NCBI GenBank assembly: GCA_013151445.1 | Contig: JAADIG010000020.1 | Span: 1-55,147 of the forward strand | Length of the DNA: 55,147 bases | Origin: Actinomycetota bacterium | GTDB lineage: Bacteria > Actinomycetota > Acidimicrobiia > Spongiisociales > UBA5794 | Direction of reading: 5' to 3' | Part shown: positions 1 through 55,147 of the stretch, in pieces | Numbering within the stretch: the first letter of the stretch is position 1 | Layout of the letters: the number at the start of each line of letters is the position of its first letter | The notes under the pieces: generated by a model | Told to the model about the DNA's origin: nothing | The model's database searches: none | Seen by the model: the letters and a program-made list of their open reading frames with translations, nothing else | Translations under genes and position numbers: made by a program

Positions 1-2
1 AC

Positions 3-611
3 TCGCGTCGGAATCCCTGGGGCGAATCGGCAACGCTCGTTGGCGGTGGGACTACGGCAGGGGTTTCGTACGCGTTCATCGTCGAGAACGGAACATTGTC
101 CGCCACTGGACTGGACTCGCGGACCGATCAGGCATTGTTTGAACCGGACTCTGACGGTGCCGTCGTGCTCAAGGTGTCCATGGCGGGAGATACCCTTGCC
201 GTGACGCGCCTACGCGGCGAGATCTTCGCGTACGAGTTGTACTCCGTGAGCAGAGCAGCTGATTCTCAGCTTGAGCTGAGCTTACGGCGCTCTCTTGCGC
301 GAGGCGACGCTCGTGGGCCGATAGTGCTTGCCTCCGATGGTTCTTTGGCCGCCTATGTCGCGACGGGGTCGGATGAGTTGTCCTCGGCGGTGGTGGTTGT
401 CGACACAACCGGTGAACAGATCGGATCGTATCAAGGTCCCGAGGGGTGGAACATCACTCGTCTCACGTTCGATGGTCGCTGGATCCTCGCGACACTCGAA
501 AGCCCGAGTGTTACCCGTTTGAGCCGAAGCGATCGGATCCTGGTGATCGACACACTTGAGGACGAGCAATGGGTGGTCGACACCTTCGCCCGCTTCGCTT
601 TTGTCTCGTGA
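3..611 (+). CDS. C-terminal part of an unrecognised protein, possibly beta-propeller-like (5' end outside window)
   Basis: The frame is open from the left edge (first full codon at 3) to a TGA at 609-611, so the gene begins before the window. A TTG at 96 is the first usable start inside it but is probably internal, because reading stays open upstream. The visible 202 residues alternate short hydrophobic strands with polar turns, for example VVVVDTTGEQIGSYQG and RILVIDTLEDEQWVVD, a pattern like TolB or WD40 propeller blades. No catalytic motif, signal or membrane segment is visible. It ends 12 bp before the first copy of a large palindrome that probably serves as its terminator. I do not recognise the family; propeller-like is inference from the strand pattern. 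Confidence 0.6.
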   Translation, partial: SRRNPWGESATLVGGGTTAGVSYAFIVENGTLSATGLDSRTDQALFEPDSDGAVVLKVSMAGDTLAVTRLRGEIFAYELYSVSRAADSQLELSLRRSLARGDARGPIVLASDGSLAAYVATGSDELSSAVVVVDTTGEQIGSYQGPEGWNITRLTFDGRWILATLESPSVTRLSRSDRILVIDTLEDEQWVVDTFARFAFVS

Positions 612-623
612 GCGCCGACTTTG

Positions 624-678
624 CCCGTTCTTGTGACGTTTGAATGGAATAATTCCATTCAAACGTCACAAGAACGGG
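624..678. terminator. Perfect 55-bp palindrome A, probable bidirectional terminator
   Basis: Two 27-nt arms are exact reverse complements around a single central A at 651. The arm begins CCCGTTCTTGTGACG. An RNA from either strand would fold into a very long hairpin. It follows the stop codon of the upstream gene by 12 nt. There is no clear T tract, so termination is inferred from position and structure. The identical palindrome is at 2176-2230. Confidence 0.7.
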
Positions 679-771
679 TTGGTGGGGCAGAGGCCTTTGA
701 GGATGAAGGCCCAGATCTCGTCGACGAGTTTCTTGCGGGACATGCGGCCGCTTTCCGTGTCACCGCGGTCG
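666..771 (-). pseudogene. Remnant of a TetR gene 3' end (duplicate of the paa regulator tail)
   Basis: On the minus strand this reads as the last ~35 codons of the TetR gene at 2218-2805, including SGRMSRKKLVDEIW and the final GLCPTNPFL with the same stop. Matching ends near 771; further upstream the frame meets a stop and no helix-turn-helix is present. Changes from the intact gene include T to A in the IWTF motif and a divergent stretch before ESGRM. It has no start and cannot encode a repressor. It is most simply a partial duplication or the leftover of a lost paralogue. Confidence 0.75.
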
Positions 772-834
772 GCGGAGACCTTCCCAGGTCACCGTTTCAA
801 GCCGAGGAGCTTTCGCGGCTTTGGTTCATAAATC

Positions 835-869
835 TTGACACCCCCCGGGTGTGTTAAAAAGCTTAGAGC
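835..869 (+). promoter_or_regulatory. Possible promoter of the metallopeptidase gene
   Basis: A perfect TTGACA lies at 835-840. The best -10 candidates downstream are weak: a 17-nt spacer puts AAAGCT at 858-863, and TTAGAG is at 864-869. It sits about 65 bp before the ATG at 905, just after the tetR remnant. The -35 is convincing, the -10 is not. Confidence 0.35.
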
Positions 870-904
870 GATCAGTTGATCGATGATGAATGGGAGGACG
901 TGCG

Positions 905-1501
905 ATGTTCGGTCCTAAACGGATTGTTTTGGTGCTGGTTGCCTTGGTGGTTGTTGGTGGTGTGGCGCTACCCACTGCGTTCGCATCTCCGTTCAAGCAG
1001 GGGTTTTATGCGGACTCGGCAGCGCACACCTTCCTGTATCCCGATATGCAGTATTCGGCGGCCAACCGGGACTGGGAACCGTGGGTGACCAACAGTCGTT
1101 CGACGGACTACAACCCGACCGACATCGATACGTACAAGGTCACATACCATTACAACTCGGCGCTTACGTATCCGTATGTTGACCTTTCGTGGTGGACGAC
1201 CACCGGGATGACAGTCCCCGGATCTGCTTCGTGCAACAAACTTGTATCGGGGGAGACCTCGAAGTGCGATCATTGGCATGTGAAGTTCAACGCGAATACG
1301 ACGAACAATGCGACCCAAGAGTTTATAGCGTGCCAGGAGATTGGTCATACCCTGGGGTTGGGCCACAACAACGACGCCGACAACGTAGTGGAGCACGGTT
1401 CGTGCATGTCCAACGACGAGGACTCCTATCAGCCTCATTCCACCGGCAACAAGCTCCACTTGTGGCCTCACGACATTTTTCATCTGAACGCTGGGTACTA
1501 G
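905..1501 (+). CDS. Secreted zinc metallopeptidase-like protein with QExxHxxGxxH motif
   Basis: The 198-residue protein has an N-terminal signal sequence (about residues 1-28, hydrophobic core VLVLVALVVVGGVAL, cleavage likely after AFA). Residues 144-154 read QEIGHTLGLGH, the metzincin zinc motif HExxHxxGxxH with Gln for the first His; SCM at 167-169 resembles the Met-turn. The catalytic Glu and two zinc ligands remain. From memory, related bacterial proteins also carry CQE in this place, so activity is possible but unproven. The ATG at 905 is chosen over the in-frame ATG at 890 because GGGAGG at 892-897 then sits correctly. It is followed after 12 nt by a lipoprotein gene with the same GGGAGG signal, so the two likely form one operon. 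Both lie between the two long direct repeats. Confidence 0.75.
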   Translation: MFGPKRIVLVLVALVVVGGVALPTAFASPFKQGFYADSAAHTFLYPDMQYSAANRDWEPWVTNSRSTDYNPTDIDTYKVTYHYNSALTYPYVDLSWWTTTGMTVPGSASCNKLVSGETSKCDHWHVKFNANTTNNATQEFIACQEIGHTLGLGHNNDADNVVEHGSCMSNDEDSYQPHSTGNKLHLWPHDIFHLNAGY

Positions 1502-1513
1502 GGAGGACTGACC

Positions 1514-2164
1514 ATGACGCAGCCAACATTGCGATCCCGACGAACTAGGACCATGCGGGCAGCCTCAGGGACCGTCTCGATCATCACCCTTGCATTGGTC
1601 ATGGGGGCTTGTAGTGCCCCGACCAACCAGTCAACAGATGGTGGTGCAGGGGCGTCGGCGGAACCCGTGTACCTACAGGTCTCCGACAAGGCGTACTACG
1701 CCACCACAGACGACATGGCCGCGGCCGCAGAGATCGTCGTGCTCGGAGAGGTGGTCAGGGTAGAGCCCGGAGAGACAGACGCTCCGGGCGCTCCGGCTGG
1801 CGAAGACTCCTTCACTCAAATGGCGCTCTACACCGTCAAGGTCATCGAAGCGCTCAAGGGTGATCCCGGGAACAGCATTGTCGTGTGGCGTGAGGGATTC
1901 GAGGTGTCAGGGAAAGAGGTCCGGCCCATCGCTTTTCAAGGGATCCTCCCTAACGAGGTTGGTGACCAGGTGCTGTGGTTTCTTGAACCGGCGGTCGGCA
2001 ACCCCGGGGTTTGGGAGCAGGTCAGTCTTGATGGTGTGTTGGAGGTGAAGGACGGGTTGATCTTCAGCGAGCTTGACAGGGACGGGGGACTTGCCGACCA
2101 GCTACGAGGCAAACCTGTCGACGAGGTCTTGGGCACGCTGCGGACGTTAACCCGGGAGCCCTGA
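1514..2164 (+). CDS. Secreted lipoprotein of unknown function
   Basis: The 216-residue protein has an Arg-rich N-terminus, a hydrophobic stretch and a lipobox MGAC with the lipidated Cys at residue 33, so it should be anchored on the outer face of the membrane. The mature part has a strand-rich pattern (AEIVVLGEVVRVE, LYTVKVIEALKGD, GDQVLWFLEP) seen in small beta-sandwich proteins of unknown role. The start follows GGGAGG at 1501-1506. It is paired with the metallopeptidase upstream, 12 nt apart, suggesting a shared extracellular role such as substrate, inhibitor or anchor. It ends 11 bp before palindrome B. I do not recognise a named family. Confidence 0.7.
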   Translation: MTQPTLRSRRTRTMRAASGTVSIITLALVMGACSAPTNQSTDGGAGASAEPVYLQVSDKAYYATTDDMAAAAEIVVLGEVVRVEPGETDAPGAPAGEDSFTQMALYTVKVIEALKGDPGNSIVVWREGFEVSGKEVRPIAFQGILPNEVGDQVLWFLEPAVGNPGVWEQVSLDGVLEVKDGLIFSELDRDGGLADQLRGKPVDEVLGTLRTLTREP

Positions 2165-2323
2165 CGCCGAGTTTCCCCGTTCTTGTGACGTTTGAATGGA
2201 ATAATTCCATTCAAACGTCACAAGAACGGGTTGGTGGGGCAGAGGCCCTTGAGGATGAAGGTCCAGATCTCGTCGACGAGTTTCTTGCGGGACATGCGGC
2301 CGCTCTCTGAGTACCAGCGGTCG
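2162..2323. repeat. Direct repeat copy B (palindrome plus intact tetR 3' end)
   Basis: This is the second copy of the segment at 609-771. Here the tetR part is the genuine C-terminus of the regulator gene, so this is probably the parent copy. The similarity begins at the lipoprotein stop codon (TGACGCCGAGTTTC against TGAGCGCCGACTTTG in copy A), showing that the short spacer before the palindrome was copied as well. Confidence 0.85.
2176..2230. terminator. Perfect 55-bp palindrome B between lipoprotein and tetR (convergent terminator)
   Basis: It is identical to palindrome A: 27-nt arms around one central A at 2203. It lies between two convergent genes and overlaps the last codons and stop (2218-2220) of the minus-strand tetR gene, so it can act as a hairpin terminator for both. 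The right arm encodes the TetR C-terminus. Confidence 0.75.
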
Positions 2324-2805
2324 ATGGCGTTGAGGATGGACAACGTAAAGATGGTGGCGGTTTTCGGGTCGAGGTCCGAGCGCAGGCTTCCATCGGCCGC
2401 ACCTTCCTTCATGACCGAGGTAAACACGGCCTCGTACCGGTTGCGCGCATCAAGTACGTTCTGGCGGGCATCGTCGTCGAGCGCGGTCGCTTCATAGAGA
2501 TACGTGCGCACCTCGTCACGGTGCTCAAGCACGACGTCCACATGGCCTTCTATCAGTACGCGGAGCCGCTCCGCCGCGGTCCCCTCGACCGTGCCGACAG
2601 CGTCGGCCGATGTCTGGAAGAACCGTGCTCCGCGCTCGACAACCTCCACGAGGAGCTGCTGCTTCCCATCAACATGGGCGTACAGCGAGGAGCCAAGCAA
2701 CCCGAGTTCGCGACCCAGGTCACGCATCGACGTGCCGTGATACCCATACAGCGAGAACAACCGACCGGCAGTCTGAACCACATCCTCGCGCGTGACCCGT
2801 GTCAT
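2218..2805 (-). CDS. paaR: TetR-family repressor of the phenylacetate operon (PaaR-like)
   Basis: The 195-residue protein has a TetR helix-turn-helix at residues ~5-50 (TREDVVQTAGRLFSLYGYHG, SMRDLGRELG, LYAHVDGKQQLL), then a variable helical ligand domain. The start is the ATG at 2805, whose codon overlaps the paaE stop in an ATGA, so translation is coupled to the paa operon. TetR-type PaaR proteins that sense phenylacetyl-CoA are known in Thermus and some actinobacteria; being the last gene of a paa operon fits the same job here. The likely operator is the perfect palindrome AAACGAACGTTCGTTT at 6435-6450 in the paaA promoter, which would give negative autoregulation. The ligand is inferred. 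The 3' end is duplicated at 666-771. Confidence 0.85.
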   Translation of the reverse strand: MTRVTREDVVQTAGRLFSLYGYHGTSMRDLGRELGLLGSSLYAHVDGKQQLLVEVVERGARFFQTSADAVGTVEGTAAERLRVLIEGHVDVVLEHRDEVRTYLYEATALDDDARQNVLDARNRYEAVFTSVMKEGAADGSLRSDLDPKTATIFTLSILNAIDRWYSESGRMSRKKLVDEIWTFILKGLCPTNPFL

Positions 2806-3872
2806 ATGTCGAAGCTCAATACGACGGTCGGTGACACCGGATGGGACTGGCAGGTGAGGATCTGGCCGGCGTCGACCTCCTCCTGGGTGAGACACCAGTT
2901 GTGGTCCATGGTGACTTCTCCTTCGAGGACGATCGATCGACACGAGGCACACGCACCGTTGCGACACGAGAACGGTGCATCGCGACGCACGGATAGGACG
3001 TAGTCGAGGATCGGAGCCCCATCGGTAGGAACGACCGTAGTCGTGGTACGACCTCCAAGCGTGAAGTTCACCACTGACCCCTCCTCGGTGGCGGCAACCG
3101 GGGGAGCGGGGCGCACCGCGTCACGGTCTGCGAAGAAAAGTTCCTGGTGAATTGCGGCATCCGACACACCCCGGCTGCGCAGCAGCGCAATGGCATCGTC
3201 CACCATGGCCGCGGGGCCACAGAGAAACCACTCGTCGACCGACTCGGCATCTACCACTGATGAGAAAAGTGTCTCGAGCTTGCCCGTATCGATACGACCC
3301 TCGAACAGGGGGATTGTGTTCATCTCGCGGCTGAGAAAGTGCATCAGTACAAAGCGTGCGGGGAAGCGATCCTTGAGGGTCGCGAGTTCCTCCAGGAACA
3401 TGATGGATAGCCCATCCCGGTTGCCGAACAGCAACGTGAAGGCGCTGTCTGGTTCCTCCTCCAGGGTTGTCGCGATCATCGACATGATGGGCGTGATACC
3501 CGACCCGGCGGCGATCGCCAGATAGTGCATCGAGTTCGACGAATCGGGTTCGAGGACGAACTCACCGGTCGGGGGTGTGACGCTGAGGGTATCTCCAGCG
3601 GCAAGCCGGGTATTGGCAAAGGTCGAAAACACACCGCCATCGATCCGGCGAACCGCCACCCGCAGGTCCCCGGACGCTGCGCTGGAGCAGATCGAGTACG
3701 ACCGCCGGACGTCTTCTCCGTCGATCTCAGCACGAATGATGACATGCTGGCCGGGTGTGAACCGGTAGGACTCAGCGAGTTCGTTCGGTACGTCGAAGGT
3801 GACGGCCACCGAGTCGTCGGTGAGCGCGTCGACCGAACCAACGGTCAGAGTGTGAAATTCGGCAGCAGTCAT
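2802..3872 (-). CDS. paaE: Phenylacetyl-CoA epoxidase reductase subunit PaaE
   Basis: This 356-residue reductase passes electrons from NAD(P)H through FAD and a 2Fe-2S cluster to the di-iron oxygenase PaaA. It shows an FAD-binding RRSYSICSS motif near residue 60, a nucleotide-binding AAGSGITPIMSM near residue 125, and a C-terminal plant-type ferredoxin domain with CRNGACASC and a fourth Cys in ILTCQSHP. The ATG at 3872 shares one base with the paaD stop (TGATG); longer in-frame starts would run into paaD. Length and domain order are normal for PaaE. The stop overlaps the tetR start. Confidence 0.95.
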   Translation of the reverse strand: MTAAEFHTLTVGSVDALTDDSVAVTFDVPNELAESYRFTPGQHVIIRAEIDGEDVRRSYSICSSAASGDLRVAVRRIDGGVFSTFANTRLAAGDTLSVTPPTGEFVLEPDSSNSMHYLAIAAGSGITPIMSMIATTLEEEPDSAFTLLFGNRDGLSIMFLEELATLKDRFPARFVLMHFLSREMNTIPLFEGRIDTGKLETLFSSVVDAESVDEWFLCGPAAMVDDAIALLRSRGVSDAAIHQELFFADRDAVRPAPPVAATEEGSVVNFTLGGRTTTTVVPTDGAPILDYVLSVRRDAPFSCRNGACASCRSIVLEGEVTMDHNWCLTQEEVDAGQILTCQSHPVSPTVVLSFDI

Positions 3873-4348
3873 CAAATCGCCTTGAAATAGTCGAACGGTT
3901 CGAGACACTCGCTGCAGACCAGCAGGGCCTTGCATGCTGTTGAACCAAACTCGGAAACGGTCTTCGTCTCAGTCGATGCGCACTGGGGGCACAGGATCGT
4001 TGCGGGGATGGATCCGACGGCTCCGGGAGGGGCGATACCGAAGGCGGCGATCTTCTGCTTTGCGTCGTCGGTCATCCAGTCGGTTGTCCATGCCGGTGTG
4101 AACACGGTCCGGACCTCAACACGGTCGAGCCCAGCACCGTGGAGCGCAGACTTGATGTCCTCAACGATCACGCTCATCGCAGGGCAGCCGCTGTACGTCG
4201 GCGTGATCGTGACTACAACCGACCCATCGTCACTCAGCTCAACAGCGCGCAGGATTCCCAGTCCCGCGATCGTCAGAACCGGTATCTCCGGGTCGGTGAC
4301 GGCGTCAAGTATTTCGCGCACGTGCGCGACAGTCGTAGCTTTGGCCAT
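3872..4348 (-). CDS. paaD: Phenylacetyl-CoA epoxidase maturation subunit PaaD
   Basis: The 158-residue protein has an N-terminal MIP18/DUF59-type domain (VREILDAVTDPEIPVLTIAG, TPTYSGCPAM) and a C-terminal zinc-ribbon-like end with CPQC and CSEC. PaaD is required for activity of the complex and is thought to act in iron-sulfur cluster assembly or repair. The ATG at 4348 shares one base with the paaC stop, which fixes the start; about 55 further in-frame codons upstream are inside paaC and are not credible. It is the fourth gene of paaABCDE. Confidence 0.93.
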   Translation of the reverse strand: MAKATTVAHVREILDAVTDPEIPVLTIAGLGILRAVELSDDGSVVVTITPTYSGCPAMSVIVEDIKSALHGAGLDRVEVRTVFTPAWTTDWMTDDAKQKIAAFGIAPPGAVGSIPATILCPQCASTETKTVSEFGSTACKALLVCSECLEPFDYFKAI

Positions 4349-5115
4349 CACCACTCCATATCCGGATAGGTGCGCTGCATCCACTGCATTTCCGCAAGCA
4401 TGTAGCCGAGATGTTCGGTGTGCATGCCGGTGCGCCCCCCGGTCGCCTGATACGGGTCCGTCGGTCGCGTCAGCGTCGCTTCTCTCAGGACAGCGGCGAC
4501 CTTCGTGTCCCATGGCACCTGTAGGGCTGCTGGGTCCGTCCCCGCCCCGGAGATCACCATTTCGGCGCAGAGGTCGTCGCTTTCGAACAGTTCGCCGGTG
4601 AAACGCCAGAGGCTGTCGATCGCTGCCTGCATCCGGTCATGGCTCTCGTCGGTTCCGTCACCGAGGCGCACGACCCAGCTCGCAGCGTGACGGAGGTGAT
4701 AGGTCGATTCCTTTAACGCCTTTGCGGAAATCCCGGCGAGAATCGTATCCGCGGACGAGGCGAGTGCCTCCCACAGCAAGGTTTGGTAGGCGGAGAAGAA
4801 GAACTGGCGAGCAATGACGTCACCGAACCCGGCATGAGGTTGCTCGACGAGCAAGACATTCGTGAACTCCCTCTCGGTGCGGAGAAAGGAGAGTTTGTCC
4901 GCCGTCGTGGAGGAGTCGCCCAGGGTCGCCGCGTACTCGTAGAGATGCATCGCCACACCGATATGGTCCAGAGACAGATTTCCAATAGCCAGATCTTCTT
5001 CAAGTTCCGGGGCCTCCGAAATGTATTCGGCGAGGCGCTGGCCGAGTATCAGGTTGTCGTCGGCGAGCCGCACGACGTAGCGAGCCAACGGGGTCGTGAC
5101 CGTGGCCGTATTCAC
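4348..5115 (-). CDS. paaC: Phenylacetyl-CoA epoxidase structural subunit PaaC
   Basis: The 255-residue helical protein has the ferritin-like fold of PaaC (DDNLILGQRLAEYISEAP at the start, ESTYHLRHAASWVVRLGDG in the middle). PaaC pairs with PaaA in the epoxidase core and lacks a working di-iron site. The start is a GTG at 5115 overlapping the paaB stop by 4 nt. The C-terminus (YMLAEMQWMQRTYPDMEW) is typical of the family. It is tightly coupled to its neighbours in the order A-B-C-D-E. Confidence 0.95.
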   Translation of the reverse strand: MNTATVTTPLARYVVRLADDNLILGQRLAEYISEAPELEEDLAIGNLSLDHIGVAMHLYEYAATLGDSSTTADKLSFLRTEREFTNVLLVEQPHAGFGDVIARQFFFSAYQTLLWEALASSADTILAGISAKALKESTYHLRHAASWVVRLGDGTDESHDRMQAAIDSLWRFTGELFESDDLCAEMVISGAGTDPAALQVPWDTKVAAVLREATLTRPTDPYQATGGRTGMHTEHLGYMLAEMQWMQRTYPDMEW

Positions 5116-5450
5116 AGTTGGCCGACCTCTGGTGGGATGTCGTAGAACGTGGGATGTCGGTATGGCTTGTTAGCGAACGGTTCGAAAAACGACTCGGAGT
5201 CGTCCGATGCGAAAATTGCAGTCGATGGTACGACCCAGATGCTCACTCCTTCGCTGCGTCGGGTGTAGCTATCTCGGGCGTTCTGAACTGCGGTTTCGGC
5301 GTCGGCAGCGTGGAGTGAGCCCACGTGGGCATGGTTGAGTCCACGTTTCGGACGGACGAACACCTCCCAGAGGGGCCATCCACGGCTATCGAAACTAAAC
5401 GAGACCTCTTCGGTCTTCTCACCGGGGACGTCGGGTACTTCGTAGGTCAT
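5112..5450 (-). CDS. paaB: Phenylacetyl-CoA epoxidase subunit PaaB
   Basis: The 112-residue protein matches the small PaaB subunit: [20 protein letters not shown] near residue 25, the [18 protein letters not shown] helix, and a C-terminal region ending in [13 protein letters not shown]. PaaB bridges PaaAC dimers in the multicomponent epoxidase. It overlaps paaA by 4 nt upstream and paaC by 4 nt downstream, so all five subunits should be made from one transcript in a coupled way. Confidence 0.95.
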
Positions 5451-6391
5451 GCCGTCTTCTCAAGTTTCGTTTGTTGTTTATGTGCGTAGGCCGTCGCGGC
5501 GTCGCGGACCCACGCACCGTCGTCCCACGCTTTTACCTTGTGGGTGATTCGTTCACGATTGAGGCGTCCGTTGCCCTTCACGGTGTCCCAGAACTCGTCC
5601 CAGTTGATGGCACCGATACTCCAATGGCCAGTTTCGACATCAAAGTCGAGGTCGGGGTCGGGTACGGTGCATCCGAGGTAGTGGGCCTGGGGGACGGTCT
5701 GGTCGATGTAGAGCTGGCGCAGTTCGTCATTCGTGACCCGCTTGATCTTCCACTCGATCGACTGCGGCGTGTTTGCCGAGTCCGAATCATGGGGTCCGAA
5801 CATCATCAGTGCGGGCCACCACCAACGGTTGATTGAGTCTTGGAGCATGGCACGTTGTTCGTCGGTTCCCCTGCTGAGCGCGAGGAGAATCGAGTACCCC
5901 TGGCGGGCATGAAAGCTTTCCTCCTTGCAGATCTTCACCATTGCTCGGGCATACGGACCGTACGACGTGCGCTGGAGCGCGATCTGGTTCACGATGGCGG
6001 CACCGTCGACGAGCCAACCGATTGTCCCCATATCGGCCCACGAGAGCGTTGGGTAGTTGAAGATCGACGAGTACTTCTGTTTGCCTTCGTGGAGAAGTTG
6101 CTGCATTTCGTCGCGCGAAATACCGAGTGTTTCGGCTGCGGAGTAGAGGTAGAGACCGTGGCCGGCTTCGTCCTGGACCTTTGCGATGAGTGTCATCTTG
6201 CGCTGCAATGTCGGGGCGCGCGTGATCCAGTTCGCCTCGGGCTGCATGCCGATGACCTCGGAGTGGGCGTGTTGGGCGATCTGGCGGATGAGCGTTTTGC
6301 GGTATCCGTCGGGCATCCAATCGCGTGGTTCGATCTTCTCGTCCGCATCGATGAGTTCGTGGAAGGCCACCTCGCCAGCCGTTGTCTGCAT
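5447..6391 (-). CDS. paaA: Phenylacetyl-CoA epoxidase catalytic di-iron subunit PaaA
   Basis: PaaA carries the di-iron centre that inserts oxygen into the ring of phenylacetyl-CoA to give the 1,2-epoxide. Iron-ligand helices are visible as [16 protein letters not shown] and [13 protein letters not shown], with the conserved [13 protein letters not shown] segment after them. I choose the ATG at 6391 (314 residues): GGAG lies about 8 nt before it, and the promoter at 6427-6455 starts transcription around 6420. The longer frame from a TTG at 6436 would begin inside the promoter. It is the first gene of paaABCDE, controlled by the palindrome at 6435-6450. Confidence 0.95.
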
Positions 6392-6426
6392 CGGTATCTC
6401 CGTCGTAGGAACCGTCGTACCCAGCA

Positions 6427-6455
6427 ACGATAACAAACGAACGTTCGTTTATCAA
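6427..6455 (-). promoter_or_regulatory. paaA promoter (-35 TTGATA, 17-nt spacer, -10 TATCGT)
   Basis: On the minus strand TTGATA at 6455-6450 is followed by exactly 17 nt and TATCGT at 6432-6427. Transcription would start near 6420, leaving a leader of about 30 nt with GGAG before the ATG at 6391. The spacer is filled by the palindromic operator, an arrangement in which a bound repressor blocks RNA polymerase directly. Confidence 0.75.
6435..6450. promoter_or_regulatory. Probable PaaR (TetR) operator in the paaA promoter spacer
   Basis: AAACGAACGTTCGTTT is a perfect 16-bp palindrome lying between the -35 and -10 of paaA. It contains the pattern CNAACGNNCGTTNG from 6434, which as I recall is the site reported for PaaR of Thermus. 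TetR repressors bind such palindromes as dimers. It also lies 65 bp before the divergent EtfD-like gene and may control both directions. Confidence 0.75.
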
Positions 6456-6514
6456 GATGCCGGTTCCACTCGGATGAAAACGCGATCTAGACTCGCAGAA
6501 AAGAGGAGCAGGGA

Positions 6515-8704
6515 TTGGCGACCGATACTCAGACACGGCCGGAAGAGACTGAACAACAGCCCGCAGAGCCACGGCGGCGTTTCAAGGCCAGCGAAGTGTT
6601 GATGGGTGTGGCCGGACTCAGTGTTCTTGCCGTGCTTGGGTCGGGGTGGATTGGTTCGCTGATCACCATTCCTGATCATGAGATTGCGCGGCCCATCTTC
6701 ATCAACATCCCAGCCGTGATGATCGCCACGTTCTACGTAGCCGTTGCGGCATTCCTCGGTATGACGTTCTATCTGTTTGCCCTGCGTGCAAAGAACTGGG
6801 AACGTGGCGCCCCAGAGGATCGAACCCGGATGTGGAAACGTCGTATCCTCGCCGCTCGTGAGGGTCTTTCCATGAAGACTCTCCTGCGTGAACCGGGCGC
6901 CGGGATCATGCACGCCGCCATCTACTACGGGTTCGTGGTTCTCTTCATTGGCACCGTTACGCTCGAAGTCGATCACCTTCTCCCGACCAACATTCAGTTC
7001 CTCAATGGGCGTGTCTACCAGGGGTATTCGTTTGTCCTCGACATCGCTGCGGTCGTGTTTCTCGGGGGGATTGCCATGGCGTATGTGCGCCGGTACGTCG
7101 CGAAACCGTGGCGAGCACGGTCGAAGACCCGTCCCGAGGACTTCTGGATTCTCACACTGCTCGCTTCGATCGGTGTGTCCGGTCTCCTCCTGGAGGCGGC
7201 GCGTATCCAGTTGATAGGTAGCCCCGAATGGGAGAGTTGGTCGTTTGTCGGGAAGGCGATGGCTGGCCTCATCCCGGCGTCGGTGGCGTCGGGGCTGCAT
7301 CAGGTGTTGTGGGCGACCCACGCCGCCCTCTTCCTTGTTTTCCTTGTCATGTTGCCGACCACCAAACTCCGCCATGCGATGACGTCGCCCGCCAACATGG
7401 CTCTCAGCCCTCGTGAGCGCCCCAAGGGTGCAATGCGCGAGATGCCGAACCTGCTCGAAGCAGAGGACATCGAAACGGTTGGCGCATCGGTGATTGCGGA
7501 CTTTACCTGGAAGCAATTGCTCGATACCGATGCGTGTACGGTGTGTGGTCGGTGTACCGCGGTCTGTCCTGCGAACACGACCGGCAAGCCGCTCGACCCC
7601 CGTGAAATCGTGCTCAAACTCGGTGAAGTGGCCGCACGGACGGGGAGCCCGGCCGTCTCGCCGCCCGTCGGCGTTGATGCCAGTATCACGGTGACATCGG
7701 ATAATGTTTTCGAGAGGATCACCCCCGAAGAACTGTGGGCCTGCACAACGTGCAGGGCCTGTGATGAGGCATGTCCCGTCGATATCGAGATCGTTGACAA
7801 GATCCTTGACATGCGTCGATACCTCTCCCTGATGGAGGCCGACTTCCCATCCGAGTTGGGGAAGGCATACATCAACCTCGAGAACCAATCGAACGTCTAC
7901 GGGATGAGTCAGGCGTCGCGTGGTGATTGGACCGACGAGCTCGACTTCGAGGTGAAGGTTCTCGGCGACGCTGGTGTCGAAGCCGAGTATCTGTACTGGG
8001 TTGGATGTGCGGGCAGCTTCGATGACCGCAATCGCAAGGTGACGATCTCGACTGCGAAACTACTCCACAAGGCCGGTGTTGATTTTGCGATCCTTGGCCC
8101 CCGTGAGCTGTGCACCGGTGATCCGGCACGTCGTACCGGCAATGAGTATGTGTTCCAGGGTCTGGCGCTCCAGAACATTGAGACACTGAACGATCTGGGT
8201 ATCACAAAGCTCATCACCCAGTGCCCACACTGCTTTAACACGATGCAGAATGAATACCCCCAGTTCGGTGGGCACTACGAAGTGATGCACCACTCGGAGT
8301 TGTTGATGAGCCTCGTCGATGAGGGTGCGTTGACTCCGAAACATGACTCCTCGAAGACGATCACCTATCACGATCCGTGTTACCTGGGTCGTCACAACGA
8401 CGTGTACACCGCACCGCGCGGCCTCGTTGACATCGCCGGTGGCCGAGTCGAGATGGAGCGCAACGGGACGGGGTCGTTCTGCTGCGGAGCCGGTGGTGGC
8501 CGCATGTTCATGGAGGAGCACACCGGCAAGAAGGTCAACATCGAGCGGACCGAGGAGGCGATCTCTACCGGTGCTGATGTTATTGCCACCGCCTGCCCGT
8601 TCTGCTTCATCATGCTCGACGACGGCGTAAAGGAACTCGGCAATGAATCTGTCGAAGTGAAGGACCTCGCCATCCTCCTCGAAGAGCAAACCAGGGACTC
8701 GTAG
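6515..8704 (+). CDS. Membrane-bound Fe-S oxidoreductase, EtfD-like (heterodisulfide reductase-related)
   Basis: The 729-residue protein has about six membrane helices in residues ~28-280 (a cytochrome b/NarI-like region), two 4Fe-4S motifs at C341/344/347/351 (CTVCGRCTAVC) and C410/413/416/420 (CTTCRACDEAC), then two CCG domains (WVGCAGSFDD; HDPCYLGRHN with SFCCGAGGGRM) like HdrB/GlpC. The mycobacterial homologue EtfD (Rv0338c) is reported to take electrons from the ETF of fatty-acid oxidation into the respiratory chain. Divergence from paaA across a shared regulatory region suggests the same task for phenylacetate breakdown. The TTG at 6515 is chosen because AAGAGGAG lies 6 nt before it and no ATG fits; TAGACT at 6488-6493 is a possible -10. 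The partner ETF is not in the window. Confidence 0.85.
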   Translation: MATDTQTRPEETEQQPAEPRRRFKASEVLMGVAGLSVLAVLGSGWIGSLITIPDHEIARPIFINIPAVMIATFYVAVAAFLGMTFYLFALRAKNWERGAPEDRTRMWKRRILAAREGLSMKTLLREPGAGIMHAAIYYGFVVLFIGTVTLEVDHLLPTNIQFLNGRVYQGYSFVLDIAAVVFLGGIAMAYVRRYVAKPWRARSKTRPEDFWILTLLASIGVSGLLLEAARIQLIGSPEWESWSFVGKAMAGLIPASVASGLHQVLWATHAALFLVFLVMLPTTKLRHAMTSPANMALSPRERPKGAMREMPNLLEAEDIETVGASVIADFTWKQLLDTDACTVCGRCTAVCPANTTGKPLDPREIVLKLGEVAARTGSPAVSPPVGVDASITVTSDNVFERITPEELWACTTCRACDEACPVDIEIVDKILDMRRYLSLMEADFPSELGKAYINLENQSNVYGMSQASRGDWTDELDFEVKVLGDAGVEAEYLYWVGCAGSFDDRNRKVTISTAKLLHKAGVDFAILGPRELCTGDPARRTGNEYVFQGLALQNIETLNDLGITKLITQCPHCFNTMQNEYPQFGGHYEVMHHSELLMSLVDEGALTPKHDSSKTITYHDPCYLGRHNDVYTAPRGLVDIAGGRVEMERNGTGSFCCGAGGGRMFMEEHTGKKVNIERTEEAISTGADVIATACPFCFIMLDDGVKELGNESVEVKDLAILLEEQTRDS

Positions 8705-8861
8705 CAGTCGCGATCACGCGGTGACGTTCCCCTCGGTTATGGGCGTGTGACCAGACATGACGTGCTATTTGGATATAGCCACCCCTGGCACTCAAGCGAT
8801 TTCGCCGTTTCGCCGATGACTCTGGAGAAGTTGTTGTTGTTACTTGGAGGGCTTCAGAATA

Positions 8862-9503
8862 ATGAGTTGTGTAACGTGCGGTAGCGAGGGATCCGTTCGC
8901 AGGGATGCTGCCGTTTACTGCACCAGCTGTGCGACGCGCCGAGACTGGGGGACCGTCCTTGAGGCGGTGCAGAACCCGCGCGGCAAGAATTCACCGATTA
9001 TGTTCGATGAGCCGAACGACGAAGCCGATTCTTCCACAGTCCCGATAAACGAGCGTGTCGAAGTACCGGTGACCGACGAGCCAATACTCGCACCAGCGGC
9101 GGCCGTATCGTCCGCTGAATCATCCGCCGAACCGTCCGTCGCCACGGAGTCGCCCTTTGCGGTGCTCCATGGTGATGCGAAACCCGTGGACGCCACCAAG
9201 GGAGAGTCGCTTGTCGATGAGTCCATGTTGAAGGCGATCGACGAACTCACCAAGAGCCTGGAGGTGTTGCCGACGGCCGAGGAGACCCGGGCGCAGTACG
9301 CATCATCTCAGGGTGATGCGGCCGAGCACGACGCCGTTGAACCGGCCTTGGCCCTTGCCTCCCAAGTGATCGCATCTGCCAGCGAATCACTGCCGGCCCC
9401 GCGATACGCAGCCCCCGAACTGGGCGAGCAAACCGAGGACCCCGTGGCAGTACCAGCGGCCATGGCGAGCCAGAACGGCCACAAGGCGGATCCGTTCACA
9501 TAA
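8862..9503 (+). CDS. Hypothetical protein with N-terminal zinc ribbon and low-complexity tail
   Basis: The 213-residue protein starts MSCVTCGSEGSVRRD and has a second Cys pair in YCTSC, a 4-Cys zinc ribbon in the first ~25 residues. The rest is acidic and rich in Ala, Ser, Glu and Pro, with one possible helix (MLKAIDELTKSLEVLPTAEE), and is probably disordered. No signal or membrane segment is seen, so it is likely cytoplasmic. The ATG at 8862 follows GGAGG at 8846-8850 with an 11-nt gap; an earlier TTG at 8844 overlaps that signal. It sits alone between the Fe-S oxidoreductase and a convergent ABC transporter. I do not recognise the family. Confidence 0.65.
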   Translation: MSCVTCGSEGSVRRDAAVYCTSCATRRDWGTVLEAVQNPRGKNSPIMFDEPNDEADSSTVPINERVEVPVTDEPILAPAAAVSSAESSAEPSVATESPFAVLHGDAKPVDATKGESLVDESMLKAIDELTKSLEVLPTAEETRAQYASSQGDAAEHDAVEPALALASQVIASASESLPAPRYAAPELGEQTEDPVAVPAAMASQNGHKADPFT

Positions 9504-9523
9504 CGCGAGGACCCCGCGACTCG

Positions 9524-10375
9524 CTACTTATCCTGGCCGATTGCGAACCCGCTCATAAACGGTTTCTGCATGAGGATGAACACAAGCCCGGGTGGGAGTG
9601 ATGCAAGAACGGCAGCCAACATCAGTGGTCCGAAGTTGAGCGAGCCGTCGATATTCGTCAATGTCTGAAGCGCCGCCTGGACTACCTGTTTCGACTCGTC
9701 CCGAATGATGAGACTGGGCCACAAGAACATGTTCCAGGTATATACAAACTGGATGACGAACAGAGCCGCGATGACGTTCCACGAGAGCGGAATCAATACC
9801 TTGCGGAGAAACTGCACCGGTGAGGCCCCGTCGATCTGAGATGCCTCAAGAAGCTCGGTCGGCATGTTCGCAAAATGTTGGCGGAACAAGAATGCCCCGG
9901 TTGCCGAGGCGAGGAACGGTACAACCAGTGCGGCCATGGTGTCCTGCCATCCGAAACCGCCCACCAAGCGAAACATTGCAAGGATCATGACCTCGGTGGG
10001 CATCATCAACGTGATGAGGACGAGGCCGAACACGATCCATTTGCCACGGAACTTGAAGTACACAAATGCCAAGCCGGCGAGCAGCGACAGGATTGTCTTG
10101 CCCGTTGTCACGAGTACCGCCTGCTGCAGTGAGTTCATCATGGCACCGGCGAAGTCGCGCTTTACCCACACGGCATTGAGGTTGCTCCAAAATGCGGAAC
10201 CCGGTGTGAACTGAAACGAATAGGTCTCCGCGTTCGTTTGTGTGGCGACCAGCATGGCGTACAGCAGCGGGAAGGCAATGATGAGCGCGGTGATCGTCAG
10301 ACCGATGTGATAGGGCCAACGGCGACCTCGGAAGAAGGTTTTCCGGCGAACTCCTGGCGAAAGACCGTTCATCAT
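9524..10375 (-). CDS. Carbohydrate-type ABC transporter permease (MalG/UgpE family)
   Basis: The 283-residue membrane protein has six predicted helices and the family EAA loop EASQIDGASPVQFLRKVLIPL near residue 185, which docks with the ATPase. The first helix is IGLTITALIIAFPLLYAML; an MMPTEVMILAMF segment and the typical end (PFMSGFAIGQDK) agree with the MalG/UgpE group. The ATG at 10375 overlaps the stop of the first permease as ATGATG, so the two are coupled. It is the last gene of an operon of binding protein, permease 1 and permease 2 with no ATPase gene. The substrate is probably a sugar or sugar phosphate, by family only. Confidence 0.9.
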   Translation of the reverse strand: MMNGLSPGVRRKTFFRGRRWPYHIGLTITALIIAFPLLYAMLVATQTNAETYSFQFTPGSAFWSNLNAVWVKRDFAGAMMNSLQQAVLVTTGKTILSLLAGLAFVYFKFRGKWIVFGLVLITLMMPTEVMILAMFRLVGGFGWQDTMAALVVPFLASATGAFLFRQHFANMPTELLEASQIDGASPVQFLRKVLIPLSWNVIAALFVIQFVYTWNMFLWPSLIIRDESKQVVQAALQTLTNIDGSLNFGPLMLAAVLASLPPGLVFILMQKPFMSGFAIGQDK

Positions 10376-11751
10376 GAACCCCCGTAACTGACGCGTTCGC
10401 CGCTCGTTCTGAATTGCCACAGCGTGACACCGATGACGGCGAGGAACAAGAGAACGGATTGGGCCGCACCGCGGCCGAGGTCCCCATTGTTGACACCGAC
10501 GCGGATGATCTCATAGATCGCGACCGACGTCTTACCTGCGGGAGCGCCCTTGGTCATGAAGTCGATAGTGCCGTACACCTCGAAGAAGGCATACGTGAGG
10601 TTGGTGACCAGCAAGAAAAACGTAATTGGTGACAGGGCGGGAAGTACGATCTTGGTGAATCGCTGACGGGCCGAAGCCCCGTCGATCAGGGAGGCCTCCA
10701 CCTGATCTACCGACACCGTCTGGAGACCAGCAAGATAGAAGAGGATGTTGTAACCGATGATCTTCCAACTGCTTGCCAGGATGATTGCCATCTGTGCCAG
10801 GATCGCACTCTCGCGATAGTTCGGTACGTCAATGCCAAACCAGTTTTCCATGGTGTAGGTGAAGATTCCGGCAGTTGGGTCGAAAATCATGAAAAACAGG
10901 AGTCCCGCGACCGCAGGAGAAATCGCATAGGGCCAGATGAGAAGTGTTCGGTAGACGCCGCCGCCCTTGATCTGACGGAACGCAAGGTAAGCGATTCCCA
11001 GACCACCGACCATACCGAAGACAACAATCCCGACCGAGATGATGACCGTATTGAGGTACACGGGTCGGTAGGCAACCTGACCCGCACCGCCAGCGGAGAA
11101 CATGGCGTAAAAAGCCACGAACGCCGACAACATAGCCACGACCGATGTGACGTCCGCACCACGGCGGCTCCACGTATCGGGTGTTGAGCGCTTAACCCAA
11201 AGACGGGCAGCGTAGATGAATCCGATGGCAAGCAACGGGTAGGCGACCAGCCGAACTGGATCGGTGATCAAGAGTTCCGAGAAGTTCCCGAAACAAACAT
11301 CCTTGGACCTTGGCGCTCCGAGCCGTGTCAGTTTCGATGAGAGCGTGAAGGTCTGGATTGCGGGGGTGTAAAGAAACACCGCAAGAATGATCAGTGTGGG
11401 TGAAAGTAACAACCAGGGCACCCACCAGCCCATACGGTAACCACCGGTCCGAATCTCTCCGGCGACTCCGCCGCCCCCGGTCCGTTTGCCATCGCGTCTG
11501 TCAAAGACCGACTGTGTGACGATGAGAGCGAGCCAGGCGCCGCCAGCCATGAGGGCCCAGGCGAGAAGATGGTCCACTCCGCTGGTCTCTTCGGCGAACG
11601 CACACTGGCCCATGCCGATGGGGGTGACTGCTGCACCGAAGACGGCGGCAGCCGAGGCGATCCCGTAGCGCGGTAGAGAGGGTTTCTCTGACTTCCACCA
11701 TACAAAGATGGGGCCAAGGAACGCGGCGACGATGAGCCCAAGGATCAACAT
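10372..11751 (-). CDS. Enlarged carbohydrate ABC transporter permease (MalF/UgpA family)
   Basis: At 459 residues this is much longer than the usual 290-320 of UgpA-type permeases. The core is clear: GWWVPWLLLSPTLIILAVFL as first core helix, NTVIISVGIVVFGMVGGLG, and the EAA loop EASLIDGASARQRFTKIVLP. Two additions are visible. About 100 N-terminal residues hold roughly three more helices (LILGLIVAAFLGPIFVWW, IASAAAVFGAAVTPIG, LLAWALMAGGAWLALIV). About 65 residues between core helix 1 and NTVIIS hold two more (LLAIGFIYAARLWV, SVVAMLSAFVAFYAMF). It follows the binding-protein gene after a hairpin at 11792-11817 and overlaps the second permease. The role of the extra helices is unknown. Confidence 0.88.
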   Translation of the reverse strand: MLILGLIVAAFLGPIFVWWKSEKPSLPRYGIASAAAVFGAAVTPIGMGQCAFAEETSGVDHLLAWALMAGGAWLALIVTQSVFDRRDGKRTGGGGVAGEIRTGGYRMGWWVPWLLLSPTLIILAVFLYTPAIQTFTLSSKLTRLGAPRSKDVCFGNFSELLITDPVRLVAYPLLAIGFIYAARLWVKRSTPDTWSRRGADVTSVVAMLSAFVAFYAMFSAGGAGQVAYRPVYLNTVIISVGIVVFGMVGGLGIAYLAFRQIKGGGVYRTLLIWPYAISPAVAGLLFFMIFDPTAGIFTYTMENWFGIDVPNYRESAILAQMAIILASSWKIIGYNILFYLAGLQTVSVDQVEASLIDGASARQRFTKIVLPALSPITFFLLVTNLTYAFFEVYGTIDFMTKGAPAGKTSVAIYEIIRVGVNNGDLGRGAAQSVLLFLAVIGVTLWQFRTSGERVSYGGS

Positions 11752-11791
11752 GGATTGTCAGCTGTCATCGAGACCCCATTTGATTGAGTGA

Positions 11792-11817
11792 GGGGGTGGA
11801 GCAGGTGCTCCACCCCC
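11792..11817 (-). terminator. GC-rich hairpin between binding-protein and permease genes
   Basis: GGGGGTGGAGCA and TGCTCCACCCCC form a 12-bp stem around GG, extendable by one A-T pair. It lies 16 nt past the binding-protein stop and before the permease start on the minus strand. Such internal hairpins commonly cut transcription or protect the upstream mRNA, raising binding-protein levels over permease levels. Confidence 0.7.
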
Positions 11818-11833
11818 TTGACTCGTGTGCTCT

Positions 11834-13258
11834 CTAGTTGCCGAAGAGCGCTTCGTACTCGGAGAGTGACTTGTTCGCTTCCTCGTTGGCTTGACCCAAA
11901 CGGGTAGCCACATCAACGTCGTTCACGAGGATATCCTCGATCGCGAGCGTGAGGATGTCACGGATTCCGACGAAGTTACCGATCAACGCACCCAGCGAAG
12001 CTGGAGTGTTCGCTGCGGCAGCGAGCTGATCGGAGGCGACCTTGGCGTTTGGCGCCTCGTCGTACCAACCCTCAGCATTCAGCAGGGCCACGGCATCCTC
12101 GGTGATCGGGACGTACCCGGTCAACTGGTGCCATGCGGCTGCGTTCTTAGGGTTCGAGAAGAAGTTCATGAACGCCAAAGCGCCATCTTCCTTCTTCGTG
12201 TCCATACCGTCGAGCATCCAGATGGTTGCTCCACCAATGAGGTTACCGACGTACGGCACATTCTCGTTGCGTGGCATGAAGCTCGCCTTGAGCTCGAATC
12301 CGAGATCAGTGGCTTCGTCCGTGTGGATAACGGTATCGGAGCTGGAGTCGATCATCATGGCGAGTTCGCCTGCGAGGTACGCACTGTCGACGCCACCCCA
12401 GTCACGCTGCTGGCCGGTGTAGGTGTAGTAACCCTTGTCGGCGAGATCCTTCCACCAGGTGACATAATCGATCATGCCCTTGGAGTTGAGGAAAACCTCG
12501 GTTGCGCGGCCGGAACGACCATTGTCATTGTTGGCGAGAAGCTCACCCTGCTGACCAAGGCTCTGCTCGGCAAACCATGAGTGGTTTGGCCATGAGATAC
12601 AGCCGCTTGGGCCGTCCGTCATTGCCATGACCTTCTCACAGGCAGCTGTTACTTCACCCCAGGTCTCTGGTGGTTTCGTTACGCCAGCAGCGTTCAAGAT
12701 GTCCATGTTGGACAAAAGCACGGTGCTGGATGTGTTCCAAGGCATCGAGTAGAACGAACCGTCGACGGTGTAGTAGTCGCGGGCTGCGCTCACAACGTTG
12801 TCGAGCACAACTGGCTCGCCCAGGATCTCGGTACGGCCACCGATTGCTTCGGTGACTGACTTGAAGATCTTGTTGCCGCTTGAGTCCACTGCGTCGAGGG
12901 CTTGCCGGGTGGCGGCCTCAAAGAAGTGGATGAGCGCTGGTGGCTGGCCACTGTCTACAGCGAGAACGGCTGCATCGAATACGTCGTTGTAAGACGCAAA
13001 CGATGTCACCTTCACGTTGTATTCAGGGTGGGCTGCATTGAACTCTGCTGCTCTGTCCTGAGCGAAGCCAAGTCGCTTCTCATCAGAAAAAGCAACCCAG
13101 AAATCAATTTCGATCGGATCGCCACTGGGCGCGTCGGTGGCAGTTGTATCGCCACCGCCCGCATCAGCGACGGTGGTCGTGGTGGCATCAGCGCCGCCTC
13201 CACAGGCAGCAGCAACCAGTGCGATTGCAGCTGCCAAGACCATGAGTCGGTACTTCAT
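11834..13258 (-). CDS. ABC transporter solute-binding lipoprotein (UgpB/MalE type)
   Basis: The 474-residue protein starts MKYRLMVLAAAIALVAAAC with the lipobox Cys at residue 19, then a Thr/Ala/Gly-rich linker and a family 1 extracellular solute-binding domain (IEIDFWVAFSDEKRLGFAQD, FNAAHPEYNVKV, YYTVDGSFYSMPWNTSSTVL, AALAFMNFFSNP pattern). It should capture the solute outside the membrane for the two permeases downstream. The ATG at 13258 has an excellent signal, AAGGAGATATAC directly before it; a hairpin at 13278-13296 lies in the leader. The nearest upstream gene on this strand is the glutamine amidotransferase 116 bp away, so co-expression with that operon is possible. Confidence 0.92.
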   Translation of the reverse strand: MKYRLMVLAAAIALVAAACGGGADATTTTVADAGGGDTTATDAPSGDPIEIDFWVAFSDEKRLGFAQDRAAEFNAAHPEYNVKVTSFASYNDVFDAAVLAVDSGQPPALIHFFEAATRQALDAVDSSGNKIFKSVTEAIGGRTEILGEPVVLDNVVSAARDYYTVDGSFYSMPWNTSSTVLLSNMDILNAAGVTKPPETWGEVTAACEKVMAMTDGPSGCISWPNHSWFAEQSLGQQGELLANNDNGRSGRATEVFLNSKGMIDYVTWWKDLADKGYYTYTGQQRDWGGVDSAYLAGELAMMIDSSSDTVIHTDEATDLGFELKASFMPRNENVPYVGNLIGGATIWMLDGMDTKKEDGALAFMNFFSNPKNAAAWHQLTGYVPITEDAVALLNAEGWYDEAPNAKVASDQLAAAANTPASLGALIGNFVGIRDILTLAIEDILVNDVDVATRLGQANEEANKSLSEYEALFGN

Positions 13259-13277
13259 GTATATCTCCTTTTCAATA

Positions 13278-13296
13278 CCCGGCACGTGGTGCCGGG
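13278..13296 (-). promoter_or_regulatory. Leader hairpin upstream of the binding-protein RBS
   Basis: CCCGGCAC and GTGCCGGG form an 8-bp stem with a 3-nt loop, ending a few bases before AAGGAG of the binding-protein gene. It may stabilise the mRNA start or end transcripts from the upstream operon. There is no T tract. The role is inferred. Confidence 0.4.
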
Positions 13297-13374
13297 AGAG
13301 CTCGAATCGCGCACATGCGATCAAGCGTGGCGCCGATGCTAGTCAGTCGCGCGCAGCAAGGCACAAACGTCCCA

Positions 13375-14076
13375 TCATCGCACCGGAGACTGGAACACCT
13401 CGCGCATCCATCGCGTGACGACCTTCTCGGACGTCGGTGTCGCCAACGAGTCGATGGCCGTATCGGTGAGTTCTCCGAGACGATCTCGTCGGTCGGCATA
13501 CAAAGCAGCGGCATAGGCAGGGGGGAACTCTGGGTGCCCCTGAACGCCGACGAGTCCCGGACCGAACTCGATCAGGAAGTTCGGGCAGTGGTCACTCGAG
13601 CCGACAACTCTGGCGTCATCTGGCAGTGAAACGACCTGGTCTTGATGGAGCATGATCAACGAAATCGTGGACTCGCCGGGTTGCATCCACGGACGTGTCT
13701 CGGTGACGGTCATTGCGTGGACCCCCACACCCCAGCCCCGATCCGAACGTTTAACAACACCCCCGAGTGCGGTTGCCATGACCTGGAGTCCGAAACATAT
13801 TCCGAACATGGGGACCGCGGCCCCCGCCACCGACCGCACGAATGCTTCGAGATCGCGGATCCACTGCTGGTCCTCGTACACCGATGCCGACGACCCCGAA
13901 ATGATATATGCGTCGCAGGTGTCGGGGCGCGTGGGGAGTTCACCCGCGTAGGCGTCGAATACGACGAGTTCTCCCGGGACCGACTGCAGCATCGACGAAA
14001 CCATTTTCTGATAGTCGCCAGCTATGGACTCGAACTGGTCAAGGACATGGTCACATTTGAGGAGGCCGATGCGCAC
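13375..14076 (-). CDS. Class I glutamine amidotransferase-like hydrolase (possible gamma-glutamyl hydrolase)
   Basis: The 233-residue protein has the class I amidotransferase triad: Cys in GICFGLQVMA and the His/Glu pair in GHPEF. The start is a GTG at 14076, one base after the aldehyde dehydrogenase stop, giving the family-typical N-terminus MRIGLLKCDHV. It is a stand-alone hydrolase domain with no synthetase partner. As the last gene of an operon with a GlnA-like ligase, an SDR and an aldehyde dehydrogenase, it is a good candidate for removing gamma-glutamate from the oxidised product, the job of PuuD in the putrescine route. PuuD itself belongs to a different group of the same fold, so the substrate is inferred. 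Confidence 0.85.
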   Translation of the reverse strand: MRIGLLKCDHVLDQFESIAGDYQKMVSSMLQSVPGELVVFDAYAGELPTRPDTCDAYIISGSSASVYEDQQWIRDLEAFVRSVAGAAVPMFGICFGLQVMATALGGVVKRSDRGWGVGVHAMTVTETRPWMQPGESTISLIMLHQDQVVSLPDDARVVGSSDHCPNFLIEFGPGLVGVQGHPEFPPAYAAALYADRRDRLGELTDTAIDSLATPTSEKVVTRWMREVFQSPVR

Positions 14077-14077
14077 G

Positions 14078-15526
14078 TCAGTTGTTCCCAATGAACACGG
14101 ACTTGTACTCGCTGTAGTGATCGAGGGCGACCATTCCCTGTTCTCGACCGACACCGCTTCGTTTAACACCGCCGAAGGGTGCCTCGATGTGGACACTTGA
14201 ACTCGTGTTTATCGAGATCATGCCGGTGTCGAATGCCCGAGCCACTCGTAGAGCACGGCCAATGTCACGCGTCCAGATTGATCCCGATAACCCGTAGTCG
14301 GAGTCGTTGGCGATGGTCACGGCGTCGGCCTCGTCGAAGAACGGCATGATCGCGACGACCGGACCGAACACCTCCTCGCGCATGATCGACATCGAGGGTT
14401 GCACGTTGACATAGACCGCGGGCGTGAGGAAGTTCCCTCCGCTGAGATCACCACCGAGGCGTTCGCCACCGCAGACCTTCACGGCACCCTCATCCGCGGC
14501 CCTCTGCATATGGTCTTCGACCGAGGCCCGCTGTGACGGGGTAATGAGGGGTCCCATGTCAGTTGTTGGTTCATCTGTCGCACCGATGTTCACCTGTCTG
14601 GTGCGTTCCGTGAAGGCCGCCACGAAACCATCGAACGCCGACTGTTCGACAAGGATGCGGCTCCGGGCACAGCAGTCCTGTCCGGCATTGTCAAACACGG
14701 CCCAGATCGACGACTCGACCGCTTCGGACATGTCGGCGTCGGCGAACACGATCGAAGCCGACTTCCCGCCGAGTTCGAGCGAAACTCGTTTGATGTCGTC
14801 GGCGGCGTCCTTCATGACACCCGCACCCACTTCGGTGGAGCCGGTGAAGGAGATCTTGCGGACGTCGGGATGTGTGACGAGGGCTGAGCCGACGGACGAG
14901 CCCGGACCCGGAACCACGTTGAACACTCCCGGGGGTACACCAGCCTTGAGGGCGAGATCGCCAAGCATGAGCGCTGTGAGAGGTGTGACCCCTGCTGGTT
15001 TGGCAACAACCGTGTTGCCCATCGCCAATGCCGGCGCCACCTTCCATGCCAGGATGAGCATGGGGAAGTTCCATGGGATGATGACACCGACGACGCCGAG
15101 CGGTTCGCGGAAGGTCAACAGGGTGCCGTCGGCACGCGAGGGGATGGTTTGTCCGTGGAACTTATCAACCGCCCCCGCATAGAAGCGGAACGTCCGAGCT
15201 GCGGCATCGACCTCTCCGAGCGCCGCACTGATGGGTTTACCCGCGTTCGTTGACTCGGCTACCGCAAGGGCGTCACGGTTGGCGGTTATCTGGTCTGCGA
15301 TTCGTCCAAGCATGGCTCCGCGATCTGCCGGGATCATCGTGCGCCACGCCCCGGTCGTGAACCGGTCCTTTGCTACCGCAACTGCTTGGTCAACGTCGCT
15401 CCGGTCTGCGCGAGCGACCGATGCAATCGGCACACCAGATGCGGGATCGACGATCTCGGTTGCCGCACCTTCTTTGCCTGGAATCCGCTCACCATCGATG
15501 AGCAGCCCCTCGAATCTGGTTGTCAT
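14078..15526 (-). CDS. NAD(P)-dependent aldehyde dehydrogenase (PuuC/BetB-like)
   Basis: The 482-residue enzyme has all family landmarks: PWNFPMLILAWK, the cofactor-loop FTGSTEVG, the general base Glu in LELGGKS, and the catalytic Cys in NAGQDCCARSR. The usual MREEVFGPVV and FGGVKRSGVGRE motifs follow. It oxidises an aldehyde to an acid. Its place between an SDR (2 nt upstream) and a glutamine amidotransferase, with a GlnA-like ligase at the head of the operon, suggests gamma-glutamyl-aminoaldehydes as substrates, as for PuuC. The exact substrate cannot be read from sequence. Confidence 0.93.
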   Translation of the reverse strand: MTTRFEGLLIDGERIPGKEGAATEIVDPASGVPIASVARADRSDVDQAVAVAKDRFTTGAWRTMIPADRGAMLGRIADQITANRDALAVAESTNAGKPISAALGEVDAAARTFRFYAGAVDKFHGQTIPSRADGTLLTFREPLGVVGVIIPWNFPMLILAWKVAPALAMGNTVVAKPAGVTPLTALMLGDLALKAGVPPGVFNVVPGPGSSVGSALVTHPDVRKISFTGSTEVGAGVMKDAADDIKRVSLELGGKSASIVFADADMSEAVESSIWAVFDNAGQDCCARSRILVEQSAFDGFVAAFTERTRQVNIGATDEPTTDMGPLITPSQRASVEDHMQRAADEGAVKVCGGERLGGDLSGGNFLTPAVYVNVQPSMSIMREEVFGPVVAIMPFFDEADAVTIANDSDYGLSGSIWTRDIGRALRVARAFDTGMISINTSSSVHIEAPFGGVKRSGVGREQGMVALDHYSEYKSVFIGNN

Positions 15527-15528
15527 GT

Positions 15529-16305
15529 CTACTCCGGGGTTACATATGCGGCGGTTATCCCACCGTCGACGAGGAATTCGCTTCCCGTGATATACGAAGA
15601 GTCATCCGACGCCAAGAAGAGTGCCGACTTGGCCATCTCCTCGGCGAGACCGAACCGGCCCATCGGTACGTGCACCAGGCGGCGCTGTTTCTTTTCCTCG
15701 GTGTCGAGGAACTTCATCAGCAATTCGGTGCGGAGAGGTCCGGGACACAGCGCGTTCACCCTCACGCCCTCGCGGGCGTGAACCACTGCAAGTTCTCGCG
15801 TGAGAGCGAGGACGGCACCCTTGGAGGCCGTGTATGCGACCTGTGGTGTCGCGGCTCCAAGGTGGGCCACGAACGATGCGGTGTTGATGATGGATCCGCC
15901 ACCGGATCGACGGACCGCGGGGATCCCGTACTTGCAGCCGAGGAATACGCCCTTGGCATTCACGTTCATCGTCAGGTCCCAGATGGCTTCGCTCGTGTCC
16001 TGTGCATTGCCGTCGTCGCTATGCATGATGCCAGCGTTATTGAACATGACATGGAGGCCACCGAAGACATCTTCGGCCATCGCGACCATGGAGGCAGAGT
16101 CGTCTGCTGAAGAGACATCGGCACGCACCGGAATCGCTTGTCCGCCGGCTTTGACGATTGAGTCAGCGGTTGTCGCCGCCGAAGGTTCATCAAGGTCCAC
16201 GCAGACGACTTGTGCTCCTTCCGATGCGAAAAGTAGCGCTGACGCGCGGCCGATGCCGCTTCCAGCGCCGGTTATCAGCGCGACTTTTCCTTGCAGGCGA
16301 CTCAT
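15529..16305 (-). CDS. Short-chain dehydrogenase/reductase
   Basis: The 258-residue protein is a classical SDR: TGAGSGIGRA nucleotide-binding motif near residue 13, DVSS, NNAG near residue 91, Ser in NTASF and the YTASK active site. Asp in VCVDLDEP at the end of strand 2 suggests NAD rather than NADP. It lies between the GlnA-like gene and the aldehyde dehydrogenase with short gaps, so it is probably an oxidoreductase step of the same route, perhaps standing in for the PuuB oxidase, which is absent here. The start at 16305 has only a weak ribosome signal. Confidence 0.92.
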   Translation of the reverse strand: MSRLQGKVALITGAGSGIGRASALLFASEGAQVVCVDLDEPSAATTADSIVKAGGQAIPVRADVSSADDSASMVAMAEDVFGGLHVMFNNAGIMHSDDGNAQDTSEAIWDLTMNVNAKGVFLGCKYGIPAVRRSGGGSIINTASFVAHLGAATPQVAYTASKGAVLALTRELAVVHAREGVRVNALCPGPLRTELLMKFLDTEEKKQRRLVHVPMGRFGLAEEMAKSALFLASDDSSYITGSEFLVDGGITAAYVTPE

Positions 16306-16362
16306 TGTTGTGTCCGTTTCTGCTGGGGGAGTTCGTGAATAGATCGTGGGTGGTTGAGGGAA

Positions 16363-17742
16363 TCAGATGCGGTCGAAATAGCGGGCGCGCTCCCAATCAG
16401 TTACCGCAGCGTCGTACGCCTTGGCCTCATCGGTGTAGAAATGGGCGTAGTGCGCATGGACCTCACTGGTGAACGCGGACTTGGCGAACTCACTCATGGC
16501 AAAGGTGTTCACCGCACGAGTGAGTGTGCCCGGGACGCTGGGGAGATCCTGAGCCGCGTACACATCGCCCGAGAACATCGGTGGGGGTTCGGTCTGGTTC
16601 TCGAGCCCGTCGATCCCCGCTGCAAGGGCGGCCGCATACACCAGGTAGGGGTTTGTGTCGGCACCCGGAATACGACATTCGATCCGCAGGCTGGAGCCCT
16701 TGCCAACGATGCGGAAACCGGCCGTTCGGTTGTCATAACTCCACGCGATGTTTGTGGGTGCCCAGGACGCTTCCTGGAATCGCTTGTACGAGTTCACGGT
16801 GGGCGCCAGGAACGGCATGAGATCCTCGACGTGTTTCATCCACCCACCGAGGAAATAGGTGAACGTCTCTGAGCAGCTAATCGGGCCGATCTCGGTGCTT
16901 CCGGCGAAAGCATTCTCCTCGCCACTCCACAGACTCAGGTGTACGTGACAGCTTGATCCCGCCTGGTCACCGTGCGGTTTGGCCATGAAAGTCGCGCTCA
17001 CTCCGAGCTGGTCGGCGGTGTCCTTCATCAGCAGTTTCATGATTGTGTGACGATCCGCCATTTCAAGAATGTCGGCATACCGGATGTTCATCTCGTGTTG
17101 GCCGAGACCGGTCTCTCCCTTTGAGTTCTCGACCGGGATACCGGATGCTGCGAGATGCCTGCGCACGGCACCGTTGTAGAACTCCTCGCGGGCACCTTGC
17201 ATGAGGTGATAGTCCTCTGAGTACCAACTCACCGGAGTGAGGTCGCGGTGGCCACTGGTCGCAGCATCTCGGTACGACTCTTCATAGAGGTAGTACTCGA
17301 GTTCCGATGCGGACTTCGCGGTGAAACCAAGTGTGTCCAGCCTGGCGATCTGGCGGCGAAGAATCGATCGTGGTGCAACCGGAACATACTCGTGTGTGGC
17401 ATCGTCGATGAGGTCACACAGCACGATGGCGGTGGATTGCAGCCAGCTCGCGACACGCATCGTCCCCATGTCCGGGACCATGTGAAAGTCACCGTATCCG
17501 AGTTCCCAATTGGAGTAGTGATACCCCGGAACGGGCTCCATCTCCATATCGACCGTGAGAAGATAGTCGCACCCGTGGGTACCGGCCCCTGTGACATCAT
17601 CGAGAAAGAAAGTCGCATCGAACCGTTTCCCGTGGACGCGACCGTAGTGGTCAGTGAAAGCGACAATCACAGTGTCGATATCGCCTGTCTCCACGTGTGC
17701 GGTCAGTTCATCGATATCTAACAGTCCACGCGTGTTGCCCAT
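16363..17742 (-). CDS. Glutamine synthetase-like gamma-glutamyl ligase (PuuA/GlnA3-type)
   Basis: The 459-residue protein has the glutamine synthetase fold: an N-terminal beta-grasp part (VIVAFTDHYGRVHGKRFDA), then ESELEYY-like ASELEYYLYEESY, GQHEMNIRYAD, KPHGDQAGSSCHVHLSLW and SLRIECRIPGADTNPYLVYAA. The adenylylation Tyr region of true GlnA is not seen. Proteins of this group attach glutamate to amines such as putrescine or other polyamines using ATP. It heads an operon with an SDR, an aldehyde dehydrogenase and an amidotransferase, a set expected for gamma-glutamylated amine breakdown. The ATG at 17742 follows GGAGAG; the longer frame adds 16 unconvincing residues. Confidence 0.87.
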   Translation of the reverse strand: MGNTRGLLDIDELTAHVETGDIDTVIVAFTDHYGRVHGKRFDATFFLDDVTGAGTHGCDYLLTVDMEMEPVPGYHYSNWELGYGDFHMVPDMGTMRVASWLQSTAIVLCDLIDDATHEYVPVAPRSILRRQIARLDTLGFTAKSASELEYYLYEESYRDAATSGHRDLTPVSWYSEDYHLMQGAREEFYNGAVRRHLAASGIPVENSKGETGLGQHEMNIRYADILEMADRHTIMKLLMKDTADQLGVSATFMAKPHGDQAGSSCHVHLSLWSGEENAFAGSTEIGPISCSETFTYFLGGWMKHVEDLMPFLAPTVNSYKRFQEASWAPTNIAWSYDNRTAGFRIVGKGSSLRIECRIPGADTNPYLVYAAALAAGIDGLENQTEPPPMFSGDVYAAQDLPSVPGTLTRAVNTFAMSEFAKSAFTSEVHAHYAHFYTDEAKAYDAAVTDWERARYFDRI

Positions 17743-17861
17743 CGAAACTCTCCGGTCCGTTTCTGTCTCTTCAGCACACGACGATAGCAACCACGGGGAA
17801 ACAGCTAGCGGTGCCGTTCAGGAACGGTTCGGCGCGATCGGTACCCCAGGGACCTGGCGAA

Positions 17862-20123
17862 CTACGGAAGTGTCACCGAGCGCTGGAGGAAGGCAGACAT
17901 CTGTTCACGGGTCACCGGTGAGTCGGGGCAGAACCGGTCGTTTGCTGGCGGGTTGCATCCCTTGGTGATTCCCACCTCGGCGAGCGCCTCGATGGCGGCG
18001 AGATGGACGGACCCGGACGTATCCATGAACCGGTCCGGTGTCCCCGGCGCCAGGTTCAGCACACGCGTCAGGAACGTCGCCATTTGCGCTCGGGTGACGG
18101 GTGAGTCGGGGCAGAATCGGTCGTTTGCTGGCGGGTTGCATCCCTTGGTGATTCCCGCCTCGGCGAGCGCCTCGATGGCGGCGAGATGGACGGACCCGGA
18201 CGTATCCACGAAGGACGCGGTCGCGCCGGCACGAAGATCAAATGCGCGGACGATGAACGTCGCCATCTGACCGCGTGTCACGAGTGCGCCCGGGCAATAC
18301 CGGTCGTTGGTTGGTGGGTTACATCCCTTCGTGATGCCCTGCTGTGCGAGCCATTCGATCGTCTCGAAGAACACACTATCGCCGGGCACATCGATGAATC
18401 GACCCCCGGGTGTGTCCGTCCTCGGGCCGTAGGTCGGTAGTGGCGCTCCGTACTCCAACGCTCCGATATCGGGGGCACCGTTGAGCGCGGTACCGTCGTT
18501 GAGATTGCGTAGTGATGTCCCGGCATCGATGACAGCGGACATTGAGGTTGGGCGGAGGTCGTACGTGCCCGCCGCTACGTTCCAGTTACTTGGCAGTGTG
18601 GCATTGACAAGATCCGCAAAGCCGATCGCGATCCCGTTGTCCTCGACACCGGCGGGTAGGTCGCCGACGGTGTCGTAACGTACGTTGTTCCATTTGAACA
18701 GGGGTGGAGCGGTCCGTGCCGTGCCCCATGCGTTGTAGTCGAAGTCGCGGAAACCCTCATCGGGCACCGTGGTGAACTCAAACGCATACTCCGTGCCGAG
18801 AAAGACGTTGTTGCGCAACGTCGCGTTTCGCCACATCGAACCAGCATCCCCGTAGCCGTTGCCGGTTTTCACCCCGGTATTCTGGGCGACGATGAAGCCG
18901 GTGGTCTGGTTGTGCATCTTGATGGGTTCACTCTGAATGTTGAACAGTTGGTTCCTGAATATGTACGCCGGTCCGCCTGCGATGGGTTGGACCGAGACTC
19001 CCATCCGGGCGTTTGTGACCCGGTTGTTCCAGACCCGAACGTTGGCTTCGTTGTAGTCGATCTCGATACCGTCATCGACGCAGAAACTGGCATCGTTCCC
19101 GTACACGTCGTTACCCCAGGAGCGACCGGTGAAGGGTTGCAGGGACACACAGTCGCCGAAGTACTGGACCGTGTTGTAACACACGACATTGCCCGTCCCA
19201 CGCAGGTCGATGCCGCGTTCGCCCGGTATACCCGTGTTCGGCCACACCGTTCTGCCAACGATGGTGTTGTCGCACACTGTCTGGTTTATCTCGTTCGCTG
19301 CGTCACGCCGGTTCAGCACTCCGTAGTCAACGTCGGTGATCTTGTTGTTCGAGATCACGATGTTCTGGGTGTGCTGCGCGTCAACACCCCAACGACCATT
19401 GCGGATCGTGAGACCTTCGATGATGATCCAACTGAGCGGCCCCCCGGTATCACCGATGGTGACGACCCCACGGTTGGTGTTCGCACCGTCGATGATCGCC
19501 TCTCCATCGGATGGGCCGCGGAACACGATCGGACTGTCTGGTTGCCCGGACCGTTGGATGGTGACGGGGGTGTACATGCCCGCGGCGACGTCGAACACAT
19601 CTCCCGGCATGGCAACATCAGCGGCCGCCTGGAGTCCAAGGAATGGATTGGCTGCGGTGCCGGTGCCACCGCCGCTGCCTGGCACGACGTAGCGGATCGT
19701 CGGAGTGGCGCTCGCGGTGGGAACTGACCGTGTGGTTCCCTCCACGGTCCTGGTTTCCGAGCCACCATCGGGGTCGGTGAGTGTGAGCTCAAGCTCGTAG
19801 GTCGTGGCGGGTGTGAGGAACATCGCGCTGGCTCCCCATTGGTCGAGGTTGAGAGGGCTGCCCTGCACGATGATCGTCGGGTAGGCGCGGACCGCATCGG
19901 CAGCATCCCGCCAGGTTGAGGTGCCCTTGACGCGGAACCGCATCGTCATGGTTGAGTTGAGGTTGGTGTCGCCGCTCACGGTCCATGTCATGCCGAGGTT
20001 GGAGAAGGTGGCATCGACCCGTGTGGCACCGGGTGTGATTGGGTCTCCCGGTGCGGCCTGCACGGTGGTCGCGGTAGTTGCGATGATCGCAAACGAAAGC
20101 GCGAGTCGGAGAAGTAAAGCCAT
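17862..20123 (-). CDS. Secreted parallel beta-helix protein with three C-terminal SLH repeats
   Basis: The 753-residue protein has a signal peptide (about 1-23, ending VQAA), a fibronectin-like strand region to ~130, and a right-handed beta-helix at ~145-470 (many NN, DN and GI turn motifs such as NIVISNNKITDVDYG), like polysaccharide lyases and other carbohydrate-active proteins. From ~575 come three ~61-residue SLH units (each with ITKGCNPP.NDR.CP and VTR.QM) that should attach it to the cell wall. Two Cys per SLH unit may form a disulfide. No catalytic residues could be assigned, so enzyme activity is uncertain. The ATG at 20123 follows AGAGGGG. The coding DNA of the last two SLH units is nearly identical. 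Confidence 0.85.
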   Translation of the reverse strand: MALLLRLALSFAIIATTATTVQAAPGDPITPGATRVDATFSNLGMTWTVSGDTNLNSTMTMRFRVKGTSTWRDAADAVRAYPTIIVQGSPLNLDQWGASAMFLTPATTYELELTLTDPDGGSETRTVEGTTRSVPTASATPTIRYVVPGSGGGTGTAANPFLGLQAAADVAMPGDVFDVAAGMYTPVTIQRSGQPDSPIVFRGPSDGEAIIDGANTNRGVVTIGDTGGPLSWIIIEGLTIRNGRWGVDAQHTQNIVISNNKITDVDYGVLNRRDAANEINQTVCDNTIVGRTVWPNTGIPGERGIDLRGTGNVVCYNTVQYFGDCVSLQPFTGRSWGNDVYGNDASFCVDDGIEIDYNEANVRVWNNRVTNARMGVSVQPIAGGPAYIFRNQLFNIQSEPIKMHNQTTGFIVAQNTGVKTGNGYGDAGSMWRNATLRNNVFLGTEYAFEFTTVPDEGFRDFDYNAWGTARTAPPLFKWNNVRYDTVGDLPAGVEDNGIAIGFADLVNATLPSNWNVAAGTYDLRPTSMSAVIDAGTSLRNLNDGTALNGAPDIGALEYGAPLPTYGPRTDTPGGRFIDVPGDSVFFETIEWLAQQGITKGCNPPTNDRYCPGALVTRGQMATFIVRAFDLRAGATASFVDTSGSVHLAAIEALAEAGITKGCNPPANDRFCPDSPVTRAQMATFLTRVLNLAPGTPDRFMDTSGSVHLAAIEALAEVGITKGCNPPANDRFCPDSPVTREQMSAFLQRSVTLP
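17911..18209 (-). repeat. Near-identical tandem DNA repeat encoding SLH units 2 and 3
   Basis: Two ~115-bp stretches, about 17911-18026 and about 18093-18209, match at nearly every position with a period of 183 bp (61 codons). They encode SGSVHLAAIEALAE through CPDSPVTR in both units. Protein identity alone would allow far more synonymous change, so this is a recent unit duplication or gene conversion. Confidence 0.8.
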
Positions 20124-20210
20124 GCGGAGAAGCCCCTCTGTCGTGGTTCCTACCCCGAATGCCTTGGGAAAACCCTACCGCGATTCCGAGTTTCCGCAAG
20201 AAACTATCTC

Positions 20211-20260
20211 CGTTCTGGCGTCCATTTGGGCCATATATGGCCCAAATGGACGCCAGAACG
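20211..20260. terminator. Perfect 50-bp palindrome between divergent genes
   Basis: Two 25-nt arms are exact reverse complements with no loop; each begins CGTTCTGGCGTCC. It lies between the start of the SLH gene (20123, minus) and the start of phzF (20310, plus), so it cannot end either gene. It shares its outer CGTTCT and a CCGAGTTTCC flank with palindromes A and B, suggesting one repeat family. Function unknown; terminator is the nearest listed type. Confidence 0.55.
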
Positions 20261-20309
20261 AGGACTTGGGGACGTTTTCGGGTCGTTCTGTGGTCGGTAG
20301 GGTTTCCTC

Positions 20310-21182
20310 ATGAACTCACCACTGCACGTCGCGGCGTTTACCTCTGACCCGGCCGGGGGCAACATGGCGGGGGTGGTGTTCGGTGAGCATGGCACCCCGG
20401 CCGAAATGATGGCCACCGCCGCCGAAGTCGGGTATTCGGAGACTGCGTTTCTTGCTGCGACCGATGATCCCTCGGTGTGGCTCACCCGGTACTTTGCCCC
20501 CGAGACCGAGGTCGACTTCTGCGGTCATGCCACGATTGGAGCCGGTGGTGTTCTGGGAGGGCGGTATGGTCCCGGTCGGTACACGTTGCAGACGAACATC
20601 GGGGAGATTCCTGTCGACGTAAGTGTGGATGACGTCGGTGACGTGCGGGTGACGCTCACGTCGATACCTCCCACGGAGGTCCCCCTCGCCGATGAGGCTT
20701 TCGCGGCCGCGCTGGTCGCACTCGGGTACCTTCCCGACGATCTGGACAATACTTTCCCCCCGGCGGTCTTTAACGCGGGGGTGAACCATTTGATGGTGCC
20801 GCTCAAGAACCGCAGCGTTCTTGCATCGCTCGACTACGACTTTGCAGCACTGAAGGTGCTCACGGAAACCGAGAACTGGACGACGGTCAACTGTTTCGTC
20901 CGTACCGGACACAACGAATATCATGTACGCAACCCGTTCCCAATCGGTGGAATTGTGGAGGATCCGGCAACCGGGGCGGCCGCCGCTGCGTTCGGCGGGT
21001 ACCTTGCCCATCACAACTTCGTTGATGTTCCCGGCACCGTGCAGGTGTTCCAGGGCTATGACATGGACTCACCTAGCCAGATCACGGTTGATATTCCTGG
21101 TGACGCTGAATCGGGGATCCGGGTCAGCGGATCGGCCGTGGTGCTTGCGGAACCTTTCGATCGTCAGCCAACGTCGGAGTGA
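20310..21182 (+). CDS. PhzF-family isomerase/epimerase
   Basis: The 290-residue protein matches the PhzF fold of two similar halves: GNMAGVV in the first, YSETAF with the likely catalytic Glu44, DFCGHATIGAGG, and in the second half NPFPIGGIVEDPATGAAAAAFGGYL. PhzF of phenazine synthesis isomerises dihydrohydroxyanthranilate, but most relatives sit outside phenazine clusters and have unknown substrates; no phenazine genes are near here. The ATG at 20310 lies 50 bp after the large palindrome. A lipoprotein gene follows after 37 bp. The substrate is not predictable. Confidence 0.88.
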   Translation: MNSPLHVAAFTSDPAGGNMAGVVFGEHGTPAEMMATAAEVGYSETAFLAATDDPSVWLTRYFAPETEVDFCGHATIGAGGVLGGRYGPGRYTLQTNIGEIPVDVSVDDVGDVRVTLTSIPPTEVPLADEAFAAALVALGYLPDDLDNTFPPAVFNAGVNHLMVPLKNRSVLASLDYDFAALKVLTETENWTTVNCFVRTGHNEYHVRNPFPIGGIVEDPATGAAAAAFGGYLAHHNFVDVPGTVQVFQGYDMDSPSQITVDIPGDAESGIRVSGSAVVLAEPFDRQPTSE

Positions 21183-21219
21183 TAACGAGCAACAAGCCAT
21201 TCACATGAGGTGTGCCGGA

Positions 21220-21765
21220 ATGACGAATCCAAAACGACGAGCATGGGCACTTGGCGTTGGGGTACTCCTGGTAGTTGGTGCGTGCAGCGGGGGTGCTCGC
21301 ACATCTGAATCCTCGACGACAGCCGTTCCGACCGCTGAACCCTCCACGACAGCTGTTCCGACCGCTGAACCCTCCACGAGCGGCTCGGCGGATGATGATT
21401 CCCCGTGGGGACCCCTTGCGGTAGTGCGAGGCGGTAACGGCATGGACGCTCTCATCCAGGGAACGATCAGGATCACCGACGAATGTGTCTCGCTCGACGA
21501 ACGCGGCGAGTTGGTCTTGCTTGTGTGGCCATCGGATAAGACTCAGTGGGACGACGGTTCTGGCACGATTCAGTTCTTTGATCCGGGTCTTGGTCTCGTA
21601 ACGATTGCGGACGGCCAGGAAGTTCGTCTTGGTGGTGGCGGCACGAGCGTTGACGAGGGTGGTCTTGGTGCCCAGGAGTGGGTCGACTCGATCGTTTGGA
21701 TCGAGGAACCGCCGGCTTCATGTGTCACCGATACGCGATGGGCAGTGAGTGGTGTGCTGAACTAG
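21220..21765 (+). CDS. Small secreted lipoprotein of unknown function
   Basis: The 181-residue protein begins MTNPKRRAWALGVGVLLVVG with a lipobox VGAC, followed by a Ser/Thr/Pro-rich linker made of a repeated ten-residue unit (TTAVPTAEPS), then a small strand-rich domain (IQGTIRITDECVSLDERGEL, WPSDKTQWDDGSG, two Cys). The ATG at 21220 is preferred to that at 21205 because GAGG lies 9 nt before it. It lies 37 bp after phzF in the same direction. No known domain is recognised; the Cys pair may form a disulfide outside the cell. Confidence 0.68.
   Translation: MTNPKRRAWALGVGVLLVVGACSGGARTSESSTTAVPTAEPSTTAVPTAEPSTSGSADDDSPWGPLAVVRGGNGMDALIQGTIRITDECVSLDERGELVLLVWPSDKTQWDDGSGTIQFFDPGLGLVTIADGQEVRLGGGGTSVDEGGLGAQEWVDSIVWIEEPPASCVTDTRWAVSGVLN
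21311..21380 (+). repeat. 30-bp tandem repeat in the lipoprotein linker (2.3 copies)
   Basis: Two copies, 21311-21340 and 21341-21370, differ at two positions, and the first ten bases of a third follow. Each codes for ten residues of the linker between lipobox and folded domain. Its length can change in frame by slippage. Confidence 0.85.
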
Positions 21766-21815
21766 CTCACAGCCACACCCGCCCCGGACCCCAAAACCGA
21801 GAGACAGTCTTTCGG

Positions 21816-24800
21816 TTACGGTGCAAACGCCCGATCCATGAGTTTCTTCTGCTCGGCCGCATGGATCTTCGACAATCCCGTTGCGGGACTCGAACTCTCT
21901 TTGCGATAAATGCCTCGGGTCTTGAGGCCAGCTTCGACATGAAGGTAACGGGACATGAAACGCCACGCTCCCATGTTTGCGGGTTCCTCCTGAAGCCAGA
22001 CGAGCTCCGCGCCATCGTGGGGTGCGATCGCGGCTCGGACATCCGTCGCAGGAAACGGATAGAGCTGCTCGACACGTACCAGGGCAACATCGCTGATGCC
22101 GTTCGCCGCCCGGTGCCGGGCGAGCTCGTAGTACACCTTGCCCTGGCACAAAACGACGCGTCGTGCTCCGCCCGCCACATCCCGATCGGGGATGACTTTC
22201 CGAAAACCGGTATCTGTGAGATCGGTCACGGGGCTGTACGAGTCCTTGGTGCGCAGCAGTGATTTTGGCGACATCACAATGAGCGGCTTCTTCGCCGTTA
22301 CCAGGGCCTGGCGGCGCATCATATGGAAATACTGCGCAGGGGTGGAGGGCACCACGATGCGAACGTTGTCTTCAGCAGCGTTCTGTAGAAAGCGTTCCAA
22401 CCTCGCCGAGGAGTGTTCGGGTCCCTGACCCTCGAAGCCGTGGGGTAACAACAGGACGAGGCTCGATGGCTGGCTCCACTTGTCCTCTCCCGACATGATG
22501 AACTGGTCAATAATGACCTGTGCGCCGTTGACGAAGTCGCCGAACTGCCCCTCCCACATGACGAGTGTTTCCGGATCCTGGACCGAGTATCCGTATTCGA
22601 ACCCCATCGCCGCAAACTCGGAAAGTTGCGAGTCGTAAATGCGCAACCGGGCTTGATTCTTGTCGAGGTGCTGGAGTGGGATCCACTCTTGCTCCGTGTT
22701 GAAGTCGACAAGACTTGCGTGGCGGTGGCTAAACGTGCCTCGTTTGGAGTCCTCGCCGGCGAGCCTGACCCGCACACCCTGCATCGACAGTGATCCCCAG
22801 GCAAGAACTTCGCTCAACGCCCAATCAAGTCTTCCGTCGGCGTAAAGCGCCGCGCGGCCGTCGAGTGTCTTGGTGAGCTTTGGGTGAATTTCGAACGACT
22901 CAGGCAGCGTTCGGGCACGTCGTTCGACAAGGTCGAGCAACTCCCGGTCAATGGTCGTATCGACATCGGCCCCGTCGACGGTACGGTCGATGGTCTCCGC
23001 TTTGACACTGCCCGCCTTCGTCTCCTTGAGCGCATCATCCATGTGGCTGCGGAACCTCGACTGGATCGCTTCCGCCTCGTCGGGTGACAGGTCCCCGGAG
23101 GCTACGAGACGTTCGAGATAGAGATTCCGGACGGTGTCATGGCTGTGGATGATCCGGTACATCTTCGGCTGTGTGAACGAGGGTTCGTCACCCTCGTTGT
23201 GGCCGAGTCGCCGATAGCCGATGAGGTCGACAACAACGTCGCGCTTGAACGCCTGTCGGAACGCGAACGCCAACTTTGCGACCCGTGCAACGGCCTCGGG
23301 GTCGTCCCCGTTGACGTGGAAAATGGGAGCCTCGACCGCCTTCGCAACGTCGGTTGCGTAGTGGCTGGAGCGGGCATCGCGCGCGGCGGTGGTGAACCCG
23401 ACCTGGTTATTGATGATGATATGGACGGTGCCACCCGTGGCGTACCCATGGAGCTGGCTGAGGTTAAGGGTCTCTCCGACAACACCCTGGCCTGAGAAGG
23501 CAGCATCACCATGAATGAGCACTGGGAGGGCAAGGTATTTCCCCTCCTCCCCGAGGACATCCTGTTTCGCCCGCACCATGCCTTCAAGGACCGGATCCAC
23601 GGCCTCAAGGTGTGATGGGTTGGCGGCGACTTCGACCTTCACCGTGGCCCCCGAAGGTGCAACGTGGGTGCCGTGCGCACCCAAGTGGTACTTCACATCA
23701 CCCGAGAACCCCTCATCGAGTGGTGCGTCGATGTTCCCGGTGAACTCGGAGAACATCCTGACGAGGCTCTTCCCGATGATATTTGCGAGCACGTTGAGGC
23801 GGCCGCGATGCGCCATGCCGATCGACACGTCAACCATTCCGGCCTCGGCGGCCTCGGTGAGCAGCGTGTCGAGCAAAGGGATCGTGGCTTCACAGCCTTC
23901 AAGGCTGAACCGTTTCGCTCCCAGGAATTTGGTGTGGAGGAAACGCTCGAATGCCTCCGCCTGGTTCAGCTTCTCCAGGATACGGAGCTTCTCTTCCCGG
24001 GTAGGGCCCCGTTTTCTTCCCTCAAGGTGATCCTGGATCCACACCTTTTGTGTTGGTTCGTGAATGTGCATGTACTCGATGCCTGCCGTGCGGCAGTATG
24101 CGTCACGCAACACCCCAAGAATATGCCCGAGTTTCATGTGGATACTGTCCGCGAGGCCACCGGTCGCAAACTCTCGGTCGAGGTCCCAGATGGTGAGCCC
24201 GTAGGTCAGTGGGTCGAGTTCGGGATGGATGTTCGGCGGCTCTTGGTTCAACGGATCGAGGTTCGCAATCAGATGTCCGCGACTCCGGTACATGTTGATC
24301 AGGTGAAAGATCTTCGCCTGTTTCTCTGCCCATTCGCCGGAACCCGCTGGTGGGTTGGAGTCGACGGCCCACCGCGCTGGAACGTATGGGATCCGCATCG
24401 ACTCGAAGACCTCATCGTAGAAATTCTCCGCTCCGAGCAGGAGGTCATGAATGTCACGCAACAGCATGCCGGACTCTGCGCCCTGAATGACGCGGTGGTC
24501 GTATGTTGAGGACATCGTGAGTGTTCGCCCGACTCCGGACCGCGCCAGGTTGTCAGGGTCGGACCCTTCGAACTCCGGTGCGTATCCGATCCTCCCGACA
24601 CCGATAATGACGCCCTGGCCCGGCATCAACCGCGGGACCGACTGGACCGTTCCGACCGTGCCGGGATTGGTGAGGGTCGCGGTCGTGCCGGCAAAGTCGT
24701 CGACGGTGATCTTGTTGGACCGCGCCCGGCGAACGATGTCTTCGTACGTTTCCCAGAACTCGCGGAACGTCATCGTGTCCGCAGCCTTGATGTTCGGCAC

Positions 24801-25442
24801 GATGAGGGATCGGGTGCCGTCCTTGCCCGGCATGTCCATCGCAAGGCCAAGGTTGATCGTGTCGAATTGGACGTGGAAGCCCTTGCCATCGACCTCGCGA
24901 TACGTTGCGCCCATGGCTGGACGAGCTGCGAGGGCTTTCACTGTTGCCCAACCGATGAGGTGGGTAAAACTCACTTTGCCGCCCTTGGTGAGGCGGGCAA
25001 GTTGATTGTTCAAGATGAGACGGTTGACTTCTAGGAGTTTCGATGGAAACGTACGAAACGACGTTGCCGACGGGACCGCCAGGCTATCGATCATCGCAGC
25101 GGCGATACGTCCCGGTACCCCCTTGAGGGGTGTCGCGACGCTGCCATCGGGGAGTCCGGAAAGGGGATCGCCCGTACCCGCAGACGACGGCGCGGGGCCC
25201 GGTGGCCGCGGTGGGGGCGCCGACATATCCGCCCCGACGCTCGTGGTGGTCGTGACCCGTGGTTCGCCGATTGTGGAATCCGAGTCGCCAGCGGAAGTGC
25301 CGCCGCTTTCGAAAAAGGCACGCCACGTGTCGCTGAGTTGGGACGGGTCCTTGAGGTATTGCTCGTGCATCTGGTCGACGAGCCAGTCATTGGAGCCGAA
25401 TTCGTCGGGTTCCCGCGGGGTAGGGGTGGTTTGGTCGCTCAT
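21816..25442 (-). CDS. kgd: Multifunctional 2-oxoglutarate decarboxylase/dehydrogenase E1-E2 (Kgd/SucA)
   Basis: The 1,208-residue protein has the mycobacterial Kgd layout: a short E1 N-terminal helix (NDWLVDQMHEQYLKDPSQL), a Pro-rich linker, an E2-type acyltransferase core (residues ~100-330, with TYDHRVIQGAESG, His about 316), then the thiamine-diphosphate E1 domain (LEGCEATIPLLD, GMAHRGRLNVLAN, HGDAAFSGQGVV, GHNEGDEPSFTQP) and a C-terminal transketolase-like part. There is no lipoyl domain. In actinobacteria this enzyme links 2-oxoglutarate to succinyl-CoA or succinic semialdehyde in the TCA cycle, working with DlaT and Lpd encoded elsewhere. The ATG at 25442 is chosen by family N-terminus; no strong ribosome signal is visible. 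Confidence 0.95.
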   Translation of the reverse strand: MSDQTTPTPREPDEFGSNDWLVDQMHEQYLKDPSQLSDTWRAFFESGGTSAGDSDSTIGEPRVTTTTSVGADMSAPPPRPPGPAPSSAGTGDPLSGLPDGSVATPLKGVPGRIAAAMIDSLAVPSATSFRTFPSKLLEVNRLILNNQLARLTKGGKVSFTHLIGWATVKALAARPAMGATYREVDGKGFHVQFDTINLGLAMDMPGKDGTRSLIVPNIKAADTMTFREFWETYEDIVRRARSNKITVDDFAGTTATLTNPGTVGTVQSVPRLMPGQGVIIGVGRIGYAPEFEGSDPDNLARSGVGRTLTMSSTYDHRVIQGAESGMLLRDIHDLLLGAENFYDEVFESMRIPYVPARWAVDSNPPAGSGEWAEKQAKIFHLINMYRSRGHLIANLDPLNQEPPNIHPELDPLTYGLTIWDLDREFATGGLADSIHMKLGHILGVLRDAYCRTAGIEYMHIHEPTQKVWIQDHLEGRKRGPTREEKLRILEKLNQAEAFERFLHTKFLGAKRFSLEGCEATIPLLDTLLTEAAEAGMVDVSIGMAHRGRLNVLANIIGKSLVRMFSEFTGNIDAPLDEGFSGDVKYHLGAHGTHVAPSGATVKVEVAANPSHLEAVDPVLEGMVRAKQDVLGEEGKYLALPVLIHGDAAFSGQGVVGETLNLSQLHGYATGGTVHIIINNQVGFTTAARDARSSHYATDVAKAVEAPIFHVNGDDPEAVARVAKLAFAFRQAFKRDVVVDLIGYRRLGHNEGDEPSFTQPKMYRIIHSHDTVRNLYLERLVASGDLSPDEAEAIQSRFRSHMDDALKETKAGSVKAETIDRTVDGADVDTTIDRELLDLVERRARTLPESFEIHPKLTKTLDGRAALYADGRLDWALSEVLAWGSLSMQGVRVRLAGEDSKRGTFSHRHASLVDFNTEQEWIPLQHLDKNQARLRIYDSQLSEFAAMGFEYGYSVQDPETLVMWEGQFGDFVNGAQVIIDQFIMSGEDKWSQPSSLVLLLPHGFEGQGPEHSSARLERFLQNAAEDNVRIVVPSTPAQYFHMMRRQALVTAKKPLIVMSPKSLLRTKDSYSPVTDLTDTGFRKVIPDRDVAGGARRVVLCQGKVYYELARHRAANGISDVALVRVEQLYPFPATDVRAAIAPHDGAELVWLQEEPANMGAWRFMSRYLHVEAGLKTRGIYRKESSSPATGLSKIHAAEQKKLMDRAFAP

Positions 25443-25532
25443 GGTGACGCCCAGGGTACTGATGATTCGTCGGTGTCGGTGGCACCGTCGTCGACACTCG
25501 CCAGCGTCGCGTTGCACACAGCGGCGAGCCCT

Positions 25533-25973
25533 CTACGCAGGGTCCTCCCGGACATGAAGGCGTGCCGTGTCCGCGGACCATCCTGACCACCGCTCGACCC
25601 GGATCGTTATCCACGGGCCAACGGGGGGTGTGCTTGAGTAGTCCTCGTATCGGTGAACAAGGCTCGCCGCCAGGCGCTCCTCAATCTGGTTCGTCACGGT
25701 GGCGACGCCATCAGCGCGTGCCCACCACAGGGTTGACCAGTCTTCGTGATAGTCGTTCACCAGAACCGATACGAGCGGATTGCGGGCGATGTTCTTGAGG
25801 CGTACGAGGTTCGAGGAGGTCTTCGGTTTGTGGTCGACAGCGGTCACGATGGTGTCATCATCCACGACACCAAACACGATCGGGACGAGATGTGGGAAGC
25901 CGTGCTCTCCATGGGTTGCCAATACCCCGGAGCGCGCCAGACCAAACATCATGCGACAGGTCAATGGATCGAT
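25533..25973 (-). CDS. F420-type PPOX-fold oxidoreductase (TIGR03668-like), possible ATC start
   Basis: The ~146-residue flavin-reductase-like split-barrel protein has GVLATHGEHGFPHLVPIVF, AVDHKPKTSSNLVRLKNIARNP, and WSTLWWARADG, typical of the actinobacterial PPOX group thought to use F420. The start is odd. GGAGG at 25985-25981 comes just after the preceding gene and points, at 7 nt, to an ATC codon at 25973, followed by DPLTCR, where relatives begin with Met-Asp-Pro. The nearest ordinary starts are TTG at 25964 (16 nt from GGAGG) and ATG at 25952. I list 25973 but 25964 is possible. It lies 31 nt after the DUF1684 gene and is probably co-transcribed with it. Confidence 0.8.
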   Translation of the reverse strand: MDPLTCRMMFGLARSGVLATHGEHGFPHLVPIVFGVVDDDTIVTAVDHKPKTSSNLVRLKNIARNPLVSVLVNDYHEDWSTLWWARADGVATVTNQIEERLAASLVHRYEDYSSTPPVGPWITIRVERWSGWSADTARLHVREDPA

Positions 25974-26004
25974 AGAGGTTCCTCCGTGGTTGTCCGACAG
26001 GAAG

Positions 26005-26610
26005 TTAGCGTCGCCAGGGGAGTTGTTCCCCGGCGGGGACCGGGAGGGCCAAGACGTTTCCTTGCGGGGCAAGGGGGCAGGACCACCGTGGCGAATACGT
26101 GCAGCTCGGGTGGTACGCAAAATTGAAGTCGAGGACCAGTCCGTCGTCGTTGCTGCCGAGGTCGGCACCTTTCACGCTATCCAGAAGGTACCGGCCGCCC
26201 CCGTACGTATCTATTCCATTGGTGGCGTCGCGGAAGGGGACGAAGATTCCGCCGCCGTACGCATCGAGCCAGAACACATCGAGGGTCGGCCTTGAGCCAA
26301 CCGGTAGAACGACACTACCGATCCTCCGAAACCGAGTCTGCCCCGACGCGGAATGTGGGATTAGCAAGTCGAGAGCGGGCGCCGCACGAACCGGTACGAC
26401 GAACCGCCATGACGGGTCGTAGGGGGCGTAGTTGAGACCGGTGAACGATTCCGCGGGGTCGAGCGGGCTCTGGGAATGATCGCGAAACAGCGCATCTCGG
26501 ACCGCCACCCACTCGTCGCGTGCGCCGACGGGGTCCTGCGAGTTTCGCACTGACGCATACATCTCGTGGACGCGTCTGCGATAGTCAGCCAGTGCGATGA
26601 ATGAGGTCAT
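26005..26610 (-). CDS. DUF1684 family protein
   Basis: The 201-residue protein resembles DUF1684: an N-terminal helix with RDEWVAVRDALFRDHSQSPL, then LNYAPYDPSWRFVVPVRAAP and a C-terminal part with WLDAYGGGIFVPFRDATNG, GGRYLLDS and LDFNFAYHPSCTYSPRWSCPLAP. The family is found in many bacteria and has no settled function. The ATG at 26610 is supported by TAACGT at 26624-26619, 8 nt upstream, a leaderless-type -10; there is no good ribosome signal. A PPOX-fold gene follows closely. It is divergent from the MFS gene. Confidence 0.82.
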   Translation of the reverse strand: MTSFIALADYRRRVHEMYASVRNSQDPVGARDEWVAVRDALFRDHSQSPLDPAESFTGLNYAPYDPSWRFVVPVRAAPALDLLIPHSASGQTRFRRIGSVVLPVGSRPTLDVFWLDAYGGGIFVPFRDATNGIDTYGGGRYLLDSVKGADLGSNDDGLVLDFNFAYHPSCTYSPRWSCPLAPQGNVLALPVPAGEQLPWRR

Positions 26611-26708
26611 GACCTGCAACGTTACAGACATGACGCGGATACGGTCCCGGGGGCGGAATAGTTGTGCCGGTCTCGGCGCTTTCTGTTGGAGACGAAAGAA
26701 GAGCAGGT

Positions 26709-27968
26709 ATGAGTCCTGGTGATCGAGAGTTGAAGATTGCACGCTCGGTGTCCTCGGCCACCGCACGGCCGGCCGGTCAGAGGCGTGCGCTGTTGTTCAT
26801 TGCCGGCGGCCAGCTCCTGGCGTTGACTCTGTGGTTTTCGGCGTCGGCCGTTGCTCCTCAGTTGCAACAGGCCTGGAACATTTCGTCGGGTCAGGCAGCT
26901 TGGCTCACCCTGACGGTCCAGATCGGGTTTGTCGTGGGAGCGCTGGCATCGTCGGTTTTTGCCCTCCCGGATGCGGTTGCGTCACGCAAACTCTTTGCCC
27001 TGGCTGCTCTCGCCGGTGCGGCGCTCAACCTCCTACTCATTCCTCTCGGACCCAGCAGTTTTGCGGCCGCTTTTGTCCTGCGGTTCTTGACGGGTGTGGC
27101 ATTGGCCGGGGTCTATCCCAGTGGGCTCAAGGCGATGGCTGGCTGGTTCCGCCACGGCCGCGGTATGGCCTTGGGCACTCTTGTCGGTGCGCTCACAATC
27201 GGTAGTGCTGGGCCGCATCTGATTCGGGGGTTGGGTTTCGGGTGGCAGGGCGTGCTGGTCGGAGCCTCGGTGCTCGCGGCTAGCGGAGCTCTCATTCTTT
27301 GGTTCGGGGTCACCGACGGTCCCTACGAGACCGCACCGGTAAGTTTCTCATGGCACTACGTGGGAGAGGCGGTGAGAAACAAGGGTGTGCAACTCTCGAC
27401 CTTCGGATATCTCGGCCACATGTGGGAGCTGTATGCGATGTGGACATGGACCGCTGCGTTCCTCGCGGCGTCTGCGGTTGCCGGGGGTTACGGCGACGGG
27501 TGGGTGCCGGTCGCAACGTTCGTGATCATTGGCTCGGGTGGGATCGGTTCGTTACTTGCCGGCGTGCTCGCCGACAAGGTAGGGCGTACGAAAGTGGCCG
27601 GCGGGGCGATGGCTATTTCCGGAACCTGCGCGCTACTTACCCCGCTGGTCTATGCGACTTCCCCGGTGCTCGTTGTTGGATTGTTCGTGGTGTGGGGCGT
27701 GACCGTCGTTGCGGACTCGGCGCAATTCTCAACCATGGTGACTGAAACCGCCGCTGACGAGTATCGGGGCACTGCGCTGGCGCTGCAGACAGCCATCGGG
27801 TTCTTGTTGACCCTTGTCACAATCAAGGGTGTGCCGCTGTTGGCAGAGAGCTGGGGATGGCGGTGGGCGTTCCCGCTGCTTGCCATCGGCCCGGCGTTCG
27901 GTGTCATCGCGATGGTCCGCCTCAAACGGTCACCGGAAGCCGCCAAGCTTGCCGGCGGTCTTGGTTAG
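26709..27968 (+). CDS. MFS transporter
   Basis: The 419-residue membrane protein has about 12 helices. Between helices 2 and 3 and in the second half are the usual MFS loops (LKAMAGWFRHGRGMALG; GVLADKVGRTKVAGG, a close match to the A motif GxLaDrxGrr). The group looks like the nitrate/sugar-phosphate type of MFS proteins, but the substrate cannot be assigned. The start at 26709 follows GAGCAGG; a GTG at 26664 adds an unlikely N-terminus. An ABC-F gene begins 24 nt after the stop, possibly from its own promoter. Confidence 0.88.
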   Translation: MSPGDRELKIARSVSSATARPAGQRRALLFIAGGQLLALTLWFSASAVAPQLQQAWNISSGQAAWLTLTVQIGFVVGALASSVFALPDAVASRKLFALAALAGAALNLLLIPLGPSSFAAAFVLRFLTGVALAGVYPSGLKAMAGWFRHGRGMALGTLVGALTIGSAGPHLIRGLGFGWQGVLVGASVLAASGALILWFGVTDGPYETAPVSFSWHYVGEAVRNKGVQLSTFGYLGHMWELYAMWTWTAAFLAASAVAGGYGDGWVPVATFVIIGSGGIGSLLAGVLADKVGRTKVAGGAMAISGTCALLTPLVYATSPVLVVGLFVVWGVTVVADSAQFSTMVTETAADEYRGTALALQTAIGFLLTLVTIKGVPLLAESWGWRWAFPLLAIGPAFGVIAMVRLKRSPEAAKLAGGLG

Positions 27969-27980
27969 TCGATCTGGCTC

Positions 27981-27986
27981 TACCCT
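27981..27986 (+). promoter_or_regulatory. Leaderless-type -10 (TACCCT) of the ABC-F gene
   Basis: TACCCT lies 6 nt before the ATG at 27993 and there is no ribosome-binding sequence. In actinobacteria a TANNNT box 6-8 nt before the start codon marks transcripts that begin at the start codon itself. The same layout occurs at several other genes in this window. Confidence 0.5.
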
Positions 27987-27992
27987 CCTGGC

Positions 27993-29738
27993 ATGCATTT
28001 GTTGAGCCTTGAGGGGATTTCAAAGTCATTCCCAGAAAACCCGGTACTGGAGAATGTCTCGCTGGGGATTTCAGCGGGGGACCGAATCGGTGTGATTGGT
28101 CGCAACGGATCGGGGAAGTCGACGTTTCTCGCCATCGTCGCGGGCACGGAGGATATCGACGACGGCTCCATCGTCCGCTCCCGTGGTCTGCGCGTTGGTG
28201 CACTCGACCAGGACCCGACGTTCGCTCCAGGTATGACCGTCGGTGATGTTGTGGGCGATGATCGTCAGGCGATTGCGCTCGCCGACAGATTGGACCTAAC
28301 GGAGCCCTCCGTTGCGTGTTCGACGCTGTCCGGAGGGCAGCGGAAACGCCTTGCATTGGCGGTGGCTTTGGCGCAGGAGTGCGATTTACTCATCCTCGAC
28401 GAGCCAACCAATCATCTCGACGTAGACACCATCGACTGGCTCGAGGACCATCTGTCATCGCGCAGGGAGGCCCTGCTGCTCGTCACTCACGACCGCTATC
28501 TGCTCGACCGGGTTGTGACCAGGGTCGTCGAAGTCCATGACCAGTCGTTGTCTTCTCATCATGGAACCTACGCCGACTACCTTGAGGCTGTCGCCGTTCG
28601 CGAAGCCCACGACTCCGCTGTTGAGCACCGTCGACGCCAGCGCATCAAGATCGAACTTGAGTGGCTGCGGCGTTCCCCGAAGGCCCGAACATCGAAGGCT
28701 CGGTACCGCGTCAATCAGGCCCAGGATCTCATTGGCGAGCGGCGTCGCAAGGTGCGCCAGGAACTCAGCATCGACTTGCCTTCGCGGCGAATCGGCTCGA
28801 AGGTCGTGAACCTCGACAACGTTGGCAAGCGCTACGGGCGGACCTGGGTGTTGCGACATGTTGAGCATCGGCTCAGCCAGGATGCTCGTATCGGAATTGT
28901 GGGTCCAAACGGTGCGGGCAAAACAACACTGCTCAACCTTATGGCGGGTCGGCTTGATCCCGACGAGGGCAAGGTCACTATTGGCTCGACCGTCCATCCT
29001 GGCTGGTACGGCCAGGATCCTCGACCCCTTGCTCCGAATACCCGCGTGCACGCGGTCGTCCGAGAGCAGGCCGATGAGGTGCGTCTTGAAAGTGGAATCA
29101 GAGTTTCGGGCGCTCAGCTACTCGAACGGTTCCAGTTCACCAGAGATCAGCAGCAGTCCGTCGTTGGTGATCTTTCCGGCGGGGAACGCCGTCGGCTTGA
29201 GCTTCTGCTCAGCCTCATGGAGGCACCCAATCTGCTACTCATGGATGAACCAACGAACGATCTTGACCTTGGGACGCTCACAGTGCTCGAGGAGTATCTC
29301 GATGCGTGGGAGGGTGCCCTTGTCGTAGCGAGTCATGACCGCTACTTCCTCGACCGGGTGTGCTCGGACATCTTCTCAATCGAGCCGGATGGATCGGTCG
29401 TCCACCATCCCGGTGGATGGACTGCGTATCGATCAGCAAGCCTTGTGACCCCAGCTTCGGCAACGAAGGAAGGGGGCGGCGGGAAGATCCGCTCCAAACA
29501 GCAGCGCCGCAAGCTGACGTACAACGACCAGAGAGAGCTCGACCAACTAACGAAGAGCATTCCACGTCTCGAACGGCGGCGGAAGGATCTCGAAGGCATG
29601 CTGGCAGCGGCCGCCGGCGACTATGGACGCACCGTCGAGCTGTCGGGCGATTTAGCGGCGGTGATCGCGGATCTCGAACTCGCCGAAGACCGCTGGTTGG
29701 AACTCAGCGCAGAGGCAGACCGACTCGTCGATCCGTAA
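27993..29738 (+). CDS. ABC-F ATPase (Uup-like)
   Basis: The 581-residue protein has two ABC domains without membrane helices: Walker A GRNGSGKST (36-44), signature LSGGQRKR, Walker B LLILDEPTNHLD; then GPNGAGKTT, LSGGERRR and LLLMDEPTNDLD. A linker of ~60-70 residues rich in Arg/Lys (RRRQRIKIELEWLRRSPKAR) joins them, and the C-terminus has a coiled-coil-like region (RKLTYNDQRELDQLTKSIPRLERR) as in Uup. ABC-F proteins act on ribosomes or, for Uup, on DNA/ribosome transactions. No antibiotic-resistance role can be inferred. It probably has a leaderless start. Confidence 0.93.
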   Translation: MHLLSLEGISKSFPENPVLENVSLGISAGDRIGVIGRNGSGKSTFLAIVAGTEDIDDGSIVRSRGLRVGALDQDPTFAPGMTVGDVVGDDRQAIALADRLDLTEPSVACSTLSGGQRKRLALAVALAQECDLLILDEPTNHLDVDTIDWLEDHLSSRREALLLVTHDRYLLDRVVTRVVEVHDQSLSSHHGTYADYLEAVAVREAHDSAVEHRRRQRIKIELEWLRRSPKARTSKARYRVNQAQDLIGERRRKVRQELSIDLPSRRIGSKVVNLDNVGKRYGRTWVLRHVEHRLSQDARIGIVGPNGAGKTTLLNLMAGRLDPDEGKVTIGSTVHPGWYGQDPRPLAPNTRVHAVVREQADEVRLESGIRVSGAQLLERFQFTRDQQQSVVGDLSGGERRRLELLLSLMEAPNLLLMDEPTNDLDLGTLTVLEEYLDAWEGALVVASHDRYFLDRVCSDIFSIEPDGSVVHHPGGWTAYRSASLVTPASATKEGGGGKIRSKQQRRKLTYNDQRELDQLTKSIPRLERRRKDLEGMLAAAAGDYGRTVELSGDLAAVIADLELAEDRWLELSAEADRLVDP

Positions 29739-29740
29739 CA

Positions 29741-29753
29741 CCCGGTCACCGGG
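29741..29753 (+). terminator. Short inverted repeat after the ABC-F gene
   Basis: CCCGGT and ACCGGG flank one C directly after the stop codon, followed by ATTTCGG. It could form a small terminator hairpin with a 3-nt loop, but the stem is short and the T run weak. Confidence 0.3.
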
Positions 29754-29935
29754 ATTTCGGTCGGCTGGTATCAGCGTGCGAGTACGGTGAGCAGACCCAG
29801 AAATGTGGTCAGGAGCACATCACGTGACGGGACCGACGTTTCGACCCTGACAGGGGGATGCGTTCGTGGAAATACTCGGTAGATCGGCTGGATTCACGGG
29901 TAGGGTCCTGTGAGGCGACAACCCAAGGATCGTAC

Positions 29936-30574
29936 ATGCAGATAGCCATTCCACTCTTTCCCCGTCTTACTGCACTCGACGCGGTGGGTCCGTACGAGGT
30001 TCTGCAGCGTGTTCCCGAGCTGGATGTCATATTCGTGGGTCATCAACACGGAGAAATCCGAACGGAGAACGGTTTCTTGGGACTCACAGTCGATGCGACA
30101 TTCGAGGAAACGCCCGCCCCCGATGTCGTTGTCTTCCCGGGAGGCATTGGGACAAGGTCACTTTGCAAGGATGACCGCGTCCTTGACTGGCTGCGCACGG
30201 CGCATAACACGACACGGTTTACGACATCAGTATGTACCGGGGCACTCGTCCTTGGAGCCGCCGGTCTGCTCGATGGCCTCACCGCAACAACACACTGGAG
30301 TGCCTACGAGCTACTCGCCAGAAGGGGCGCCACTCCGGTTGATACCCGTGTCGTCGAGCATCTTGATGAACGAATCATCACTGCGGCGGGTGTGTCGAGC
30401 GGCATCGATATGGCCCTTCGTCTCGTTGAGTTGCTGGTCGACGAAACCGCAGCTCGCGCCGCTCAACTCATGATCGAGTACGACCCTCAGCCCCCATTCG
30501 ACACCGGCTCGGTCGCCAAGGCAGCCCCGGACGTTCTCACCCGAGTGATGCAGTACTCACAGCTACGGGACTGA
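29936..30574 (+). CDS. DJ-1/PfpI family protein (isonitrile hydratase-like)
   Basis: The 212-residue protein has the class I amidotransferase-like fold of DJ-1/PfpI: MQIAIPLFPRLTALDAVGPYE at the start, VVVFPGGIGT, and the nucleophile elbow SVCTGALVLGAAGLLDG with the conserved Cys, then TTHW. This pattern is closest to the isonitrile hydratase / transcription-regulator-associated group, but there is no DNA-binding domain. The ATG at 29936 follows AAGGA with 7 nt. It ends 7 bp from the convergent carbonic anhydrase. Actual substrate unknown. Confidence 0.85.
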   Translation: MQIAIPLFPRLTALDAVGPYEVLQRVPELDVIFVGHQHGEIRTENGFLGLTVDATFEETPAPDVVVFPGGIGTRSLCKDDRVLDWLRTAHNTTRFTTSVCTGALVLGAAGLLDGLTATTHWSAYELLARRGATPVDTRVVEHLDERIITAAGVSSGIDMALRLVELLVDETAARAAQLMIEYDPQPPFDTGSVAKAAPDVLTRVMQYSQLRD

Positions 30575-30581
30575 GCTTCGG

Positions 30582-31142
30582 TCAGGTGACGATGCTGACG
30601 GCCCCGGTGGCGACGTCGTAGACGGCACCGTGGATAAGGAGGTCCGAGGGTGCGAACGAGAGCGATCGGATGTGGGCGATTTCGTCGCGAACAGCCGTGC
30701 GAGGGTCCGTGAAGGTCTTGATCCAGGAGCGCAGGTCGTCGGATGAATCACCAACCTCGTCGTGGAACGCTGCCAGCGCCTGTGGTGTGAGGCGAGCCTC
30801 CATTTGAGCCCGAATCTTCTGAACCTCGTCGTGGGCCTTTTTCACTCCGCAATCCGTGTGGCCAAGGACAAGTAGTTCGGTGACGTCCGCCAGGAACACC
30901 GCCACGAGCAATGATCGCTCGTCGACGCGGGCACCCGCCGTGCGGATAATGGCGACATGCGAGTCCTGGAATCCATCCTCTCCGAAGGCTCGAACACCGA
31001 CGGCTGCAAGGTTGACCCTCGGATCCTTGCAGGTGATTACCCCACGCCCGGTCGGACCATCGGTCATGAGCCGTTGGGGTCGAATACGGTCCCGAAAGCT
31101 TCGGTTTGCGGCGGCGATGTCGTCGAGCCAGGAGTGAGTCAT
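30582..31142 (-). CDS. Beta-class carbonic anhydrase
   Basis: The 186-residue enzyme interconverts CO2 and bicarbonate. Zinc ligands and active-site pair are clear: Cys38-x-Asp40-x-Arg42 in TCKDPRVN, and His95/Cys98 in GHTDCGV. It belongs to the small actinobacterial type without a long N-terminal arm. No signal peptide is seen, so it is cytoplasmic. The ATG at 31142 follows AAGGGG. It is divergent from pheA. Confidence 0.92.
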   Translation of the reverse strand: MTHSWLDDIAAANRSFRDRIRPQRLMTDGPTGRGVITCKDPRVNLAAVGVRAFGEDGFQDSHVAIIRTAGARVDERSLLVAVFLADVTELLVLGHTDCGVKKAHDEVQKIRAQMEARLTPQALAAFHDEVGDSSDDLRSWIKTFTDPRTAVRDEIAHIRSLSFAPSDLLIHGAVYDVATGAVSIVT

Positions 31143-31255
31143 TGAGGGTCCCCTTCGGTGGACGGTCGTGTGAATCGACCACCACGCTAGCGGCGAGTCC
31201 ACCGTTCGCAGGTTCCGCCGGAGGTCGTACTGGTATCACCGGACTCGGAAGACGC

Positions 31256-31261
31256 TAGTGT
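31256..31261 (+). promoter_or_regulatory. Leaderless-type -10 (TAGTGT) of pheA
   Basis: TAGTGT lies 8 nt before the ATG at 31270 and no ribosome-binding sequence is present, as expected for a transcript starting at or next to the start codon. Confidence 0.45.
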
Positions 31262-31269
31262 CGTCTTCC

Positions 31270-32097
31270 ATGCGGATCGGATATCAGGGCGAAAGTTACT
31301 CGTACAGCTACCGGGCAACCACCGAGTTGTTCCCCGAGGTGGAGGCAACGGGGTTTCGGAGTTTTGTTGCGGCGTTCAATGCCCTCGACTCGGGCGAGGT
31401 CGACAAGCTGGTGCTCCCGGTTGAGAACAGCACGACCGGGTCCGTATTACCCGTTCTTGACCGGCTCCCCGGCAACGGTGAGCACACGCCGATCTCGATC
31501 GTCGGTGAGCACCTCGTCGAGGTACGACACGCCCTACTTGCTCCTCCCGGTGCGACGCTCGAATCGGTGAAGGTCGTACGTTCACACCCACAAGCGCTTG
31601 CTCAGGCGCAGGAGACGTTGCTTGAACTCGGGCTTGAGGCTCGCCCCAGCTACGACACGGCGGGTGCGGTCCGGATGGTGTCCGAGAACCAGGATCCGAC
31701 GGTGGCTGCACTTGCAAACATCATGGCGGGTGAGGCACACGGGCTGGTGGTTTTGCGCAAGAACGTGATGGACAAGGCACACAACACAACACGTTTCGTC
31801 GTCCTCGCTCCCGGGGTGCCGGTGGTCGCACCGGATGCCAACAAGTCGACCGTACTGTTCCGTACCGCCCACACACCGGGCGCACTTGCGCTGGCGCTCA
31901 CGGAACTCGGGCTGCGTGGAGCTAACCTCACCCGCATTGAGTCCCGGCCATCGGGCGAGGCCTGGTCCTACAGATTTTTCGTCGACCTGCTCCACGAGCC
32001 AGGGCCGGAGGGTCTCAAATCGGTGCTTGAACCGCCTCTTGGCACCCTCAGCGAGTTACGGGTGCTCGGTTCCTACGTCGCGGCTGAGCGGCCGTAG
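31270..32097 (+). CDS. pheA: Prephenate dehydratase
   Basis: The 275-residue enzyme converts prephenate to phenylpyruvate in phenylalanine synthesis. It has the dehydratase domain (GYQGESYSYSYRAT, VLPVENSTTGSVLPVLD, and the catalytic HNTTRFVVL region) and a C-terminal ACT domain for phenylalanine feedback (HTPGALALALTELGLRGANLTRIESRP). No chorismate mutase domain is fused. The ATG at 31270 is used; a GTG at 31258 lies within the presumed -10. Confidence 0.94.
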   Translation: MRIGYQGESYSYSYRATTELFPEVEATGFRSFVAAFNALDSGEVDKLVLPVENSTTGSVLPVLDRLPGNGEHTPISIVGEHLVEVRHALLAPPGATLESVKVVRSHPQALAQAQETLLELGLEARPSYDTAGAVRMVSENQDPTVAALANIMAGEAHGLVVLRKNVMDKAHNTTRFVVLAPGVPVVAPDANKSTVLFRTAHTPGALALALTELGLRGANLTRIESRPSGEAWSYRFFVDLLHEPGPEGLKSVLEPPLGTLSELRVLGSYVAAERP

Positions 32098-32194
32098 ATT
32101 CTTCCTAGCGGGCTTTGCGGCCACAACCAACGACCAAATATCCGCACTTTTTCGCCGATCGCGGTGTACCTTCCCCGTCCAGGAGGTAGCCGGT

Positions 32195-33067
32195 TTGGCG
32201 ACAACAACCGCAAGTTTCGGCGCGGGCAAGCGTGAATCTCACGACGCGTCCGTGTATTACAGCCGGCGTATGTCGGGTGCGGCTCCTGTTTTGCAGCCGA
32301 CGGGTCTCGTGCAGGACCCCCCACAGAAGATTCTCGACAAGATCTTTTGTCAGTCGTCCGAGGCGATGACCCAGATCCCCGATGCGTCCGTGGCTCTGAT
32401 GGTGACATCGCCGCCGTACAACGTCGGCAAGGAATACGATGAAGATCTCACCCTCGACGCATACTTGGATTTACTCCATCGAGTGTTCACCGAGACCTAC
32501 CGAGTTCTTGAGGCCGGGGGGCGTGTCGCTGTCAACGTGGCCAACCTCGGCAGGAAGCCATATCTTGCTCTGAACCACCACGTGGCTCGACTGCTCGAAG
32601 AGGTTGGATTCTTGTTGCGTGGTGAGATTATCTGGCAGAAGGCCAAGGGTGCGGGTGGGTCGTGCGCCTGGGGATCATGGCAGTCGGCCAAGAACCCGAC
32701 CCTGCGTGACCTTCATGAATACATCATCGTCGGTTGCAAGGAGTCGTTCTCGCGTCAACGCAAGGGTGATGACTCGATATCCAAAGAGGACTTTATGGCC
32801 GCCACGCTGTCGGTGTGGAACATTGCGCCTGCGTCGGCCAAACGAGTCGGGCATCCGGCCCCCTTCCCCGTCGACCTCCCGAAGCGACTCATCGAGCTGT
32901 ACACGTTCGAAGATGACCTCGTGCTGGATCCGTTCATGGGGGCCGGTGCGACTGCGATCGCTGCCAAACAGACGGACCGGTTCTATGTCGGCTACGAGAT
33001 CAGCCCGGAGTACCGAAAGCTGGCGCTTGATCGAATCAAGAAAGCCGCTACCGACCCGTCCCCCTAG
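32195..33067 (+). CDS. Solitary beta-class DNA methyltransferase (N4-cytosine or N6-adenine)
   Basis: The 290-residue enzyme has motif IV TSPPYNVG (residues 71-78) before the AdoMet motif I region DPFMGAGATAIAA near the C-terminus, the beta-class order. SPPY is commoner in N4-cytosine enzymes and DPPY in adenine enzymes, but this is not a rule. The start is a TTG at 32195, backed by a textbook AGGAGG 8 nt before it; the ATG at 32270 is too far inside. No restriction enzyme or specificity gene lies beside it, so it may be an orphan methylase with a regulatory or protective role. Its stop overlaps the convergent ROK gene stop in CTAG. Confidence 0.88.
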   Translation: MATTTASFGAGKRESHDASVYYSRRMSGAAPVLQPTGLVQDPPQKILDKIFCQSSEAMTQIPDASVALMVTSPPYNVGKEYDEDLTLDAYLDLLHRVFTETYRVLEAGGRVAVNVANLGRKPYLALNHHVARLLEEVGFLLRGEIIWQKAKGAGGSCAWGSWQSAKNPTLRDLHEYIIVGCKESFSRQRKGDDSISKEDFMAATLSVWNIAPASAKRVGHPAPFPVDLPKRLIELYTFEDDLVLDPFMGAGATAIAAKQTDRFYVGYEISPEYRKLALDRIKKAATDPSP

Positions 33068-33972
33068 GTCGCCTTACGAACCGACTTCGCTAGGTCGAGC
33101 GCGCCTGTGATCCCTGATCGATCACCAAGACCCGGGAGCACCACGAACGTGTCGAGGGTGTTCCGTTCGGCAAGGGCGTGGACGTACCCGTTGAGTTGTC
33201 GGTGCATCCGGTCGCGCACTCGGTGAATGAGGCCATCCATTCGCGAAACCCCTCCGCCGAGGATGATGCGCTGGGGGGCGAGTGTCAGAGTGAAGTCGGC
33301 GAGGGCAATCCCCAGGTACCACGCTTCGAACTCGGTGGCCCGAGTTTGGAACTCCCCGAGGAGGCCGCCGGGTCGTCCCCAGCGATGTTCGATCGCGGGA
33401 CCCGATGCCATGCCCTCCAGACAGTCTGTGTGGAACGGGCATCCCCCCGGAAATGTATCCCCGGGGGCGCGCGGGACTGTGACGTGCCCCATCTCCGGGT
33501 GTCCAGCACCGATGAGCGGTCGTCCGTCAACAACCATGCCACCGCCAACACCGGTGCCGACGGTCAGGTATAAGAACGTACTGAGGTCCGTCGCCGCACC
33601 AGCTGCGAGTTCGCCCCGGGCCGCCATATTGACATCCGTATCGATAGCAACCGGGGCATCGGTGTACTCAGCAATAGCTTCGAGATAGTTGAAGCCGCCC
33701 CAATGTGCCTTGGGGGTAGGGAGCATCGTTCCGTAGGTGCGCGAGAGCGGATCGATATCAATGGGACCGAAGGCGCCGACACCGATGCCAGCCAACCCGT
33801 CGGGAGCGTGCTCGGCGAAGAACTCCATGACGGACTGCATCGTTTCGGCGGGTTTGCCGGTCGCGATCGAGCCAATCGCGACATACTCTCGCGTTGACGT
33901 ACCGACGGCGCACACAAATTTCGTGCCGCCCGCCTCTATCGCACCAAACAGCGGTGCCGTGTCGAAACTCAT
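33064..33972 (-). CDS. ROK-family sugar kinase (fructokinase-like)
   Basis: The 302-residue protein has an N-terminal phosphate-binding loop (GAIEAGGTKFVCAVG), the DTDVNMAARGE region with the catalytic Asp, and the ROK zinc site GHPEMGHVTVPR with CPFHTDCLEGMASGPAI downstream. This pattern fits bacterial ROK fructokinases rather than glucokinases. It would phosphorylate a hexose with ATP in the cytoplasm. TAGATT lies 6 nt before the ATG at 33972 with no ribosome signal, a leaderless-type promoter. Its stop shares CTAG with the methylase gene. Confidence 0.9.
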   Translation of the reverse strand: MSFDTAPLFGAIEAGGTKFVCAVGTSTREYVAIGSIATGKPAETMQSVMEFFAEHAPDGLAGIGVGAFGPIDIDPLSRTYGTMLPTPKAHWGGFNYLEAIAEYTDAPVAIDTDVNMAARGELAAGAATDLSTFLYLTVGTGVGGGMVVDGRPLIGAGHPEMGHVTVPRAPGDTFPGGCPFHTDCLEGMASGPAIEHRWGRPGGLLGEFQTRATEFEAWYLGIALADFTLTLAPQRIILGGGVSRMDGLIHRVRDRMHRQLNGYVHALAERNTLDTFVVLPGLGDRSGITGALDLAKSVRKAT

Positions 33973-33978
33973 ACGCTG

Positions 33979-33984
33979 AATCTA
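33979..33984 (-). promoter_or_regulatory. Leaderless-type -10 (TAGATT) of the ROK kinase gene
   Basis: On the minus strand TAGATT is followed by 6 nt (CAGCGT) and the ATG. No purine-rich ribosome signal is present, so the transcript probably begins at the start codon. Confidence 0.5.
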
Positions 33985-34105
33985 GCTACGTTTTACGTAC
34001 GGTAGTTTGTCGGTACGGCTTGGACTCACCGTTTCCGTCGTTGGGATGTCGCTGCGGCCGGGATGGCTCCGGGGCATCAGCCCGGTATCTGCGGAAACGG
34101 TGTTC

Positions 34106-34885
34106 TCAGCCGATCGTGCAGGCCAGTGACCAGTCGTAGTCCTGGTATGACAAGGACAAACCACCCCCCGCAAGGTGCGAACGACTCTTGTCATCAAGCC
34201 AGGGGGAGAGCGCGGTCAGGATGGTCGCCTTGCGCACTGGTCGGAAAGCTGGCATTGCTGTCGGACGAACAAAGTCCGGACCGTAGAGCTGGAACACCTT
34301 CGAAAGTGTGACGCTCCGCCGGTTCGTATCGATCGCAACCGCCCCGCCAGCGAGAAAGCGTCTCATCTGGTCGTCGAGTTGGTATTCAAGCGACGCACCG
34401 GTGAACGGTTCGGGTCGCAACGTGGGGCACGACAGCGAACCGCACACCAACGCACCGTGGATGCGGGGTTCGCCGAAACGCCGGATCTTGCCATGTTCGA
34501 CGTCGTCCAGGGAGAGGGACTCTCCCCTCACCACAAAACGGTCACGATGGAAGATTCCCGGTGTTCGCAATACGCTGGTGAGCCCCGCCTCTTGGGCCTC
34601 TGAAGCGAGGAGTAATGCGCCGGCGTTGTACAGGTTGAGCCAGTAAGCGAGTGAATCTGAACGCGTGAGGGAATCCGGGTCGATACCCTCGAGTCGCGTG
34701 ACATAGTCCAGCAAGTTCGGGTGCAGATCGGGGAGCATTCCGAGTCCGCCGTTTTTCATCCTGACCAGAACTTTTTCAAACTCTGCATGGTCGACAGAAC
34801 CATCTCCGGTCGGGTTTGGGTGCCCCGAGCGAAGCGCCTTGAGGATCGACCATGCTCCGCGGATGTAGTTCGGTGTGTCGCTCAT
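34106..34885 (-). CDS. DUF547 family protein
   Basis: The 259-residue protein has DUF547 marks: FEKVLVRMKNGGLGMLP, LAYWLNLYNAGALLLASE in the middle, FVVRGESLSLDDVEHGKIR, and the Cys-containing HGALVCGSLSCPTLRPEPFTG. The family is widespread and its role is not settled; a papain-like fold has been suggested. The ATG at 34885 is the family-consistent start; the frame stays open for another ~145 codons upstream across the nhaA terminator and into nhaA, which is not credible. No signal peptide is seen. Confidence 0.85.
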   Translation of the reverse strand: MSDTPNYIRGAWSILKALRSGHPNPTGDGSVDHAEFEKVLVRMKNGGLGMLPDLHPNLLDYVTRLEGIDPDSLTRSDSLAYWLNLYNAGALLLASEAQEAGLTSVLRTPGIFHRDRFVVRGESLSLDDVEHGKIRRFGEPRIHGALVCGSLSCPTLRPEPFTGASLEYQLDDQMRRFLAGGAVAIDTNRRSVTLSKVFQLYGPDFVRPTAMPAFRPVRKATILTALSPWLDDKSRSHLAGGGLSLSYQDYDWSLACTIG

Positions 34886-34933
34886 CAGAGACACAACCCG
34901 TGTTCTCGGCGCGTTGTTCCGGGCGACACACAG

Positions 34934-34964
34934 GAAGGGGCCGGACTGGCGGTCCGACCCCTTC
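34934..34964 (-). terminator. Terminator hairpin after nhaA
   Basis: Two 13-nt arms (GAAGGGGCCGGAC and GTCCGACCCCTTC) surround a 5-nt loop. The single mismatch, C/A on the plus strand, becomes a G-U pair in minus-strand RNA, which favours use by the nhaA transcript. It lies about 20 nt past the nhaA stop and 50 nt before the next gene. Confidence 0.7.
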
Positions 34965-34985
34965 TCTGTGACATCATCAAAACAG

Positions 34986-36389
34986 CTACTGAGGTACGGG
35001 GGAGAGACCAAGGTCGTCCTTGGCCGCATCGATCTCTTCGGCGTGCGTCTTGCCCCGTGCGAGCAACATGTACCCAACAACTCCCGAAAGCCCGGAACCC
35101 ATGAAGATACCGATCTTTGCGAGGTTGGTGATCTCGAGGTCGTCGAAGGCGAGCTCCGAAACGAACAATGAGACCGTGAAACCGATACCCGCAAGGGCGC
35201 CGAGTCCGACGATCTGACTCCAGCCGGTTCTCTCGGGGAGGCGGCCCATGCCAGTCTTGACGGCGATCCATGTGAACAACGTGATGCCGACGATCTTGCC
35301 GACGAACAAACCAGCTGCGACACCGAGGGTCACCGCAGAAGTCACGGCTTCGCCGATGTTGATTCCCTCGAAACTCACCCCCGCATTCGCTAATGCGAAG
35401 AGTGGCACGACCACAAATGCGGACCACGGATGTAAGACGGTTTCCAGACGATCCAGCGGCGACACTGACTCTTGTGCCACCTTGGCGAGCTCGAGGGCTC
35501 CGTGGTCGACGCGATCCCGTTTGAGCGGTGAGGCGGAATCCATCTGATAACGGCCGATGATGCTTCGTGATCGGCGGTAATACTCGTCATCCGAGTAATA
35601 GGGGAACACCGGTGTCAGGAGGCCCAAGGCGACCCCAGCGAGGGTTGCGTGGACGCCGGATTCGAAGATAAAGAACCAGACGACGACACCCATGACGATG
35701 TAGAAACCCATGTGGCGGATGCCGACCTTGCCCGCCAGGTAAATGAGGCCGAGTCCAACGATGCCGGAGACGAGGTAACCCATGGCGATGCTATCCGAGT
35801 AGAAGATCGCAATAACTGCGATTGCTCCGATGTCGTCCGTGATTGCGAGCGCCAGCAGGAACAGTTTCGCACCGACCGATACACGGTTGCCGAGCAGCGA
35901 AATGACACCGACTGAGAAGGCGATATCGGTCGCCATTGGGACGCCCCACCCGTTCGATGCTCCCGCCACCCCACCAGCGAAAGCGATGAAGATGAGCGCT
36001 GGGACGATCATGCCGCCGAGAGCTGCGATTGCCGGCAAGGCCGCCTTTTTCTTGTCCTTGAGCTCGCCCACCACTAGTTCACGCTTGATCTCAAGGCCAA
36101 CGACGAAAAAGAAAATAACCATGAGGGCATCGTTGACGATGGCTTTGAGAGACTCGGCGAGGTGGATGGGACCAAAGACGAAGGCGACTTCGGTTGCCCA
36201 GAAGTTCGTGTACGACTCACCGAAGAGGTTGGCCCAGATCAGTGCAATGACGGCGGCAACAAGCAGTACGACACCGCCAGCGGCGGCAATATGGGTAAAT
36301 CGAAGCATTGGACGCACAAATTTTGCAGCGACCGGCCGGTCGCTGTGTAACCACGTCTCGTGCACGCGTTCGTTATCGCTCATGTTCAC
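34986..36389 (-). CDS. nhaA: Na+/H+ antiporter NhaA
   Basis: The 467-residue membrane protein has about 12 helices and the NhaA marks: FFFVVGLEIKRELVVGEL, the WGVPMATDIAFSVGVI segment, and the ion-binding double Asp in LALAITDDIGAIAVIAI. It exchanges sodium for protons to control internal pH and salt. It has a somewhat long central loop (YYSDDEYYRRSRSIIGRYQ). Two starts are possible: a GTG at 36389 with TAGCCT 6 nt before it (leaderless type) or an ATG at 36383; I prefer 36389. A terminator hairpin follows at 34934-34964. Confidence 0.94.
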   Translation of the reverse strand: MNMSDNERVHETWLHSDRPVAAKFVRPMLRFTHIAAAGGVVLLVAAVIALIWANLFGESYTNFWATEVAFVFGPIHLAESLKAIVNDALMVIFFFVVGLEIKRELVVGELKDKKKAALPAIAALGGMIVPALIFIAFAGGVAGASNGWGVPMATDIAFSVGVISLLGNRVSVGAKLFLLALAITDDIGAIAVIAIFYSDSIAMGYLVSGIVGLGLIYLAGKVGIRHMGFYIVMGVVVWFFIFESGVHATLAGVALGLLTPVFPYYSDDEYYRRSRSIIGRYQMDSASPLKRDRVDHGALELAKVAQESVSPLDRLETVLHPWSAFVVVPLFALANAGVSFEGINIGEAVTSAVTLGVAAGLFVGKIVGITLFTWIAVKTGMGRLPERTGWSQIVGLGALAGIGFTVSLFVSELAFDDLEITNLAKIGIFMGSGLSGVVGYMLLARGKTHAEEIDAAKDDLGLSPVPQ

Positions 36390-36395
36390 GGCGCC

Positions 36396-36401
36396 AGGCT
36401 A
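36396..36401 (-). promoter_or_regulatory. Leaderless-type -10 (TAGCCT) of nhaA
   Basis: TAGCCT on the minus strand is followed by GGCGCC and the GTG start at 36389. The same TAGCCT-N6-start layout occurs at the response regulator gene (51981). Confidence 0.5.
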
Positions 36402-36483
36402 GTCGGTGCCTATCCCAATCTAGAAAACCGGGGGTTTCTTGTACCATCGCCTCCATCCGAGCCGACTATTTGGAGCCAGAGCA

Positions 36484-37425
36484 ATGATCATCGCCATCCT
36501 GTCAACGATTGCAGGACTTGTGTTGTTGATCCTGGCGTCAGACCGACTGGTGGTAGCGGCCGTACGTCTTTCCAAGGCACTAGGGGTGTCGGCCGTTTTG
36601 ATAGGTGCCCTAGTCGTAGGGCTTGGGACTTCGCTGCCGGAGCTGCTGGTCTCCGGGCTGCTATCGAGGGATGGCAAACTCGATGAGGCGGTAGCGAACA
36701 TTGTCGGTTCCAACACCGCCAACGTCACACTCGTTCTTGGTCTGGCGGCCCTGCTGACGGTGATTTCCTCCGAACGGCGGATCCTCTATCGCGAGGGCGT
36801 ACTGATGGTTGCGGCCGTGAGCGGGTACGCCCTGACCGTCGCCGACGGGCGAGTCGAGGCATGGGAGGGAGGTGCGCTGCTCTTTGCACTGCTCATTGCG
36901 CTCTATCTGATGGTGACGTGGTCGCTCAAGGATGCCGATGCCGCCAACGAGGCGATCGTCGAAGTGGAAGAAATGTTGGGTGACGATTCGTCGACCAAGC
37001 GTGAGGTGATCACCGGTTTCGTCGCCATTGTCGTAACCGTTGGTGCCGCCCAACTCCTACTCTCGGGTGCGACCACTATCGGGGAGGAAATGGGTTTATC
37101 GGCGACGGTGATTGGGGTGATGCTCGGTGTCGGTACGAGCCTCCCGGAGATGGCTACTGCCCTCGCAGCTGCCCGCCGCAAACAGGCGGATCTGGTCATC
37201 GGAAACGTGCTCGGGTCGAACATATTTAACTCGCTCGCAGTCGGTGGGGTCGCGGCGTTGGTCGGGCCCGGCGTGCTCAAGGACGTCGATATAAGAATGC
37301 TGCTGGTGATGGTTGCGACGGCGGTCATGGCGGGTTTGTTCGCCCGGACGGGCGGGCGAGTGGTTCGTTTTGAGGGGGCGATCTTGATGCTGACGTTCGT
37401 GGGTTTCTTTGCGCTTACCCTGTAG
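36484..37425 (+). CDS. Calcium/sodium antiporter (CaCA/YrbG family)
   Basis: The 313-residue membrane protein has two homologous five-helix halves in opposite orientation, each with the alpha-repeat motif: GLGTSLPELLVSG with GSNTANVTLVLG, and GVGTSLPEMATAL with GSNIFNSLAVGG. The acidic residue in each SLPE binds the ions. It moves Ca2+ out against Na+ (or H+). The ATG at 36484 follows GGAGC. Its last 11 nt overlap the convergent methyltransferase gene. Confidence 0.92.
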   Translation: MIIAILSTIAGLVLLILASDRLVVAAVRLSKALGVSAVLIGALVVGLGTSLPELLVSGLLSRDGKLDEAVANIVGSNTANVTLVLGLAALLTVISSERRILYREGVLMVAAVSGYALTVADGRVEAWEGGALLFALLIALYLMVTWSLKDADAANEAIVEVEEMLGDDSSTKREVITGFVAIVVTVGAAQLLLSGATTIGEEMGLSATVIGVMLGVGTSLPEMATALAAARRKQADLVIGNVLGSNIFNSLAVGGVAALVGPGVLKDVDIRMLLVMVATAVMAGLFARTGGRVVRFEGAILMLTFVGFFALTL

Positions 37426-38089
37426 GCGCCCCGCGGGGTGTCGTCCCGGAGTCGAACACGTGCTGACGTATCCAGGCATGCATGGCGATCCCCCCGGCGA
37501 CCCCTGCGTTGATCGACCGCGTCGACCCGAACTGGGCGATCGAACATACCTTTTCGGAAGCCTCAACCGCCTCCTTCGAAAGCCCCGGACCCTCCTGGCC
37601 GAAGAGCAGCACGACTGACTCTGGGAGCGGCGTTGTCTCAAGCGGAATCGACCCGGGGAGGATGTCAATCCCGATAATGGGTAGAGCATTGGCGGCCGCG
37701 AAGTCAGCAAAGTCGGCGATCGTCGGGTGATGCCGCACATGTTGGTAACGGTCGGTGACCATTGCACCGCGTCTGTTCCAGCGGCGTTTGCCAATGATGT
37801 GTACCTCGGCGGCGAGAAACGCGTTGGCGGTGCGTACGATCGTTCCAATGTTGAAGTCGTGTTGCCAGTTCTCGATAGCGACGTGAAAGGGATTCCTTCT
37901 GGTGTCGAGGTCGGCGATGATCGCCTCCGTCGTCCAGTACCGGTACCGATCAAGGACGTTGCGTCGGTCACCCTCGGCGAGTAGATCAGGATCGAAAATC
38001 GGATCGGTGGGCCATGGCTGCGGATGTGGCCCGACGCCGATAACGTGGTCGGTGCGTCCCGCATCCTGTGTGTCGGGTAGATCGGTCAC
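37415..38089 (-). CDS. SpoU/TrmH-family RNA 2'-O-methyltransferase
   Basis: The ~224-residue protein has the SPOUT-knot motifs: NPFHVAIENWQHDFNIGTIVRTANAF, VVLLFGQEGPGLSKEAVEAS and GSTRSINAGVAGGIAMHAW, which bind AdoMet and the RNA. It should methylate a ribose in tRNA or rRNA. The start is uncertain: GTG at 38089 has GAGG just before it (gap of 4, short), while TTG at 38131 has no good signal. The C-terminal codons overlap the convergent antiporter gene by 11 nt. Confidence 0.88.
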   Translation of the reverse strand: MTDLPDTQDAGRTDHVIGVGPHPQPWPTDPIFDPDLLAEGDRRNVLDRYRYWTTEAIIADLDTRRNPFHVAIENWQHDFNIGTIVRTANAFLAAEVHIIGKRRWNRRGAMVTDRYQHVRHHPTIADFADFAAANALPIIGIDILPGSIPLETTPLPESVVLLFGQEGPGLSKEAVEASEKVCSIAQFGSTRSINAGVAGGIAMHAWIRQHVFDSGTTPRGAPTG

Positions 38090-38178
38090 TTGTCCTCGGT
38101 GTTTGGTATCGGCATCGTAGTGGAGGGCCAAACGGCGGCATCAATCCTGTGGTGGTGTCCTATCGTGGAGGCATGAGT

Positions 38179-39909
38179 ATGAATGCGGAGGCAGCTCGTC
38201 TGCTTCAAGAGCTCGCCAACCTCACCAAGCTTGTTGAAGGTTCACCGCAGTCCTTCAAGGTTCGCGCCTATGAGAAGGCCGCCGGTGTCATCCGAGACCT
38301 TCCCTCCCCGATAGAGGACATGTCGATTGCAGACATGCAGAAGCTTGATGGCATCGGGAAGGCGACAGCATCGAAGTTACGGGAGTGGATCGACACCGGC
38401 AGTATCGAGAAGCTCGATGTTTTGCGTCGGGAGTTCCCCGCCGCGTTTGTTGAGCTCACCAAGATTCCCGGTCTTGGACCCAAAACCGTCGTCATGCTCC
38501 GCGACGTCCTGGGGGTCAACACTGTTGACGACCTGAGGGACGCGCTCGATGAACAGGCCCTGCGTGGCCTGCCCGGTATGGGGGAGAAAACCGAGACCAA
38601 GATCCGCAAGGGAATCGACCGTCTCGGACTACACGGCAAGGATCGACGGACCCCGATTGCTGTGGCGATGGAGTTGGCGGTCGAGTTTGTCACCGGTCTT
38701 CGACAGCTTCCGCAGGTCGACCGGGCAATGTATTGCGGTTCCCTGCGACGATTCTCAGATACGGTGGGAGATGTCGACATCACGGCCGTGTCCCAACACC
38801 CCGATGCCGTGATGGATGCCTTCGTGAACTTTCCTGCGGTTCGCTCGGTTATTGCCCGGGGCACGACTAAATCATCGGTCCTCACCGCCGGAGACCTACA
38901 GGTGGACCTGCGGGTTGTCCCGGAGGACTCATGGGGAGCCGCGATCTTGTATTTCACCGGTTCGAAGGCTCACAACATCGAACTCCGCCAACGGGCCATC
39001 GACCGGGGATGGACGCTCAATGAATACAGCCTGGCGGACGTCGACTCCGGTGCAGTCATCGCTTCAAGGACGGAGGAGGAGATATACCGGGCGCTCGACA
39101 TGGTCCTCGTACCGCCCGAAATGAGAGAGGGTGTGGGTGAGGTCGCGGCCGCGGCCGCGGATGCGTTGCCTGACCCGTTGGTCGTTGCGGATATCCGAGG
39201 CGACCTGCACGTCCACTCGACATGGTCTGGGGACGGCCGATCCTCGCTTCAAGACATGCTCGATGCCGCTCATGGACGCGGCCTTTCGTATGTCGCGATG
39301 ACCGAGCATGCCGAGGACCTGGCCATCAATGGGCTTTCGCGTCAGAGGGTTCTTGAGATGGCATCGGTTCTTGAGGAACTCCGACCCAAGTACCCAGCAA
39401 TGACGGTACTCCAAGGCGCTGAGCTGAACATCGGTCGTGACGGGTCCGTCGACTACGACGCTGATTTCCTCACAGTCTTCGACTGGTGCGTCGCATCGGT
39501 GCATTCTCATTTCGATCTTTCCGTCAGCGAGCAGACCGAGCGGATTATTGGTGCACTCCACAACCCCGCGGTGCACGCTATTGGGCACCTGACGGGTCGC
39601 AAGATCGGGACTCGACCCGGTATTAGTCTCGACTTTGACGCCGTTCTCGACGCCGCCGCCGAGACCGGTACTGCGCTCGAGATCAATAGCCACCTGCAGC
39701 GTCTCGACGTCCCAGCCGATTGGTTGCGTCGGGCCCGGGATCGTACGGACGTGCTGTGGGTGATCTCAACCGATGCTCACGAAGTGTCTGAGTTCGACAA
39801 CATCACGTGGGGAGCAGCGCAAGCCCGGCGCGGGTGGGTGCCCAAGGCCCAGGTCGTGAATACCTGGCCCGCGGAAGAGTTTCTTTCCTGGATTGGTTAC
39901 GAACCGTAA
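38179..39909 (+). CDS. polX: DNA polymerase/3'-5' exonuclease PolX (polymerase beta family with PHP domain)
   Basis: The 576-residue protein has an N-terminal helix-hairpin-helix part (SFKVRAYEKAAGVI; KLDGIGKATASKLREWI; IPGLGPKTVVML), a nucleotidyltransferase palm with SLRRFSDTVGDVDI (metal-binding Asp pair) and LQVDLRVV, and a C-terminal PHP phosphoesterase (DLHVHSTWSGDGRSS, MTEHAED, GAELNI, VHSHFD, STDAHE). PolX fills short gaps in base-excision repair and the PHP domain gives Mn2+-dependent nuclease activity. Of two close ATGs, 38179 is spaced 7 nt from GGAGG and is preferred to 38173. Confidence 0.94.
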   Translation: MNAEAARLLQELANLTKLVEGSPQSFKVRAYEKAAGVIRDLPSPIEDMSIADMQKLDGIGKATASKLREWIDTGSIEKLDVLRREFPAAFVELTKIPGLGPKTVVMLRDVLGVNTVDDLRDALDEQALRGLPGMGEKTETKIRKGIDRLGLHGKDRRTPIAVAMELAVEFVTGLRQLPQVDRAMYCGSLRRFSDTVGDVDITAVSQHPDAVMDAFVNFPAVRSVIARGTTKSSVLTAGDLQVDLRVVPEDSWGAAILYFTGSKAHNIELRQRAIDRGWTLNEYSLADVDSGAVIASRTEEEIYRALDMVLVPPEMREGVGEVAAAAADALPDPLVVADIRGDLHVHSTWSGDGRSSLQDMLDAAHGRGLSYVAMTEHAEDLAINGLSRQRVLEMASVLEELRPKYPAMTVLQGAELNIGRDGSVDYDADFLTVFDWCVASVHSHFDLSVSEQTERIIGALHNPAVHAIGHLTGRKIGTRPGISLDFDAVLDAAAETGTALEINSHLQRLDVPADWLRRARDRTDVLWVISTDAHEVSEFDNITWGAAQARRGWVPKAQVVNTWPAEEFLSWIGYEP

Positions 39910-39991
39910 CGTTCGTTCACAGATTGGTAAGGACACAAACGGACTCTTTTGGCGTTGAATGGTTGCAGACACCACGAAGGAGAACGGAACG

Positions 39992-41527
39992 ATGGTTCCC
40001 CCAACACAAAAAGCATACGGCGGCTGGATCGGGGCGATCGGGGCGGCGCTTGCAATCGGATTCACGGAGCTCTTCGCCGGGATCTTCGGTGGCGTACCGT
40101 CGGCGGTCTCATCCGTTGGATCGTATGTCGTCGACTACTCACCGACGTTCGTCAAAGACTTCGGTATCACCGTATTCGGTACCGCCGATAAGGGGGCGCT
40201 TGCGATCGGGACCGCAATCATTTCCGGAATCCTCGGTATCTTGGTTGGGCGCGCCTCGGTCGAGCGGCCCCGCATAGCCGTGGTGGCCTTCTCCTCGTTT
40301 GCGGTGATCGGGGTGCTCGCGGCCGTGTCCCAGCCCCTCGTCAATGTCCCCCTAACGGTGCTTTCTATTCTGGGTGCGGTCGGTATCGGGCTTGCGGTCG
40401 TCCTTCGTGCGATTGGTCGAATTAGGGCGTCACTCGAAAACACCGAGACAGCCACTGTGGACTTCGATCGGCGCAGATTCTTCCGCGTCGTGGCCGGAGG
40501 CAGTGTTGTCGCGGTTCTCGGTGGACTCATAGGTCGTCTGTCGATTATTAACCGCACCGAACAGATTCGCGCCGACTTGGTGTTGCCCGAGGTTCCTGTC
40601 GAGGAGGCCGTAACAGTCGTTATTCCTACGGGATTCGAGATCCCGGGTCTCTCCCCGCTCGTCGTGCCGAACAAAGATTTCTATCGGATCGATACCGCTA
40701 CCTTGGTGCCCCGCATCGATGCCAACACGTGGACGATGCGAGTCCACGGGATGGTCGACAACGAGGTCATACTCACCCTCGACGACCTGTACGCCATGGA
40801 CCTCGTCGAGGAGTACGTGACGTTGCAATGTGTGTCCAATACCATTGGTGGTGATCTTGTCGGCAACGCGTTGTGGACCGGTGTGCCGCTTACCACGGTG
40901 CTCGACATGGCAGGCATACAAGAGGGTGCGGGCCAGATCGTTGGACGCTCCATTGATGGTTGGACCGGTGGGTTTCCTACCGAGATCGCCTACGACGGTC
41001 GTGCACCGATGATTGCCGTCGGTATGAACGGCGAGCCCCTGCCGGCTTCGCACGGGTTCCCCGCTCGTCTCGTAGTTCCCGGTCTCTACGGGTACGTGTC
41101 TGCGACAAAGTGGCTCAGCGACATAGAGCTCACGTCATGGGATGACTTCAACGGTTACTGGATCCCGCGTGGCTGGGCAAAGTTGGGGCCGATCAAGACA
41201 ATGTCAAGGATTGACTATCCCCGTAACAACGAACAGGTGCCCGGTTCACCGGCGATCGTTGCCGGCGTCGCATGGGCCCCGACACTTGGTATTGATCGGG
41301 TCGAAGTATCGATCGACAACGGCGACTGGATCGAAGCAGAACTCTCGGATGCCCTCTCCGACAAGTCGTGGCTCCAATGGAAGGTCGAAGTTGTTTTGGA
41401 ACCGGGACGCCACGTCGCCAAGGTCCGTGCTACCGATGGGACCGGGTTCACCCAGGTCGAAGCCCGGGTACCTCCCCGTCCCAACGGAGCCACCGGATAC
41501 CATGGTCGTCAGTTCAGGACTGCGTGA
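39992..41527 (+). CDS. Membrane-anchored molybdopterin-dependent oxidoreductase (sulfite oxidase family)
   Basis: The 511-residue protein starts with about four membrane helices (residues ~10-140: GGWIGAIGAALAIGFTELFAGIFGG, GALAIGTAIISGILGILVG, IAVVAFSSFAVIGVLAAVS, VLSILGAVGIGLAVVLRAIG), then a Tat-like internal signal (RRRFFRVVAGGSVVAVLGG), then an exported sulfite-oxidase-type domain with the Mo-ligand Cys in LQCVSNTIGGDLVGN and GFPARLVVPGLYGYVSATKWL, and a C-terminal Ig-like dimerisation domain. The ATG at 39992 follows AAGGAG; an earlier ATG at 39959 does not. The substrate is unknown; a YedY/MsrP-like repair role is possible. Confidence 0.88.
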   Translation: MVPPTQKAYGGWIGAIGAALAIGFTELFAGIFGGVPSAVSSVGSYVVDYSPTFVKDFGITVFGTADKGALAIGTAIISGILGILVGRASVERPRIAVVAFSSFAVIGVLAAVSQPLVNVPLTVLSILGAVGIGLAVVLRAIGRIRASLENTETATVDFDRRRFFRVVAGGSVVAVLGGLIGRLSIINRTEQIRADLVLPEVPVEEAVTVVIPTGFEIPGLSPLVVPNKDFYRIDTATLVPRIDANTWTMRVHGMVDNEVILTLDDLYAMDLVEEYVTLQCVSNTIGGDLVGNALWTGVPLTTVLDMAGIQEGAGQIVGRSIDGWTGGFPTEIAYDGRAPMIAVGMNGEPLPASHGFPARLVVPGLYGYVSATKWLSDIELTSWDDFNGYWIPRGWAKLGPIKTMSRIDYPRNNEQVPGSPAIVAGVAWAPTLGIDRVEVSIDNGDWIEAELSDALSDKSWLQWKVEVVLEPGRHVAKVRATDGTGFTQVEARVPPRPNGATGYHGRQFRTA

Positions 41528-41668
41528 AGGTTCCGCCGCAGCTGTTCTAATGTTACGGGGAAACCTAGCGTGATTAGGGTGCTCACGGCCCTGTCGCGAC
41601 GTGGATCGACCCAAGGAAAACACCGTCAAGGCACGGATCGAAACCCACCCTGAACAGATATTGGACGC

Positions 41669-42019
41669 ATGAATCGGAAAGAGTTCGAGGAGTTAGTTGA
41701 TGCCGCTCTCAGCGAGTTGCCAGCCGACATTGCTAACGAGGTCGACAACGTGCTCATCGTTGTTGAGGACCGTCCAAATAGTAAACAAGCAGCGCTGGGT
41801 AATCTCCTCGGGTTGTATCACGGCGTTCCTCTCCCGGAGCGGGGGAACCACTATTTCGGTGCTATGCCGGACCGGATCTCCATCTTTATGGAACCTCACC
41901 TTGCGATGGGTTTGAGTGAGGAAAAACTGCGGGCTCAGATACGACGCACCGTACTTCACGAAATGGCACACCATCTCGGGATTGACGATGATCGGCTGCG
42001 CGAGATAAACCGGTACTGA
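41669..42019 (+). CDS. Small zincin-like metallopeptidase family protein
   Basis: The 116-residue protein matches the small bacterial zincin family: MNRKEFEELVDAALSELPADI at the start, LGLYHGVPLPERG, RISIFMEPH, and the zinc motif HEMAHH (His97, Glu98, His101) followed by LGIDDDRL. It has no signal peptide and should be cytoplasmic. No protease activity is proven for the group as far as I know. There is no ribosome signal; GATATT lies 6 nt before the ATG and may be a leaderless -10. Confidence 0.85.
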   Translation: MNRKEFEELVDAALSELPADIANEVDNVLIVVEDRPNSKQAALGNLLGLYHGVPLPERGNHYFGAMPDRISIFMEPHLAMGLSEEKLRAQIRRTVLHEMAHHLGIDDDRLREINRY

Positions 42020-42083
42020 GCGCATGCTGCCGCTATCTGGTGGCGGACCAAATGCGGCCACGATTCGTAGCCGGTTGCCCGGC

Positions 42084-42130
42084 GTCGAAGATGACGGACC
42101 GCAATCCAGGTGCGGTCCATCATCTTCGAC
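42084..42130. terminator. Long hairpin between convergent genes
   Basis: A 20-nt arm (GTCGAAGATGACGGACCGCA) pairs with 42111-42130 at 19 of 20 positions around a 7-nt loop. It lies between the zincin and SRPBCC genes, both ending toward it, so it is a likely bidirectional terminator. Part of its 3' arm is repeated in tandem downstream. Confidence 0.75.
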
Positions 42131-42178
42131 ACCATCATCTTCGACACCATCATCTTCGACACCATCATCTTCGACACC
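42119..42178. repeat. Four perfect tandem copies of a 15-bp unit
   Basis: The unit ATCATCTTCGACACC occurs at 42119, 42134, 42149 and 42164 without any change, ending 9 bp before the SRPBCC stop. Each copy includes TCATCTTCGAC, complementary to the left arm of the hairpin at 42084, so the arm has four possible partners. The repeat lies outside both genes. Confidence 0.95.
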
Positions 42179-42187
42179 ATCGTTTCG

Positions 42188-42577
42188 TCAGGCCTCGAGT
42201 TGGCTCTTGAGGTTGGCGAGTCCCTCCTGGTAGATCGGCACAAACATCTCGACGAGTTCGTCTGGTGTCACGGTCGTGTCCCAGACGACACACGATCCCC
42301 CGTTGTCCTGCGAGACCTGGATACCGGCATGGATGAACTCGATCGGCATCGGAGCCTCAAGGATGGTGTATTCGGTTCGCATCGTGGTGTCGTCGACGCT
42401 CAAGATCCGTTCACGAAGCCCACCGTTCGAACCCGCCTGACAGTTGCGGTAGTCCCCGTCCATCTCCGCTTCGGTGATGAATGGGAGCCAGACATTGATG
42501 TTCCCCACATCCCCAATGACTTCCCAGACTTCGGCTGGTGATCGATCGATATGGATTGATTCTTGGAATACTGCCAT
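42188..42577 (-). CDS. SRPBCC (START/Bet v1-like) ligand-binding protein
   Basis: The 129-residue protein starts MAVFQESIHIDRSPAEVWEVIGDVGNI, the typical first strand and helix of the polyketide-cyclase/SRPBCC fold, with a final amphipathic helix (FVPIYQEGLANLKSQLEA). Such proteins form a hydrophobic pocket for a small ligand. The ATG at 42577 follows GAGGAGAG. It is divergent from a LysR regulator 97 bp away, which is likely its controller. The ligand is not predictable. Confidence 0.88.
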   Translation of the reverse strand: MAVFQESIHIDRSPAEVWEVIGDVGNINVWLPFITEAEMDGDYRNCQAGSNGGLRERILSVDDTTMRTEYTILEAPMPIEFIHAGIQVSQDNGGSCVVWDTTVTPDELVEMFVPIYQEGLANLKSQLEA

Positions 42578-42630
42578 CTTGCACTCTCCTCAGTTGTGGC
42601 TGTTCCACGAGTGTGCGGGAGGTCACTCCA

Positions 42631-42644
42631 TATGTCCAATACAT
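42631..42644. promoter_or_regulatory. Possible LysR-type binding site
   Basis: ATGT-N5-ACAT at 42632-42644 is a short inverted repeat containing the LysR pattern T-N11-A (T at 42631, A at 42643). It lies between the divergent SRPBCC and lysR genes, the usual place for an autoregulatory site. The arms are only 4 bp. Confidence 0.35.
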
Positions 42645-42673
42645 GTAATCACTTAGATTGATAAGATGTGCTT

Positions 42674-43585
42674 ATGTTGGATCTAAACCGTCTCAGGGTT
42701 CTCGTGGCGATCGCCGACCATGGCGGATTTACCAGGGCCGCCGAGGCACTCCATGTTGCCCAACCGGCGATTTCCCAGCAGGTGAAGGCGCTGGAGGCGT
42801 CGGTCGGTTTGGAGCTTGTCGACCGAAAGACAAAACGGCCGACCCAGGCCGGTGCCATCTTGGTCTCTCATGCTCGTGTTGCGATGACGGAGCTTGACTC
42901 TGCCGCACTAGAACTGGAGGAGCTTGACGGGTTACGGCGTGGGACGGTACGTCTCGGTGCCATCCACTGGTTAGAACCATTGGACCTGCCCGCCCTGCTG
43001 CGTTCGTTCGTCGATCGATATCCCGGCATCTCCATCGAGCTGCACGAGGAGAACGCACGGGTGATGTTCGACATGCTCGAGACCGGTGACATGGATCTGG
43101 TCTTCTCCAACCTCTCACCCACTGACACTGTCCATTCGGGGCTGGCCCAGTGTGAACTCTTTACCGAAGACCTCGTGGTCGCGATGGTGACTGGCAGCCA
43201 TCTGGGTAGTCAAGGGACGTGCACCCTCGGCGACCTCGACGGCGAGGGTCTCATCGCTTTTCGAAAGGGGTCGGCCTTTTTCGAGACGGTCGATAGTGCC
43301 CTGAGGATTGCGGGTGTCACCCCGAATTTCGTGATGGGCACATCGGACCTTTCGATGACGCGAAACCTTGCGTCCCGCGGGCTTGGAATCGCCCTACTGC
43401 CACGATCTCTTGCGGAGATCGACGGGCCCCCAATCGATGTTGTGGAGATCACACCAACACCGCCGATCCGGACCGTTGCACTCACCTGGAGTGAGAGCGG
43501 TCCGAGATCGCCGGCGTCGCGAGCGTTCTTGGCATTCGCCCTCGATTGGTTGGGCGAAGCACTGGGACGAGAGATCCGGCGATGA
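42674..43585 (+). CDS. LysR-family transcriptional regulator
   Basis: The 303-residue protein has the N-terminal winged helix-turn-helix (LNRLRVLVAIADHGGFTRAAEALHVAQPAISQQVKALE) and a periplasmic-binding-like effector domain (VRLGAIHWLEP, GDMDLVFSNLSPTD, SRGLGIALLPRSLAE). It probably controls the divergent SRPBCC gene. Two starts compete: GTG at 42668 and ATG at 42674; TAAGAT at 42662-42667 lies 6 nt before the ATG, matching the leaderless pattern, so I use 42674. The effector is unknown. Confidence 0.92.
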   Translation: MLDLNRLRVLVAIADHGGFTRAAEALHVAQPAISQQVKALEASVGLELVDRKTKRPTQAGAILVSHARVAMTELDSAALELEELDGLRRGTVRLGAIHWLEPLDLPALLRSFVDRYPGISIELHEENARVMFDMLETGDMDLVFSNLSPTDTVHSGLAQCELFTEDLVVAMVTGSHLGSQGTCTLGDLDGEGLIAFRKGSAFFETVDSALRIAGVTPNFVMGTSDLSMTRNLASRGLGIALLPRSLAEIDGPPIDVVEITPTPPIRTVALTWSESGPRSPASRAFLAFALDWLGEALGREIRR

Positions 43586-43744
43586 ACCGCTCGGCACACC
43601 CCCACGCGCGGTACCCGTCCGCCAGCGTCTCGAGCTGCCGCCCGCGGGAGATGAGCATCGTGTCTATTCGCTCACGGGACGTACCCTCCGAGATCGTCCG
43701 GTGGTCGATGCGCGATACTACGTCTCAGCGACACAGGAGACAGC

Positions 43745-44872
43745 GTGTCAACGTCTGATGATCTTGATCGGTATCGAGGGAACCTACAGGACGAAATCGA
43801 TGGTGCGGCCATGTATCGGGCACTTGCCGATATGGAGAGCGACCCCTCTCTGGCTGAGTTGTACCGGCGCCTGGCGGCTACTGAGGAGCGCCATGGAAAC
43901 TTGTGGCGAGATCGGCTTCTTGAGGCAGGGGAGGATCCCGGAGGCATGGCTGTCAGTCGCCGAGCGCGGATCCTCATCTGGTTAGCTCGGAGAATGGGCT
44001 CGGGTGTGCTCGTGTCGACGATCGCCAGAGATGAGCAAACCGGTCAGTTCATGTATGACGACCAATCGGAGACGGAGGGGACCTCCCTGCGTGCCGACGA
44101 GCGGTCACATGCCCGACTCATGGCGGTTCTTGCGCAGGACAACCCGATCGCGGTGACAGGCCCAATGTTGGCGCGTCTCGAAGGACGCCATTCGGCGATT
44201 GGTGGGAACGCACTCCGGGCCGCGGTGCTCGGGGCCAATGACGGTCTCGTATCGAACCTTGCTCTCGTGATGGGGATCGCCGGTGCGACAAGTGATCGCA
44301 CGACTGTTCTACTTGCCGGTCTTGCCGGCCTGCTTGCGGGGGCGATCTCCATGGCTCTTGGCGAATGGATCTCTGTGCAGTCGTCTCGGGAGCTGTATGA
44401 ACGACAGATCGCGACCGAGCAGTCCGAGATTGAGGAGTTCCCCGAGGAAGAGGCCGCTGAACTCGCCCTGATCTATCAGGCGAAGGGGGTTCCTGCTGAA
44501 CAGGCCGCAGCCCTTGCCGCGGCGGTAATGGCGGACCCTGTGAAGGCACTCGACACGCTCTCGAGGGAGGAACTCGGTATCGATCCGGATGACCTCGGCG
44601 GATCCCCCTGGGAGGCAGCCATTTCGTCGTTCTTCCTGTTCGCGCTTGGTGCGATACTCCCGGTCCTGCCGTACTTCTTTACATCCGGTGCCACGGTCAT
44701 CGCGGCGAGTCTGCTGCTCAGTGGTATCGGGTTGTTGGCTCTCGGGGCCGCGATCTCGCTGATCACCGGCAAGAGCACCATCCGATCCGCTGTCCGGCAA
44801 GCAGCGTTCGGTATCGCCGCCGCGGGTGTCACCTACGCGATCGGTTCTCTCCTGGGGGTCGCCGTCTCCTAG
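43745..44872 (+). CDS. Ferritin-like/VIT1 fusion membrane transporter (MbfA/CCC1 family)
   Basis: The 375-residue protein joins an N-terminal ferritin-like helical domain (DEIDGAAMYRALADMES, ATEERHGNLWRDRL; likely iron ligands Glu/His) to a C-terminal VIT1/CCC1 transporter with about five helices (RAAVLGANDGLVSNLALVMGIAG, LLAGLAGLLAGAISMALGEWISV, and a three-helix end). Such proteins move Fe2+ or Mn2+ out of the cytoplasm, and MbfA protects against iron and peroxide stress. The start is a GTG at 43745 after AGGAGAC. Its stop overlaps the penicillin acylase stop as CTAG. Confidence 0.9.
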   Translation: MSTSDDLDRYRGNLQDEIDGAAMYRALADMESDPSLAELYRRLAATEERHGNLWRDRLLEAGEDPGGMAVSRRARILIWLARRMGSGVLVSTIARDEQTGQFMYDDQSETEGTSLRADERSHARLMAVLAQDNPIAVTGPMLARLEGRHSAIGGNALRAAVLGANDGLVSNLALVMGIAGATSDRTTVLLAGLAGLLAGAISMALGEWISVQSSRELYERQIATEQSEIEEFPEEEAAELALIYQAKGVPAEQAAALAAAVMADPVKALDTLSREELGIDPDDLGGSPWEAAISSFFLFALGAILPVLPYFFTSGATVIAASLLLSGIGLLALGAAISLITGKSTIRSAVRQAAFGIAAAGVTYAIGSLLGVAVS

Positions 44873-47604
44873 GGGGACGGCACCAGCCGCAGTGTGCCCT
44901 CGGCTGCCGCTTCGACGGTCGTACGGTCCCACCGCATCGGGAAGTTCTCACCCGCGATCCATGTGGCCGCCATATCGATGTAATGCTTGCTGGAAATCTG
45001 ACCGGACTGGCCCGTCGTGTGGATGGCCCGCGAATTCTCCAAGTCCGCCAGGTCCACAATCATTCGCATCGAGGGGAGCCAATCGACCTTATATCCATCG
45101 ACCGGGTTCCAGCCCGTTGCATTGACGATCGATTCCCCACCCGACGCGCGGAACCCACCGCGGTTGAAACGTCCCTCGATGAGACCGATGCCAGACTCCC
45201 CGAGAGTCTGGTTGCGGAAATCCACCTCGTGGAGGTCCCCCCATTGCCAGGCCGAGGGTGTATCACCAAGGGTTTCGGAGAGTTCTTTGACCGCGTTGGT
45301 GAACGACAGCGCGAGGATGTCGTCGCGGGTTTCCACGAGTTCTGTAGTCCGGTCATCCCAGAACGGATCCGTGGGATTCGCCATGAGTCTTTCCATCACG
45401 ACGAACCAACGCGACCCACCGGTCGGCCACAACGATTCGGGGAGTTCGTCCTGGAACGTCAAAGCCAACATTGCGCGCCACGTCGCCGCCCACACTGCCG
45501 CACCGGCCGAGTCCGCCCGATTCTGGAGGTTCCACTCAGCGAGGAGCGCTCGTGCTTCACGTTCGGTGGCGGTGTTGGTGTTGATCGCCTGAAGAACGTT
45601 CGGTCGAAGCTGCTCGGCGTTGAGGTTGAACGAATCGAACTGGATGAGCGCCATGTCATCGACACCGAGTGGCTGGTTGGCTGAGATCAGGTCGACAAGA
45701 CGGCGGGCTCGATACCCGTACGTCCAGTCCGTCGTGAGCAGGTACTCGTAACGCCCGTCAACGACCGGATTATTCGCAGTCACGATGTATCCGTCAGCGG
45801 GGTTGTAGAGGTTTGGTAGCTCCTCGAATGGGATGAACCCATCCCAGTTGTAGTCATCGATCCACCCCGGAACGGGGAGGCGCCCGTCACCGTTGCGTCG
45901 TATCGGAATCATGCCCGGTGCCTGGTACCCGATGTTGCCTTCGATGTCGGCGTAAATCATGTTCTGGGCGGGAACCGCAAAGTACGACAGCGCCTCACGA
46001 AACTCGTCGAAATTGCCGGCAACGTTGAGGCGGAGGAGTGTTTCCGTGAGTCCCGGCGTCGGCTGGAGTGCGGTCCATCGCATCGCTATCGCATAGTTCT
46101 TGGGGAGAGGGATACCCGAGGTTTCGTCGAAGTTGTCGAGGTCGCTGAACACTCCCGAGATGATGGGTCCGTTTCTGGTCGACCGAACGGTGAGTGTCTT
46201 GTCGGCGCCGCCTGCGACTGTGATGATCTCGGTTCGGACCTCCATGTCGACCCATTCGTCGTTGACACGGTACTGATTGGCGTTGTCGGGGTTGATCTGT
46301 TCGATCACGAGATCGACAACATCCGGTCCGAGGTTGGTAAGGCCCCAGGCGATTCGGGCATTGTGACCGATCACGACTCCTGGAACACCGGGGAAAGAGA
46401 ACCCGGCCACATCGTAGGGACAGGCATCGGATACTGGTGCGCAGTGGAGTCCGACCTGGTACCAGATGGAGGGCATCTGGATGCCAAGGTGGGGGTCGTT
46501 CGCAAGGATGGGTGCACCGGTCACCGACCGATCCCCGCTGATGACCCACGAGTTGGAACCGATACCGGGGTCACCACCCTTGGTGAGATCGTCGAGGGTT
46601 TGCGTCATTGCAACGATGTCTTCGAGTGCATCGACGATGGTGACCGGACCGGGGTCTATCCCGGTGGCGGAGGTCCGTTTGCCGCTGGTATCCCCGATGA
46701 TGATCGGATTCTTGGTCGGGTAGTCGGGAAAGAGCTGCTGGACCTGCTCCGGGGTGTACTGGTTGAGGAGGAGTGATCGCGCTATTTCGTTGTCCATGTT
46801 TCCCCGCAAGTCCCACGCCATCACCTTTCCCCAGGCCAGCGAATCCACCGGAGACCACGGTGCGGGGTCGTACGAGCGATTGCTGAGTTCGAGAATCGTG
46901 TATCCGAAGTCCAACTCTGCGGGTGATCTTTCGGCTAGATAGGCGTTGACGCCCGCGGTGTACCCATCGAGTGCCGCACGGCTCATGTCGGATGATTCGG
47001 CGTATTGAGTCTCTGCGAGCTGACGCCAACCCATGGTACGGAGGAACTTATCGGCTTTCACCTGGGACTTGCCGAACATCTCACTGAGAGTCCCCGAGCT
47101 GATATGGCGCCAAAAGTCCATCTGCCAGAATCGGTCCTGGGCCTGCACATATCCCTGGGCAAGGAATAGATCGTTGACGTTCTCGGCGTAGATGTGGGGG
47201 ATCCCCTGCTCATCGCGGATGATCGTCACTTCGCCGACGAGGCCCGGGATAGCGACTTCACCGTCGATCATGGGAAGTGGTCGGCGTGTTGACCACACCA
47301 AGAAACCGACAAGACCGAAGACCAAGATGAGTGCGACAAACCCGGATCTCTTGGCGATTTTACGGAGGCGCGGATAGCGTCGTTTGCGATGCTGTTTGAA
47401 ACCACCAGGGGGTCTGGTCTTGCCCCGGCGGCCCTGCGTGTTGCCTACCTCGGTTGTCTGGTCGGGGAGTGTCGCGAAAAAGTCGTCGGTCTCATGGTCT
47501 TGGTCCGAAACGTCGGTCGCGGGAGTCGGGTCGGATGGGGCGGGGGCCTCGGGCTCAGTCTCGGCTGATCCATCCGTACCATCGGGGGGTTTTATTTCGT
47601 CCAT
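44869..47604 (-). CDS. Membrane-anchored penicillin acylase family N-terminal nucleophile hydrolase
   Basis: The 911-residue protein has a ~75-residue acidic/basic cytoplasmic head, one membrane helix (residues ~88-105, GFVALILVFGLVGFLVW), then the two-chain acylase: an alpha part (RDEQGIPHIYAENVNDLFLAQGYVQAQDRFWQMDF), a spacer, and the self-cleavage site GIG-SNSWVISG with Ser350 as likely nucleophile, followed by the beta part (ANDPHLG, GVPGVVIGHNARIAWGLTN). The family hydrolyses amides such as penicillins, acyl-homoserine lactones or capped peptides; the substrate here is unknown. TACGCT lies 6 nt before the ATG at 47604 (leaderless type). Confidence 0.92.
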   Translation of the reverse strand: MDEIKPPDGTDGSAETEPEAPAPSDPTPATDVSDQDHETDDFFATLPDQTTEVGNTQGRRGKTRPPGGFKQHRKRRYPRLRKIAKRSGFVALILVFGLVGFLVWSTRRPLPMIDGEVAIPGLVGEVTIIRDEQGIPHIYAENVNDLFLAQGYVQAQDRFWQMDFWRHISSGTLSEMFGKSQVKADKFLRTMGWRQLAETQYAESSDMSRAALDGYTAGVNAYLAERSPAELDFGYTILELSNRSYDPAPWSPVDSLAWGKVMAWDLRGNMDNEIARSLLLNQYTPEQVQQLFPDYPTKNPIIIGDTSGKRTSATGIDPGPVTIVDALEDIVAMTQTLDDLTKGGDPGIGSNSWVISGDRSVTGAPILANDPHLGIQMPSIWYQVGLHCAPVSDACPYDVAGFSFPGVPGVVIGHNARIAWGLTNLGPDVVDLVIEQINPDNANQYRVNDEWVDMEVRTEIITVAGGADKTLTVRSTRNGPIISGVFSDLDNFDETSGIPLPKNYAIAMRWTALQPTPGLTETLLRLNVAGNFDEFREALSYFAVPAQNMIYADIEGNIGYQAPGMIPIRRNGDGRLPVPGWIDDYNWDGFIPFEELPNLYNPADGYIVTANNPVVDGRYEYLLTTDWTYGYRARRLVDLISANQPLGVDDMALIQFDSFNLNAEQLRPNVLQAINTNTATEREARALLAEWNLQNRADSAGAAVWAATWRAMLALTFQDELPESLWPTGGSRWFVVMERLMANPTDPFWDDRTTELVETRDDILALSFTNAVKELSETLGDTPSAWQWGDLHEVDFRNQTLGESGIGLIEGRFNRGGFRASGGESIVNATGWNPVDGYKVDWLPSMRMIVDLADLENSRAIHTTGQSGQISSKHYIDMAATWIAGENFPMRWDRTTVEAAAEGTLRLVPSP

Positions 47605-47610
47605 GCAAGG

Positions 47611-47616
47611 AGCGTA
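47611..47616 (-). promoter_or_regulatory. Leaderless-type -10 (TACGCT) of the penicillin acylase gene
   Basis: On the minus strand TACGCT is followed by CCTTGC and the ATG at 47604. There is no purine-rich ribosome signal. This supports the start at 47604 over the ORF start at 47640. Confidence 0.5.
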
Positions 47617-47662
47617 CGGACTTCTTCCATCACATGGCAACCAGAAAGGTCACCGAGGTCGG

Positions 47663-47668
47663 TATCCT
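47663..47668 (+). promoter_or_regulatory. Leaderless-type -10 (TATCCT) of bpa
   Basis: TATCCT is followed after 7 nt by the ATG at 47676. No ribosome-binding sequence precedes this ATG. The box supports it against the upstream in-frame ATG at 47634. Confidence 0.5.
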
Positions 47669-47675
47669 GCATTTC

Positions 47676-48178
47676 ATGAACGGAAATGACGATAGCCAAG
47701 ATCCAACGAGTAACGATGCCCCAGTGACGCCGCAGATCGTCGACGGGCAAGAGGAAAACCAATCCGAGGAGTCCGGTGATGGGGATGCAATCACCCAGCC
47801 GTCGCGTCTGATCCGTGTTGCCTCGATGACCAGGGCACTTCTCGAAGAAGCGCGCCAGGCACCTCTCGATGAGGCCGGACGGGCGCGGCTGTTAGCGATT
47901 TATGACAGTTCGCTTGAACAGCTCAGGGAATCGTTGGGTGAGAATCTGCGTGAGGAGCTGTCGGAGATATTCCAGCCGATCACCTCCGACTCTCCCTCCG
48001 AATCCGAACTTCGTATTGTCCAGGCTCAGCTCGTTGGATGGTTGGAGGGACTCTTCCACGGAATCCAGGCGTCCCTCTGGTCGCAGCAGGCCTCGATGGC
48101 CGCCCAGCTCGAAGAGATGCGGCGGCGACCGGCGCTTGAGAAAACCGATGTGACCCGCCCGGGTGCCGGACAGTATCT

Positions 48179-48182
<4 letters not shown>
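47676..48182 (+). CDS. bpa: Bacterial proteasome activator (Bpa/PafE)
   Basis: The 168-residue protein matches Bpa: an acidic disordered N-terminus, the helical core SRLIRVASMTRALLEEARQAPLDE with ELRIVQAQLVGWLEGLFHGIQASLW, and the exact C-terminal GQYL that docks into the proteasome alpha ring in mycobacteria. Bpa forms a ring that opens the 20S proteasome without ATP for unfolded substrates. Finding it implies the organism has a 20S proteasome, though no prcBA genes are in the window. It converges on the PPDK gene; their stops share CTAG. Confidence 0.94.
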
Positions 48183-50763
<2,581 letters not shown>

Positions 50764-50764
<1 letters not shown>

Positions 50765-51879
50765 CAGATGGGGAGCCGGAGCCGTACCGTTGTGCCGACT
50801 CCGGGCTGCGACATGACGAAGGTTTCTCCTCCTGCGCGTTCGCAGCGTGCCTTAAGATTGGCGAGTCCGTTGCCAGACGTTGGCGCATCAGGGTCAAACC
50901 CCTGGCCGCTATCGATGATGGTGAGCGACAGACCTTCGTCAGTGAGGTCGGCGGACACGTCAATCCGGTCCGCGTTGGCGTGTCGTACGGCGTTTGTCAC
51001 GGACTCACGAATGAGATGTAGAGCATCGTCGACGAGCCCGGACGGTACCTCGGCAATTGATGGTCCCATCGTCACCGATGTCGTGACGTTGCTGGTCGTG
51101 GTTACTTCTTCGACGAGCCGGTTGACCTCTGTTCTAAAGTCACGATTCGCCCAATTCGGTGGGTTGAGATCGAAAATCATCCGCCGTAGCTCGTTGATGG
51201 TCGCGTCGAGACGTTCGACCGCATCTTCCATGAACTCGCGTACTTCGGGGTCCTTCGTACGTTGGGACTGTGCCTGGAGCATGAGGCCGACACCAAAGAT
51301 ATTCTGAATGATCGAGTCGTGGATGTCGCGGGCGATCCGTTCCCTATCTTCGACAAGCGCGAGGCGACGAATGCGGCGCTGCATGCGTGAGTTGTTGACG
51401 GCGGATCCCGCAATGACTGCAAGACCCTCCACCAGGGCCTGGTCCTCCTCGGTGAATCCACCGGCCTTCTCCGTGAGGTAAAGGTTGCCGAAGATCTGGC
51501 CATCGGCGTGGATCGACACACCAAGGAATGCATGCATCTGGGGGTGATGTTCCGGCCATCCGCTGCTGTCGGGATGCTTCGCGATGTCATCGATTCTGAC
51601 AGCGCTTGAAGTACGCGTGATGGCTCCCAGGAGGCCCTCCCCCGAGGGAGGTGTCCCGATCTGCTCGACGACGTCCGGATCCATTCCCACATGGAGGAAC
51701 TCGATGAGAGAGCCGTCCTCGCCGATGACACCGAGCGCACCGTATCGCGCCCCGGATATTTGTATACCGGTCTCGATCACCTGTCGCAGAAGCGCCGTAA
51801 GGTCGGTTTGTGAGGCCGCGGCAGCCGCTCCTCGAACGAGATCGAAGAAGCTTTTCTGGGGAAGGAGGTCCGGTGGCAT
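50764..51879 (-). CDS. GAF-domain sensor histidine kinase (DevS/DosT-like, NarL-type partner)
   Basis: The 371-residue kinase has one GAF domain (about 25-165), a HisKA_3 dimerisation helix with DRERIARDIHDSIIQNIFG (His187 the phospho-site), and an ATPase domain (ESVTNAVRHANA, IIDSGQGFD, GNGLANLKARCERAGG). The GAF segment GWPEHHPQMHAFLGVSIHADGQIFGNLYLTEKAGGF closely resembles the part of DevS/DosT that holds the heme, including an HP.M motif, so heme-based gas or redox sensing is plausible. DevS has two GAF domains; this has one. No membrane helix is seen. The ATG at 51879 has TATCCT 6 nt upstream. The divergent response regulator is its likely partner, and ppdK is coupled behind it. Confidence 0.9.
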
Positions 51880-51885
51880 CCGCTA

Positions 51886-51891
51886 AGGATA
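51886..51891 (-). promoter_or_regulatory. Leaderless-type -10 (TATCCT) of the sensor kinase gene
   Basis: TATCCT on the minus strand is followed by TAGCGG and the ATG at 51879. The DosR-like box centre lies about 70 bp upstream of this start. Confidence 0.5.
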
Positions 51892-51939
51892 CTCCGGCTT
51901 GCTCCAGGCCGGAAGCCGTATCGTGTAGATAGCCATGCT

Positions 51940-51959
51940 CTAGGGACTTTTGACCCTAG
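51940..51959. promoter_or_regulatory. DosR/DevR-type box between kinase and regulator genes
   Basis: CTAGGGACTTTTGACCCTAG has exact 6-bp outer arms (CTAGGG/CCCTAG) and contains GGGACT-TTT-GACCC, very close to the mycobacterial dormancy box (GGGACTWWAGTCCC as I recall it). It is centred about 43 bp before the regulator start, overlapping its -35 region, and about 70 bp before the kinase start, as expected for autoactivation. Confidence 0.75.
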
Positions 51960-51980
51960 GGTTTACTGCGGCAAGGAAAG

Positions 51981-51986
51981 TAGCCT
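51981..51986 (+). promoter_or_regulatory. Leaderless-type -10 (TAGCCT) of the response regulator gene
   Basis: TAGCCT is followed by GACACC and the ATG at 51993. There is no ribosome-binding sequence next to the ATG. The DosR-like box ends 21 bp upstream, over the expected -35 region. Confidence 0.55.
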
Positions 51987-51992
51987 GACACC

Positions 51993-52685
51993 ATGGCAGA
52001 CAAACCACCGGTTCGAGTTGTACTTGTAGATGATCACGAGGTCGTGCGTCAGGGGTTACGCACGTTGCTTGAGGCGACCGGAGGCGTTGAAGTCGTTTCC
52101 GAGGCTGGCTCGGTCGCGGAAGCGGTGCGCCGGGTTGGGTATGACTCACCCGATGTCGTCGTGATGGATGTTCGGTTGCCCGATGGATCCGGCATCAGTG
52201 CGTGTCGGGAGATCCGCAACCGTTGGCCGGAGATCAAGGTTTTGATCCTGACGTCGTACGCCGACGAAGAAGCCCTCGTTGATGCGATCCAGGCCGGTGC
52301 GGCTGGTTATGTACTGAAGAGAATCCGGGCCGATGAACTCGTTAAGAGCATTCGCCGGGTCGCCGCCGGCGAATCGCTTCTCGACCCAATGATGACGGAG
52401 CGGCTCTTTGAGAAGATCCGTGGCACCGGAGACACCGATCCGGTCCTTGGCCGCCTCTCACCTCAGGAGCGCCGCATTCTTGACTACATCTCCGCAGGGC
52501 TGACAAACAAACAGATCGCTGAGCAGATGTTCCTCGCCGAGAAGACCGTTAAGAACTACGTGTCGAACATGCTCGGCAAGCTCGAAATGAGCAGAAGAAG
52601 CGAGGCCGCTGCTTACGCCGCCCGTATCGCGGTCGGAAAACGCAGCCAGTATCCCGCCGAGGGTTGGGACGAGGGAGGCCGTTGA
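51993..52685 (+). CDS. NarL/LuxR-family response regulator (DevR/DosR-like)
   Basis: The 230-residue regulator has a receiver domain (VLVDDHEVVRQGLR with Asp13/14, phospho-acceptor Asp59 in VVMDVRLPDGSG, LTSYADEEA, GYVLKRI) and a C-terminal LuxR helix-turn-helix (LSPQERRILDYISAGLTNKQIAEQMFLAEKTVKNYVSNML, KLEMSRRSEAAAY). The KTVKNYVS recognition helix matches that of DosR, which binds GGGACT half-sites; a matching box stands just upstream. It is divergent from its likely kinase and followed after 106 bp by a CBS-BON gene. Confidence 0.93.
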   Translation: MADKPPVRVVLVDDHEVVRQGLRTLLEATGGVEVVSEAGSVAEAVRRVGYDSPDVVVMDVRLPDGSGISACREIRNRWPEIKVLILTSYADEEALVDAIQAGAAGYVLKRIRADELVKSIRRVAAGESLLDPMMTERLFEKIRGTGDTDPVLGRLSPQERRILDYISAGLTNKQIAEQMFLAEKTVKNYVSNMLGKLEMSRRSEAAAYAARIAVGKRSQYPAEGWDEGGR

Positions 52686-52791
52686 ACCGTGTTCGGCGTC
52701 GCGAGGTCGCACCCTTGTCCTGAGCCGGCCATTCGGTCGAACCTGCAAGTCCGGCGACATCATGATTTCTTCGTCAACCAAGGAGACGGCC

Positions 52792-53442
52792 ATGCATGTA
52801 CTTGACGCAATGACTACGGATGTACTCACGATCGGTCCCGATGACTCGCTGAAGGGGGCTGCCCGTTTGATGTTGGCGAGAGGTGTCAGTGGACTGCCGG
52901 TTATCGATGCAGACAACAAGTTGGTTGGAATTGTTACAGAAGCCGACTTTGTGCGTCAGGAGGCCGAACGAAGCCTGCACAGTCGGCGTCGGCTCCTTGC
53001 GACCGTATTCGGTGACGGCGACGCTCGCGAACACGGTGAGACGGTACGCGATGTCATGACCGCTTCTCCACTGGTCGTCACGGCCGATGCGCGGATCGCC
53101 GAGGCCGCTCGTGTCATGAACGAACGCGGTGTGAAGCGGCTCCCGGTTGTCGACAGCGAAGGATCCCTGATCGGGATCATCTCGCGCGCTGACATCGTTG
53201 CCGCCTATGTGCGACCCGACGATGTGATCGAGGATGCGGTCCGTGAGGACATCATCAAACGTGTGTTGATGATTGACCCCGCCGACCTTGAGGTGTCGGT
53301 TGACGACGGAGTTGTATCCGTGAAGGGGCAGGTTGACAACCGCGTGGATGCCCAAATCCTCGAAGAGCTCACCTGGCGTCTTGAGGGTGTCGTACGCGCC
53401 GAAATCGATGTTTCATGGCGTGACGGCGATGATCGCACGTGA
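52792..53442 (+). CDS. Two CBS domains plus BON domain protein
   Basis: The 216-residue protein has two CBS domains (residues ~1-60: VLDAMTTDVLTIGPDDSL, GLPVIDADNKLVGIVTEADFV; ~85-140: VRDVMTASPLVVTADARI, RLPVVDSEGSLIGIISRADIV) and a C-terminal BON domain (VREDIIKRVLMIDPADLEVSVDDGVVSVKGQV). CBS pairs bind adenine nucleotides; BON domains bind surfaces such as lipids. The CBS protein Hrp1 belongs to the DosR regulon of mycobacteria, so its place beside a DosR-like pair is notable, but no strong DosR box precedes it. The ATG at 52792 follows AAGGAG. Confidence 0.92.
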   Translation: MHVLDAMTTDVLTIGPDDSLKGAARLMLARGVSGLPVIDADNKLVGIVTEADFVRQEAERSLHSRRRLLATVFGDGDAREHGETVRDVMTASPLVVTADARIAEAARVMNERGVKRLPVVDSEGSLIGIISRADIVAAYVRPDDVIEDAVREDIIKRVLMIDPADLEVSVDDGVVSVKGQVDNRVDAQILEELTWRLEGVVRAEIDVSWRDGDDRT

Positions 53443-53566
53443 CAAGGTGCGTGTGTTCGTCGGATGATCGGAACACGCCACAATCATTGACGCTACGCTG
53501 TAAGTGGTTCCACCACCGTGGCGACCCACCCGTCCCTGGGGACTAACTTCCTAAGGAATTGAGAAT

Positions 53567-53589
53567 TTTCGCAGGATTCACTTGCGAAA
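53567..53589 (+). promoter_or_regulatory. Inverted repeat upstream of whiB
   Basis: TTTCGCA at 53567-53573 and TGCGAAA at 53583-53589 are perfect 7-bp arms 9 nt apart, about 58 bp before the whiB start. It may be an operator for the whiB promoter. A second nearby dyad, TTCCTAAGGAA, is at 53549-53559. Confidence 0.35.
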
Positions 53590-53646
53590 TGTCTTGTACG
53601 ATGCCAAACTCATGGTTGAACCTTTCACGAGAGGAAGGATGCACGC

Positions 53647-53934
53647 ATGGTTATGGCATTGACCGATCCGGCATTTGAGCCGATCGAGACATGGCGTCAC
53701 ATGGCGTCGTGCAATGGTGCAGATCTCGATCTGTTTTTCCCAGCTGGTGAGGATGACTCGCTCACCGGTCCCGCGCTCAGGGTCTGTGCCGAATGCCCGG
53801 TGCAGCAAGAGTGTCTGGACTACGCCGTCGAAACGAATCAGACCGAAGGTGTGTGGGGCGGTATGACCGGTCCCGACCGTCGGCGTCTCCGGCGCCGTAT
53901 TCGCGATCGCGAGAGGCGCGAGCGCGCTTCGTAG
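53647..53934 (+). CDS. WhiB-family Fe-S transcription factor
   Basis: The 95-residue protein has the four cluster cysteines Cys22, Cys47, Cys50 and Cys56 (C-N24-CAEC-N5-C), the EGVWGGMT turn, and a basic tail (PDRRRLRRRIRDRERRERAS) that touches DNA. WhiB proteins hold an oxygen- and NO-sensitive 4Fe-4S cluster and act with the primary sigma factor. It lies next to a DosR-like locus, which fits redox control. The ATG at 53647 follows GAGAGGAAGG. The subtype cannot be fixed from sequence alone. Confidence 0.95.
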   Translation: MVMALTDPAFEPIETWRHMASCNGADLDLFFPAGEDDSLTGPALRVCAECPVQQECLDYAVETNQTEGVWGGMTGPDRRRLRRRIRDRERRERAS

Positions 53935-54007
53935 GCGAGCGAAAATACCGACGTGTAACACCGCTATTCAATGTGACTCACACTCGATGGGTCGAACTGG
54001 TGGTGTG

Positions 54008-55147
54008 TCAAGAATCCGATATCGCAAGAGGCAACGCCAGTTCGAAGAATGTCTCGTTGCCTTCTCTTCGATAGGTCACGTCGCCATCCATGACTCGGGC
54101 GAGATGACGTGAGAGTCCGAGTCCAAGACCCAGCGCCGCGGTGAGTCCCGGAGCCTGGGAACCACGTTGATAGTTCTCAAAGATGCGCTCCACATCCTGT
54201 GGCGGTACCCCCTGGCCATCATCGGCCAGGTAGATAAGCCCGACCGATCCCCGCTTTCCGAAACCAACCCGAATGCTGTCCCCACCGTATCGGATGGCGT
54301 TGCTGACGAGATTGCGGATAATTTGGCGAACCCGGGCAGGGTCCGCGATGCAATGCGCCGTATCGTCGCTCAAATGAATCTGCTGGCGGGTTTGTGGCCC
54401 CCAGCCCTCCAATGACTGGGCCGCCTGGGCACGAAGATCAACGGGAACCCGCATCACATGGAGTTTCTCGATGTCGGCCTTCGCCGCGATGATCAGGTCC
54501 TCCACGATGTTGGCGACGTCGGCACTTTCGTTTGTCAGAACCTCGAGCAGCTCCGCTCGGTCCTTGTCGGTCAGTCCTGCCTCGGGATTGTTGAGAAGTT
54601 CCGCAGATCCGAGGATCGCCGTGAGTGGGGTCCTGATTTCGTGAGAGACAGAGGCGATGAGTTCGTCCTTTGAACGGACCAGATTCTTTAGCTGCTCCTC
54701 CGCTGCCTTGCGCTCCGTGATATCTGCGAGAGCCACGATCACGCGTGACAGGTCGATGCCATCGTCGGTTCTGCTCGCCACGAAGTGAAACTCGCAGTCA
54801 AGTTGAGCGCCTGCAACGGTCTGGGTGACGAGCTCGAACTGCACACGATCCGAGCTTTCCCAGATCGTTGCGAACTGGGTGATGAACGATTCACGAATTC
54901 CGGCGATCTGGGACTCTTCGGAGGTCGGCTCAAGGAGCTGATCGAGGCTCTTGGCACCGATCAAGGCGATTCCCGCAGGGTTCACGCTGAGCACATCGAT
55001 GAGGGTAACCCCGTGTTCGACCTTGTCGGGATGCGCCCGCAAGTAGGACCGAAGGTCCGTGATCCCGGAGGTACGGAGCCCGTCGAGCCACGTTCCTACC
55101 GCCGAGAAGTCCTGCTCCCAGATTGCTATTGGGGAGCGTTCGAAGAG
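54008..55147 (-). CDS. PAS-domain sensor histidine kinase (5' end outside window)
   Basis: The frame stays open to the right edge of the window; reading from there gives LFERSPIAIWEQDFSAV, a typical PAS start, so the TTG at 55042 is not the true start. The visible part has a PAS region (to about 54720), a HisKA helix with KDELIASVSHEIRTPLTAILG, and an ATPase domain (IRNLVSNAIRYGG, LADDGQGVPPQD, LGLGLGLSRHLARVMDGD). It seems soluble in the part seen. No response regulator lies beside it inside the window. It converges on whiB with 73 bp between. Confidence 0.9.
   Translation of the reverse strand, partial: LFERSPIAIWEQDFSAVGTWLDGLRTSGITDLRSYLRAHPDKVEHGVTLIDVLSVNPAGIALIGAKSLDQLLEPTSEESQIAGIRESFITQFATIWESSDRVQFELVTQTVAGAQLDCEFHFVASRTDDGIDLSRVIVALADITERKAAEEQLKNLVRSKDELIASVSHEIRTPLTAILGSAELLNNPEAGLTDKDRAELLEVLTNESADVANIVEDLIIAAKADIEKLHVMRVPVDLRAQAAQSLEGWGPQTRQQIHLSDDTAHCIADPARVRQIIRNLVSNAIRYGGDSIRVGFGKRGSVGLIYLADDGQGVPPQDVERIFENYQRGSQAPGLTAALGLGLGLSRHLARVMDGDVTYRREGNETFFELALPLAISDS

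Follow-up and report, generated by a model that had tools for sequence, protein, structure and literature searches.

The stretch of DNA analysed here (the window, 55,147 nt) carries, between two divergently transcribed genes, a palindrome with no loop at 20211-20260, which raises the question of what kind of element stands there, whether it belongs to a family and what, if anything, it does for its neighbours (Table 1). An earlier note, made from the letters of the window, had placed it with two other palindromes on the strength of a shared edge, and had proposed a REP-like or mobile palindrome family.

Table 1. Features of the window around the three palindromes
Feature	Position	Strand	Remarks
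Type-A palindrome, 2 x 25 nt, perfect, centre TATATA	20211..20260	.	Identical on both strands; copies with 0-3 mismatches elsewhere in the genome
Left frame, CGTTCTGG	20211..20218	+	Superfamily frame YGTTYTNG
Right frame, CCAGAACG	20253..20260	-	Complement of the left frame
Neighbour gene, SLH/beta-helix	17862..20123	-	Start 87 nt left of the palindrome
Neighbour gene, PhzF (PhzC-PhzF family)	20310..21182	+	Start 49 nt right of the palindrome
Upstream motif of the earlier note, CCGAGTTTCC	20186..20195	+	Common to 2167-2176 and few other members
Type-B palindrome, 51-nt unit	626..676	.	Within the perfect inverted repeat 624-678
Type-B palindrome, same sequence as 626-676	2178..2228	.	Contains the stop codon of the TetR gene
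TetR-family gene	2218..2967	-	Last codons and stop within the second type-B palindrome; start per ORF list, placed at 2805 by the crude gene caller

The palindrome and its family in the genome

The arms of the palindrome, CGTTCTGGCGTCCATTTGGGCCATA and TATGGCCCAAATGGACGCCAGAACG, form 25 of 25 pairs with a spacer of 0, as the earlier note had seen, and its judgement that such arms are rare by chance was well founded, about 1e-10 palindromes of this kind being expected by chance in the window. Perfect inverted repeats with arms longer than 13 nt and a spacer of at most 12 number three in the whole window (at 20211, 624 and 2176), and the next-best exact inverted repeat within the same spacer limit has 13-nt arms. 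Those at 624-678 and 2176-2230 are identical to each other, with 27-nt arms and a 1-nt centre, and the edge CGTTCT common to all three palindromes is genuine and proved to be the signature of a superfamily. Folded as RNA, the palindrome at 20211 (both strands) and that at 2178 (one strand) reach about -55 to -58 kcal/mol, with z about -10.

Two features of the window touch on these palindromes. A duplication (613-771 and 2165-2323, 94% over 159 bases) comprises the type-B palindrome together with the end of the TetR gene next to it, the 624 copy holding the tail of the gene only. Two more strong hairpins, at 11791-11818 and 42081-42133, are of an ordinary kind and lack the frame.

The upstream motif CCGAGTTTCC, which the earlier note had counted among the shared marks, is indeed present beside both the 20211 and the 2176 palindromes. 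However, CGAGTTTCC lies within 60 nt of the palindrome at only 3 of the 88 family sites described below (these two and C95:10930), so that it does not belong to the family in general; the motif was dropped as a component of the element, yet three such 9-mers beside palindromes exceed chance. A different motif, GGTAGGGTTT, occurs once per strand on either side of the 20211 palindrome (20170-20180 and 20296-20305), facing outwards, and the pair may possibly form parts of divergent promoters.

The genome to which the window belongs (G000; 159 contigs, 3.07 Mb) was searched with the 25-nt type-A arm; allowing up to three mismatches, the arm matched 16 times forward and 18 times in reverse, and a reversed control not at all. 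The general pattern YRTTYTNG-n28..44-CNARAAYR was found in 71 places (control, 6), and the narrower YGTTYTNG-n32..36-CNARAACR in 52 (control pattern, 3). Cataloguing every near-palindrome in about 335 kb of G000 stretches taken around pattern matches yielded, within those stretches, 62 distinct superfamily places. These belong to type A (GGCGTCCATTTGGGC-nn-TATA, 50 nt), which includes the 20211 copy; type A' (GGCGTCCAATAACGCACC and near variants, 47-57 nt); type B (CGTTCTTGTGACG-n-AYWRT-n-CGTCACAAGAACG, 51 nt), which includes the other two copies of the window; and a few other types. With runs of N excluded, all near-palindromes of at least 21 pairs out of 25 in this DNA are framed or closely frame-like. 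The family proposed in the earlier note is thus wider than had been guessed; the genome search that it suggested, with a lack of further members or of the shared edge as the result that would count against it, returned many framed members.

The half-site GTTCTTGTGACG was found outside palindromes in 1 of 67 instances in the same 335 kb, near the end of a stretch examined. A DNA-uptake sequence, of which many single copies and a fraction of inverted pairs would be seen, was rejected because free half-sites are absent at this level.

Perfect palindromes could also be artefacts of assembly, and several copies do lie at contig ends (C66:42, C79:42, the end of C109 and the end of C89). The same palindromes, however, stand at orthologous places in a separate assembly with arms that covary, and others lie inside the 55-kb contig of the window, so that an artefact is hardly credible.

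Recurrence among relatives and variation of the arms

The separate assembly is that of Bacterium BMS3Bbin02 (G001), a public genome of the same genus as G000, whose class we take to be Acidimicrobiia. It holds 14 forward matches of the 19-nt type-A core; a third species of the genus (G002) has one half-unit, and among the remaining 135 genomes of the order type A is absent, bar one lone 16-mer in G027. The frame reaches further than the arms. Of 138 genomes in the order, 23 contain it at least 10 times, and the control never exceeds 4; framed units with different inner arms, such as CGTTTTCGCGCG, are present in G010-G014, and in G053, from another family, the matches listed are mainly of type B with CGTTCTCGTGACG. 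Genomes of one genus can differ sharply, one having many units and another none (G126 against G125, G131 against G132, G088 against G087). A sample of 396 genomes of the phylum comprised 45 in the class and 351 outside it. Besides G000 and G012, the class genomes above the control were G485 (24), G403 (11), G480 (8), G168 (6), G519 (6) and G268 (5), the listed matches of G168, and in part those of G480 and G403, not being palindromic in look. Outside the class, none of the 351 genomes had more than five matches, as in the control. With any length from 40 to 64 nt allowed, 23 of 27 matches in G485 measure 52 nt, as do 6 of 9 in G519, where one more measures 53. The frame and the length of 50-52 nt therefore recur across the order and the class, and the inner arms are specific to lineages. 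In one genome (G126, L184 611-733), two identical 51-nt units form a tandem repeat, 72 nt apart.

An origin in phages or plasmids was rejected, given that no match was found among viral contigs for type A or type B, among plasmids for the window site or the type-B unit, or among phages for the type-B unit. Rfam returned no match at gathering score, and sub-threshold matches, in five loci, were to microRNA hairpins only.

Among 31 type-A copies of G000 and G001, positions 0, 1, 4, 15, 21 and 22 vary on both arms together, and pairing at positions 0, 4, 15 and 21 within a copy (0.77, 0.90, 1.00 and 0.81) exceeds that across copies (0.52, 0.62, 0.88 and 0.56). In the 33 type-B copies of G000, the outer 13-mers are identical in 65 of 66 arms; in G001, the outer 13 nt are of several types. 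Pairing of the inner type-B arms in G000 is slightly higher within copies (254/396) than across them (240.5, sd 7.9), and in the 10 copies of G001 it is no better within than across (64/120 against 70.9). Over the 8 nt outside the type-B unit in G000, pairing is clearly higher than by shuffling (147/264 against 117.9, sd 6.8). This pairing beyond the unit is not explained by the simple insertion of a fixed unit, and it counts against a mobile repeat. Matching arms can result from selection for the hairpin or from template switching in replication, and both fit alike; template switching (see PMC7202029) is known to bring imperfect palindromes closer to perfection.

The invariance of the outer 12-13 nt, the constant length of 50-52 nt and the conserved centre are also what would be seen if the palindromes were sites of a double-strand DNA-binding protein, such as a global regulator or a nucleoid or segregation protein, and some copies do lie between divergent promoters. 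Such a protein would nevertheless have to accommodate A' copies of 47, 49 and 57 nt, which pair near-perfectly despite an altered spacing of their arms; lone half-sites were not found, and the copies are biased towards gene ends and often absent at orthologous sites (see below). Taken together, these points make binding sites an improbable account of the family.

Position at gene ends and transcript termination

Gene calls came from a crude, purpose-made caller that produced some over-long genes, and all genomes are fragmented assemblies; in this setting, 88 family sites in three genomes fell into 37 between convergent genes, 21 between codirectional genes, 12 between divergent genes, 12 inside genes and 6 at contig edges, several of those "inside" genes, among them the G001 ortholog of the window site, reflecting an over-long start. 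In the loci examined, a copy was present in 37 of 88 convergent gaps, 20 of 235 codirectional gaps and 12 of 75 divergent gaps, a bias towards convergent gaps with an odds ratio of 6.3 (p = 1.4e-10). A gene 3' end lies within 40 nt of 58 of the 88 copies. In nine cases the stop codon falls within the palindrome, and in five of these it occupies the same place of the type-B unit, 11 nt into it (L112 3218, L120 3055, L104 713, L109 3056 and window 2178). A type-B unit so placed at a gene end adds Pro-Phe-Leu-stop to the protein, an ending that is seen for L112.

This distribution invites the explanation that the palindromes are bidirectional terminators selected at gene ends, with the similarity of copies arising from conversion or reuse. 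Closeness to stop codons, preference for convergent genes and the stability of the hairpins all speak for it, as does the composition of the approach to the hairpin, which on both strands is C-rich and G-poor (C 0.45, G 0.15, compared with C 0.34 and G 0.28 at 218 other gene ends) and would suit Rho. The copy behind the HU gene (L101 3035-3100; G000 C1:43534) is followed by GGGGTTTTTC and is the sole one that resembles a U-tract terminator; its G001 ortholog has an unrelated hairpin at that place. Elsewhere the U-tract is missing, however, TTTT being found within the next 12 nt on just 1 of 176 sides, so that stopping would need Rho or another factor. Terminators, moreover, have no need of an invariant 13-nt sequence, a fixed length of 50-52 nt or a frame common to a whole class; 12 copies occupy divergent gaps, and 18 of 20 orthologous sequences do without the palindrome (see below). 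A simple terminator was rejected as the main account, since no T-run follows the hairpin and both sequence and length are constrained; selected bidirectional terminators as such we regard as possible, if doubtful.

At 20211 itself the flanking genes diverge, making this site an exception to the gene-end bias of the family, and a 3'-end role there is unlikely because the site stands between two divergent genes. The earlier remark that the palindrome is not needed as a terminator at that place therefore fits this site, but it does not extend to the family, most copies of which lie behind stop codons. The twelve copies between divergent genes, that at 20211 included, count against a mobile repeat as well. 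At the orthologous site of G001 the palindrome is present with the same flanks, and the 20211 copy probably sits there passively (or as a promoter insulator) and predates the split from BMS3Bbin02.

Presence, absence and likeness to known repeats

Among the orthologs of 23 flanks listed for G001 and G002, 20 sequences for 18 sites were compared. Eighteen of these sequences have no palindrome, some of the empty sites having only one clear flank; L111 has one in G001, and L022 retains a remnant arm there. None of the 12 G002 orthologs has a palindrome. Both flanks match by eye in 13 of the 20 sequences, and the unit is missing in 11 of these 13. Conversely, G000 and G001 share units in the same place at eight sites, including the window site, which indicates that some copies are old and argues against free movement; at one place (C24:25052) the unit is of type A' in G000 and of type A in G001. 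The earlier note's term "mobile" thus finds indirect support, drawn from the comparison of genomes, in the empty orthologous sites and in the one-sided breaks of gene order described next.

Between G000 and G001, breaks of gene order occur at 9 of the 18 gaps with a palindrome and at 3 of the 35 without one (p = 0.0013); the loci had been chosen for holding palindromes, several of the nine breaks may share one event, and the match at L019 is weak. These breaks would also be expected if the palindromes were recombination sites bounding gene cassettes, in the manner of integron attC sites, with genes gained and lost between them. Thirteen intervals between neighbouring sites are shorter than 2.5 kb, where 3.0 are expected; contig C265 of G001 reads palindrome, two genes, palindrome where G000 has a single palindrome (C89:3622), and G000 has homologs of the two genes at another place, there too with a palindrome on each side; and C15 of G001 has a second, decayed palindrome with about 600 extra bases. 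At C47 of G001, by contrast, an insertion at such a place has no palindrome on either side, which goes against the cassette idea, and passive recombination between short repeats is also possible. In both genomes, DUF559/MTES_1575 nuclease-like genes with an AbiEi-like N-terminal part stand between two palindromes (L116 3124-4047, L154 1247-2164).

Integron attC sites have the ends RYYYAAC...GTTRRRY. Like the units described here, they are folded palindromic sites beside genes, between which genes are gained; the units differ from this consensus in their ends, and they are dispersed rather than arrayed, with genes in mixed orientation. Gene cassettes are kept as a rival only, and an unlikely one, because the genes so bounded are ordinary in kind and the counts of breaks are small.

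As to what might move the units, the earlier note had pointed to a RAYT-type transposase. This link is not supported: the Y1/RAYT transposase (PF01797) was found in none of the three genomes of the genus, the search control being positive in 5 of 14 named genomes, and a REP mobilised by RAYT was rejected for this reason. TIR transposons and MITEs have terminal inverted repeats and a direct duplication of the target site; the units have inverted ends, and at the borders of the 88 copies direct repeats of 2-9 nt are not in excess, so that no such duplication was seen. In G001, a type-A palindrome is interrupted by a gene for a transposase with an rve domain, on an element that we presume to be IS30-like, and 3 bp appear to be duplicated (C170; L139 3064-4327); in G002 the end of a similar element abuts a half-unit (L030, about 1460-1525). 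The element uses the palindrome as a target, and nothing shows it making or moving palindromes.

The same situation is known from insertion sequences of the IS30 family and others that target palindromes or REPs, several of which use REPs as targets according to the relevant part of PMC1525189; the palindrome here serves as a target only. With RAYT/TnpA-REP systems and REPINs, as covered in part of PMC8266576, the units share a conserved foot motif joined to a hairpin, and the model assumed here is likewise one in which an enzyme acts in trans on non-autonomous copies; the three genomes of the genus differ in having no Y1 transposase, and the units in having no GTAG.

The units resemble REPs of the GTAG and CGTC super-families, which are likewise short, dispersed intergenic palindromes with a bias to gene 3' ends, a conserved tag and lineage-specific stems. 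In the passages of Di Nocera et al. (2013; PMC3733652) that treat them, REPs measure 20-40 bp, have at one end a tag (GTAG or CGTC) that stays unpaired, and for the most part occupy convergent or codirectional gaps, no more than about 20 bp from 3' ends; CGTC REPs, too, have no known transposase, and Actinobacteria are not among the phyla that these passages name for them, nor does that word appear in the text. The units of the present family are dispersed palindromes biased to gene 3' ends as well, but at 50-52 nt they are longer, they are symmetric with no loop or nearly none, and their tag, CGTTYTNG, is a different one, paired within the stem at both ends. For these reasons they are REP-like and not REPs. 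Literature searches on the unit sequences, or on Acidimicrobi- together with repetitive extragenic palindromes, returned no description of the family; the passage of RepRanger (PMC12306157) that bears on the group gives REP counts for Acidimicrobium and no description of a framed unit of 50-52 nt.

On balance, the palindrome at 20211 is probably one copy of a dispersed, REP-like, non-autonomous repeat that is moved by a putative enzyme and acts as a 3'-end hairpin where it is transcribed, its mobility being inferred from orthologous sites with and without a unit. The unit is a sequence of 50-52 nt, nearly or fully self-complementary, with CGTTYTNG and its complement at the ends and inner arms that vary by type and lineage. 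A putative enzyme would recognise the folded unit, as single strand or cruciform, by the frame at its foot, and copy or move it. Copies would be retained at sites of low cost, chiefly directly after stop codons and in convergent gaps. When transcribed, a copy would form a very stable hairpin on either strand, which may end the mRNA, through Rho or another factor, or protect its 3' end. More tentatively, and with distinctly less confidence, the units may constitute a new class of doubly framed, loop-less palindromes of 50-52 nt, found across the class without RAYT and moved by a putative enzyme, whose copies also serve as joints for the gain, loss and rearrangement of genes.

Perfect loop-less palindromes of such length are expected to be unstable; those described here are nonetheless maintained in dozens per genome, and their ends and length stay the same wherever they recur in the class. 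Together with the fast change of the inner arms, this constancy suggests that some enzyme or binding partner recognises the ends; we know of none that does so. Pairs of orthologous loci with and without the unit make both its mobility and its role at 3' ends testable. A mover, if found, would represent a second route, besides RAYT, for the spread of REP-like repeats, and copies acting as 3'-end hairpins would be relevant to the way in which these bacteria end genes without a U-tract.
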